DNA of 37,230 nt from Lachnospiraceae bacterium (GTDB lineage: Bacteria; Bacillota; Clostridia; Lachnospirales; Lachnospiraceae), in assembly GCA_017424235.1 (NCBI GenBank), contig JAFPAQ010000177.1, positions 1 to 37,230 on the forward strand, written 5' to 3'. Below are positions 1-37,230 of this stretch, in pieces. The notes beneath the pieces were generated by a model, which was given only the letters and a program-made list of their open reading frames with translations, ran no database searches and had not been told where the DNA came from. The stretch's first letter is position 1. Every line of letters starts with the position of its first letter. A program made the translations under genes and the position numbers.

Positions 1-492
1 ATTCCCTACCGGTGCTCCAAGAAAAGCTATCCTTTTATATCCATGTACCTTTACAAGATGCTCTACACACTGATACATTCCATTGTAGCTGTCAGTTATA
101 AGATATGATGTGTTATCGTCTTCAGGGATATCTTCCATCATAACTAATGGAACCGAACTAAATTTTTCCAAAAATTCCTTTCCATTCTCTATGCTCTTAA
201 ATATCTTTAGCGATCCATACGTAACGATAATAGCATCCGGATGCATAAGGTTGGCATAATCATATATGGTATTAAACTGATATTTATAAGCTTTATCAAA
301 TTCATTAATTATAACTCCATTAATATTATTGGGTATCTGCTGACCAACCAGCAAAATGACATTAGCATCATATTTATCAGCAGCCTCATAAAAGCCTTTT
401 ATCTGCTCACTAGGATAATACCCCTGAATATCCCCCAGCATGATTACTACATTATACTTCTTTTTGGTCATATCATTCATAGCAACATCCAT
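1..492 (-). CDS. LacI-type periplasmic-binding-fold sensor protein, C-terminus cut by window edge
   Basis: Reading the minus strand from 492 gives an open frame running off the window with no stop. It begins MDVAMNDMTKKKYNVVIML and continues as the first lobe of a LacI/GalR-type sugar-binding domain (Peripla_BP_3 style): a first strand with GDIQGYYPSEQIKGF, a Y..A..Y helix, NGVIIN, HPDAIIVTYG, PLVMMED, and GMYQCVEHLVKVHGYKRIAFLGAP near the cut. There is no room for a LacI helix-turn-helix before this domain. In Lachnospiraceae such HTH-less sensor domains usually precede a GGDEF or kinase module, so the missing part may be a diguanylate cyclase; that is inference. The start is uncertain: ATG at 492 lies almost on top of the GAAAGGG ribosome site, and ATG at 480 lies about 13 bases from it. 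Confidence 0.75.
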   Translation of the reverse strand, partial: MDVAMNDMTKKKYNVVIMLGDIQGYYPSEQIKGFYEAADKYDANVILLVGQQIPNNINGVIINEFDKAYKYQFNTIYDYANLMHPDAIIVTYGSLKIFKSIENGKEFLEKFSSVPLVMMEDIPEDDNTSYLITDSYNGMYQCVEHLVKVHGYKRIAFLGAPVGN

Positions 493-580
493 GCCCTTTC
501 TACAACCTTTATTCTAAGTTGCATGAACAATCAATAAAATCTTCTGCAACTAATACATAATTTTATTAGCATCATATATT

Positions 581-610
581 ATTATATCATAGCGCAATGT
601 TTTCTGACAA
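581..610 (-). promoter_or_regulatory. Sigma-A promoter for the LacI-like sensor gene
   Basis: On the minus strand, TTGTCA (610-605) is followed after 18 bases by TATAAT (586-581). This predicts a transcript starting near 574 and a leader of about 80 bases before the sensor gene. Confidence 0.65.
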
Positions 611-669
611 CACCTTTGAATTTTGCATGATAATCATTTTATATTATTGTTTTTATCCTTTTTTACAGA

Positions 670-695
670 AAAGAGCTGAAATTTTTCAGCTCTTT
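670..695 (-). terminator. Hairpin terminator after the GH94 phosphorylase gene
   Basis: The 11-base arms AAAGAGCTGAA (670-680) and TTCAGCTCTTT (685-695) are perfect complements with a 4-base loop. It sits about 40 bases past the phosphorylase stop. The following T-run on the minus strand is short and broken, so termination may be moderate. Confidence 0.6.
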
Positions 696-736
696 AATAA
701 AAATATCAAACCTTATTCTTTTTAGTCAAAATGTAA

Positions 737-3436
737 TTAGCCTAATTCAACATTAATTACATGGAGCTTGTCATCAAGTCCTTCAACTACTTCTTTATTA
801 AGACATGCAGATGTACCCTTACTCTCTAATACAATGCTGTCATCACATACAGCCTTCTTAATACTGTATTCACCATAAGTAAGCTTATTAGCATTATTGT
901 AATTTATAACAAATTTCTTCTTCATGAACTCAAGCTGAATGCTTGCATTTCCGCTTTCATCAAACTGTTCAGCCATAAGCTTAGGTACAACCAGGAGATT
1001 TCCTACTTCACCTCTTACACCGTATACCTCAGTAATCATTGTAAGCATATACCAGCTTGCAGCACCTGTAAGATAGTTGTACATTCCACGACCGGAAGCA
1101 TCAAAATACTCTGGAACACCCGGATAAATCTTACTTACTTCAAAATTCATACATGCTGAAATAAGTGTATTTAATGCTTTATATCCTTCTTTTACAAATC
1201 CCTGTTTGTATAATGCATTAGCATACATAACAGTCATGTGTGAGAACACCGCTCCATTTTCTTTTTCGCCATATGCAAAACCAAACATACGTCCAAGGTC
1301 AAACTTATCTTCATCAAACTTAGAATTAAGTCTGTATCCACCAGCCTCTTTCTTGTAAAGGTACTTATCAGCACTTGCGCAGATTTTCTTTGTAAGTTCA
1401 GCATCTGCAGTACCACTCATTATAGAGAATACCTGGCTGGTAAGCATCATACGTACATTATCTCCATGCACACCTTCTACCTGTCTGCCATTATTGTCAT
1501 AGTATCCGTTGAACCAGCCATTGCCTTCACTGTCAGTTACCCACTCAGTTTTTCTAATGTGGTTCATCATCCACTCACCCTTATCTTCAAGATTCTTAAT
1601 AAGAGCTTCTATTTCAACTTCTACTACCTTTCCATTTACATCATGGATACATGTCTTTGTATATTCATCAAGAAGTGATTTTTTCCATTCAATATCATCA
1701 TATTTTGCAACATCATCAGCAAGAAGAATCGAAATATTCTCAGAAAGCTCAATTGTCTTCTTTCCTGTCATATCCATATATTTCTTAAGATAAACAGCAA
1801 GATCCTTGAAATTATACGCATAAGCACTTGTAAATGCAACGCTTTCTCCTCTGTCACCTGCCATATCAAGCGCATCATTCCAGTCTGCATTTCTAAGTCT
1901 GATATGATTATGCTCACCTACTTCATAGAATGCACAAAGCTGCTGTAAAAGGATATGCTCAATTATGCTTCCATTATACACATCACCATCAGCTGTTTTC
2001 TGCTTCATTCCATAAGCATCATTCCAGTCTGTATCTGTAAACATACCTCTCTGAACCTGACGGTCTTTGAAATAAGGAACCTTCTCACTAAGAATATCTA
2101 TATCACCTGTCTGATCAATATAAAGCTTTGTTGTAAGGAATGACCAGAAACCATGATCCATCCAAACTCTGGTTATACTGTTTCTGTCAGCCTTGAACTC
2201 ACCCTGTTTGTCACCGATTATAGTTGCATTGGTACCATCAATACGAACTCCACCATAATTATCAACAATCATCTGACGAACTCCGTCAGGATTCATGAAA
2301 AGAAGTGATAAGCAGTCCTGCCATAAATCTCTCCAGCCGCGTCCACCTTTACCATAATCATGATGTGGAAGGAAAGAGCATCCATAAATACGTCTTAAGA
2401 TTGGCTGGAAGCAAATCCATCTAAGGTAGCTGTCCTCTGTCTTATCTCCTGTGTGGAAAAATACATTTACTTTTTCTTCCCAATACTTCTTTAATTCTTC
2501 AAGTAAAGCATCAACCTTTTTTTCGCTGTCATATTTTGCCATTACATCAGCATATTTTGCCATGTCATCAGTTGCGCCTATGATCACTGTATATGAAACA
2601 GTCTGTGCAGGAGCAAGCTCTACAGTTGCGAATCTAAGTCCTCCAACTGCTTCCTTACCATCAACACAGGTACCTTTATTTACACCCTCAAGATTATTCT
2701 TAACTGCAAGAGGTGCAATATAGCTTCCGCCTTCACCTATATAGTCTTCTGCAACAGGGAAAAAGCTTACAGGAGCCTCTCCTTTTCCTGAAACACCATA
2801 TACAAAGTATGTAATATTATTCTTCCGGTGTCCTCTTTCATCAAAAGAAAGCTTTGGCTTAACCTCTACACCATAATCAGTAGTCTTTATCTGATGCAAA
2901 AGAGAAGTAACATGTCTGTGATCTCTGATATTATCAGCACTTCTGCCATATACCGGAATAGCGGCTGTAGGAACGAGCTTCTGTACTGTATCGGCAGTAT
3001 TCTCAATAACTACTCTCATAACTTCTACATTTGAATTAACCGGAACAAAACTAGTAACCTTTGATCTAAGCTGATATTTTTCACTACTTCTGGTAATTGT
3101 CTGCCACATATATCCGGCTTCAATGCTACACTCTTCCTGTGCATCTGTAAACTTAACAAATTCTGCTTCTGCGGATGCTCCTGTTGCTGACCAGCTTCCT
3201 TTGTTTTCAATATAACACCAGAAATTTCTTGTAGATTTATTGTTATGAAGATTTTCATTACTTTCAGGTTCAAGAATGAAAGTATTCTGATCAATCTTAC
3301 TGTCTCCTCCAAGATTTGGTGATACACTTGACTTAATTCCCTGCTCACCTGCTACCGGGAAATAAAGGTATGTGTAGTTTTCCGGATGGTTGAGTTTAAA
3401 GATTTCATCTCCATTTTCAAAATTTACATATTTCAT
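737..3436 (-). CDS. GH94 family glycoside phosphorylase (cellobiose-phosphorylase-like)
   Basis: A cytosolic enzyme of 899 residues in the GH94 (former GT36) family, which splits beta-glucosides with phosphate to give a sugar 1-phosphate and a shorter sugar. The sequence shows the N-terminal beta-sandwich (roughly 1-290), then the (alpha/alpha)6 catalytic barrel with HHDYGKGGRGWRDLWQD (358-374), two DWNDA motifs (470-474 and 518-522) and the C-terminal YLTGAASWY element, which in this family lies by the phosphate site. The DWND at 518-521 (after IRLRNA) best matches the position of the general-acid Asp of characterised cellobiose phosphorylases. At 899 residues it is longer than classical cellobiose phosphorylase (about 810), so the acceptor could be another beta-glucan oligosaccharide. 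A strong AGGAGG site lies 9 bases before the ATG. The family call is firm; the substrate is not. Confidence 0.88.
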   Translation of the reverse strand: MKYVNFENGDEIFKLNHPENYTYLYFPVAGEQGIKSSVSPNLGGDSKIDQNTFILEPESNENLHNNKSTRNFWCYIENKGSWSATGASAEAEFVKFTDAQEECSIEAGYMWQTITRSSEKYQLRSKVTSFVPVNSNVEVMRVVIENTADTVQKLVPTAAIPVYGRSADNIRDHRHVTSLLHQIKTTDYGVEVKPKLSFDERGHRKNNITYFVYGVSGKGEAPVSFFPVAEDYIGEGGSYIAPLAVKNNLEGVNKGTCVDGKEAVGGLRFATVELAPAQTVSYTVIIGATDDMAKYADVMAKYDSEKKVDALLEELKKYWEEKVNVFFHTGDKTEDSYLRWICFQPILRRIYGCSFLPHHDYGKGGRGWRDLWQDCLSLLFMNPDGVRQMIVDNYGGVRIDGTNATIIGDKQGEFKADRNSITRVWMDHGFWSFLTTKLYIDQTGDIDILSEKVPYFKDRQVQRGMFTDTDWNDAYGMKQKTADGDVYNGSIIEHILLQQLCAFYEVGEHNHIRLRNADWNDALDMAGDRGESVAFTSAYAYNFKDLAVYLKKYMDMTGKKTIELSENISILLADDVAKYDDIEWKKSLLDEYTKTCIHDVNGKVVEVEIEALIKNLEDKGEWMMNHIRKTEWVTDSEGNGWFNGYYDNNGRQVEGVHGDNVRMMLTSQVFSIMSGTADAELTKKICASADKYLYKKEAGGYRLNSKFDEDKFDLGRMFGFAYGEKENGAVFSHMTVMYANALYKQGFVKEGYKALNTLISACMNFEVSKIYPGVPEYFDASGRGMYNYLTGAASWYMLTMITEVYGVRGEVGNLLVVPKLMAEQFDESGNASIQLEFMKKKFVINYNNANKLTYGEYSIKKAVCDDSIVLESKGTSACLNKEVVEGLDDKLHVINVELG

Positions 3437-3585
3437 TACTATTATCCTCCTTAGATTAGGTCATTAGTTCATAACTATCTCAGTATGTTCATGTTACATC
3501 ATATATGTTTTTACAAAAACAATATTCATAGTAAAAATATCATTTTCATGACATAATGTTATTCAAAAAGCTTAAATATAAAATT

Positions 3586-6333
3586 TCAGACTATTTTATC
3601 CTTTGGAAGCCAGTATTTTAACTTCTGTAATAAATTTGCCAAATCTATCGGTTTTGACACAAAATCGTTCATCCCTGAACTGATAAGTTTTTCCTTAACA
3701 CCTGATACCGCATCAGCAGTCAAAGCAATTATAGGTATCAGTCTGTTTGGATTATCATCCATATGTCTTATCCTTGATGCACATTCATCACCATTCATTA
3801 GGGTCATAAAATTATCCATAAGTATCAGATCATACTCATTTTTTTCAATCATAACAAGTGCTGTGGTACCATCATCGGCTTCATCTACTATCATTTCAGT
3901 AGGACTTATCAGCGCCTTGGCAACCTCTCTGTTAATCTCATTATCATCAACCAGAAGTATTTTTGCAGCAGGTGCAAGAAACATAATGTCTTCAATATGT
4001 TCATCCTCAGAGTAGCTATATTCATCGAGCTTTCCTGCCGGAGATGCATCTATTATTTTTTGCAAAACAGTAAAACTAAATGTACTTCCAATACCATATT
4101 CGCTCTGAACATCTATTCTTCCACCCATCAGTCCGATAAGCTGTTTACATATTGCAAGCCCTAATCCTGTACCTTCCTTATGATGGTTTCTTCGTTCATC
4201 AACCTGTACATAGGAAGTGAAAAGCTTCGACATATCTTCCTCTTTTATACCGACACCTGTATCCTGTACAGAATACGTGAGAAGTATCTCATCTTCTGAA
4301 ATCTTTTCACCGGAAACAGAAATATATACACTGCCTTTCTCCGTATACTTAATAGCATTAGTTGCAAAATTTAACATTACCTGCTTAATCCTTACTGCAT
4401 CACCTTCAACAACTGCAGGTAAGTCTTCAGGAATATCAAAATCAAGCATTAACTGTTTTTCCATATTTCTTGCTTTAATCATCGTACATACATCATTTAA
4501 AAGTGAATGGGTATGGTATTTTTCTGTTATAATATCTATCTTTCCTGACTCAATCTTTGAAAAATCCAAAATATCATTTATCAATGACAAAAGACCGGTT
4601 GCAGAAGATTTTATAATGCTCATGCTTCTTCGCAGTGAATCAGACATTTCCTCACGAAGTCCTGCCTCTGCCATACCAATAATCGCATTCATAGGAGTAC
4701 GTATTTCATGTGACATGCTTGACAGAAACGCACTCTTGGCTTTATTGGCATTTTCAGCATTGAGTCTTGTCACATACGCTGAAAGAGTACTTACAACCTC
4801 AGAAAGAATCAGCTTCTCAACCGATGTATATAGTGTTGTATCACATTTGTCAAAGCCTATTGCTCCAATATATTCACCATTCAACAGCGTAGGTATCCAC
4901 AGCTGTGTGCCCCGCAGAATAGATAAAAACTTTTGTAACTTGTTTGAATCTGTACTATTCTCTTTAAAAGCACACTCTGTTATTTCTATATATCCCTTCA
5001 TATCATAATATTCAAAAAGCTTGCTGATATCCTGCGAACACATATACGCCAATTCATTTGGAAAGAAATTTTTTGAATCCAAAGCCCATTGATATGTAAA
5101 CTTGCTTGTATTGGAATCCCGATTGATCTCATATATTGCAATCCTGTCTAATTTAAAATGCTTTCCTATTTTCTCAAGAGCAATTTGTAATGAACTGTCA
5201 AGATCAGTTGAATATTTAAGACCATCCAATATCTCTCCAAGAAATCTGTGACCGTCTGCCAGCTTTACAAAATCATCTTCAGTAAAATCAACACTTTCGT
5301 TCATAACTTCATTATATATAGAGTTATGCTTCTCGCCTGAATCATTCATATATATGGCTGAAACTCTATTTTTCTGAATTTCTTCACGCGAAAGCTTTGT
5401 CTGGGTAATATTATGCAGTTTAGCTATTATGCTGACCGGTTCACCATTATCATTCCTTATCACAAATCCTTCTATCTGGTACCACAAGGGTACTGTCTCT
5501 CCATCTTTTTCATAAGAAAAATCATGTTCAAGAAACAGACCGGATTCGCAGGAAATACATATCTGTACAAGATCATCAATATTGCGAAGTTCATCATTAT
5601 GTTTATTTAAATAGTTGTAAAAATCACTTATCTCAACAGGTTCACTGTTTTCTTTTGGACCGGCATATATGGAACGATTAGCCTTGTAACTGCCTTCTTT
5701 TAAGAATATCTCAAGAACAATATCCTTTGAGCTCTTTATAAGAATGTCAAATTTTCTTCGTTCCTTTTGCAATTCCTTTAAAGAATTGTACTGCCTTTCC
5801 ATGCTTTGTTGTGTTCTGCTTACAATACTGTATAAAAACACCATTATCACAACATATTCCATTGAAAAGCCAATCATATATTTTATAAAGCATTGAAAAT
5901 GTGTCCAATGGTAATACCTTATCTCCATCTTTCCTGCAGTATTAAAATAAACACCAAACATCATGGTAAAATAAGAGATTATTCCAATTTTGAATATAAA
6001 TTTCTTATCAAAATACAGACAGCTCAATATTGGTACGAGCACATATGTTATATAAATACCAATACCATTAAAGCACCCCAATAAGCCTATAAGAACAGAA
6101 GTAATTATAAGCATATAATACTTTAAAAAAGTATCATTAACCTTCAATTTATACAGAAGAACAGGTGATAAGGTTGTCAAAAATCCCACAGTTTTTAATG
6201 AAGCCATTATCTTAGAATTAAAATCATATATATCAAAAAAAGTAAAGCCACTCAGGGCTGCAATCACAACTGAACAGACCAACAGCGACATTGCTACTAT
6301 GTGGTTTACTTCTCTCGTATTCTTCTTATACAT
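3586..6333 (-). CDS. Membrane hybrid sensor histidine kinase with PAS, GAF and receiver domains
   Basis: A 915-residue hybrid kinase. The N-terminal ~170 residues hold several hydrophobic helices forming a membrane sensor of no family I can name. Next come a PAS-like domain ending in IIAKLHNITQTK, a GAF-like region containing LWIPTLLNGEYIGAIGFD, a HisKA domain with the phospho-acceptor His 542 in SHEIRTPMNAI, and a HATPase domain with NFATNAIKYT, DTGVGI and GTGLGLAI. The C-terminal receiver has DDNEIN, the phospho-acceptor Asp 840 in LILMD, and the conserved SKP lysine. The usual Pro after the acceptor (MMP) is Thr here (FMT). I place the start at 6333, because TGGGGGAA lies 8 bases upstream; the open frame extends another 23 codons without a ribosome site. 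The output partner is not in the window. Confidence 0.9.
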   Translation of the reverse strand: MYKKNTREVNHIVAMSLLVCSVVIAALSGFTFFDIYDFNSKIMASLKTVGFLTTLSPVLLYKLKVNDTFLKYYMLIITSVLIGLLGCFNGIGIYITYVLVPILSCLYFDKKFIFKIGIISYFTMMFGVYFNTAGKMEIRYYHWTHFQCFIKYMIGFSMEYVVIMVFLYSIVSRTQQSMERQYNSLKELQKERRKFDILIKSSKDIVLEIFLKEGSYKANRSIYAGPKENSEPVEISDFYNYLNKHNDELRNIDDLVQICISCESGLFLEHDFSYEKDGETVPLWYQIEGFVIRNDNGEPVSIIAKLHNITQTKLSREEIQKNRVSAIYMNDSGEKHNSIYNEVMNESVDFTEDDFVKLADGHRFLGEILDGLKYSTDLDSSLQIALEKIGKHFKLDRIAIYEINRDSNTSKFTYQWALDSKNFFPNELAYMCSQDISKLFEYYDMKGYIEITECAFKENSTDSNKLQKFLSILRGTQLWIPTLLNGEYIGAIGFDKCDTTLYTSVEKLILSEVVSTLSAYVTRLNAENANKAKSAFLSSMSHEIRTPMNAIIGMAEAGLREEMSDSLRRSMSIIKSSATGLLSLINDILDFSKIESGKIDIITEKYHTHSLLNDVCTMIKARNMEKQLMLDFDIPEDLPAVVEGDAVRIKQVMLNFATNAIKYTEKGSVYISVSGEKISEDEILLTYSVQDTGVGIKEEDMSKLFTSYVQVDERRNHHKEGTGLGLAICKQLIGLMGGRIDVQSEYGIGSTFSFTVLQKIIDASPAGKLDEYSYSEDEHIEDIMFLAPAAKILLVDDNEINREVAKALISPTEMIVDEADDGTTALVMIEKNEYDLILMDNFMTLMNGDECASRIRHMDDNPNRLIPIIALTADAVSGVKEKLISSGMNDFVSKPIDLANLLQKLKYWLPKDKIV

Positions 6334-6416
6334 GCATATTCCCCCAAAATTGTAACTACGCAGTACCCTCGCAGTTAAGATAAATCTAATATTTTGCAGC
6401 AATAATAACCGATAAT

Positions 6417-6446
6417 ATTATATCATATTTATTTTTGTTAGTACAA
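6417..6446 (-). promoter_or_regulatory. Sigma-A promoter for the hybrid kinase
   Basis: Minus strand TTGTAC (6446-6441), an 18-base spacer, then TATAAT (6422-6417). A start near 6410 gives a leader of about 75 bases to the ATG at 6333. Confidence 0.6.
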
Positions 6447-6490
6447 TATTATATTTCTAATTGTATTTTCTGTCTAATTGTTATTGATAT

Positions 6491-6536
6491 AAAAAAACAG
6501 ATATATATTATGCTATTTAAGTACAATATACATCTG
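6491..6536 (-). terminator. Rho-independent terminator after the Na/Pi cotransporter
   Basis: On the minus strand a 12-pair stem (CAGATGTATATT, 6536-6525, with AATATATATCTG, 6509-6498; one G-U pair) is followed directly by seven T (6497-6491). It lies about 54 bases past the cotransporter stop. Confidence 0.75.
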
Positions 6537-6589
6537 CTATTTATTAATCTATTGTAACTGTCCAAATCTAAGTTGTTAACAGTAGCAAT

Positions 6590-8377
6590 CTATTTATTTT
6601 TCTTTGCTTTTTTATATCCTAAGATATTATATCTTGCTTCATACTCTTCAAACCATCTTGTGTAATCGCCATTTTTCATTTCATGAAGACTCTTTAAATA
6701 CTCATGTGTATCAAACTCATCACTTTCAAGTTCTATCATTGCTACAGCTACGTTGGAACAATGTGCTCCAATTCTGTCAAGATTAGTTATAAGATCATTA
6801 AATGCAAATCCCTGCTTATACTCACATTTTCCTGAACGAAGTCTTGCAATGTGATTAGTCTTAAGCTCATTACACAATATATTGATATGCTCTCTTAATG
6901 GCTCAACTCTCGTAGCCATAACTGTATCATCTTCAATAAATGCAGTTACTGTTATATTAACAATCTCTTTAGCTGCCGCTATAAGCACCTCAAGCTCATA
7001 TTTAGCCTCATCAGAAAATACTATTTTTTTATCATTTACTTCAGCTGATACCTTTGCGATATTCAGAGCATGGTCACCAAGTCTCTCAAAATCACTTATT
7101 GTATGCAAAAACTTAGAAACCAGCTTAGTTTGCTGTATAGTCATTTCCTTACCTGTAAGCATCATAAGATATGTGCCAAGCTTGTCTTCATATTTATCAA
7201 TAAGATTTTCTTTTTCACATACCTTATTATATTTATCCTGAGAGTAATCATCCAATAATGCTAATGCTCTTACAATATTCTTTCTTGCCTTTTTAGCCAT
7301 GCCATTCATAGCCTGATGACTCTGGTTGATTGCAAGTGCCGGATACTGAATAAATCTTTCTTCCAAAAGGTCAAAATCGACCTGTTCTTCTTTATCTTCT
7401 TCCGTATCCTTTATAAGTCTGAATACCAGTTTCTCTATCTGCCTGATAAAAGGTAATAATACTATAATAGTAGCTGTACGGAATACAGTATTCATCATTG
7501 CTATCATAACAGGACTGACTACCATATCCATAAATTCAAAATGAACAACTGCATTAACTGAGTAAAATACAATTGACCATATCAACATTCCAAACAAGTC
7601 ATTTATAAGATAAATAAGTGCTGTTCTCTTACCATTCTTATTTGTACCAATTGAAGATAAAAGTACCGGACAGGCAGCACCAACACCAATACCCATGATA
7701 ATGGGAAGCGCAGTTGAAAAACTAACAAAACCTGTTACTGACAATGCCTGTAAAATACCTACCGAAGCAGATGCACTCTGCAAAATTGCCGTAAATACTA
7801 TTCCTATCAGAATACCCATAACAGGATTAGAAAACATTGTAAGCGCTCCAACAAAAGCCGGACTATCCTTTAAAGGTGAAACAGCACCACTCATAGTCTG
7901 CATTCCCATCATCAGAATAGCAAAACCAAGCATGATATCACCAACATAGTGATGTGTTACCTTTTTTGAAAACATCTTAAATATTATACCAACTATTGCC
8001 ACAACAGCAGAAATAGTTGCAGTTGACAACAGCTGGGCTATACCATTAGAACCTTCAATATAAGAAAGACATAAAATCCATCCTGTAATACTGGTTCCTA
8101 TATTGGCTCCCATTATAATTCCTATTGCCTGTGCAACCTTCATCATACCTGAGTTAACAAATCCCACCACCATAACAGTCGTAGCAGATGAAGATTGTAT
8201 GACAGCTGTCACTCCCGCTCCAAGTAAAACTCCTTTAACAGGGGTATTAGTCAGCTTATACAGTATCAGCTCAAGCTTATTTCCTGCGACCTTCTTAAGT
8301 CCATCCCCCATAAGGGACATGCCAAACAGAAATAATGCTACTCCACTGAGTAATGACAATATCGATGTTATTCCCAT
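6590..8377 (-). CDS. Na/Pi cotransporter family protein with C-terminal PhoU-like domain
   Basis: A 595-residue inner-membrane protein. The first ~310 residues hold two inverted hydrophobic repeats, each with the family signature QSSSA-type motif (QSSSATTV at 61-68, and QSASASVG in the second half), as in NptA/NPT2 sodium-phosphate symporters. From about residue 340 a soluble all-helical PhoU-like domain follows, with DFERLGDHALNIAK and NLDRIGAHCSNVAVA helices typical of PhoU metal/phosphate-response domains. The likely role is sodium-coupled phosphate uptake or efflux. I place the start at 8377 (MGITS), 5-6 bases after GTGAGGA; a longer reading adds seven residues from an ATG at 8398. It has its own promoter and terminator, so it is probably a single-gene unit. 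Confidence 0.9.
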   Translation of the reverse strand: MGITSILSLLSGVALFLFGMSLMGDGLKKVAGNKLELILYKLTNTPVKGVLLGAGVTAVIQSSSATTVMVVGFVNSGMMKVAQAIGIIMGANIGTSITGWILCLSYIEGSNGIAQLLSTATISAVVAIVGIIFKMFSKKVTHHYVGDIMLGFAILMMGMQTMSGAVSPLKDSPAFVGALTMFSNPVMGILIGIVFTAILQSASASVGILQALSVTGFVSFSTALPIIMGIGVGAACPVLLSSIGTNKNGKRTALIYLINDLFGMLIWSIVFYSVNAVVHFEFMDMVVSPVMIAMMNTVFRTATIIVLLPFIRQIEKLVFRLIKDTEEDKEEQVDFDLLEERFIQYPALAINQSHQAMNGMAKKARKNIVRALALLDDYSQDKYNKVCEKENLIDKYEDKLGTYLMMLTGKEMTIQQTKLVSKFLHTISDFERLGDHALNIAKVSAEVNDKKIVFSDEAKYELEVLIAAAKEIVNITVTAFIEDDTVMATRVEPLREHINILCNELKTNHIARLRSGKCEYKQGFAFNDLITNLDRIGAHCSNVAVAMIELESDEFDTHEYLKSLHEMKNGDYTRWFEEYEARYNILGYKKAKKNK

Positions 8378-8434
8378 TTTTTCCTCACATTCTGTCATAT
8401 TATTCTGACAACTTTTTCTTAATGTAATAATCTT

Positions 8435-8464
8435 ATTATAATTTATTTTACTTATATTTTACAA
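8435..8464 (-). promoter_or_regulatory. Probable sigma-A promoter for the Na/Pi cotransporter
   Basis: Minus strand TTGTAA (8464-8459), an 18-base spacer and TATAAT (8440-8435). A second, upstream candidate (another TTGTAA with TATATAAT) exists in the same AT-rich stretch, so the exact promoter is uncertain. Confidence 0.5.
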
Positions 8465-8572
8465 CGATTATATACAAAAATTACATATTTTTTACAAAAT
8501 TCATATTTGCCATTATCAATAAGTATTGCTTTTCAGTAAATTTTACTATAACAGGAAAACACCTTAGGCTAT

Positions 8573-8635
8573 CAAAATAAAAAAAGCTTTGATATTGCAG
8601 TTGAAAAATATCAACTACTAATATCAAAGCTTTTT
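8573..8635 (-). terminator. Long two-storey hairpin terminator after the 50-residue gene
   Basis: Perfect 16-base arms (8581-8596 and 8620-8635, AAAAAGCTTTGATATT and its complement) enclose a second small stem (AGTTGA 8599-8604 with TCAACT 8611-8616). On the minus strand the stem ends in a T-rich run continuing past 8581. It begins only 6 bases after the stop of the small gene. The opposite strand also has T at the stem end, so it could work both ways. Confidence 0.8.
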
Positions 8636-8641
8636 AATCCT

Positions 8642-8794
8642 TTAAATCGTATCCAGATAGTCCATGATGATCTTATTTATATCATCACCCTTTCTCACCG
8701 CAACACACTTATTCTGTTTTTCCAAATACAATGCAGGATTAACAATTTCGCATATCCTGTCAAAAAAATCCACTGCCATTCTCATTAATACCAT
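8642..8794 (-). CDS. Small 50-residue protein of unknown function
   Basis: This short frame encodes MVLMRMAVDFFDRICEIVNP followed by 30 further residues ending DYLDTI. It is soluble and mixed in charge, with one Cys at 15 and one at 30. I recognise no family. It is likely real: AGGGGG lies 8 bases before the ATG, a near-consensus promoter stands about 75 bases upstream, and a strong terminator begins 6 bases after the stop, so it forms its own transcription unit. The neighbours (helicase upstream, phosphate transporter downstream) give no clear clue to its function. Alternatives are a regulatory RNA that happens to carry a frame, or a small regulatory peptide. Confidence 0.65.
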   Translation of the reverse strand: MVLMRMAVDFFDRICEIVNPALYLEKQNKCVAVRKGDDINKIIMDYLDTI

Positions 8795-8869
8795 AATTTT
8801 TCCCCCTGTTTACACATTTATTATATTGTTTTCCCCAAAACAAGTTTACATAATTATTTGTATGATACT

Positions 8870-8897
8870 ATTATAGCAGTTTTCAACCTTTTTTCAA
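8870..8897 (-). promoter_or_regulatory. Sigma-A promoter for the 50-residue gene
   Basis: Minus strand TTGAAA (8897-8892), a 16-base spacer and a consensus TATAAT (8875-8870). Predicted start near 8862, giving a leader of about 68 bases before the small ORF. Confidence 0.75.
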
Positions 8898-8969
8898 GTT
8901 TTTTTGTATATTTCGTTGTATTTTAATATATTTTGCATGTTTTATTGTGCATATTTCACATAAAGTATT

Positions 8970-11102
8970 TTATTCAACTGCACGAACAATTCCACTTGCA
9001 ACCGCATAAGACAATGAAATTTTCTTTATCTTCATATCATGGTCAAATCTAATGGAAGCAAAGTCTCCCTCTCTTTTTACCACAACACCCTGACCATACA
9101 TTTTATGTTCTATCAAAACTCCCATTTCATAATCTGTTATATCCGTTTTTTCATTTATATATATAGAACTATAATTATTTTCATGCAGCATTTTTTTCCT
9201 TTGATTTATACTATATGTTTCCTGATTATTTCTGTTTTTCAAATTTGTTACTATCTGATTTCCAAAAATTGTTTTCGAAAATTTTGAAGTATCACCTTCA
9301 CCAAAAGTAAAAATATACAACTCATTTTTTGCTCTTGTCATGCCAACATAATACAGTCTGCGTTCTTCTTCAAAGGCATTGATTTCACTTTGATCTGCGG
9401 TATTTTTCTTAGGTTCAGGAACTGACGGAAGAACTGATGCAAGCATGTCAATCATATAAACTCTTTCATATTCAAGTCCCTTGCTGGAATGAATAGTAGA
9501 TAATATCAGATTACTTTGGTTATCACCGCATCCATTGGCTATTATTTGCTGCAATGTATCAAGTCGTGTCGGAAAACTCCATACATTTTCCTCCTGCCAG
9601 GCAAGTATCTGCAAGATATCTGCCTTAGAAGTATCCATATCATGTTCTTCAAGATAATTCTCATATCCCATGTATTTCAGAATCCTATTAATCGCTTTTC
9701 CTGCGGATTCACTCATCATATTTTTGAAATGTGTGGACAATGACCTGCACTGTTTTCTGGTAAAGGACGAAACCTTATCACTTTCTGCCACTGCATCTAT
9801 AAGTGCCATCTTACCACGATTATTCTCAACTACATCAGTTGCTATCATTTTGCTTATTCCTGCATTCATCTTATAATAAATACGCATAAATGCTTCTCCA
9901 TCATAAGGATTCATCGCAAGACTGATAAAATCAAGAATGTCACAGACAACCGGATGCGAAAAGAATGTCATATCACAATTTTTTAAACGATATGGAATTT
10001 GATTTCTTTCAAGCATATCTATAATAGGAAGTGCATTCTCATTATTTCTGTACAAAACTGCAGTTTCTTTATCACAGTCCTGTGCCACCTTTAATATATA
10101 GTTATACTGTGATTTTCTGGATTGTATACATATAGGCATAACCTTTCCACCTGATGGTCTGGTTGCTTTAATATGCTTGGAATGCCTGTTCTTATTATCC
10201 TGAATAAGTCTGTCTGCCGCTTCAACTATCTCAGCATTACTTCTGTAATTTGATTCCATCAAAAGAATTTTCGCATTTTTATGCAATTTTTCAAAACTAA
10301 CCAATGCCTGTGGATAAGCAGCCCTGAAACCGTAGATACTCTGATCTTCATCTCCTACCATAAACAGATTGTCCCTGTTTCCGGCAAGCAGATTTATCAT
10401 ATCATGCTGGATTTTTGAAGTATCCTGTGCTTCATCAACACAAATATATTTATATTTATCTCTAAAAAACTCTAAAACTCTGGGATAACTCTCCAGTATT
10501 TTTATCGCATACACCATCTGATCATCATAATCTATAAGGCTTTTTTGTCTTAATTCCAGATTGTATGCCTGATATATCTCAGGGAATTTATCCACATCAA
10601 CTTCAAGTGATTTTATCTGTTCTTCACTAAGTCGCATATTTTTTACATATGATATGGCAGTCTGAACATTTTTTATATCATTTTCCGTAGGAAATCTATG
10701 GGTTATCCCTCTAAAAGCATTTTTTACTATTATTGAAGCCTCTTTATCTGCCACCTGAAAAGGTGTTTTTCCTGTTATTCTTCCAAAATACTGCAATATT
10801 TTTTGCGATATTCCATTTATGGTACGAAATTCCAACCTGTCTGAAAATTCAGTTCCAAACTTTTTTTCAAAACGACTGCGCATGTCTTTTGTAGCTGCAA
10901 TGGTATAAGTAACTGTAAGTATTGATTCAGGCATAATATTTCTGCAAAAAATCATGTATCCAATACGGCTCACCAATACTGTAGTTTTACCGCTTCCGGG
11001 TACCGCAAGCAGCAAAACAGGACCATCAACAGCAAGTACTGCTGCCTTTTGCTGTTCATTTAATTGAATATCATACTTTTGAGAAAATTCAGCAAAATCC
11101 AT
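8970..11102 (-). CDS. UvrD/PcrA-type ATP-dependent DNA helicase (superfamily 1A)
   Basis: A 710-residue 3'-5' DNA helicase of the UvrD/Rep/PcrA family. Motifs visible in order are the Q-motif LNEQQKAAV, Walker A AVPGSGKTT (33-41), Walker B VDEAQD (222-227), GDEDQSIYGFR (near 253), ESNYRS, the motif V region LSTIHSSKGLEYERVYM, and motif VI RRLYYVGMTRAKNELY. The last ~50 residues (VLIEHKMYGQGVVVKREG and on) resemble the Tudor-like tail of PcrA, which contacts RNA polymerase in that family. It is about the family's usual length. It lies 47 bases downstream of the rhodanese-TtcA gene and may be co-transcribed with it. It may be an accessory paralogue rather than the main PcrA. Confidence 0.9.
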   Translation of the reverse strand: MDFAEFSQKYDIQLNEQQKAAVLAVDGPVLLLAVPGSGKTTVLVSRIGYMIFCRNIMPESILTVTYTIAATKDMRSRFEKKFGTEFSDRLEFRTINGISQKILQYFGRITGKTPFQVADKEASIIVKNAFRGITHRFPTENDIKNVQTAISYVKNMRLSEEQIKSLEVDVDKFPEIYQAYNLELRQKSLIDYDDQMVYAIKILESYPRVLEFFRDKYKYICVDEAQDTSKIQHDMINLLAGNRDNLFMVGDEDQSIYGFRAAYPQALVSFEKLHKNAKILLMESNYRSNAEIVEAADRLIQDNKNRHSKHIKATRPSGGKVMPICIQSRKSQYNYILKVAQDCDKETAVLYRNNENALPIIDMLERNQIPYRLKNCDMTFFSHPVVCDILDFISLAMNPYDGEAFMRIYYKMNAGISKMIATDVVENNRGKMALIDAVAESDKVSSFTRKQCRSLSTHFKNMMSESAGKAINRILKYMGYENYLEEHDMDTSKADILQILAWQEENVWSFPTRLDTLQQIIANGCGDNQSNLILSTIHSSKGLEYERVYMIDMLASVLPSVPEPKKNTADQSEINAFEEERRLYYVGMTRAKNELYIFTFGEGDTSKFSKTIFGNQIVTNLKNRNNQETYSINQRKKMLHENNYSSIYINEKTDITDYEMGVLIEHKMYGQGVVVKREGDFASIRFDHDMKIKKISLSYAVASGIVRAVE

Positions 11103-11149
11103 ACTTTTCCATACCTTTCTTATACTGATATTTTATAATCAAAAACACT

Positions 11150-12370
11150 TTACTTATCATAGTCTTCAAGAAAATGATGTCTTATTCCATCCTTCTTATA
11201 AGCAACAACCGTACTCAAATTTACATTTTCAACACTTTTAAATATGTTTCCTTCAACAAACGGATTTACTTTTTTAAGTTCTCGTATAAGTCCCTTTATC
11301 TCCTGACGCTTGGAGGTACTTGAATTATCTGTACATGTAGTACAGTTATCAGTAAACTTACATGCACATTGTATAAAATGAAGATTATTACTGTCTCGCC
11401 ATAATTTTATATGCTCTTCTCTTACAAGATACAGAGGTCGTATAAGCTCCATTCCTTCAAAATTTGTGCTATGGAGCTTTGGCATCATCGTCTGTACCTG
11501 CGCTCCATAAAGCATTCCCATAAGTATTGTCTCTATAACATCATCATAATGATGTCCTAATGCTATTTTATTACAGCCAAGCTCTTTGGCTTTGCTGTAT
11601 AAATATCCTCTTCTCATTCTTGCGCAAAGATAACATGGGGAATTTTCAACATTAAATACTGATTCAAAAATATCACTTTCAAATACAGTAATGGGAATAT
11701 TCATAAGCTTTGCATTACTCTCTATCACCTTACGATTCTCAGGACTATATCCAGGATCCATAACCAGAAACTGAACTTCAAAATCAAATTTATTATGCCT
11801 TTTTAATTCCTGAAAAAGCTTTGCCATAAGCATTGAATCTTTACCACCGGAAATACATACTGCTATCTTATCTCCCGGCTTTACAAGTTCATATTCATTA
11901 ATAGCCTTTGTGAATTTACTCCATATATTTTTCTTAAAACGCTTTCTGATACTTTCTTCTATATCCAGATAAACAGGTCTTTCGTCACTTATATCTGACT
12001 TTTTAAGCATCTCATCAACTTTTGCAGCTTTATACATAAGCCATGCCATGTATCCTCCTTCAAGCTGCCATAACTCTATACCTTTTTGTGCCATAAATGA
12101 CACTACAATATCACTCGCTATACCTTTTTTACAGTAGATGATTATTTTAGAAAAGCTTTTTTCTTTAAAACAATTATCTACATAATTCAATAATGAAAAA
12201 ATATTTGATTCCTTTTCTTCATCATTCATATCTATATCAATTTCATTTACCGGTATATTGACTGCCTGTGGCAAATGTCCATAAGAAAATGCCAGCTCGT
12301 CTCTTATATCTATCAAAATATAAGCTGAATTATCTAATTGTTCAAACTGTTCAACTGTAATCTCATACAT
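11150..12370 (-). CDS. Rhodanese domain fused to a TtcA-type tRNA thiolation ATPase
   Basis: A 406-residue fusion. Residues 1-105 form a rhodanese domain with the sulfur-carrying Cys 80 in IIYCKKGIAS. Residues ~120-406 are a PP-loop ATPase: SGGKDS (164-169) for ATP, then CYLC (Cys 236, Cys 239) followed by RMRRG, and a third Cys position at 325/327 (QCACKF). Paired CxxC plus a distal Cys is the [4Fe-4S] pattern of TtcA, which makes 2-thiocytidine at tRNA position 32. The fused rhodanese could deliver the sulfur directly. Start at 12370 (MYEIT), 10 bases after AGAAAGG; an earlier ATG at 12379 is too close to that site. It lies downstream of the HPr-like gene, with a terminator between. A related TtcA-like family with another substrate is possible. 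Confidence 0.82.
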   Translation of the reverse strand: MYEITVEQFEQLDNSAYILIDIRDELAFSYGHLPQAVNIPVNEIDIDMNDEEKESNIFSLLNYVDNCFKEKSFSKIIIYCKKGIASDIVVSFMAQKGIELWQLEGGYMAWLMYKAAKVDEMLKKSDISDERPVYLDIEESIRKRFKKNIWSKFTKAINEYELVKPGDKIAVCISGGKDSMLMAKLFQELKRHNKFDFEVQFLVMDPGYSPENRKVIESNAKLMNIPITVFESDIFESVFNVENSPCYLCARMRRGYLYSKAKELGCNKIALGHHYDDVIETILMGMLYGAQVQTMMPKLHSTNFEGMELIRPLYLVREEHIKLWRDSNNLHFIQCACKFTDNCTTCTDNSSTSKRQEIKGLIRELKKVNPFVEGNIFKSVENVNLSTVVAYKKDGIRHHFLEDYDK

Positions 12371-12424
12371 AATAATCATACCTTTCTACTAATCGAGTAG
12401 GAGGGAATTTATTTCCCATAACGT

Positions 12425-12469
12425 AAAAAACCATCTTTGGAACTTATTAACCAATTCCAAAAATGGTTT
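12425..12469 (-). terminator. Terminator after the HPr-like gene
   Basis: Arms at 12428-12442 and 12455-12469 pair over about 14 positions with one mismatch (AACCATCTTTGGAA against TTCCAAAAATGGTT). On the minus strand the stem runs into TTTTTT. A second small hairpin (GGGAA/TTCCC) follows before the rhodanese-TtcA gene. Confidence 0.7.
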
Positions 12470-12523
12470 CAAAATACATCTTATGTATATATTCCAAAAT
12501 ACGATAGCAAATTATACGAATGA

Positions 12524-12760
12524 CTATGCTACTATATATTGAGCGATTTTAGTCATAAATTCTTCTCTCTCTTCTTCATCAGCCATCATGCTAAGCTCCA
12601 AAGGTTTTCTGAAATCACAACTTAAAATACCAAGTAATGACTTTGCATCAAGATATGTATTCTTACCGCTCAGCAAATCAATATCAAAATTTGCTTCATT
12701 TGTAATATTAACAAAACCCTTTACTTTTTCTACAGTATTCAATAACACCTTCACGTTCAT
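12524..12760 (-). CDS. HPr-like protein lacking the phospho-histidine
   Basis: A 78-residue protein with the length and strand/helix order of the PTS phosphocarrier HPr. The segment LDAKSLLGILS (38-47) matches the Ser-46 region of HPr (typically AKSIMGVMSL), with Ser 41 at the regulatory serine position. The His-15 active-site segment (GLHARPA in true HPr) is replaced by EKVKGFVNITN, with no His anywhere in the protein, so it cannot pass phosphate from enzyme I. A regulatory role (Crh-like) is inference. Start at 12760 follows GGAGG by 7 bases; a GTG-started longer reading (12787) has no ribosome site. It has its own promoter and terminator. Confidence 0.75.
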   Translation of the reverse strand: MNVKVLLNTVEKVKGFVNITNEANFDIDLLSGKNTYLDAKSLLGILSCDFRKPLELSMMADEEEREEFMTKIAQYIVA

Positions 12761-12821
12761 TATAAATCCTCCATTACAACAAAACACCTATATTAACCCC
12801 TGTTCATAATCGAACATTATT

Positions 12822-12850
12822 ATTATCACTGTAAAATGCTTTTTTTGCAA
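12822..12850 (-). promoter_or_regulatory. Sigma-A promoter for the HPr-like gene
   Basis: Minus strand TTGCAA (12850-12845), 17-base spacer, GATAAT (12827-12822). Start near 12815, about 55 bases before the ATG. Confidence 0.65.
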
Positions 12851-12986
12851 GCTTTTTTAGCAAAAAATAAATTTTTTATATAATATATATAATATTTGCA
12901 TAATTATTTAATGACAACTTGTACTTTTTATTGTTCAAAATTTATCAGCAAAAAATATTTAGATTTTTTTATGTTTTTTTCAATAA
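12851..12986. other. AT-rich divergent intergenic stretch with no gene seen
   Basis: Between the two divergent promoters lies very AT-rich DNA with several A and T runs. I see no frame with a ribosome site and no strong hairpin here. Confidence 0.5.
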
Positions 12987-13016
12987 TTGACTGCATTTTT
13001 ATCTTTTTTGTATTAT
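12987..13016 (+). promoter_or_regulatory. Sigma-A promoter for the diguanylate cyclase
   Basis: TTGACT (12987-12992), 18-base spacer, TATTAT (13011-13016). Predicted start near 13023, about 150 bases before the preferred ATG, so the transcript has a long leader. Confidence 0.65.
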
Positions 13017-13022
13017 ACTATA

Positions 13023-13171
13023 TATAATGATATCACGTTCAAAAGGTCTGGACTCATATGAGTTTGGTCATATTTTGCAGGATTGTGTCAGTAAGAAGTA
13101 CTTAAAAATCCGCAGGTATCATAGTCATAGTCATGGGCAAAAGCCCTGTCAAGAAAGGAAAAGATTACTCT
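13023..13171 (+). promoter_or_regulatory. Long structured 5' leader of the diguanylate cyclase gene
   Basis: The ~150-base leader contains several potential stems: the palindrome CTCATATGAG near 13052, ATATGA-N6-TCATAT just after it, GGATT (13080-13084) with AATCC (13107-13111) around an AAGTACTT palindrome, and GGGCAAAAGCCC (13135-13146) shortly before the AAAGGA ribosome site. It does not match the GEMM-I or GEMM-II c-di-GMP riboswitch consensus as I know them. Whether it is regulatory is unproven. Confidence 0.35.
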
Positions 13172-14815
13172 ATGTCAAGTTATACTCCATCAGAAGTTCT
13201 TGAAAATCACAAGCGTTCAATAAGCGAAAACGCCAAAAAATTAATTAAGAGCTGTGAAGAGAAAATTGATATAATTGTTTCAGACAAACCTGAAGAATAT
13301 ATGCCTTTATGCGAACAACTATTGGTCTGTGCCATCGAAGAGCAGTCTGATTACTTATTCGCATGTGCATATTATTATATGATGCTTTACTATGTTCGTC
13401 TTAATGACTGGGTTAACGGAATCAGCTGTGGTCTGGAGGGACTTAAATACCAGCGTTTATCACAGGATATAGAAAAGGCAGCCTGTTCTTTTAGTGTACT
13501 TGGAAATGTATATTATTCTATAGGTGACACTTCAAAGGCTATAGATAATTTGTTATGCAGTATAGATCTTGCAAGTAAATATAACATTCACAAATTTCAT
13601 TTTATAGCTGCAAACAATATATCTAAATTGTTTTTTATAAATACTAATTACGAGCGTGCTCTCCATTATTTTGCCGAAGCAGAAAAATATTTCCACAAAA
13701 CTTATGGTGATGAACATTCCTTAGCATCACTCAACAGTTTTGCAAACCTTATGTGCAATATGGGAAACTGTCTTATATCGATAAGCAAGCTTGAAGAAGC
13801 TAATGCTTGTGCAGATAATTTAATTAAATATATTGAGTCCACTCCAAACGGCTCAGAGTCCTACCCTGTTTTTATTGTGAATACATTTCTTGCAAATCTT
13901 GCACTTGCAAATGGTGACAATAATAAAATGAATCTTCATCTTCAAACAGCATTAAATGCACTTGAAACCTTTGATGATTACATCAACCACAATATTGATA
14001 TCCTGATGTTTATAGATTTAAATATCCTGCTGAAAAATTATGATGATGTCACAAAGATATCAGAACATTTTATTAATACCTGCAAAGAAAGTAATGCTCC
14101 CTTTAATATTACAAGTCGTTTTATGGAAAAGAGGATTGACTGCGCTATTCTTTTGCATGATGACAAGGCTTATGCGCATTTTTCAAAAGAATTTTATGAA
14201 GACTATAAGCAGGAGCGCAACCGAAATTCAGAGCAGACCCTAAAAGCAGAAAATTCTCACTATGAACAGATAAGACTAAGAAAACGTCAGCAGATTTTGT
14301 TAGAGAAATCACAGCATGATACTCTCACAGGGCTGCCAAACAGAGCATATCTTAATACTTATGCCGAGGAGACTCTTGCAAAGGCAATTCAAAACAATAC
14401 CTATTTTGGTATTGAAATCCTTGATATTGACTATTTTAAACATATAAATGACAGTTATGGACATATGGAGGGGGATCGTTATCTGAAAAATGTTGCGGCA
14501 CTACTTCAGTCCCTTACTAATTCAGATGATGAAATATTTGCTGCCAGATATGGTGGTGACGAATTTGTAATTGTATATTATAATAAGACCTCTGAAGATA
14601 TCAGGTATTTGATGAGTCAGTTAAAACTGCATACAACGTCCATTAAACTTCCAAAAGAAAGTGCTGTTGGATGTAAACACCTGACACTTTCACATGGCTG
14701 TTTTAATAAGATTGCAGGTGAAGGTAATCGATTATGGGATTATCTGTCAATTGCAGATGTTGCATTGTATGAAATAAAAGAAAAAGGTCGCAACAGCTTC
14801 CTGCTTAAAGAATAA
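13172..14815 (+). CDS. Diguanylate cyclase with N-terminal TPR-like helical sensor
   Basis: A 547-residue cytosolic protein with no membrane segments. Residues ~20-340 are helical with TPR-like repeats (for example AACSFSVLGNVYYSIGDTSK and ERALHYFAEAEKY). A basic coiled linker (IRLRKRQQILLEKSQHDTLTGLPNR) leads to a GGDEF domain with the active site GGDEF at 461-465 and ILDIDYFKHINDSYGH for metal binding. The product-inhibition RxxD site is absent (SDDEIFAARYGGDEF), so output may not be feedback-limited. I prefer ATG 13172, downstream of AAAGGA (13 bases, rather long); an ATG at 13133 lies inside the leader hairpin with no ribosome site. An AraC gene follows after 77 bases with a hairpin between. 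Confidence 0.88.
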   Translation: MSSYTPSEVLENHKRSISENAKKLIKSCEEKIDIIVSDKPEEYMPLCEQLLVCAIEEQSDYLFACAYYYMMLYYVRLNDWVNGISCGLEGLKYQRLSQDIEKAACSFSVLGNVYYSIGDTSKAIDNLLCSIDLASKYNIHKFHFIAANNISKLFFINTNYERALHYFAEAEKYFHKTYGDEHSLASLNSFANLMCNMGNCLISISKLEEANACADNLIKYIESTPNGSESYPVFIVNTFLANLALANGDNNKMNLHLQTALNALETFDDYINHNIDILMFIDLNILLKNYDDVTKISEHFINTCKESNAPFNITSRFMEKRIDCAILLHDDKAYAHFSKEFYEDYKQERNRNSEQTLKAENSHYEQIRLRKRQQILLEKSQHDTLTGLPNRAYLNTYAEETLAKAIQNNTYFGIEILDIDYFKHINDSYGHMEGDRYLKNVAALLQSLTNSDDEIFAARYGGDEFVIVYYNKTSEDIRYLMSQLKLHTTSIKLPKESAVGCKHLTLSHGCFNKIAGEGNRLWDYLSIADVALYEIKEKGRNSFLLKE

Positions 14816-14835
14816 TATTATATTTTCTATTTCAG

Positions 14836-14863
14836 TTAGCAGGTGCAAAACCTGCTAATTTAT
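14836..14863 (+). terminator. Hairpin terminator after the diguanylate cyclase gene
   Basis: Perfect 9-base arms TTAGCAGGT (14836-14844) and ACCTGCTAA (14850-14858) with a 5-base loop, followed by TTTATTG. The T-run is weak. I see no separate promoter before the AraC gene only 34 bases later, so readthrough is likely. Confidence 0.6.
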
Positions 14864-14892
14864 TGTACAAAGCTAAGAGAAAGTGAGCTAAA

Positions 14893-15777
14893 ATGAAAAA
14901 GAAAGAATTACAGACACCCTTCAGCACAAGACAATATATGTTTTCAGATGACTTTGAGGTATATTACTACAGCGACCAGCCCGTCAATGCAGTTTCTGCA
15001 CACAGTCATAATTATTATGAATTTTATTTCTTTCTTGAAGGAAATGTTGATATATATATTGATAAAAAAATATATCACATAAAATCCGGAGATTTTCTGC
15101 TGATTCCACCAAACACTTCACATTATCCGGTTTTTCTGGATAATATAACTCCTTACAGGCGTTTTATTTTGTGGATAAGCACAGATTACTGCAACAGAAT
15201 GATACAGTCTTCTTTAGATTATGGGTATCTTTTTCAATATGTTACTACCACTAAAAATCATTGTTTTTCAAATGAAATAATTGAATTCAATCATATCCGC
15301 TCAATGCTATTTGAATTAATAGAAGAAGTAAAAGGAAACCGTTTTGGAAAAGATGCAAAAATATCTCTTCAAGTCAATTCACTGATATTGCATCTTAACA
15401 GACTTGTTTACGAAAAAAATCACTTAACAGGAAACAGCAGTACTTCTGATCTTAACCTGGAGGTCTGTGCTTTTATATCAGACCATCTTGATGAGGATTT
15501 GTCTCTTGACCGCCTTGAAAATGAATTTTTTGTAAGTAAATATTATATCTCTCATTCATTCAAAAATTCAATAGGACTTTCACTACATCAGTATATAACC
15601 AAGAAAAGACTTGAAGCCTGCTGCCATGCCATATTAAGTGGTGACTCAATAAGCAGAACTTATGAAATATATGGTTTTAAGGACTATTCTGCCTTTTTTC
15701 GTGCCTTCAAAAAAGAATATGGTATATCACCTAAGGACTTTAAATCATTACATAGCTTTCCAGAGTCTTTAAAATAG
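14893..15777 (+). CDS. AraC-family transcriptional regulator with cupin sensor domain
   Basis: A 294-residue regulator. Residues ~30-110 form an AraC-type cupin with H(S)HNYYEFYFFLEG and SGDFLLIPPNTSH, a ligand-binding pocket usually for sugars. Residues ~195-290 hold the double helix-turn-helix: LSLDRLENEFFVSKYYISHSF and the second motif ending FKDYSAFFRAFKKEYGISPKDFK, which is the AraC signature. It converges on uxuB, and the two coding regions overlap by 38 bases at their 3' ends. The position suggests it may control uxuA-uxuB or the nearby sugar genes, but this is inference. A ribosome site is weak (AAGTGAGC about 5 bases before ATG). Confidence 0.88.
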   Translation: MKKKELQTPFSTRQYMFSDDFEVYYYSDQPVNAVSAHSHNYYEFYFFLEGNVDIYIDKKIYHIKSGDFLLIPPNTSHYPVFLDNITPYRRFILWISTDYCNRMIQSSLDYGYLFQYVTTTKNHCFSNEIIEFNHIRSMLFELIEEVKGNRFGKDAKISLQVNSLILHLNRLVYEKNHLTGNSSTSDLNLEVCAFISDHLDEDLSLDRLENEFFVSKYYISHSFKNSIGLSLHQYITKKRLEACCHAILSGDSISRTYEIYGFKDYSAFFRAFKKEYGISPKDFKSLHSFPESLK

Positions 15778-17371
15778 CTCCCTTTCCGGCTAACATTTGG
15801 ATAAAGTATTCTTCTACCAGATTTCCAAGTCCGGCATCATAAAGGTTTATACCAAATATACTATCGTTTGAAAGAATTGGCATTACTTTTTCATGTATCT
15901 GAGTATCTCCAAGCCTGATATCTGCAACATATGGAGCTAATGCCTCTAACATAGGATCAGAACTAAGCTCAAACTTATCTCCATTGTCATTTATGCCCAT
16001 AAGATATCTAAGCCAGCCTGCAAATACCAGTGGAATTCTTTTAAGGGATTTCACATCAAGTTCATCTGATGAAATATATGCCTTAATAGTTTCACCAAAT
16101 CTTATTCCGAGCTTTTGTGAAGTATCAGTTGCAATTCTCTGTGGTGTATCAGGCATAAATGGATTTGGTATTCTCTTGTTTAATACCTCATCAATAAACT
16201 TTTCAGGCTCTATTACACCCGGATTTACTACAACCGGCATACCTTCTTCATAACCAATTATTTCAACAAGCTTTTTGAGCACAGGATTTTTCATTTCTTC
16301 TGAAATAAGCTCATATCCTAAAAGACATCCAAACACTGCAAGTGCTGTGTGAAGTGGGTTTAGACATGTACATACCTTCATTTTCTCAACTCTGTCAACA
16401 ATTTCTCTCTCGGTGAATATTATGCCACCCGCCTCAAGTGCCGGTCTTCCATTTGGAAATGAATCTTCAATTACAAGATACTGACACTCTTCCGCATTAA
16501 CAAATGGTGCTACATAAGTATTCTTTGAAGTTATAACAGGCTCAAGGTCACTTATTCCATCAGCCTTAAGTATCTCCATCACTTTTTCATCAGGACGCGG
16601 TGTTATCTTATCTATCATAGACCATGGAAAACTTACCTTTGACTTGTCCTCAACATATTCCACAAATCCTTTTTCTACAAATGAAGCATTTTCCCATGCT
16701 ACCGCAAACTCATGTATTGCATTGTAAAGCTTATCACCATTGTGAGAACAGTTATCCATACTTACCATGGCAACAGGCTTTTTGCCTGCCTTATATCTTT
16801 CATATAATAATGCAGCGACCTTGCCAATATAGCTTGTACTCTTCTCCGGCTTATTCTGCATATCAGTTTTTACTGTATTTAATAATTCGCCCTTACCATC
16901 AACCAGGCTGTAACCCTTTTCTGTTATTGTGAAGCTGACCATCCTAAGACTGTCCTTTTTAAATATTTCTGACAGTCTTGTCATATCTTCTTTATTTTCT
17001 CTTTCTGCCCTAAGTGATTCTACAATACTTCCAACTACTGTTTTCTCAACATTTCCGTCAGCCTTAAGAGTTACTAAAATCCCCATATTGTCATGTGGAA
17101 TATACATTTTATCAATTATCTCAGTATCAAAGCCTTCTACTGCTACGAGACCGGTATCAAGCTTTCCCTGATTCAAAAGCTGCTGAACGACATTTGCCTG
17201 AAAAGCCCTGAAAATATTTCCGGCGCCAAAATGTAACCATTCCGGATTTTCATATGTATTCTTTGCAACATTGTCAATATCAAACTCAGGAAGTCTGTAT
17301 CCCGAATCCTTCCATGCTTTTCTATTTTCGTCTGTACCAAATATACCTTCTTTTGAAAGAACTAAACTCAT
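15740..17371 (-). CDS. uxuB: Fructuronate reductase (D-mannonate oxidoreductase)
   Basis: A 543-residue member of the polyol (mannitol/altronate/mannonate) long-chain dehydrogenase family. It shows the N-terminal NAD-binding start HFGAGNIFRAFQ, the middle VSMDNCSHNGDKL motif, and the catalytic-domain segment MKVCTCLNPLHTALAV with the Lys, Asn and His expected for this family. UxuB interconverts D-fructuronate and D-mannonate with NAD(H) in glucuronate catabolism. The assignment over mannitol dehydrogenase rests on uxuA directly upstream (33-base gap, AAGGAG 8 bases before the ATG). Its last 38 bases overlap the end of the convergent AraC gene. Confidence 0.9.
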   Translation of the reverse strand: MSLVLSKEGIFGTDENRKAWKDSGYRLPEFDIDNVAKNTYENPEWLHFGAGNIFRAFQANVVQQLLNQGKLDTGLVAVEGFDTEIIDKMYIPHDNMGILVTLKADGNVEKTVVGSIVESLRAERENKEDMTRLSEIFKKDSLRMVSFTITEKGYSLVDGKGELLNTVKTDMQNKPEKSTSYIGKVAALLYERYKAGKKPVAMVSMDNCSHNGDKLYNAIHEFAVAWENASFVEKGFVEYVEDKSKVSFPWSMIDKITPRPDEKVMEILKADGISDLEPVITSKNTYVAPFVNAEECQYLVIEDSFPNGRPALEAGGIIFTEREIVDRVEKMKVCTCLNPLHTALAVFGCLLGYELISEEMKNPVLKKLVEIIGYEEGMPVVVNPGVIEPEKFIDEVLNKRIPNPFMPDTPQRIATDTSQKLGIRFGETIKAYISSDELDVKSLKRIPLVFAGWLRYLMGINDNGDKFELSSDPMLEALAPYVADIRLGDTQIHEKVMPILSNDSIFGINLYDAGLGNLVEEYFIQMLAGKGAILKTLESYVMI

Positions 17372-17404
17372 GATATTACTCCTTAAATATACGTAACTGT
17401 TAAA

Positions 17405-18469
17405 CTACTTACTCTTATCAATTGCTTCCCAAAGTCCATTGAGATAAGCAGCTCCTAATGCTCTGTCATATAAGCCGTAACCCGGCATAGCCTTTTCTCC
17501 CCATATCATACGGCCATGATCCGGTCTGATAGGTCCATCAAAGCCAATCTCATACAATGCTTTCATAATCTCATACATATCAAAGCTTCCATCACTTGAA
17601 AGATGTGCTGCCTCTTCAAAATCCGTAGGTGAATTGAACTTAAGATTTCTTACATGTGCAAAATGTATTCTGCCCTTTAATGAACGAATCATATCCGGAA
17701 GATCATTTTCAAGATTTGTACCATATGAACCTGAACAGAAAGTAACTCCATTATGTGGATTATCTACCATCTCCATCATTCTAAGAATGTTCTTCTTATT
17801 TATGATTATTCTGGGAAGTCCAAAAACACTCCAGGCAGGATCATCCGGATGAATAGCCATATTAATATTATATTTATCACAGGTTGGCATAATTCTCTCA
17901 AGGAAATATTTAAGATTTTCAAAGAGTTTTTCATCATCCACATCTTTGTATGCCTCAAAAAGCTCTTTTACTTTAGCCATTCTTTCAGGCTCCCAGCCTG
18001 GCATTACAGTACCATTTGTATCACCCGCAATTGACTCAAACATTTTCTCCGGCACAAGTGCATCAACAGCTTCCTGTGTATATGCAAGTACTGTAGAACC
18101 ATCCGGACGTTTTCTTGCAAGTTCAGTTCTTGTCCAGTCAAATACAGGCATAAAATTGTAGCATACCATATGTATATCTTCCTGACCAAGTCTTTCAAGA
18201 GTTGTGATATAATTGTCTATGTATTTATCTCTGTCCGGTGTTCCAATCTTTATCGCGTCATGTATATTTACACTCTCAATTCCGGCAATAGTAAGACCTG
18301 CTGCCTCAACCTCCTTTTTAAGAGCCCTGATATCCTCAAGCTTCCATGCTTCACCCGGTACTGTGTCATACAATGTAGTAATAACAGCCTTTACTCCCGG
18401 AATCTGTCTTATCTGTTCCAGCGTAACTGTATCATGTTTACTTCCATACCATCTCAATGTCATCTGCAT
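17405..18469 (-). CDS. uxuA: Mannonate dehydratase
   Basis: A 354-residue UxuA-family enzyme (TIM barrel, metal-dependent), converting D-mannonate to 2-keto-3-deoxygluconate. Characteristic segments are LRWYGSKHDTVTLEQIRQIP at the N-terminus, CYNFMPVFDWTRTEL, AIHPDDPAWSVFGLPRI, FCSGSYGTNLENDLP, HFAHVRN and PIRPDHGRMIWGE. The length is typical. GGGAGG lies 10 bases before the ATG at 18469; the frame extends six codons further to a TTG lying on that ribosome site. It is the first gene of uxuA-uxuB. No kdgK, kdgA or uxaC is in the window. I see no clean sigma-A promoter upstream (TATAAT near 18520 with a poor -35), which would fit activator control. Confidence 0.93.
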   Translation of the reverse strand: MQMTLRWYGSKHDTVTLEQIRQIPGVKAVITTLYDTVPGEAWKLEDIRALKKEVEAAGLTIAGIESVNIHDAIKIGTPDRDKYIDNYITTLERLGQEDIHMVCYNFMPVFDWTRTELARKRPDGSTVLAYTQEAVDALVPEKMFESIAGDTNGTVMPGWEPERMAKVKELFEAYKDVDDEKLFENLKYFLERIMPTCDKYNINMAIHPDDPAWSVFGLPRIIINKKNILRMMEMVDNPHNGVTFCSGSYGTNLENDLPDMIRSLKGRIHFAHVRNLKFNSPTDFEEAAHLSSDGSFDMYEIMKALYEIGFDGPIRPDHGRMIWGEKAMPGYGLYDRALGAAYLNGLWEAIDKSK

Positions 18470-18567
18470 AATAGTATATCCTCCCAATTGAATCCAAATT
18501 ATTTTTTATAAACTCATTATAAAATTTAATCCTTTAAAGATATATTGAAAGAATAGTTGTCTAGTTT

Positions 18568-18595
18568 GCAAATCTTGCTATGATTTGCTTTTTTT
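18568..18595 (+). terminator. Inverted repeat plus T-run in the uxuA/DHH intergenic region
   Basis: GCAAATC (18568-18574) and GATTTGC (18582-18588) are perfect 7-base arms with a 7-base loop, followed on the plus strand by seven T. It has the form of a plus-strand terminator, yet no plus-strand gene precedes it. It could stop antisense transcripts of uxuA, or the repeat could be an operator. Confidence 0.4.
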
Positions 18596-18612
18596 AATGT
18601 GTATTAAAATAG

Positions 18613-18641
18613 TTGAAAATTCAATCAATATATCATATAAT
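18613..18641 (+). promoter_or_regulatory. Sigma-A promoter for the DHH phosphoesterase
   Basis: TTGAAA (18613-18618), exactly 17 bases, consensus TATAAT (18636-18641). Start near 18648, about 85 bases before the ATG. Confidence 0.8.
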
Positions 18642-18732
18642 ATTAATATCTGGAACTATTTCACGTATTAATAGTTTCTACTTGTGCTAATCGTATTTTT
18701 TTTGTCAATACAGCTAAGAATGGAGGACATAT

Positions 18733-19656
18733 ATGAGATTAATAACTCGTTCAGACTTTGACGGTCTTGCCTGCGGTGCGCTTCTCAAAGAAGCCGGCAT
18801 AATTGACCACTGGAAATTTGCACATCCAAAGGATCTTCAGGATGGTCTTGTTGAAGTAACCGAAGATGACTGTCTTGCAAATGTACCATTTGTTGAAGGG
18901 TGTGGTTTATGGTTTGACCATCACTCAAGTGAACATGAAAGACTTCAGTTAGAAGGAAAATATAAAGGTGAGAGTCGTATAACGCCGTCATGTGCACGCA
19001 TAATTTATGAATACTATGGCGGAAGAGATAAATTCCCACAGTTTGATGATATGATGGAAGCCGTTGACAAAGTAGATTCAGGAAACCTGACTATTGATGA
19101 AATACAGCATCCTTCCGGCTGGATACTTGTCGGATTGCTTATGGATCCTCGTACAGGACTTGGTCGATGGAGAAACTTTACCATATCAAACTATCAGTTA
19201 ATGGAAAAGCTTATAGATGCATGTCGTACAATGACCACAGACGAAATACTTTCTCTTCCGGACGTAAAAGAAAGAATTGAAGTATATTATGAGCAAAATG
19301 AAAAATTTATGGAAATGGTAAAAAAATACACAAGAGTAGACGGAAATCTTATTATTTCTGATTTACGCGGAGTTGATCCAATTTACTCCGGAAATCGTTT
19401 CCTTATTTACAGTATGTACCCGGAACAGAATATTTCTGCATGGATTGTAAGCGGACGAGGCGGCATGGGCTGTAGTGCTGCGGTTGGTTACAGTATTCTT
19501 AATAAGACCTCAAACGTTGATGTCGGAAGTCTTATGTTAAAATATCATGGTGGCGGACACAAAAAGGTAGGTACCTGTCAGTTTTCTGATGAAGAAATCA
19601 CTACTGAGCTTCCAAAAATGCTTGCTGAATTGTCAGAGCTTGCAAATCAAAAATAG
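18733..19656 (+). CDS. DHH-family phosphoesterase
   Basis: A 307-residue cytosolic phosphoesterase. It shows the family motifs RSDFDGLACGALL (6-18, metal ligands), LWFDHHSSEH containing the name-giving DHH, a mid-domain VDKVDSGNL Asp, and a C-terminal DHHA1-like GGGHKKVGTCQF substrate-binding loop. Relatives include exopolyphosphatases, nano-RNases and c-di-AMP phosphodiesterases. The lack of a membrane or GGDEF-like part rules out GdpP. I cannot assign the substrate. GGAGG lies about 6 bases before the ATG. It is transcribed alone, and its stop codon sits inside the terminator stem shared with the convergent receiver gene. Confidence 0.85.
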   Translation: MRLITRSDFDGLACGALLKEAGIIDHWKFAHPKDLQDGLVEVTEDDCLANVPFVEGCGLWFDHHSSEHERLQLEGKYKGESRITPSCARIIYEYYGGRDKFPQFDDMMEAVDKVDSGNLTIDEIQHPSGWILVGLLMDPRTGLGRWRNFTISNYQLMEKLIDACRTMTTDEILSLPDVKERIEVYYEQNEKFMEMVKKYTRVDGNLIISDLRGVDPIYSGNRFLIYSMYPEQNISAWIVSGRGGMGCSAAVGYSILNKTSNVDVGSLMLKYHGGGHKKVGTCQFSDEEITTELPKMLAELSELANQK

Positions 19657-19685
19657 AAGGAGATTTTCTCCTTCTATTTTTCTTT
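19651..19685. terminator. Bidirectional terminator shared by two convergent genes
   Basis: A perfect 13-pair stem (AAATAGAAGGAGA, 19651-19663, and its complement 19667-19679) with a 3-base loop is flanked by T-runs on both strands. The TAG stop of the DHH gene (19654-19656) and the TAG stop of the receiver gene (19676-19674) are mirror images within the two arms. Confidence 0.88.
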
Positions 19686-20114
19686 AGCCTTTATATTTTC
19701 TAATTCATCTTCTTTTTGCTTTAACCGGTTTTGCAGATTCTTTTTAATACTTTCACTATCAATTATTCTCTCAACTCTTAGCCGCAGTATCTCAGGCACA
19801 AAAGGTTTTGAAATAAAGTCTGCTGCACCACTTTCAAGGCACAAGCCTTCGGTTTCCTTATCATTTTCTGATGTCAGAAAAACGACAGGTATGTCTTTTA
19901 ATCTCTGGTCTTCTCTTATTTTTTTAAACACTTCTATTCCGTTTATGTCAGGCATAACTATATCCAACAATATAAGATCACAGTCATTTTTCTGCAAAAA
20001 CTTTAATGCCAGTCTGCCATTTGAGGCTGTCCTGACATCATAGTAGTCTTTAAGGCAGGCACGTGCAATTAATAAATTAACACTATCATCATCTACTACC
20101 AGTATTCTTTCCAT
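19674..20114 (-). CDS. Stand-alone response regulator receiver protein
   Basis: A 146-residue CheY-like receiver. It shows acidic DDD (8-10), the phospho-acceptor Asp 51 in LILLDIVMPDING, Thr 81 in VFLTSEND and Lys 103 in FISKPF, all the residues needed for phosphorylation. The last ~25 residues (NRLKQKEDELENIKAKEK) are a charged coiled coil, not a DNA-binding domain, so it probably acts through protein contacts. GAGG lies 6 bases before the ATG. It is the last gene of a minus-strand run beginning with the DUF815 ATPase (52-base gap to the gene before). Its cognate kinase is not adjacent; the hybrid kinase at 3586-6333 is one candidate. Confidence 0.9.
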   Translation of the reverse strand: MERILVVDDDSVNLLIARACLKDYYDVRTASNGRLALKFLQKNDCDLILLDIVMPDINGIEVFKKIREDQRLKDIPVVFLTSENDKETEGLCLESGAADFISKPFVPEILRLRVERIIDSESIKKNLQNRLKQKEDELENIKAKEK

Positions 20115-20166
20115 ATTTTCCTCATTTCATCAGTTATCACTGTTAAAACCAATTTGTATATCTTTG

Positions 20167-20847
20167 CTACATATGAAATCTTTTTTGCACTTCAATAAAA
20201 ACTGCTTTACCTTTAAATATTACAAGACCTATGAATGTAATCACACTCAGCATAAGTGATACCGACCATGCTATAGGTACTTTTCCTTTATATAAAAGCA
20301 ATGCCAGATAGGGTACTATCCCAACTAATATATTGCAAAGTATATATATCATGGAGTTTTCCGTAAAGGTTGCATCAATAAATGAAAAAACAAAATTCGA
20401 AACCAATGCGATACAGCATATCACAGGCATTATAAATCCAACATATAATCTCATTTTGCCTACATACCAGCCAAAATAAAATACACATACCAGTATTGCA
20501 ACCATCATCTGAAAAATAATCTTAGGTACACAGCTGTGACTACGAATAAAATGTCTTACCATAAACACCACAACTGTTATTAAAAAGAGCACAGGAATAC
20601 TCCAGTGTCTGTGTGGAATCTCAATAAACAAAAAATCAATAGCAAAACATATAATGGCTACTGACACAACCATAAACAATAATACCTTTATCAAAAGTGA
20701 TTGTTTTTTTAATCGTGCCGTATCAGGCCAGTATCTTTCATCCAGGTCATTATCTAAATTATCATCTGAGCTTAATGGGCTTTGACACAATGGACATGTA
20801 TCAGCGCCACCTCCCACCTGTATCTTACAATGAATACAAGTCTTCAT
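20167..20847 (-). CDS. Zinc-ribbon membrane protein (DUF6320-like)
   Basis: A 226-residue protein. An N-terminal zinc ribbon has Cys at 4, 7, 18 and 21 (CIHC and CPLC). An acidic linker with ERYWPD leads to about six hydrophobic helices from residue ~48 to ~215 filling the rest. I recall this layout as DUF6320, often beside an alpha/beta hydrolase and a condensation-type acyltransferase, as here; function unknown. Start at 20847 follows GGGG by 7 bases; a longer reading adds four residues. It may anchor or partner the acyltransferase at the membrane (inference). Confidence 0.75.
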   Translation of the reverse strand: MKTCIHCKIQVGGGADTCPLCQSPLSSDDNLDNDLDERYWPDTARLKKQSLLIKVLLFMVVSVAIICFAIDFLFIEIPHRHWSIPVLFLITVVVFMVRHFIRSHSCVPKIIFQMMVAILVCVFYFGWYVGKMRLYVGFIMPVICCIALVSNFVFSFIDATFTENSMIYILCNILVGIVPYLALLLYKGKVPIAWSVSLMLSVITFIGLVIFKGKAVFIEVQKRFHM

Positions 20848-20878
20848 ATTAATCCCCATGCTTTCTTCAAATTATGCG

Positions 20879-20899
20879 AATTTGTGCAGAGCACAAATT
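20879..20899. other. Intercistronic hairpin between the acyltransferase and zinc-ribbon genes
   Basis: AATTTGTGC (20879-20887) and GCACAAATT (20891-20899) form a perfect 9-pair stem with a 3-base loop. There is no T-run on the minus strand, so it is more likely a stability or processing element than a terminator. Confidence 0.45.
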
Positions 20900-20915
20900 T
20901 CCCCATGCCTTTTTA

Positions 20916-22163
20916 TTATACTACATCTGTTGCATAAATGGTAGCTTCAATTCCCTCAGAAGTAAAACCTCTGATAAAATTCTTAAGCACACTGGTATTC
21001 CTATATGCTGAGCTTATTCCCAGAGTAAGATCATCGCCATAACTATTAATGGTCATAAACAAAGCATTTGTACTGCAGAAAAAAGAATACCCTTTGATAT
21101 ATGGCTTTAGCTGTTCATCTACCATCAATCTTCCAAGATTTGAAATTACAGCAGATACCTTCTTGTTCTCTTTTTTAGCGAAAAAAGCTACTACCGGATT
21201 TTTAATAAAAAGCGGAACTAATTTAACCAGAAAAAGATGCTCAAGCTTCTCATAGCTATCCATTCGTGTTGCAACATTCTCAGGAGTTATAAGCTGCTTA
21301 AGTTCATTATCAAACCACTGGACCAATTCCTGTAATGTCTCCTCTCCATTCATTATCCTGCTGACAAATACTGAATTAAAGAAATTTCTTGAGGTTGAAG
21401 ACTGATAATAGTTTCTTAAATTTACCGGCATACTCAGATTAATAGGCTTATTTCTCTGTAATACGGGCATGTCCTTATAAATAGCAAGCATAAGCCTTGC
21501 CCCTATATAGCTTGTCAGAGACACTTTCATCTTTTTTGCCTGTTCGATAACAGCCTGTGCTGAAAAATGAACTTCAAAAAACTGCAGCTGGTCATAAGGA
21601 AGTTTAAGTCCTCTTATATGATAAGCATTTTTTATCTCCTGCTCAGACTTTGCGTTATTACCAAAAAACTGCTTATAGCTGTTCTGCTCAAGGTCATCAG
21701 TAGACGCTCCTGTACCTATCGTAATATTCCCCAATTCCTCAGGATATTTTAGCTTCAGATAATTTCTTACTATGATATCTATAAACTCAAATCCGCCATT
21801 TCCATCACTTAATACATGAAACATATCAAGATTGATACGATTTTTGAAATAAGTAACTGAATAATGAAGCTTACCTTCTCTTCCGGGTCCATAAAGATAT
21901 GGGCAGGGACGTTTATTTTCTTCTTTAACCTTGACTGTCTTATCAGTCTTTTCCATATAATGCCAAAATAGTCCTTTATGAATAATTACCTGATATTGTG
22001 GTCTTTGCTTTACAGCAAGCTTCAATGCCTTTTCAAGAATATTTGCATCAACATTTTCATTCAGCATACAGCTTACCCTGAAAGAGCGCGAATCTCGTCT
22101 GGTATATGATGCCAGAAAGACTTTGGATACATTATCAACCTTATACCATATAGAATTGGACAC
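20916..22163 (-). CDS. Condensation-domain-like acyltransferase of unknown substrate
   Basis: A 415-residue protein with the fold signs of the chloramphenicol acetyltransferase / NRPS condensation / alcohol acetyltransferase superfamily. It has the catalytic HxxxDG motif, FHVLSDGNGG (His 116, Asp 120), in the expected first third, followed by a second half with SLTSYIGARLMLAI and NLSMPVNLRNYY (the conserved N/R-rich segment of this superfamily). No membrane helix or carrier domain is present. The start is GTG at 22163, supported by GGAGG 8 bases upstream; the nearby ATG is out of frame. It starts 14 bases after the hydrolase gene, so the two are likely co-translated. It probably makes an ester or amide with a thioester donor; the substrate is unknown. 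Confidence 0.78.
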   Translation of the reverse strand: MSNSIWYKVDNVSKVFLASYTRRDSRSFRVSCMLNENVDANILEKALKLAVKQRPQYQVIIHKGLFWHYMEKTDKTVKVKEENKRPCPYLYGPGREGKLHYSVTYFKNRINLDMFHVLSDGNGGFEFIDIIVRNYLKLKYPEELGNITIGTGASTDDLEQNSYKQFFGNNAKSEQEIKNAYHIRGLKLPYDQLQFFEVHFSAQAVIEQAKKMKVSLTSYIGARLMLAIYKDMPVLQRNKPINLSMPVNLRNYYQSSTSRNFFNSVFVSRIMNGEETLQELVQWFDNELKQLITPENVATRMDSYEKLEHLFLVKLVPLFIKNPVVAFFAKKENKKVSAVISNLGRLMVDEQLKPYIKGYSFFCSTNALFMTINSYGDDLTLGISSAYRNTSVLKNFIRGFTSEGIEATIYATDVV

Positions 22164-22177
22164 TTTTCATTCCTCCA

Positions 22178-23086
22178 TCATTGTAATATATGCTGCATAA
22201 ATCTGCCTATGTTCTCAAGTGCTCTGTATGCACGCCTGATTGGCATCTGCTGAAATACATGCCAGCATTCCTCATACTTTTCAAAAGTCACATAGGTACC
22301 GTACATTCTCATTTTTTCGGCAAGCTTTTCACTGTCACCTAATAAAATCTCATTTTCTCCAACCTGTATAAGCGTTGGGGGGAATCCTGTAAAATCTGCA
22401 AACAGCGGACTATATCGGGTACTGGAAAAATCCGCATCATGTCCTGCATATGCACCTCTTACTGCATTTATATATTCCCTGGTAAGCATTGGGTCTATAT
22501 CCTTACACGTAACATAGGTTTCTGACGTCATTGTCATATCTGTCCATGGACTCATAAGTATCAATGCCTTTGGCAAAAATCTCTTCTCTTTTTTCAAAGT
22601 AAGACAAAGCTCAAGGGCAAGATTACCGCCTGCTGAATCGCCTGCCAATATTACATCCCTTGCTCCATAACCTTTCTTCATAATATAATCCCATACTGAC
22701 CTTGCATCATTTAAGGCAGCAGGATACATATTTTCAGGAGCAAGCCTGTATTCAAAAGACAAAACCTCCATCCCTGTATGCAATGACAGCTTACTGGCTA
22801 AAACTCTTGCATATTTCAGACTTCCACAGGTATATCCGCCACCATGACAATACATTATCAAATGCTTCTTTTCATGGCAAAAATCAGGAATAACCCATTC
22901 CGCAGGAATTTCATAATCATCACTTTCTATTATGACTGACTTTGCATGCACACCTATTCCCGGTGTGACGAGTTTACTAAAGAGATCCTGTCCCATTCTC
23001 TGTCGCTCTAAGTCTTCCGGTGCAATCGATGAACCATTTACCGCGACTGAATGAATAGCCTTTACAGCACGCATAATTGCATCCAT
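22178..23086 (-). CDS. Alpha/beta hydrolase of the hormone-sensitive-lipase (HSL) family
   Basis: A 302-residue esterase-type hydrolase. It has the oxyanion-hole motif HGGG (81-84), nucleophile Ser 151 in GDSAGGN, a likely acid in VGENEILLGDS (Glu 246, where the family normally has Asp) and His 276 in ECWHVF. No signal peptide. The start ATG at 23086 follows GGAGGGG by 6-7 bases; a GTG-started reading adds five residues. The family hydrolyses short acyl esters. Pairing with an acyltransferase 14 bases downstream suggests a shared acyl ester or lipid substrate (inference). Confidence 0.87.
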   Translation of the reverse strand: MDAIMRAVKAIHSVAVNGSSIAPEDLERQRMGQDLFSKLVTPGIGVHAKSVIIESDDYEIPAEWVIPDFCHEKKHLIMYCHGGGYTCGSLKYARVLASKLSLHTGMEVLSFEYRLAPENMYPAALNDARSVWDYIMKKGYGARDVILAGDSAGGNLALELCLTLKKEKRFLPKALILMSPWTDMTMTSETYVTCKDIDPMLTREYINAVRGAYAGHDADFSSTRYSPLFADFTGFPPTLIQVGENEILLGDSEKLAEKMRMYGTYVTFEKYEECWHVFQQMPIRRAYRALENIGRFMQHILQ

Positions 23087-23135
23087 TTTAATCCCCTCCA
23101 CATCATTACACTAATGTTTCCATGAAATTGTGATA

Positions 23136-23879
23136 CTATCTCCCAATCAATTCCATTATATCATCTTCACTATACTTTTCATTGCGCTTTACTGACAATA
23201 TAGCAGCATTAAACTCACATTCCTCATCACTGCCATATTCGCGTACCTTTGTAAATGCTTCGTCCCAGGTTAATTCTTCTAAAAGCACATTTATGAATTC
23301 TTCATCATCTATATATCTGAAAACCAGCTTATCTATCTCGTTGTCTGCATTTTTAAGTATTTCCATAGCTTCAAGAACACATTCTACGTTTTCCCCATCA
23401 ATAGAATTGTATCCTATAAGTGAGTATTCCCCGCCTGCATATTTATCATCTGCAAATATATTCTCAAGATACTTTGCATCAGGATCTTCCTCATCATCAT
23501 CTTCTTCGTCTTCATCACCATAAAATCCTATGGTCCAGAAAAAATCATCAACTGCATCCTGAATCTCACCCATATCTGAAGCTTCAGGACAAATTGCATT
23601 CAATACACCACTCGATACAACCGAATCTTCCAAATCTGATTCAACTGCAAATTTGTTGACCAGCATCCAGTTTTTTGCATCCTTGTCTGTTATTGTACAC
23701 TTCTTGATTTTTCCATTTGCTTTAAGTACAGACATCTCAAAGCCTGAAAGTAAAAAACCTTTATTTTCCAAGAAATTGGTTATAAGCATAACCATATTCC
23801 ACTCTGTTCCATTATCAAAATTAAGAGTCAGCTCACTTACTTCTGACTGCATTTCTTCCTGTTCTTCAAAATCAAACAT
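23136..23879 (-). CDS. Acidic soluble protein of unknown function
   Basis: I do not recognise a family. The 247 residues are rich in Asp and Glu, with a strongly acidic stretch (GDEDEEDDDEEDPDAKYLE) in the middle. There is no signal peptide, membrane segment or catalytic motif that I can see. The N-terminal half reads like a small alpha/beta domain (GTEWNMVMLITNFLENKGF), and the C-terminal half is helical with acidic faces. It starts about 20 bases after the DUF815 ATPase gene, so a partner or substrate role for that ATPase is plausible. The start is ambiguous: ATG 23879 is 13 bases from AAAGG, and TTG 23888 is 4 bases from it. Confidence 0.7.
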   Translation of the reverse strand: MFDFEEQEEMQSEVSELTLNFDNGTEWNMVMLITNFLENKGFLLSGFEMSVLKANGKIKKCTITDKDAKNWMLVNKFAVESDLEDSVVSSGVLNAICPEASDMGEIQDAVDDFFWTIGFYGDEDEEDDDEEDPDAKYLENIFADDKYAGGEYSLIGYNSIDGENVECVLEAMEILKNADNEIDKLVFRYIDDEEFINVLLEELTWDEAFTKVREYGSDEECEFNAAILSVKRNEKYSEDDIMELIGR

Positions 23880-23899
23880 ATCAATCAAAATACCTTTCT

Positions 23900-25207
23900 T
23901 TACTGCTGCATACCCATACAGTAATTGATAAACTGCTGTGCAGTACGTCCCGAGATACCTCCATGACTAAGCTCCCATTTATTAGCTTCTGCGCAAAGCT
24001 CCTGCTCAGTCATATTGATTCCATTTTTCTTTGCAAGTTCAATAACAATATTGAAATATTCCTTCTGTGATGGTTTTGAATAGTTAATCTGACAACCAAA
24101 TCTGTTTACAAGAGAAAGCTTTTCTTCTATTGTATCAGATTTATGCATTCCATTATTAACCTCAACATCATTTCGGTCGTTCCATGTCTCTTTTATAAGA
24201 TGTCTTCTGTTAGAAGTAGCATAAATAAGTATATTTTCAGGCTTGGTCTCTACACCACCTTCAATAACAGCTTTCAAAAATTTGTATTCTATTTCAAATT
24301 CCTCAAAAGAAAGATCATCCATATATATAATAAATTTGTAATTTCTATTCTTTATTTTTGCAATCACATTTGAAAGGTCCTTAAACTGATGCTTATAAAT
24401 CTCAATCATTCTAAGTCCCTGATCATAATATTCATTTACGATCGCCTTGATACTGGTTGACTTACCTGTACCACTGTCACCAAACAAAAGTGCATTGTTG
24501 GCTCTCTTGCCTTTGACAAAACATTCTGTATTCTCAATCAGCTTTTTCTTCTGTATCTCATATCCTACAAGGTCATCAAGCATAACCTTTTCCATATTAT
24601 TTATAGGATTAAATATGACACTACCGTCAGAAGCATTAGATATTCTAAATGCCTTATTAAGTCCAAACATACCTACACCATAAGCCTTATAAAACTCTGT
24701 CACATATTCAAAAAATTCATCTTCATCTTTTGATGCTGCAAGCTTTAGTGATAATGCCTGTACTTTCTCACTAACATTTTTGTTATACATAAGCTCTTTT
24801 TTTACAATAGCCTTGTAATCAGAAACTACTGAAAAACAGTTAATGCCAAGATATTTCTCAATTTTGGAAAAATCAAAGTTAAAAAGATTTCTAAATACCC
24901 TGAAATCATTCTTTGCAAATTCATTGACACTTCCATCGTTTGCACCTACCTTTTCACAGGTTATGCTAAATGGATTTTCATTTGTTATAAGATAAAATGT
25001 AAGATAATTGTGCCAGAGATTATTGTCAAATCCATAATCTGTTGCCACTTCCAGAAGACGGTGAATCTCAGTATATATATCCTGAATAAGTTCTGCTTTT
25101 TGTGATTTATTATTTTCAAATCTTTCAAAAATATCTGACATTCTGTAAAGTATTGAATCCTTCTGTGGACTGGCATAAATTATCAGTTTTGCAATTTCTC
25201 TGTACAT
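23900..25207 (-). CDS. DUF815 family AAA+ ATPase
   Basis: A 435-residue protein. The C-terminal half is an AAA+ domain of the DUF815 family: Walker [10 protein letters not shown] (243-251), Walker [13 protein letters not shown] (Asp 297/298), sensor-1 [10 protein letters not shown], and the typical [10 protein letters not shown] and [14 protein letters not shown] segments. The N-terminal ~200 residues are helical with no named domain. The biochemical role of the family is unknown. A GAGGAGG site precedes ATG 25207. It heads a six-gene minus-strand run with short gaps, and an inverted repeat stands between its -10 element and ribosome site. Confidence 0.85.
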
Positions 25208-25240
25208 AAATAAATTTCCTCCTCAAAAAACAATCACGCA

Positions 25241-25267
25241 ATATTGGTTGAGAATAGTTACCAATAT
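25241..25267. promoter_or_regulatory. Operator-like inverted repeat ahead of the DUF815 operon
   Basis: ATATTGGT (25241-25248) and ACCAATAT (25260-25267) are perfect 8-base arms with an 11-base spacer. The repeat lies just downstream of a TATAAT (25282-25277, minus strand; weak -35), where a repressor or an RNA hairpin could act on the operon. Confidence 0.45.
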
Positions 25268-25310
25268 GTATATATTATTATACTTGATTTTTTCCGTAAA
25301 ATCTATAGAA

Positions 25311-25345
25311 GGAGTATTTGTTATTACTTTTTTAACAAATACTCC
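25311..25345 (-). terminator. Hairpin after pyrF
   Basis: Perfect 13-base arms GGAGTATTTGTTA (25311-25323) and its complement (25333-25345) with a 9-base loop, about 50 bases past the pyrF stop. There is no long T-run on the minus strand, so it may be a weak terminator or an RNA-stability element. Confidence 0.5.
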
Positions 25346-25397
25346 TCAAATATTTTAAACAAAATGTATTACAACTAAATACACTATTATTTAATCA

Positions 25398-26327
25398 TTA
25401 TTTATTTTTAAGTGCCTGATCGATATCTGTGATCATATCAATAACTGCCTGTCTTGAAGCATCTGCAAAGTTCACACTGCCAAACTTAGCATATTTCTCA
25501 TTCTGATAAGCAGCAATAATTCCTCTTGATGAGTTAACGATAGCACCAAGTCCGTCCTCATTAAAGAAATGCACAAGATCCTTGCCCTGTCCGCCCTGGG
25601 CACCATAACCAGGTACAAGAATAAATGAATTTGGCATGATCTTTCTAAGAATCTTACCCTGTTCAGGATATGTAGCACCTACTACGGCACCTACATAGCT
25701 ATAGCCTTTACTGCCCATATGCTGACTTCCCCATTCAGCGACCTTTTCTCCAACAAGCTCATAGAGTGGTCTGCCATCAACAAGTCTGTCCTGAAATTCT
25801 CCACTACTTGGATTAGATGTCTTAACAAGTACGAAAATACCTTTATTTTCTTCCTTGCATACATCGATGAAGGGCTGAACTCCGTCAGAACCAAGATAAG
25901 GGTTCACTGTTACAAAATCCTCATCAAAGCCTGCACATAAATTGTTTCCTACCTGTACCTTACCAACATGTGCTGTAGCATATGCTGCTGATGTAGAACC
26001 GATATCGCCTCTTTTGATATCACCAATCACTACAAGGTCTTTCTGTTTACAGTAATCAACTGTCTTTTTAAATGCTATAAGGCCAGGAATTCCAAACTGC
26101 TCATACATAGCTATCTGTGGCTTAACTGCTGGAATAAGATCATATACTTTGTCAATTATCTCTTTGTTATAAAGCCAAATTGCTTCAGCAGCACCCTCTA
26201 AGGTCTCACCTTTTTCTTCAAAAGCGATCTTCTTAATGTGATCCGGTACAAATTTCATCATAGGATCAAGACCTACCACGATTGGGGCACCTGTTTTCTG
26301 AATCTTATCAATAAGTTTATTAATCAT
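25398..26327 (-). CDS. pyrF: Orotidine 5'-phosphate decarboxylase
   Basis: A 309-residue enzyme making UMP from OMP, the last step of pyrimidine synthesis. It shows the family signature VIGDIKRGDIGSTSAAYA with the catalytic Lys and Asp residues, GLDPMMKFVP at the N-terminus, VNPYLGSDGVQPF and the phosphate-loop region VPGYGAQGG. The length fits the longer bacterial group (subfamily 2, ~300 residues) rather than the ~235-residue E. coli type. It lies 37 bases downstream of nrdD on the same strand, so it is probably transcribed from the nrdD promoter, linking UMP and deoxynucleotide supply. No attenuator precedes it, unlike pyrB in the same window. Confidence 0.95.
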   Translation of the reverse strand: MINKLIDKIQKTGAPIVVGLDPMMKFVPDHIKKIAFEEKGETLEGAAEAIWLYNKEIIDKVYDLIPAVKPQIAMYEQFGIPGLIAFKKTVDYCKQKDLVVIGDIKRGDIGSTSAAYATAHVGKVQVGNNLCAGFDEDFVTVNPYLGSDGVQPFIDVCKEENKGIFVLVKTSNPSSGEFQDRLVDGRPLYELVGEKVAEWGSQHMGSKGYSYVGAVVGATYPEQGKILRKIMPNSFILVPGYGAQGGQGKDLVHFFNEDGLGAIVNSSRGIIAAYQNEKYAKFGSVNFADASRQAVIDMITDIDQALKNK

Positions 26328-26364
26328 TTTACTTACCTAACCTTTCCGGCATCTGCCTGTTTGA

Positions 26365-28806
26365 TTATAGTGTAACACATTTAAGAAAATCTGTATACTT
26401 TTTAATATCTGACACATTCACATATTTCTGCCTTGACTGACCGTTTACCACTACAAGCGTAGGTGCCTGCATAACACCATATTCAGAAGCAAGCTCCATA
26501 TTTTCCTCTGCATCTATCAAAGTATAATCAATTCCCTTTAAAAACTCCTTTGCTAACCTGCAATTAGGGCATGTTTTTGTAGTAAAAAGCATAGGTTTAC
26601 CTGTATCAACAGATATTTCTTCATCATCAATAACAAATTCTATATTTTTCTCAATTTTTCTTGCTGAATCAATTGCCTGTTGAAAATTTAATTTATTAAA
26701 ATCGTCCTTATATTTTTTATTGTTATTTATATCGTTATTGCCAACAACATATTCTGTCCTGTTTTTGTACTCCTGTAGCTTTCCGTCGTTCCAGTTCTGT
26801 ACGGGTCTGTAATATCCTGTAATACGGCTGTATACCTCTGTAACCTTTCCGCACTTCGGACAATATTTCTGTTCGCCGGCAAGATAACCATGCTCTTTGC
26901 ATATTGAATATGTAGGTGACATTGTATAATATGGCAGTCTGTAATTTTCTGCAATTGTTCTTACAAGCTTCGCTGCTGCTTTCCAGTCAGGAAGCTTTTC
27001 TCCAAGAAAGGCATGAAATACAGTTCCTGAAGTATATAAAGTCTGCAATGAATCCTGTATATCAAGAGCATCAAAAATATCAGTAGTGTAATCGACCGGT
27101 AAATGTGAAGAATTGGTATAATATGGAACATCTCCATCATTACCTGCCGTAATTATATCCTTCCATTTCTGCTTATCATGCTTTGCAAGTCTGTATGAAG
27201 TACTTTCTGCGGGTGTAGCTTCAAGGTTATAAAGATCACCATACATCTCCTGATAATCTGACAGACGCTCTCTCATATGATTGAGCACTTCTTTTGTAAA
27301 TTCCTGCGTTTCTGTATGTGTCATATCTTTTTTTAACCATTTTGCATTAAGTCCTGCTTCATTCATTCCCACCAGACCAATTGTTGAGAAATGACTTTCA
27401 AAGGTGCCAAGATAACGTTTTGTATATGGATAAAGCCCTTCATTTAAAAGCTTTGTGATAATCTTTCTCTTTATATCAAGCGACCTTGCTGCTATGTCCA
27501 TCATTCTGTCCAGACGTCTGAAAAAATCATCTTTGTCCGTCGCCTGATAGGCTATTCTTGGCATATTTATAGTAACTACACCAATACTTCCTGTACTCTC
27601 ACCGGAGCCAAAATATCCACCGGTCTTTTTGCGAAGTTCACGAAGATCAAGTCTCAATCTGCAGCACATACTTCTGACATCAGATGGCTCCATATCTGAA
27701 TTTATGTAATTAGAGAAATAGGGTGTACCATATTTAGCTGTCATTTCAAATAAAAGGCGGTTATTCTCAGTATCTGACCAGTCAAAATCTCTCGTTATTG
27801 AATAAGTAGGTATGGGATACTGAAATCCTCTTCCATTTGCATCTCCCTCTATCATAATTTCGATAAAGGCTTTATTTACCATATCCATTTCTGCCTTACA
27901 ATCCTTATAACAGAAATCCATTTCCTTTCCACCAACTATGGCAGGAAGCTCTGCAAGATCATTTGGAACTGTCCAGTCAAGAGTAATATTGCTAAAAGGC
28001 GCCTGTGTTCCCCATCTGCTGGGAGTATTTACACCATAAATAAAAGATTCTATGCACTTTTTTACTTCCTCGTAAGACAGGTTATCCACTTTTACAAAAG
28101 GAGCAAGATATGTATCAAATGAAGAAAATGCCTGTGCACCTGCCCATTCATTCTGCATTATTCCAAGGAAATTTACCATCTGTGTACATAACACTGAAAG
28201 ATGTTTTGCCGGAGCAGAAGTAATCTTTCCTGTAATTCCTCCAAGTCCTTCTTTGATAAGCTGTTTTAATGACCATCCTGCACAATAACCTGTAAGCATT
28301 GACAAATCATGTATATGTATGTCTGCATTTCTGTGAGCCTGTGCAATCTCCTCATCATAAATTTCTGACAACCAGTAATTAGCAGTTACGGCACCTGAAT
28401 TAGACAGTATAAGTCCTCCTACTGAATATGTAACTGTAGAATTTTCTTTTACTCTCCAGTCTTCTATTTTTACATAACTGTTTACCACATCTTTATAATC
28501 AAGTATTGTGGATTTCATATTGCGCATCTTTTCTCTCTGCTTTCTATAGAGTATAAATGCCTTAGCCGCCTGTGTATAACCGGCCTGCTCAAGTATCTTT
28601 TCCACACTGTCCTGAATATCCTCTACATGTATCTTTCCTGCCTCTAACTTATTCTGCATATCCGCAGTCACTCTCAGTGTAAGCAAATCCACTATATCCT
28701 GATTATACTGCACCTGCGTTGCGTCAAATGCCTTGATAATAGCCCCACCTATCTTATTTAACTGAAAATCGGCAGCTATCCCATCACGTTTTATTACCGT
28801 AAACAT
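26365..28806 (-). CDS. nrdD: Anaerobic ribonucleoside-triphosphate reductase fused to a redoxin domain
   Basis: An 813-residue class III reductase making dNTPs from NTPs under anaerobic conditions. Residues 1-95 form an ATP-cone (VIKRDGIAADF start) for allosteric control. The barrel core follows. Near the end are the zinc Cys pairs (CKEHGYLAGEQKYCPKCG) and the glycyl-radical loop RITGYYRPVQNWNDGK with Gly 664. Residues ~735-813 are an added glutaredoxin/NrdH-like domain with CPNC (746-749), which fits the NrdD subgroup that uses a redoxin as electron donor instead of formate. The activase gene nrdG is not next to it or anywhere in the window. AAGGAG precedes the ATG by 9 bases. Two NrdR-like boxes flank its promoter. 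Confidence 0.94.
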   Translation of the reverse strand: MFTVIKRDGIAADFQLNKIGGAIIKAFDATQVQYNQDIVDLLTLRVTADMQNKLEAGKIHVEDIQDSVEKILEQAGYTQAAKAFILYRKQREKMRNMKSTILDYKDVVNSYVKIEDWRVKENSTVTYSVGGLILSNSGAVTANYWLSEIYDEEIAQAHRNADIHIHDLSMLTGYCAGWSLKQLIKEGLGGITGKITSAPAKHLSVLCTQMVNFLGIMQNEWAGAQAFSSFDTYLAPFVKVDNLSYEEVKKCIESFIYGVNTPSRWGTQAPFSNITLDWTVPNDLAELPAIVGGKEMDFCYKDCKAEMDMVNKAFIEIMIEGDANGRGFQYPIPTYSITRDFDWSDTENNRLLFEMTAKYGTPYFSNYINSDMEPSDVRSMCCRLRLDLRELRKKTGGYFGSGESTGSIGVVTINMPRIAYQATDKDDFFRRLDRMMDIAARSLDIKRKIITKLLNEGLYPYTKRYLGTFESHFSTIGLVGMNEAGLNAKWLKKDMTHTETQEFTKEVLNHMRERLSDYQEMYGDLYNLEATPAESTSYRLAKHDKQKWKDIITAGNDGDVPYYTNSSHLPVDYTTDIFDALDIQDSLQTLYTSGTVFHAFLGEKLPDWKAAAKLVRTIAENYRLPYYTMSPTYSICKEHGYLAGEQKYCPKCGKVTEVYSRITGYYRPVQNWNDGKLQEYKNRTEYVVGNNDINNNKKYKDDFNKLNFQQAIDSARKIEKNIEFVIDDEEISVDTGKPMLFTTKTCPNCRLAKEFLKGIDYTLIDAEENMELASEYGVMQAPTLVVVNGQSRQKYVNVSDIKKYTDFLKCVTL

Positions 28807-28829
28807 TCAACCATACTCCTTCCTAGCAT

Positions 28830-28908
28830 ATGACAAAAATGTCATTTCCCCGCTTTGACGTACAAAATCTAGATAGCTACAATTGTAATCTGTAACCATC
28901 TAGATTTT
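28830..28908 (-). promoter_or_regulatory. Structured 5' leader of nrdD
   Basis: On the nrdD transcript an 11-pair perfect stem (AAAATCTAGAT, 28908-28898, with 28874-28864) encloses a 23-base loop. A second 6-pair stem with a 4-base loop (ATGACA 28830-28835 and TGTCAT 28840-28845) lies about 20 bases before the ribosome site. No T-run follows either stem, so they are not terminators. Confidence 0.45.
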
Positions 28909-28919
28909 CTCTCCTAATC

Positions 28920-28948
28920 ATAATAACAGAATGTTTGTTCATAGTCAA
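28920..28948 (-). promoter_or_regulatory. Sigma-A promoter for nrdD-pyrF
   Basis: Minus strand TTGACT (28948-28943), 17-base spacer, TATTAT (28925-28920). Start near 28913, about 107 bases before the nrdD ATG. Confidence 0.78.
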
Positions 28949-28958
28949 CGAATATATT

Positions 28959-28974
28959 ACTAAATATCCTGTGT
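28959..28974. promoter_or_regulatory. NrdR-box-like site 1 upstream of nrdD
   Basis: The 16-mer ACTAAATATCCTGTGT matches 12 of 16 positions of the NrdR box consensus acaCwAtATaTwGtgt. It lies about 10 bases upstream of the -35 element. Confidence 0.55.
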
Positions 28975-28986
28975 TTTTTTATTTTA

Positions 28987-29002
28987 ATACAATATCTTGT
29001 GT
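28987..29002. promoter_or_regulatory. NrdR-box-like site 2 upstream of nrdD
   Basis: ATACAATATCTTGTGT matches 14 of 16 positions of the NrdR box consensus. It is 28 bases from site 1, close to but not exactly three helical turns. NrdR binds paired boxes at ribonucleotide reductase promoters and represses them when ATP/dATP binds its ATP-cone. Confidence 0.72.
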
Positions 29003-29036
29003 TTTTATGACACAATAGTCATTTATTAATATGCTG

Positions 29037-30116
29037 TTATCTGGTCTGTAAAAACTGGTATTCCCGCTTTGCAGCAGTATCCTCAGGATATGTATTCATA
29101 TACTCCTCCATCATGACCTTTGCCTTTCCAAAATCGCCATTATACTCAGTTGCCACTATCAGATTAAATTGTAAATCTCGATAACAGTCACTCTCACCAA
29201 GCTCGATTCCCTTGTTAAATACATCAAGAGCTTCCGCATATTTTCCCTGTTTCAACAGACAGCTTCCAAGACTGTTATATATCTCTGCATTCGGCTCATT
29301 CTGCTCAATGTAAGTCTGATACACTATTGAAGCATAATTCATATCTCCCATTTTTTCATAAGTCTGTCCAAGTATAAGCGAAACCTCGGCATTATTTCCA
29401 TTCATAAACGGCTCAAGGCACATTCTTGCATTTTCATAATCCTCAAGATAGAAATACAATATACCTCTTTCCTGATCTTTTATACTCTTGCCCTTTTTGT
29501 CCATGAAATCCCTGACGAAAGTTTTTCCTTCCTCATCATAACCGGCTGCCTGCATTTCCTTATATGCACTAATCACAAGATTAAGATCATTAGGTGCAAG
29601 TGCAAATGCTTTTCCAAAATCGTTCACTGCTGCTTCATAGTTTCCCTGTTTTAATCTTGAGCATGCCCTTAAATAATAAGCCTGTGTCTCTTTTGCTTTT
29701 AAATCAATTATAGCAGTATACAGATTTTCTGCTTCGTTATATTTATTCTGTTTCATGTATGTAGCAGCAAGGTAATAATTAGTATCATATACCAGATCAG
29801 AAAGCCCGCCCTCGGCACACGAAATGGAATGCAAAAAAGCCTCTTCAGCCTGTACATAATCTCCAAGCCCCATAAATGCAAGTCCTTCACCTCTGTAAAT
29901 AAGCTGACTGTCTTCATTATTCAGTATAGCCTGCTCAAAACATTCCATGGCTCCATTATAATCATACTTTTCTATAAGCTCCATGCCCTGCTTAAGACTC
30001 TCATTATCAGATTTCTTTCCACAACCTGTCACACCAATCAAAAGCCCCGCACACAAAACAGCCACTTTTATAACTGACTTATTCTTTATATTTCCTAATA
30101 TACTGCAATTAAACAT
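29037..30116 (-). CDS. TPR-repeat lipoprotein
   Basis: A 359-residue exported protein. The N-terminus has a basic segment, a hydrophobic stretch (VAVLCAGLLIGV) and a lipobox VTGC with Cys 32, so it should be lipid-anchored on the outer face of the membrane. The rest is about nine TPR-like 34-residue repeats (for example NGAMECFEQAILNN and GKYAEALDVFNKGIELG). TPR domains bind peptides or other proteins; the partner is unknown. I place the start at ATG 30116, 11 bases after AGGAG; the frame also opens at 30143. It is divergent from an OmpR-type regulator and has a near-consensus promoter. Confidence 0.87.
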   Translation of the reverse strand: MFNCSILGNIKNKSVIKVAVLCAGLLIGVTGCGKKSDNESLKQGMELIEKYDYNGAMECFEQAILNNEDSQLIYRGEGLAFMGLGDYVQAEEAFLHSISCAEGGLSDLVYDTNYYLAATYMKQNKYNEAENLYTAIIDLKAKETQAYYLRACSRLKQGNYEAAVNDFGKAFALAPNDLNLVISAYKEMQAAGYDEEGKTFVRDFMDKKGKSIKDQERGILYFYLEDYENARMCLEPFMNGNNAEVSLILGQTYEKMGDMNYASIVYQTYIEQNEPNAEIYNSLGSCLLKQGKYAEALDVFNKGIELGESDCYRDLQFNLIVATEYNGDFGKAKVMMEEYMNTYPEDTAAKREYQFLQTR

Positions 30117-30168
30117 TTTATCCTTAACTCCTAAATATATCATCTGTAACTATTTACACTTAAATCCT

Positions 30169-30197
30169 ATCATAAAGTAAACGATAATTTATGTCAA
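30169..30197 (-). promoter_or_regulatory. Strong sigma-A promoter for the TPR lipoprotein
   Basis: Minus strand TTGACA (30197-30192), 17-base spacer, TATGAT (30174-30169). Confidence 0.78.
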
Positions 30198-30237
30198 TTT
30201 ATTATCTATATTTTGTTCAATAACACATTATACCTTA

Positions 30238-30266
30238 TTGATACATTTTTTTTAAAATGATATACT
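30238..30266 (+). promoter_or_regulatory. Sigma-A promoter for the OmpR-type regulator
   Basis: TTGATA (30238-30243), 17-base spacer, TATACT (30261-30266). Start near 30273, about 28 bases before the ATG at 30301. Confidence 0.75.
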
Positions 30267-30300
30267 TATAATAATTTTTTTGATAAGGCATGGTGTTTTT

Positions 30301-31017
30301 ATGAATAAACTTTTGCTGATTGATGATGATAAAGAAGTTTTAAAAATTAATACAAAATATTTCAAACAAAAAGAATATGAAGTCGAGTATGCCACAAGTG
30401 CAAAAAGCGCATTAAATAAACTAAAAAAATTTACTCCGGACTGCATAATTCTCGATGTTATGATGCCGGGAATTGACGGCTTCAAAGCATTTACAAAAAT
30501 ACGAGATTTATGTGCTGCTCCTATCATATTTCTTACAGGTTGTGACTCTGAGGATGACAAAATAAACGGATTGTTACTTGGCGCGGATGATTACATGATA
30601 AAGCCTTACAGCCTTCGTGAGCTCGAAGCACGTATACAGGTAGTCATAAGACGTTATGGACTTATTAATAACGCCTCCCTTTCAGATAATGCAAGCTGTA
30701 TTGAACTTCCACCACTTACCATAAATCTGTCAAAGCACAAAGCCTATTACAAAAATACTGACAATTCTACTGAAGAACTTATGTTAAATAATAAAGAATT
30801 TGAATTACTACATCTTCTTGCAGCATCCCCAAACGAAGTCTTTTCTTTTGATGAAATTGGTCAGAAGGTATGGGGAGGATACATAGAAAGTGACAGAAAA
30901 ACCATAATGGTAACTGCCAGCCGGCTAAGAAAAAAGCTGGACGCATATCCTGAGCTTTCCAAGTTTATCGAAACAGAATGGGCGAAGGGATATAAACTCA
31001 TATATAATATCAAATAG
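30301..31017 (+). CDS. OmpR/PhoB-family response regulator
   Basis: A 238-residue transcription factor. The receiver has DDD (8-10), phospho-acceptor Asp 52 in CIILDVMMPGIDG, Thr in IFLTGCDSED and the Lys of MIKPYSLRELEARI. The C-terminal winged helix carries LMLNNKEFELLHLL, EIGQKVWGG and the recognition segment DRKTIMVTASRLRKKL. The start is ATG 30301; an upstream TTG (30280) has no ribosome site. A kinase gene follows after 25 bases, so this is a two-component pair. It is divergent from the TPR lipoprotein, a plausible target. Confidence 0.93.
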   Translation: MNKLLLIDDDKEVLKINTKYFKQKEYEVEYATSAKSALNKLKKFTPDCIILDVMMPGIDGFKAFTKIRDLCAAPIIFLTGCDSEDDKINGLLLGADDYMIKPYSLRELEARIQVVIRRYGLINNASLSDNASCIELPPLTINLSKHKAYYKNTDNSTEELMLNNKEFELLHLLAASPNEVFSFDEIGQKVWGGYIESDRKTIMVTASRLRKKLDAYPELSKFIETEWAKGYKLIYNIK

Positions 31018-31042
31018 TAAGAAAGGGCTAATCCACCGGACT

Positions 31043-31837
31043 ATGAAAAATAAATTTGAAATTCCTGAACTAAGTGTAGAAGAGCTTTCTCATGCCTTGT
31101 ATGAAGCGAATCTAAAATTGATTGACGCAAACAAGAGACTTAAAGATGAAGAAAAACAAAGACTTGACTTTTATGCAAATATTTCACATGACCTAAGAGC
31201 TCCTGTCACTGCAATTTCAAATTCAATTGAATATCTTTTATCAGCATCGGATTTAAGTAAAAATGAAACTCAAGAGACGCTTGTGATAATACAGAAAAGA
31301 ACCGAGTATCTCCAAAAACTGATAAATGATATTTTCCTTTTATCCTCTCTTGAATCATCAGACCAAAAAGTCCATAAGGAGCCTGTTGATTTGGGTTTCT
31401 TTTTAGAAGACTACTACTATATGAACTGTAATGATATTATTTCTGATAATGTAGAATTTGACCTTGATATTCCGGAGAATATGTCAGTCATCACCCAAAT
31501 GGATCCACACCTTATGCAGCGTGTGTTGGATAATCTTATAAACAATTCACTAAAATACCGAAGAGAGCAGCTCCATATAGTTCTCAGCACCAGATTAGAA
31601 GGTGATACTATAATAATTCAGTTATCTGACAATGGAAAAGGCATCGCCAAAAAACATATTCCATATATTTTTGACAGATCTTACACAGCTGACAGATCAC
31701 GTACTCCAAACTCAGATGCCAGCAGTGGTTTTGGACTTTCAATAGTGCAAAAAATAATAGAACGCCATAATGGCACTATTTCCTGCGAAAGTGAGCTTAA
31801 TAAAGGTTGTACTTTTACAATACAAATACCTGTTTAA
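31043..31837 (+). CDS. Soluble sensor histidine kinase without a sensor domain
   Basis: A 264-residue kinase partnered with the regulator just upstream. The first ~40 residues are a charged coiled coil (ALYEANLKLIDANKRLKDEE) with no membrane helix or PAS/GAF domain. HisKA follows with His 49 in ANISHDLRAPVTAISN, then HATPase_c with NNSLKYRR, SDNGKGIAKKHIPYIFDR and SSGFGLSIVQKIIERHNG. Both catalytic modules look intact. With no sensor of its own, the signal must come from an associated protein or from the coiled coil. A weak AAAGGG site lies 15 bases upstream, so translation may be coupled to the regulator gene. Confidence 0.9.
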   Translation: MKNKFEIPELSVEELSHALYEANLKLIDANKRLKDEEKQRLDFYANISHDLRAPVTAISNSIEYLLSASDLSKNETQETLVIIQKRTEYLQKLINDIFLLSSLESSDQKVHKEPVDLGFFLEDYYYMNCNDIISDNVEFDLDIPENMSVITQMDPHLMQRVLDNLINNSLKYRREQLHIVLSTRLEGDTIIIQLSDNGKGIAKKHIPYIFDRSYTADRSRTPNSDASSGFGLSIVQKIIERHNGTISCESELNKGCTFTIQIPV

Positions 31838-31914
31838 TATTCTAATAAGTCGGGTTTTGACCTGTGTACAGTAACTCAAATAAACTAAAAAATCATTCTT
31901 GTAGATTTTATACA

Positions 31915-31943
31915 TTGACTAATATTAAGTTACTATATATAAT
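31915..31943 (+). promoter_or_regulatory. Sigma-A promoter for the PqqD-like gene
   Basis: TTGACT (31915-31920), 17-base spacer, consensus TATAAT (31938-31943). The ~75-base leader holds a short AATCAA/TTGATT inverted repeat near 31982-32005. Confidence 0.8.
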
Positions 31944-32023
31944 TATGTCGTTATATATTGAGAGAGATTAATTAATGTAACAATCAATTTATTTAATTTG
32001 ATTAGTTTAGAATGGAGGCAAAA

Positions 32024-32308
32024 ATGAACGAAAATACTGTTGTGCGTCTTATCAAACATTTAGATGTAACAGATCTATCTGGTGAAAAAGTAATGATTGA
32101 TTTTTCAACCGGTAAGTATTTCCTATTAAAAGGATCAGCTAATGATATTTGGGATTTTCTTGTAGCTTCAGGAGATTCTCCACTTTCGGTAAATTCAATT
32201 AAGGAAAAGCTCCTTGAAGAATATGATGTTGATGCTGATACTTGTCTTAAATCAGTTATAGCTTTTCTTGAACAAATGAAAAAGAATGAATTTATCGAAG
32301 TTTTATAA
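32024..32308 (+). CDS. PqqD-family (RiPP recognition element-like) protein
   Basis: A 94-residue protein with the PqqD pattern: a three-stranded start (KVMIDFSTGKYFLLKG, with the usual 'leader-peptide groove' strand), an N-D-I-W helix (SANDIWDFL), then a winged-helix tail with IKEKLLEEYDVDADTCLKSV and FLEQMKKNEFIEV. PqqD-like domains bind leader peptides of ribosomally made peptides for radical-SAM or other modifying enzymes. No such enzyme, precursor or transporter is within the window, so this copy is an orphan. Start at 32024 follows GGAGG by 5 bases. It has its own promoter and terminator. Confidence 0.82.
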   Translation: MNENTVVRLIKHLDVTDLSGEKVMIDFSTGKYFLLKGSANDIWDFLVASGDSPLSVNSIKEKLLEEYDVDADTCLKSVIAFLEQMKKNEFIEVL

Positions 32309-32378
32309 ATGTTACATACATTGAAAAATAATCTGTTCATACCGATACTTTTGCATAAATATACTAAATAAAATTTAT

Positions 32379-32415
32379 GACCATATAATATCACATGTTA
32401 TTATATGGTCTTTTT
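32379..32415 (+). terminator. Terminator after the PqqD-like gene
   Basis: A perfect 12-pair stem GACCATATAATA (32379-32390) with its complement (32399-32410), 8-base loop, then five T. Confidence 0.82.
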
Positions 32416-32426
32416 ATATTATATAC

Positions 32427-32455
32427 TTGAAACAATATCTTTGATATGATATTAT
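32427..32455 (+). promoter_or_regulatory. Sigma-A promoter for the pyr leader and pyrBI
   Basis: TTGAAA (32427-32432), 17-base spacer, TATTAT (32450-32455). Start near 32462 in an A-run, about 32 bases before the leader ORF and about 195 before pyrB. Confidence 0.78.
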
Positions 32456-32493
32456 TATAAAAATATGTGTTGGGGCTGAAAGGAGACAAAAAT

Positions 32494-32595
32494 ATGAACA
32501 GTATTGCTATTATCAACAAATCAATTGCAAAAACTCATATTCCTGTTTCTTTTTGTAATTATAATTCAGCTTTTTTAATAGTTTTTAAATTTTAA
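32494..32595 (+). CDS. Putative pyrimidine-operon leader peptide (PyrL-like)
   Basis: A 33-codon ORF beginning MNSIAIINKSIAKTHIPV and ending AFLIVFKF-stop. AAAGGAG lies 7-9 bases before the ATG, the best ribosome site in the region. Its second half is encoded by U-rich RNA with runs of five to six U, and its TAA stop (32593-32595) overlaps the first bases of the terminator stem that precedes pyrB. This is the arrangement of the E. coli pyrBI leader, where RNA polymerase pausing at U-runs under low UTP lets the ribosome catch up and block the terminator. The peptide itself is not expected to have a function. It shares no obvious sequence with enterobacterial PyrL; the match is in architecture. 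Confidence 0.68.
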   Translation: MNSIAIINKSIAKTHIPVSFCNYNSAFLIVFKF

Positions 32596-32622
32596 TAAGA
32601 GAGATTTTTCTCTTATTTTTTT
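32594..32622 (+). terminator. Attenuator terminator before pyrB
   Basis: AATAAGAGA (32594-32602) pairs with TCTCTTATT (32609-32617) around a 6-base loop, followed by a T-run to 32622. It lies between the leader ORF and pyrB, so pyrBI can be expressed only when it is bypassed. A ribosome at the leader stop codon would cover the 5' arm. Confidence 0.82.
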
Positions 32623-32658
32623 ATGCCCCCAAACAAAAAGAAAGGTATGGATAACATT

Positions 32659-33573
32659 ATGAGACATTTAATGAGCCCTTTAGACTTTACGGTCGATGAA
32701 CTCGAAAAATTATTTACTATTGCTCAGGATATAGAAGCAAATCCGGAAAAATATTCACATGCATGTGAAGGAAAGAAGCTCGCTACCTGCTTTTATGAAC
32801 CAAGCACAAGAACAAGACTTAGCTTTGAAGCTGCAATGCTTAATCTAGGTGGAAAAGTATTAGGCTTTTCTGATGCTAATTCATCATCAGCAGCGAAGGG
32901 AGAAAGTGTTTCTGATACAATTCGTGTTATCTCAAGCTTTGCTGATATATGTGCAATGAGACATCCAAAGGAAGGTGCTCCAATGGTAGCAGCCAGCCGT
33001 TCTTCTATTCCTGTCATAAATGCAGGTGATGGCGGTCATCAGCATCCTACACAGACTTTAACAGACCTTTTAACAATCCGTTCAATAAAAGGACGCTTAA
33101 GCAACTTTACAATTGGTCTTTGTGGAGATTTAAAATTTGGACGAACAGTACATTCCCTTATCAACGCATTGGTTCGTTATGAAAATATTAACTTTATATT
33201 TATATCTCCAGAAGAGCTGACAATACCTGAGTATATAATTGAAATGCTAAAAGAAAAAAATATTCCTTACCGCGAAGTAAGAAAGCTTGAGGATTCTATT
33301 CCTGAACTTGATATATTATATATGACACGAGTACAGAAGGAACGTTTCTTTAACGAAGAAGATTATATCAGACTCAAAGACTACTATATACTTGATAAAG
33401 AAAAAATGAGTCTTGCAAAATCTGATATGATAGTTCTTCATCCGCTTCCAAGAGTAAATGAAATTTCTGTCGAAGTTGATGATGACCCTCGAGCAGTATA
33501 CTTCAAGCAGGTTCAATATGGAGTTTATGTAAGAATGGCTCTTCTGCTCACACTTCTTGAAATTGAAATATAG
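32659..33573 (+). CDS. pyrB: Aspartate carbamoyltransferase catalytic subunit
   Basis: A 304-residue catalytic chain joining carbamoyl phosphate and aspartate, the committed step of pyrimidine synthesis. It has the carbamoyl-phosphate motif [16 protein letters not shown] (STRTR at 49-53), a [12 protein letters not shown] segment and the C-terminal HPLPRVNEI loop for aspartate. The length matches the family (about 305). I place the start at ATG 32659 ([10 protein letters not shown]), 13 bases after AAAGG; the frame opens at 32623 within the attenuator T-run, and ATG 32647 lies on the ribosome site. It is 19 bases upstream of pyrI and downstream of the leader-attenuator. Confidence 0.95.
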
Positions 33574-33592
33574 GAAAGGAATTGGTGAAAAA

Positions 33593-34036
33593 ATGTTAAA
33601 TGTAGGAAAAATAGAAGAAGGTTTTGTACTTGACCATATAAAAGCCGGTAAGAGCTTAAGTATATATAAACATCTTGGACTGGATAAGCTTGACTGTACT
33701 GTTGCCATAATCAAAAATGCCAAGAGTGACAAAATGGGAAAAAAGGATATCTTAAAGGTTGAGTGTAATATTGATACCTTAAATCTTGATATTCTTGGAT
33801 TTATAGACCACAACATAACTGTAAATGTTATAAAAAACTGTGAAATAGTTCATAAACTTCCACTGTCTCTTCCAAAGGAAATTAAGAATGTATTAAAATG
33901 CAAAAATCCACGTTGCATTACCTCTATCGAGCAGGAGCTTCCTCATATATTTGTTCTCACAGATGAGAAAAAAGAGATTTATCGTTGCAAATACTGCGAA
34001 GAAAAATATGATAAAAAAACTAACTTTTTACTTTAG
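33593..34036 (+). CDS. pyrI: Aspartate carbamoyltransferase regulatory subunit
   Basis: A 147-residue regulatory chain. The N-terminal allosteric domain (GFVLDHIKAGKSLSIYKHLG) is the nucleotide-binding part, where CTP/UTP inhibits and ATP activates in characterised enzymes. The C-terminal zinc domain has Cys at 103, 108, 132 and 135 (CKNPRC and CKYC), which docks on PyrB. Length and motifs are standard. It starts 19 bases after pyrB. PyrI is common in enterobacteria and archaea but present only in some Clostridia among Firmicutes. With the leader attenuator, the operon would be controlled at both enzyme and RNA level. Confidence 0.95.
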   Translation: MLNVGKIEEGFVLDHIKAGKSLSIYKHLGLDKLDCTVAIIKNAKSDKMGKKDILKVECNIDTLNLDILGFIDHNITVNVIKNCEIVHKLPLSLPKEIKNVLKCKNPRCITSIEQELPHIFVLTDEKKEIYRCKYCEEKYDKKTNFLL

Positions 34037-34070
34037 TATTAAACAGAACATAACCATTTACAAAATTTGA

Positions 34071-34105
34071 CAAATAAAAAACGGATTTAATCCGTTTTTT
34101 ATTTG
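34071..34105. terminator. Bidirectional terminator between pyrI and the TetR gene
   Basis: Perfect 16-base arms (34071-34086 and 34090-34105) with a 3-base loop, core ACGGAT/ATCCGT flanked by A-run and T-run on both sides, so it has a T-tract on either strand. It lies between convergent genes. Confidence 0.88.
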
Positions 34106-34116
34106 CTGTATTTAAA

Positions 34117-34776
34117 TTAATCGATTTTGTAAGGTATATCTGTAACTGATCTTCCCTGAAATATTCGATCCTGTCTTTTGTCTGCAAATGCATAGACCTC
34201 ATTTGCTTTTCCTGATTTAATGAACATAGCCAGACTTGCAAATACGTTTCCAAGACGCATACCAATCTCCTCCTCAGCGAAACTACATACCTTCATCGCA
34301 CACATTACACCAAGTCCATATGCCTGTATCCATAGCTGTTCAAAAAGAAATTCTGCCTCTTCTTTTGTCATATCGTAATCTTTCATTATCAGATTTATAC
34401 ACACATCAAGTATATCCCCAAGGTCATCAAGAGTACCTTTAAACTGTTCTTTTTGTGAATGCTCCTGCATAAAAAGAAGTTTAAAAAGCTCCGGTTGTTT
34501 TATACCATACGATACTATCATGACTCCTATTCTCTTAAATGCAGGAGTATAGTTTATATAATCACTGATATATTCTCTGAATTCAGTCATTGCAAGCTCA
34601 CGTGCAGCCATTTTTACTTCCTCCATATTTTTGAATGTAGTAAAAATAGGACTGACAGAAGTACCAAGACTTTTTCCAAGCTCACGTGCAGTTAATGCTG
34701 AAAGACCATCTTTTTTAATAATATTAAATGCAGCTATAGCAACTTCATTTCTTGTATATTTTGGTTTTGGTGGCAT
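34117..34776 (-). CDS. TetR/AcrR-family transcriptional regulator
   Basis: A 219-residue regulator. The N-terminal HTH is typical (TRNEVAIAAFNIIKKDGLSA, LTARELGKSLGTSVSPIFTTF, then KNMEEV). The C-terminal ligand domain has the WHG-type pattern (FEQLWIQAYGLGVMCAMKV). The start ATG at 34776 follows AGGGAG by about 6 bases; two extra residues are possible. It lies 35 bases downstream of a chemoreceptor gene on the same strand with no terminator between, so they are probably co-transcribed. Its targets and ligand are unknown. Confidence 0.9.
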   Translation of the reverse strand: MPPKPKYTRNEVAIAAFNIIKKDGLSALTARELGKSLGTSVSPIFTTFKNMEEVKMAARELAMTEFREYISDYINYTPAFKRIGVMIVSYGIKQPELFKLLFMQEHSQKEQFKGTLDDLGDILDVCINLIMKDYDMTKEEAEFLFEQLWIQAYGLGVMCAMKVCSFAEEEIGMRLGNVFASLAMFIKSGKANEVYAFADKRQDRIFQGRSVTDIPYKID

Positions 34777-34811
34777 AATCATCTCCCTATTTTAAGCTTT
34801 CAACATGATTT

Positions 34812-36614
34812 CTAAACTCTTCCTGCCTTTTGTGCCTTTTCATAATTACGCTGAGCAACACGTATAAATTCTTCATCATCGCGTTTTTCAGGTGGAATAT
34901 ACGCTTTGCCTGGTTCTCTCTTTCTAAGATTGAACTTACTCATTGCTTTTCTGAGTCTCTCAGCATTTTCATTTAAAAGATCACATGAAGCAGCTGTTTC
35001 CTCACTTACTGCTGCATTGGCGTCAACAGCATCTGAAATACCCATTATTTCACGTTCAATAACATCCATTTGTTGTTTCTGGAGCTGACCTGATTCATTC
35101 ATTTCATCGCTTAATTTGTAAATTAAATCAATACTCTCTACAATCTTTCCAAAGGTCTCTGAAGTCTCGTTTGTAATAGTATTACCAATATTTGCTTTTT
35201 GAATAGTATCTTCTATAAGTTTTCTGCTCTCTACAACTGCATTTGCACTCTGCATTGCAAGACTTCCAACCTCACTTGCAACAACAGCAAAACCTTTTCC
35301 CGCTTCACCTGCTCTTGCTGCTTCAATAGAGGCATTAAGAGCAAGAAGATTAGTCTGGTCGGCAATATCTTCAATTGTCTTAATAACTGCATATATTCTG
35401 TCTGAAGACTCTGAGATATCTTCCATCGCTTTAAGAAGCTGAGACATTTTTTCATTACTTATTGCAACTTCACTTTTTATATTACCGGACAACTGTTTAG
35501 ATTTTTCAATTTTTTCCACATTATTATTAATGATATCTACGGTTTCCGTAACAGCATCTCTGAAGTCAGAAATGCTCTGTATCTGTTGAGTACAGCTATT
35601 TGCCAATGAACTGCTCGCATTTGCAATATCATCTGCACCACTGGCAACCTGCTGAGCAATATATGTAATCTCATTAAACATAAGGTCATTGGTCTGAACC
35701 ATTTTATACAGGCTCTTTGAAAGGCTGTCCTTTGATGAACGAATGTTTACAAAGGCTGTCATATCGCCTTCTGCAACTCTCTGCACGACATGTATATTTT
35801 CCTTGATACCTCTAGCCATAACCTGAAATGCATCTATCATCTTGTTAATTTCTTTAATATTTGTTGTCATTTCAGTAAATTCAAGTTCATCAGATCCAAG
35901 TGACAATTCTGCTGCCCATTCTGCTACAGCATTAACAGGCTCTGCTATTTCTTCTGCAAGCTTCTTAGAAACCTTTCTTATTCGTCTTGGAGTAGTAATT
36001 GAGAGTATTGTGTTAACAACAAGTGCCAGAATGACCTGAACAGTACCTCCAAAATAATTTAATGCTTCTCTGTCGAGATAATATTTTCTAACAATTTCAA
36101 TATTCTGTGAAAACTCTTCATATTTAGATGTAATATTATGAATCAGTTCAACTGCTTTTTCAGGATTATCGGCAAATGTCACGTCCCTATTGTCACTATA
36201 CAGCTTATGTATTTCCTCATGTAAACGCATTGCATTATCGAATGCTTCAACTGCATAATCTCTTTTCAATTTATAGCCATTATACTGTTCCTTCCACTTC
36301 GCAAATTCACATTTATCTGCATCAAATTCATGTTCAAATTCAGTACCTTCGATAATTGAAATTACTGCATCAGAAACCCATTCATTCTGATAAGTCCTTG
36401 CATCTTCAATCTGTGATGAACTCGCCGCAAGTCCTTTTACACATTTGGCAAAAAAGGCTATAATCATAAAAGCGCAAGCCGAAAATAATACAAGCGAAAT
36501 CATGATTTTTATTATCAGTTTATTATTGTCTGCAATGCTCTTACTGATTGAAATAATAGAATCCTCACTGTCACCTTTGTTATTTGATATGTTTTTTGTA
36601 TTACTCTCTTCCAT
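34812..36614 (-). CDS. Methyl-accepting chemotaxis protein with CZB-like outer domain
   Basis: A 600-residue chemoreceptor. An acidic cytosolic N-tail leads to TM1 (~33-57), an outer helical domain (~58-187), TM2 (~190-208), a HAMP-like linker ([19 protein letters not shown]), and a long coiled-coil signalling domain with the conserved hairpin tip [21 protein letters not shown]. The outer domain carries Cys 102-x4-Trp 107 and HEEIH (His 132, His 136), the spacing of the zinc-binding CZB domain; the first CZB ligand (His three before Trp 79) is Gln 76 here. It may sense zinc or an oxidant. GGAG lies 7 bases before the ATG, with a good sigma-A promoter upstream. Confidence 0.88.
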
Positions 36615-36704
36615 GTTATATCTCCATAATTTATTTCGTCTCTTATTTTTCTTTAGAAGAATGTAAAAATAAACATTTCTGCCCTTTAGAAACTTTATGT
36701 AATA

Positions 36705-36733
36705 AGTATATCATTATTTTCGAATATTTTCAA
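36705..36733 (-). promoter_or_regulatory. Sigma-A promoter for the chemoreceptor-TetR unit
   Basis: Minus strand TTGAAA (36733-36728), 17-base spacer, TATACT (36710-36705). No sigma-28 (flagellar) motif is seen here. Start near 36698, about 85 bases before the ATG. Confidence 0.72.
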
Positions 36734-36819
36734 TTAATTATATATTGTATATTGTTTTTTCTGACATAAATTTTTGATATTTCAAAATGTAAGTTATGTT
36801 GATTAATTGTGTAAATATT

Positions 36820-36864
36820 CAAAAAGCTCTGGAAGTGACCATCATCACCACTTTCAGAGCTTTT
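36820..36864 (-). terminator. Terminator after the HD-GYP remnant
   Basis: Arms 36822-36837 and 36849-36864 (AAAAGCTCTG.AAGTG and complement) pair over 16 positions with one mismatch. On the minus strand the stem ends in TTTTT. It lies 3 bases after the stop of the decayed HD-GYP frame, as if it were that gene's original terminator. Confidence 0.7.
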
Positions 36865-36866
36865 AC

Positions 36867-36971
36867 TTAACTAATTATACTATTATAAATAGCTTCTATT
36901 TTTTCTTTATCCGCAAAAAATGCATCCACAATATCCGGGTCAAAATCAGCACCTCTGCCATTTTCAAAAAA
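36867..36971 (-). pseudogene. Decayed C-terminal fragment of an HD-GYP-domain protein
   Basis: The minus-strand frame reads FFENGRGADFDPDIVDAFFA followed by about a dozen residues and a stop. The GxG..FDPDIVDAF segment is the typical C-terminal end of HD-GYP c-di-GMP phosphodiesterases. Immediately upstream the frame is closed by stops, and the HD and GYP parts are missing. A neighbouring frame gives YDGKVKFEQEQDRFVVKG, which I cannot link to HD-GYP, so a deletion or frameshift is likely. The region between this fragment and the chemoreceptor tail holds no other gene. Confidence 0.55.
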
Positions 36972-37056
36972 CCTTTTACCACAAATCTATCCTGTTCCTG
37001 TTCAAATTTCACCTTGCCATCATATTTATGAAATCAGAGACAAAACCAACTATTTA

Positions 37057-37230
37057 TTAAAGTGTAAACTTACCCACTACTTCTCCTAGATCTTTTGCAA
37101 TAGAATCCTGTTCATGAGACATTTCTGCAATACCTGAAACATTCTCTGAAACCTTTTCAATGTTATCCATGATATTTGTACTTAACTCTGTCGTAACCTG
37201 CGTAGCTTCTGCAATACTCTGTATTGCATC
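37057..37230 (-). CDS. Methyl-accepting chemotaxis protein, C-terminal end only
   Basis: The open minus-strand frame enters from the window edge and gives 57 residues (DAIQSIAEATQVTTELSTNI onward, ending LGEVVGKFTL). The heptad pattern of small and polar residues (SENVSGIAEMSHEQDSIAKDL) and the final VGKFTL match the C-terminal coiled coil of chemoreceptors. It is a second receptor upstream of the one at 34812-36614 and separated from it by the HD-GYP remnant. Confidence 0.78.
   Translation of the reverse strand, partial: DAIQSIAEATQVTTELSTNIMDNIEKVSENVSGIAEMSHEQDSIAKDLGEVVGKFTL

Follow-up and report, generated by a model that had tools for sequence, protein, structure and literature searches.

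The pyrBI locus and its leader

The window, i.e. the whole stretch of DNA analysed here, comprises 37,230 nt of Lachnospiraceae bacterium GCA_017424235.1 (contig JAFPAQ010000177.1, positions 1-37,230, forward strand). On its plus strand it carries pyrB (32659..33573), encoding the catalytic subunit of aspartate carbamoyltransferase (TIGR00670, 355.7 bits), followed by pyrI (33593..34036), encoding the regulatory subunit (NF002063, 202.4 bits), both passing the NCBIfam cut-offs; the pyrB start is taken as the ATG at 32659 and an alternative start is possible at 32647. Upstream and on the same strand, a sigma-70-type promoter, TTGAAA-17-TATTAT (32427..32455, with the -35 box TTGAAA at 32427-32432 and the -10 box TATTAT at 32450-32455), precedes a leader ORF of 33 codons, MNSIAIINKSIAKTHIPVSFCNYNSAFLIVFKF (32494..32595; ATG at 32494, TAA at 32593-32595), preceded by a Shine-Dalgarno (SD) sequence AAGGAG from 32480. 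The distal part of this ORF is U-rich (32546..32593) and, from its U content, is presumed to be a region of UTP-dependent pausing, with U runs starting at 32546 (3), 32550 (5), 32571 (6), 32582 (5), and 32590 (4). The leader stop codon overlaps the first bases of the stem of an intrinsic terminator, the candidate attenuator (32594..32622, plus strand; 10-bp stem from 32594, -8.2 kcal/mol, U tail with the T-run to 32622), which has equivalents in relatives. The initial annotation had described this very succession of promoter, SD-led leader of 33 codons, U-rich distal codons, stop codon on the terminator and then pyrB, which direct reading and script both confirmed.

Regarding generic searches, a promoter scan gave no excess over shuffles (9 found vs. 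a mean of 9.4) and a terminator scan did not list the pyrB terminator of the window, the stem of which is poor in G-C pairs. Within the window, no Rfam family attained its gathering score, and for 32400-32700 there was no match at an E value up to 5. An SD with a frame reaching the terminator occurs by chance in 4.5% of shuffles of the window leader and in 8.9% on average for 18 leaders; because such arrangements recur in shuffles, a single leader constitutes weak evidence and the strong evidence is to be sought in conservation among relatives. Of note, in the minimum-energy fold of this region, a GGGGC stretch (32470-32476) pairs with GCCCC (32625-32632) beyond the terminator, thus enclosing both leader and terminator.

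As for the genomic surroundings, a PqqD/lasso-peptide chaperone-like gene lies directly upstream (32024-32308), its best NCBIfam match being below the cut-off, and pyrF (25491-26321, minus strand) is located downstream of a gene (26365-28806) resembling that for anaerobic ribonucleotide reductase. In the stretches of this genome that were scanned, no leader terminator was called for carA, pyrC, pyrE or pyrF.

Conservation of the leader in the genus

The genus sample comprised 38 genomes, including that of the window, 32 of which possess this pyrB at an E value of 1e-100 or better. By eye and script together, a complete leader with terminator is present in 20 of these 32 genomes, amounting to 19 distinct leaders since G455 and G016 share the same sequence over 420 nt; three of them, namely G032 (no stem from the script), G011 (missed) and G021 (ORF missed, weak SD), were placed by hand and then recounted. 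The SD score is 4 or more in 18 of the 19 distinct leaders, the weak SD of G021 scoring 3 for a threshold of 4 in the shuffle test. In G018, the terminator and the end of the leader are visible and the upstream part is cut by the contig end; G027 has the terminator and lacks an SD-led leader; G034, where the contig ends 259 nt upstream, is unclassified. Over the 240 nt examined, leader and terminator are both absent in eight of the 32 genomes (G009, G019, G026, G035, G012, G031, G006 and G010), which counts against the attenuator reading and means that this control is dispensable. In G023 (L032), an odd leader frame of 35 codons overlaps the likely pyrB start and the SD sits inside the 5' arm of a hairpin resembling a terminator, with 60 nt folding at -16.8 kcal/mol; on the predicted fold, this is an extreme form of competition between ribosome binding and terminator.

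The pyrB tree was rooted at its midpoint and included 14 outgroup loci, its bootstrap support not being settled. In it, G000, G001 and the group of G021, G014, G024 and G011, all of them leader-bearing, branch basally in the genus, and the leaderless genomes fall into two groups; on that account, the common ancestor of the genus probably had the leader, with two subsequent losses. By eye, the promoter arrangement before pyrB is similar in relatives with and without the leader. Besides, several pyrB promoters of the genus, e.g. that of L029, have a sequence similar to ATATCAAAAGTATA after the -10 box, with the leader present or absent, and positions 1-128 of L010 hold a TwoAYGGAY RNA (RF01731), about 315 nt upstream of pyrB and cut by the contig end.

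A hairpin with a U tail equivalent to that of the window is found in all 19 distinct leaders, these terminators being AT-rich and weak (core of -6.3 to -10.2 kcal/mol in 18 leaders). With positions numbered from the first stem base, 12 of the 19 leaders have the final base of their stop codon at -10 to +2; in G011 this base falls at +10, within the 5' arm, and in six leaders it falls at +47 to +107, so that these cross the terminator as E. coli pyrL does (+46 when measured likewise), whereas the window leader stops at the stem. Stop codons located at terminators are nothing unusual in Lachnospiraceae, since the median stop-to-stem distance is 7 nt over 140 scripted gene ends of the family. From the end of the stem to the pyrB start, 12 of the 19 leaders, including that of the window, leave 19-41 nt and hence little room for a promoter; the remaining seven leave 47-149 nt, a length with room for a promoter behind the terminator. 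For the window, the anatomy supports the view that transcription has to pass the terminator to reach pyrB.

The last 50 nt before the window stem contain 56% U, a value reached by 0.46% of all 50-nt segments on both strands of the window, and the corresponding 50 nt range from 46 to 68% U in 18 leaders vs. a mean of 29% in the pyrBI coding sequence of the window. The distal half of the window leader reaches 58% U vs. 32% in E. coli pyrL; as the latter contains, by our own measure, only 34% U up to its stem, U content alone is insufficient to define the mechanism. Reiterative transcription was also considered as a UTP sensor and rejected, no U run being seen by eye at the likely transcript start.

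A conserved frame with a free peptide

All 19 distinct leaders keep an open leader frame that enters or traverses the terminator; counted over 18 leaders, this frame is open up to the terminator in 18, vs. 7 and 1 for the other two frames. Over 9 pairs of related leaders, substitutions at codon positions 1/2/3 amount to 45/57/43, as compared with 124/50/936 for pyrB of the same pairs. Internal gaps in the leader pairs measure 6, 3 and 6 nt, gaps of 1 nt being confined to the stem end. These pairs overlap, as three genomes are used twice each and the 6-nt gap of G003 is counted in two pairs, and a simulation of frame-keeping is weak taken alone (product over the 9 pairs of 0.02). The initial annotation had suggested testing whether a leader ORF is conserved while its amino acids vary, and this is what the relatives display.

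Taken as comparative evidence, these patterns support a leader that is translated, whose frame is needed up to the terminator and whose peptide is irrelevant. Together with the position of the stop codon, the kept frame and the free peptide fit a device sensing where the ribosome is rather than what it produces. Two other candidates were set aside on the way, namely an amino-acid leader-peptide attenuator, as inspection by eye revealed neither a conserved regulatory codon run nor a shared single-residue run in these free peptides, and a gene for a small protein, which the codon-position result rules against.

A predicted hairpin hiding the Shine-Dalgarno sequence

In the predicted fold of the window leader, the SD region pairs with the U-rich distal half of the leader, the core of the 5' arm (32470..32498, plus strand) containing the SD and the core of the U-rich 3' arm spanning 32535..32555 on the same strand, with a pairing that is possibly longer. 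The duplex is computed at -22.4 kcal/mol vs. a shuffled mean of -13.4. In a narrow test on 18 leaders in 8 groups, pairing of the SD with its own distal leader averaged -18.6 kcal/mol vs. -15.4 when species were swapped, a mean reached by 0 of 20000 permutations; in a wider test, with a longer SD segment, on 22 leaders in 12 groups, the values were -21.45 vs. -17.94, reached by 66 of 200000, these permutation figures not being exact probabilities because the groups are related. Relative to shuffles, the mean z of the wider test was -1.71 for the leaders vs. +0.74 for the start of pyrB itself (12 genomes).

The pairing is no better than shuffles in G017, G029, G020, L184 and G032 and hardly above them in G030 and L227 (z -0.7); within-group swaps of SD partners cost little, except for G016/G022, and only 4 of 21 leaders reach a z of -2 or lower for the whole-leader fold. 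The window differs from E. coli pyrL in having this predicted hairpin, though pyrL too pairs somewhat above shuffles (-28.5 vs. -23.6, sd 3.8). The leader SD is thus predicted, in a feature new here, to pair with its own U-rich distal half, more strongly on average than with that of swapped species and not in every leader. The earlier reading of the leader structure is otherwise supported; it had missed this hairpin.

With the SD paired to the U-rich distal leader, UTP may also time ribosome loading. We tentatively put forward, as a possibility that falls short of an even chance, a UTP-timed gate in which the U-rich distal half of the leader would itself mask the SD. If UTP were plentiful, the U-rich arm would be made fast and the SD closed before a ribosome loads, leaving the terminator to act; if UTP were scarce, the polymerase would be slow in the U-rich arm and a ribosome would load, then block the terminator. 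The predicted SD hairpin may confine the loading of ribosomes to the interval preceding synthesis of the U-rich half.

Leaders and terminators in other Lachnospiraceae

Outside the genus, 128 pyrB loci of other Lachnospiraceae (28 + 100) were sampled from the best of 366 genomes with a match, some matches being skipped, and at least three of them (L190, L184 and L227) have a convincing leader and terminator. The script called an ORF and a terminator without nitroreductase gene at five of the 128 loci (L184, L243, L263, L190 and L259), of which L184 and L190 were kept and the other three dropped as unconvincing; the L227 leader was added by eye. Seven nitroreductase loci with an ORF call were left uncounted, the ORFs overlying the end of the nitroreductase gene. 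In an earlier scan of genus, family and order (114 located of 115 loci, overlapping with the 128), L093 (genus), L100, L134, L130 and L148 had been called without nitroreductase gene; L100, L134 and L148 were dropped from the leader set and the L130 leader is the same as that of L184. At class level, a terminator was called in 31 of 63 loci and an ORF in three (L289, L297 and L343), none of which has a PyrR element according to Rfam.

A different arrangement occurs in 50 of the 128 loci L040-L067 and L178-L277, where pyrB follows a nitroreductase gene (one tail checked with Pfam). Between the two genes, a terminator is found in 37 of the 50, at a median of 5 nt behind the stop codon and 43 nt before pyrB, and none in 13. 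In the intercistronic attenuator of E. coli rph-pyrE, a translated whole gene ends just before a terminator preceding a pyrimidine gene. The nitroreductase-terminator-pyrB arrangement resembles it more than the window leader does, the latter sharing with rph-pyrE a translated frame that ends right at the terminator before a pyrimidine gene, the rph frame being a whole gene. A possible rph-pyrE-like attenuator is only a lead here, because short stop-to-stem distances and similar spacing are common in the family: with noisy scripted genes, the next start lies within 50 nt in 48% of 31 other tandem pairs with terminator vs. 53% of 43 pyrB pairs. At L195 (G279), a promoter-like sequence is followed by a terminator and pyrB, with no leader ORF seen between.

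Mechanism and alternative explanations

In E. coli pyrBI, protein-free sensing of UTP via ribosome and polymerase is established. We consider it likely that pyrBI of the window is preceded by a translation-dependent transcription attenuator whose operation resembles that of E. coli pyrL. Control of pyrBI by attenuation that depends on translation is in itself well supported by the comparison of leaders; the U-richness of the leader and the example of E. coli lead us to infer UTP as the signal, pausing at U and the direction of the response being inferred too. The terminator before pyrB would end transcripts unless a leader ribosome arrives while the polymerase is still there and covers the 5' arm. 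Low UTP would slow the polymerase in the U-rich leader, letting the ribosome catch up and pyrBI be transcribed; at high UTP, the polymerase would run ahead and termination would follow. E. coli polymerase pauses on pyrL at low UTP (PMC10135430). In the same species, ribosomes almost completely repress a terminator that lies only a few bases past a stop codon, such repression extending up to about 30 nt behind the stop, with a steep relation at pyrBI (PMC4824070).

Bacillota are classed phylum-wide as runaway transcribers (PMC13323073), i.e. with ribosomes not closely behind the polymerase (PMC13323073, PMC7858274), which counts against a coupled attenuator, and the 7-nt stop-to-stem median of the family agrees with runaway transcription. 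Despite this, the leader can function provided that, at low UTP, the polymerase is held back by its U-rich template; timing would possibly come from the SD hairpin.

Instead of UTP, the signal of the attenuator could be ribosome supply or translation capacity, the U-richness then keeping the RNA open or pairing with the SD. The predicted SD-hiding hairpin does make ribosome loading a control point and a purine-rich SD requires a pyrimidine-rich partner, but the operon supplies precursors of UTP and the polymerase has to copy the U-rich half just before the terminator, as a UTP sensor needs, so that we hold this explanation to be unlikely. Less probable still, and in our estimate very much so, is a Rho-assisted device in which untranslated, pyrimidine-rich and G-poor leader RNA would be a Rho target and the intrinsic terminator a second layer: G makes up only 4-14% of the distal leader halves (18 leaders) and runaway species are described as exposing nascent RNA to Rho (PMC13323073), yet a hairpin with a U tail accompanies every one of the distinct leaders. 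That the leader is a conventional small gene ending in a terminator of its own, pyrB being transcribed from a separate promoter, appears highly implausible; stop codons near terminators are indeed usual in the family and the longer spacers of seven leaders would accommodate a promoter, but the peptide shows no sign of constraint, six leaders cross the terminator and the spacer before pyrB is short in 12 of the 19.

Finally, Bacillus-like attenuation by PyrR has a next to negligible probability, for although a PyrR element (RF00515) precedes pyrB at 6 of 20 class-level Clostridia loci, picked from the 63 for their called terminator, PyrR protein was found in 0 of the 38 genus genomes (E 1e-15; completeness 66-100%; 6 of 14 controls positive) and the element neither in the window's own genome nor at 20 leader loci, of which 18 belong to the genus, the other two being L190 and L227. 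The initial annotation had seen no PyrR loop and no competing antiterminator; the former is borne out by these searches and, as to the latter, no antiterminator competing with the terminator was seen in the leader folds.

Comparison with known systems and significance

The window leader shares with E. coli pyrBI/pyrL a promoter and SD, a short leader (33 vs. 44 codons) the frame of which reaches the terminator, an intrinsic terminator directly before pyrB and the same operon. It differs from pyrL in a host belonging to another phylum. No significant homology to pyrL was detected among 18 leaders (best blastp E value of 2.0) and common descent is not claimed; the likeness looks like convergent regulation. 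PyrR attenuators (RF00515) likewise place a terminator in a pyr leader, unlike which neither protein nor element was found here. In bacilli, hisS is described with a histidine leader peptide bearing a stretch of histidine codons (PMC2965389); the window leader would similarly represent leader-peptide attenuation in Firmicutes, with the difference that its codons are free. Literature searches, the coverage of which was incomplete so that the absence is not firm, returned no publication on a pyrL-type leader in Firmicutes.

A kept frame with a free peptide suggests that, in the manner of E. coli, these Firmicutes sense UTP through a ribosome that draws level with the RNA polymerase. With PyrR protein found in only 4 of 150 Lachnospiraceae genomes, the leader offers one answer to how pyrimidine synthesis may be controlled in this family. 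The gate on ribosome loading, if true, would make a translation-coupled attenuator workable in a phylum where the polymerase normally outruns the ribosomes. Since Bacillota are classed as runaway transcribers, in which coupling should mostly fail, the conserved pyrBI leader is a compact, naturally occurring case in which to ask if Clostridia couple the two once the polymerase slows down.
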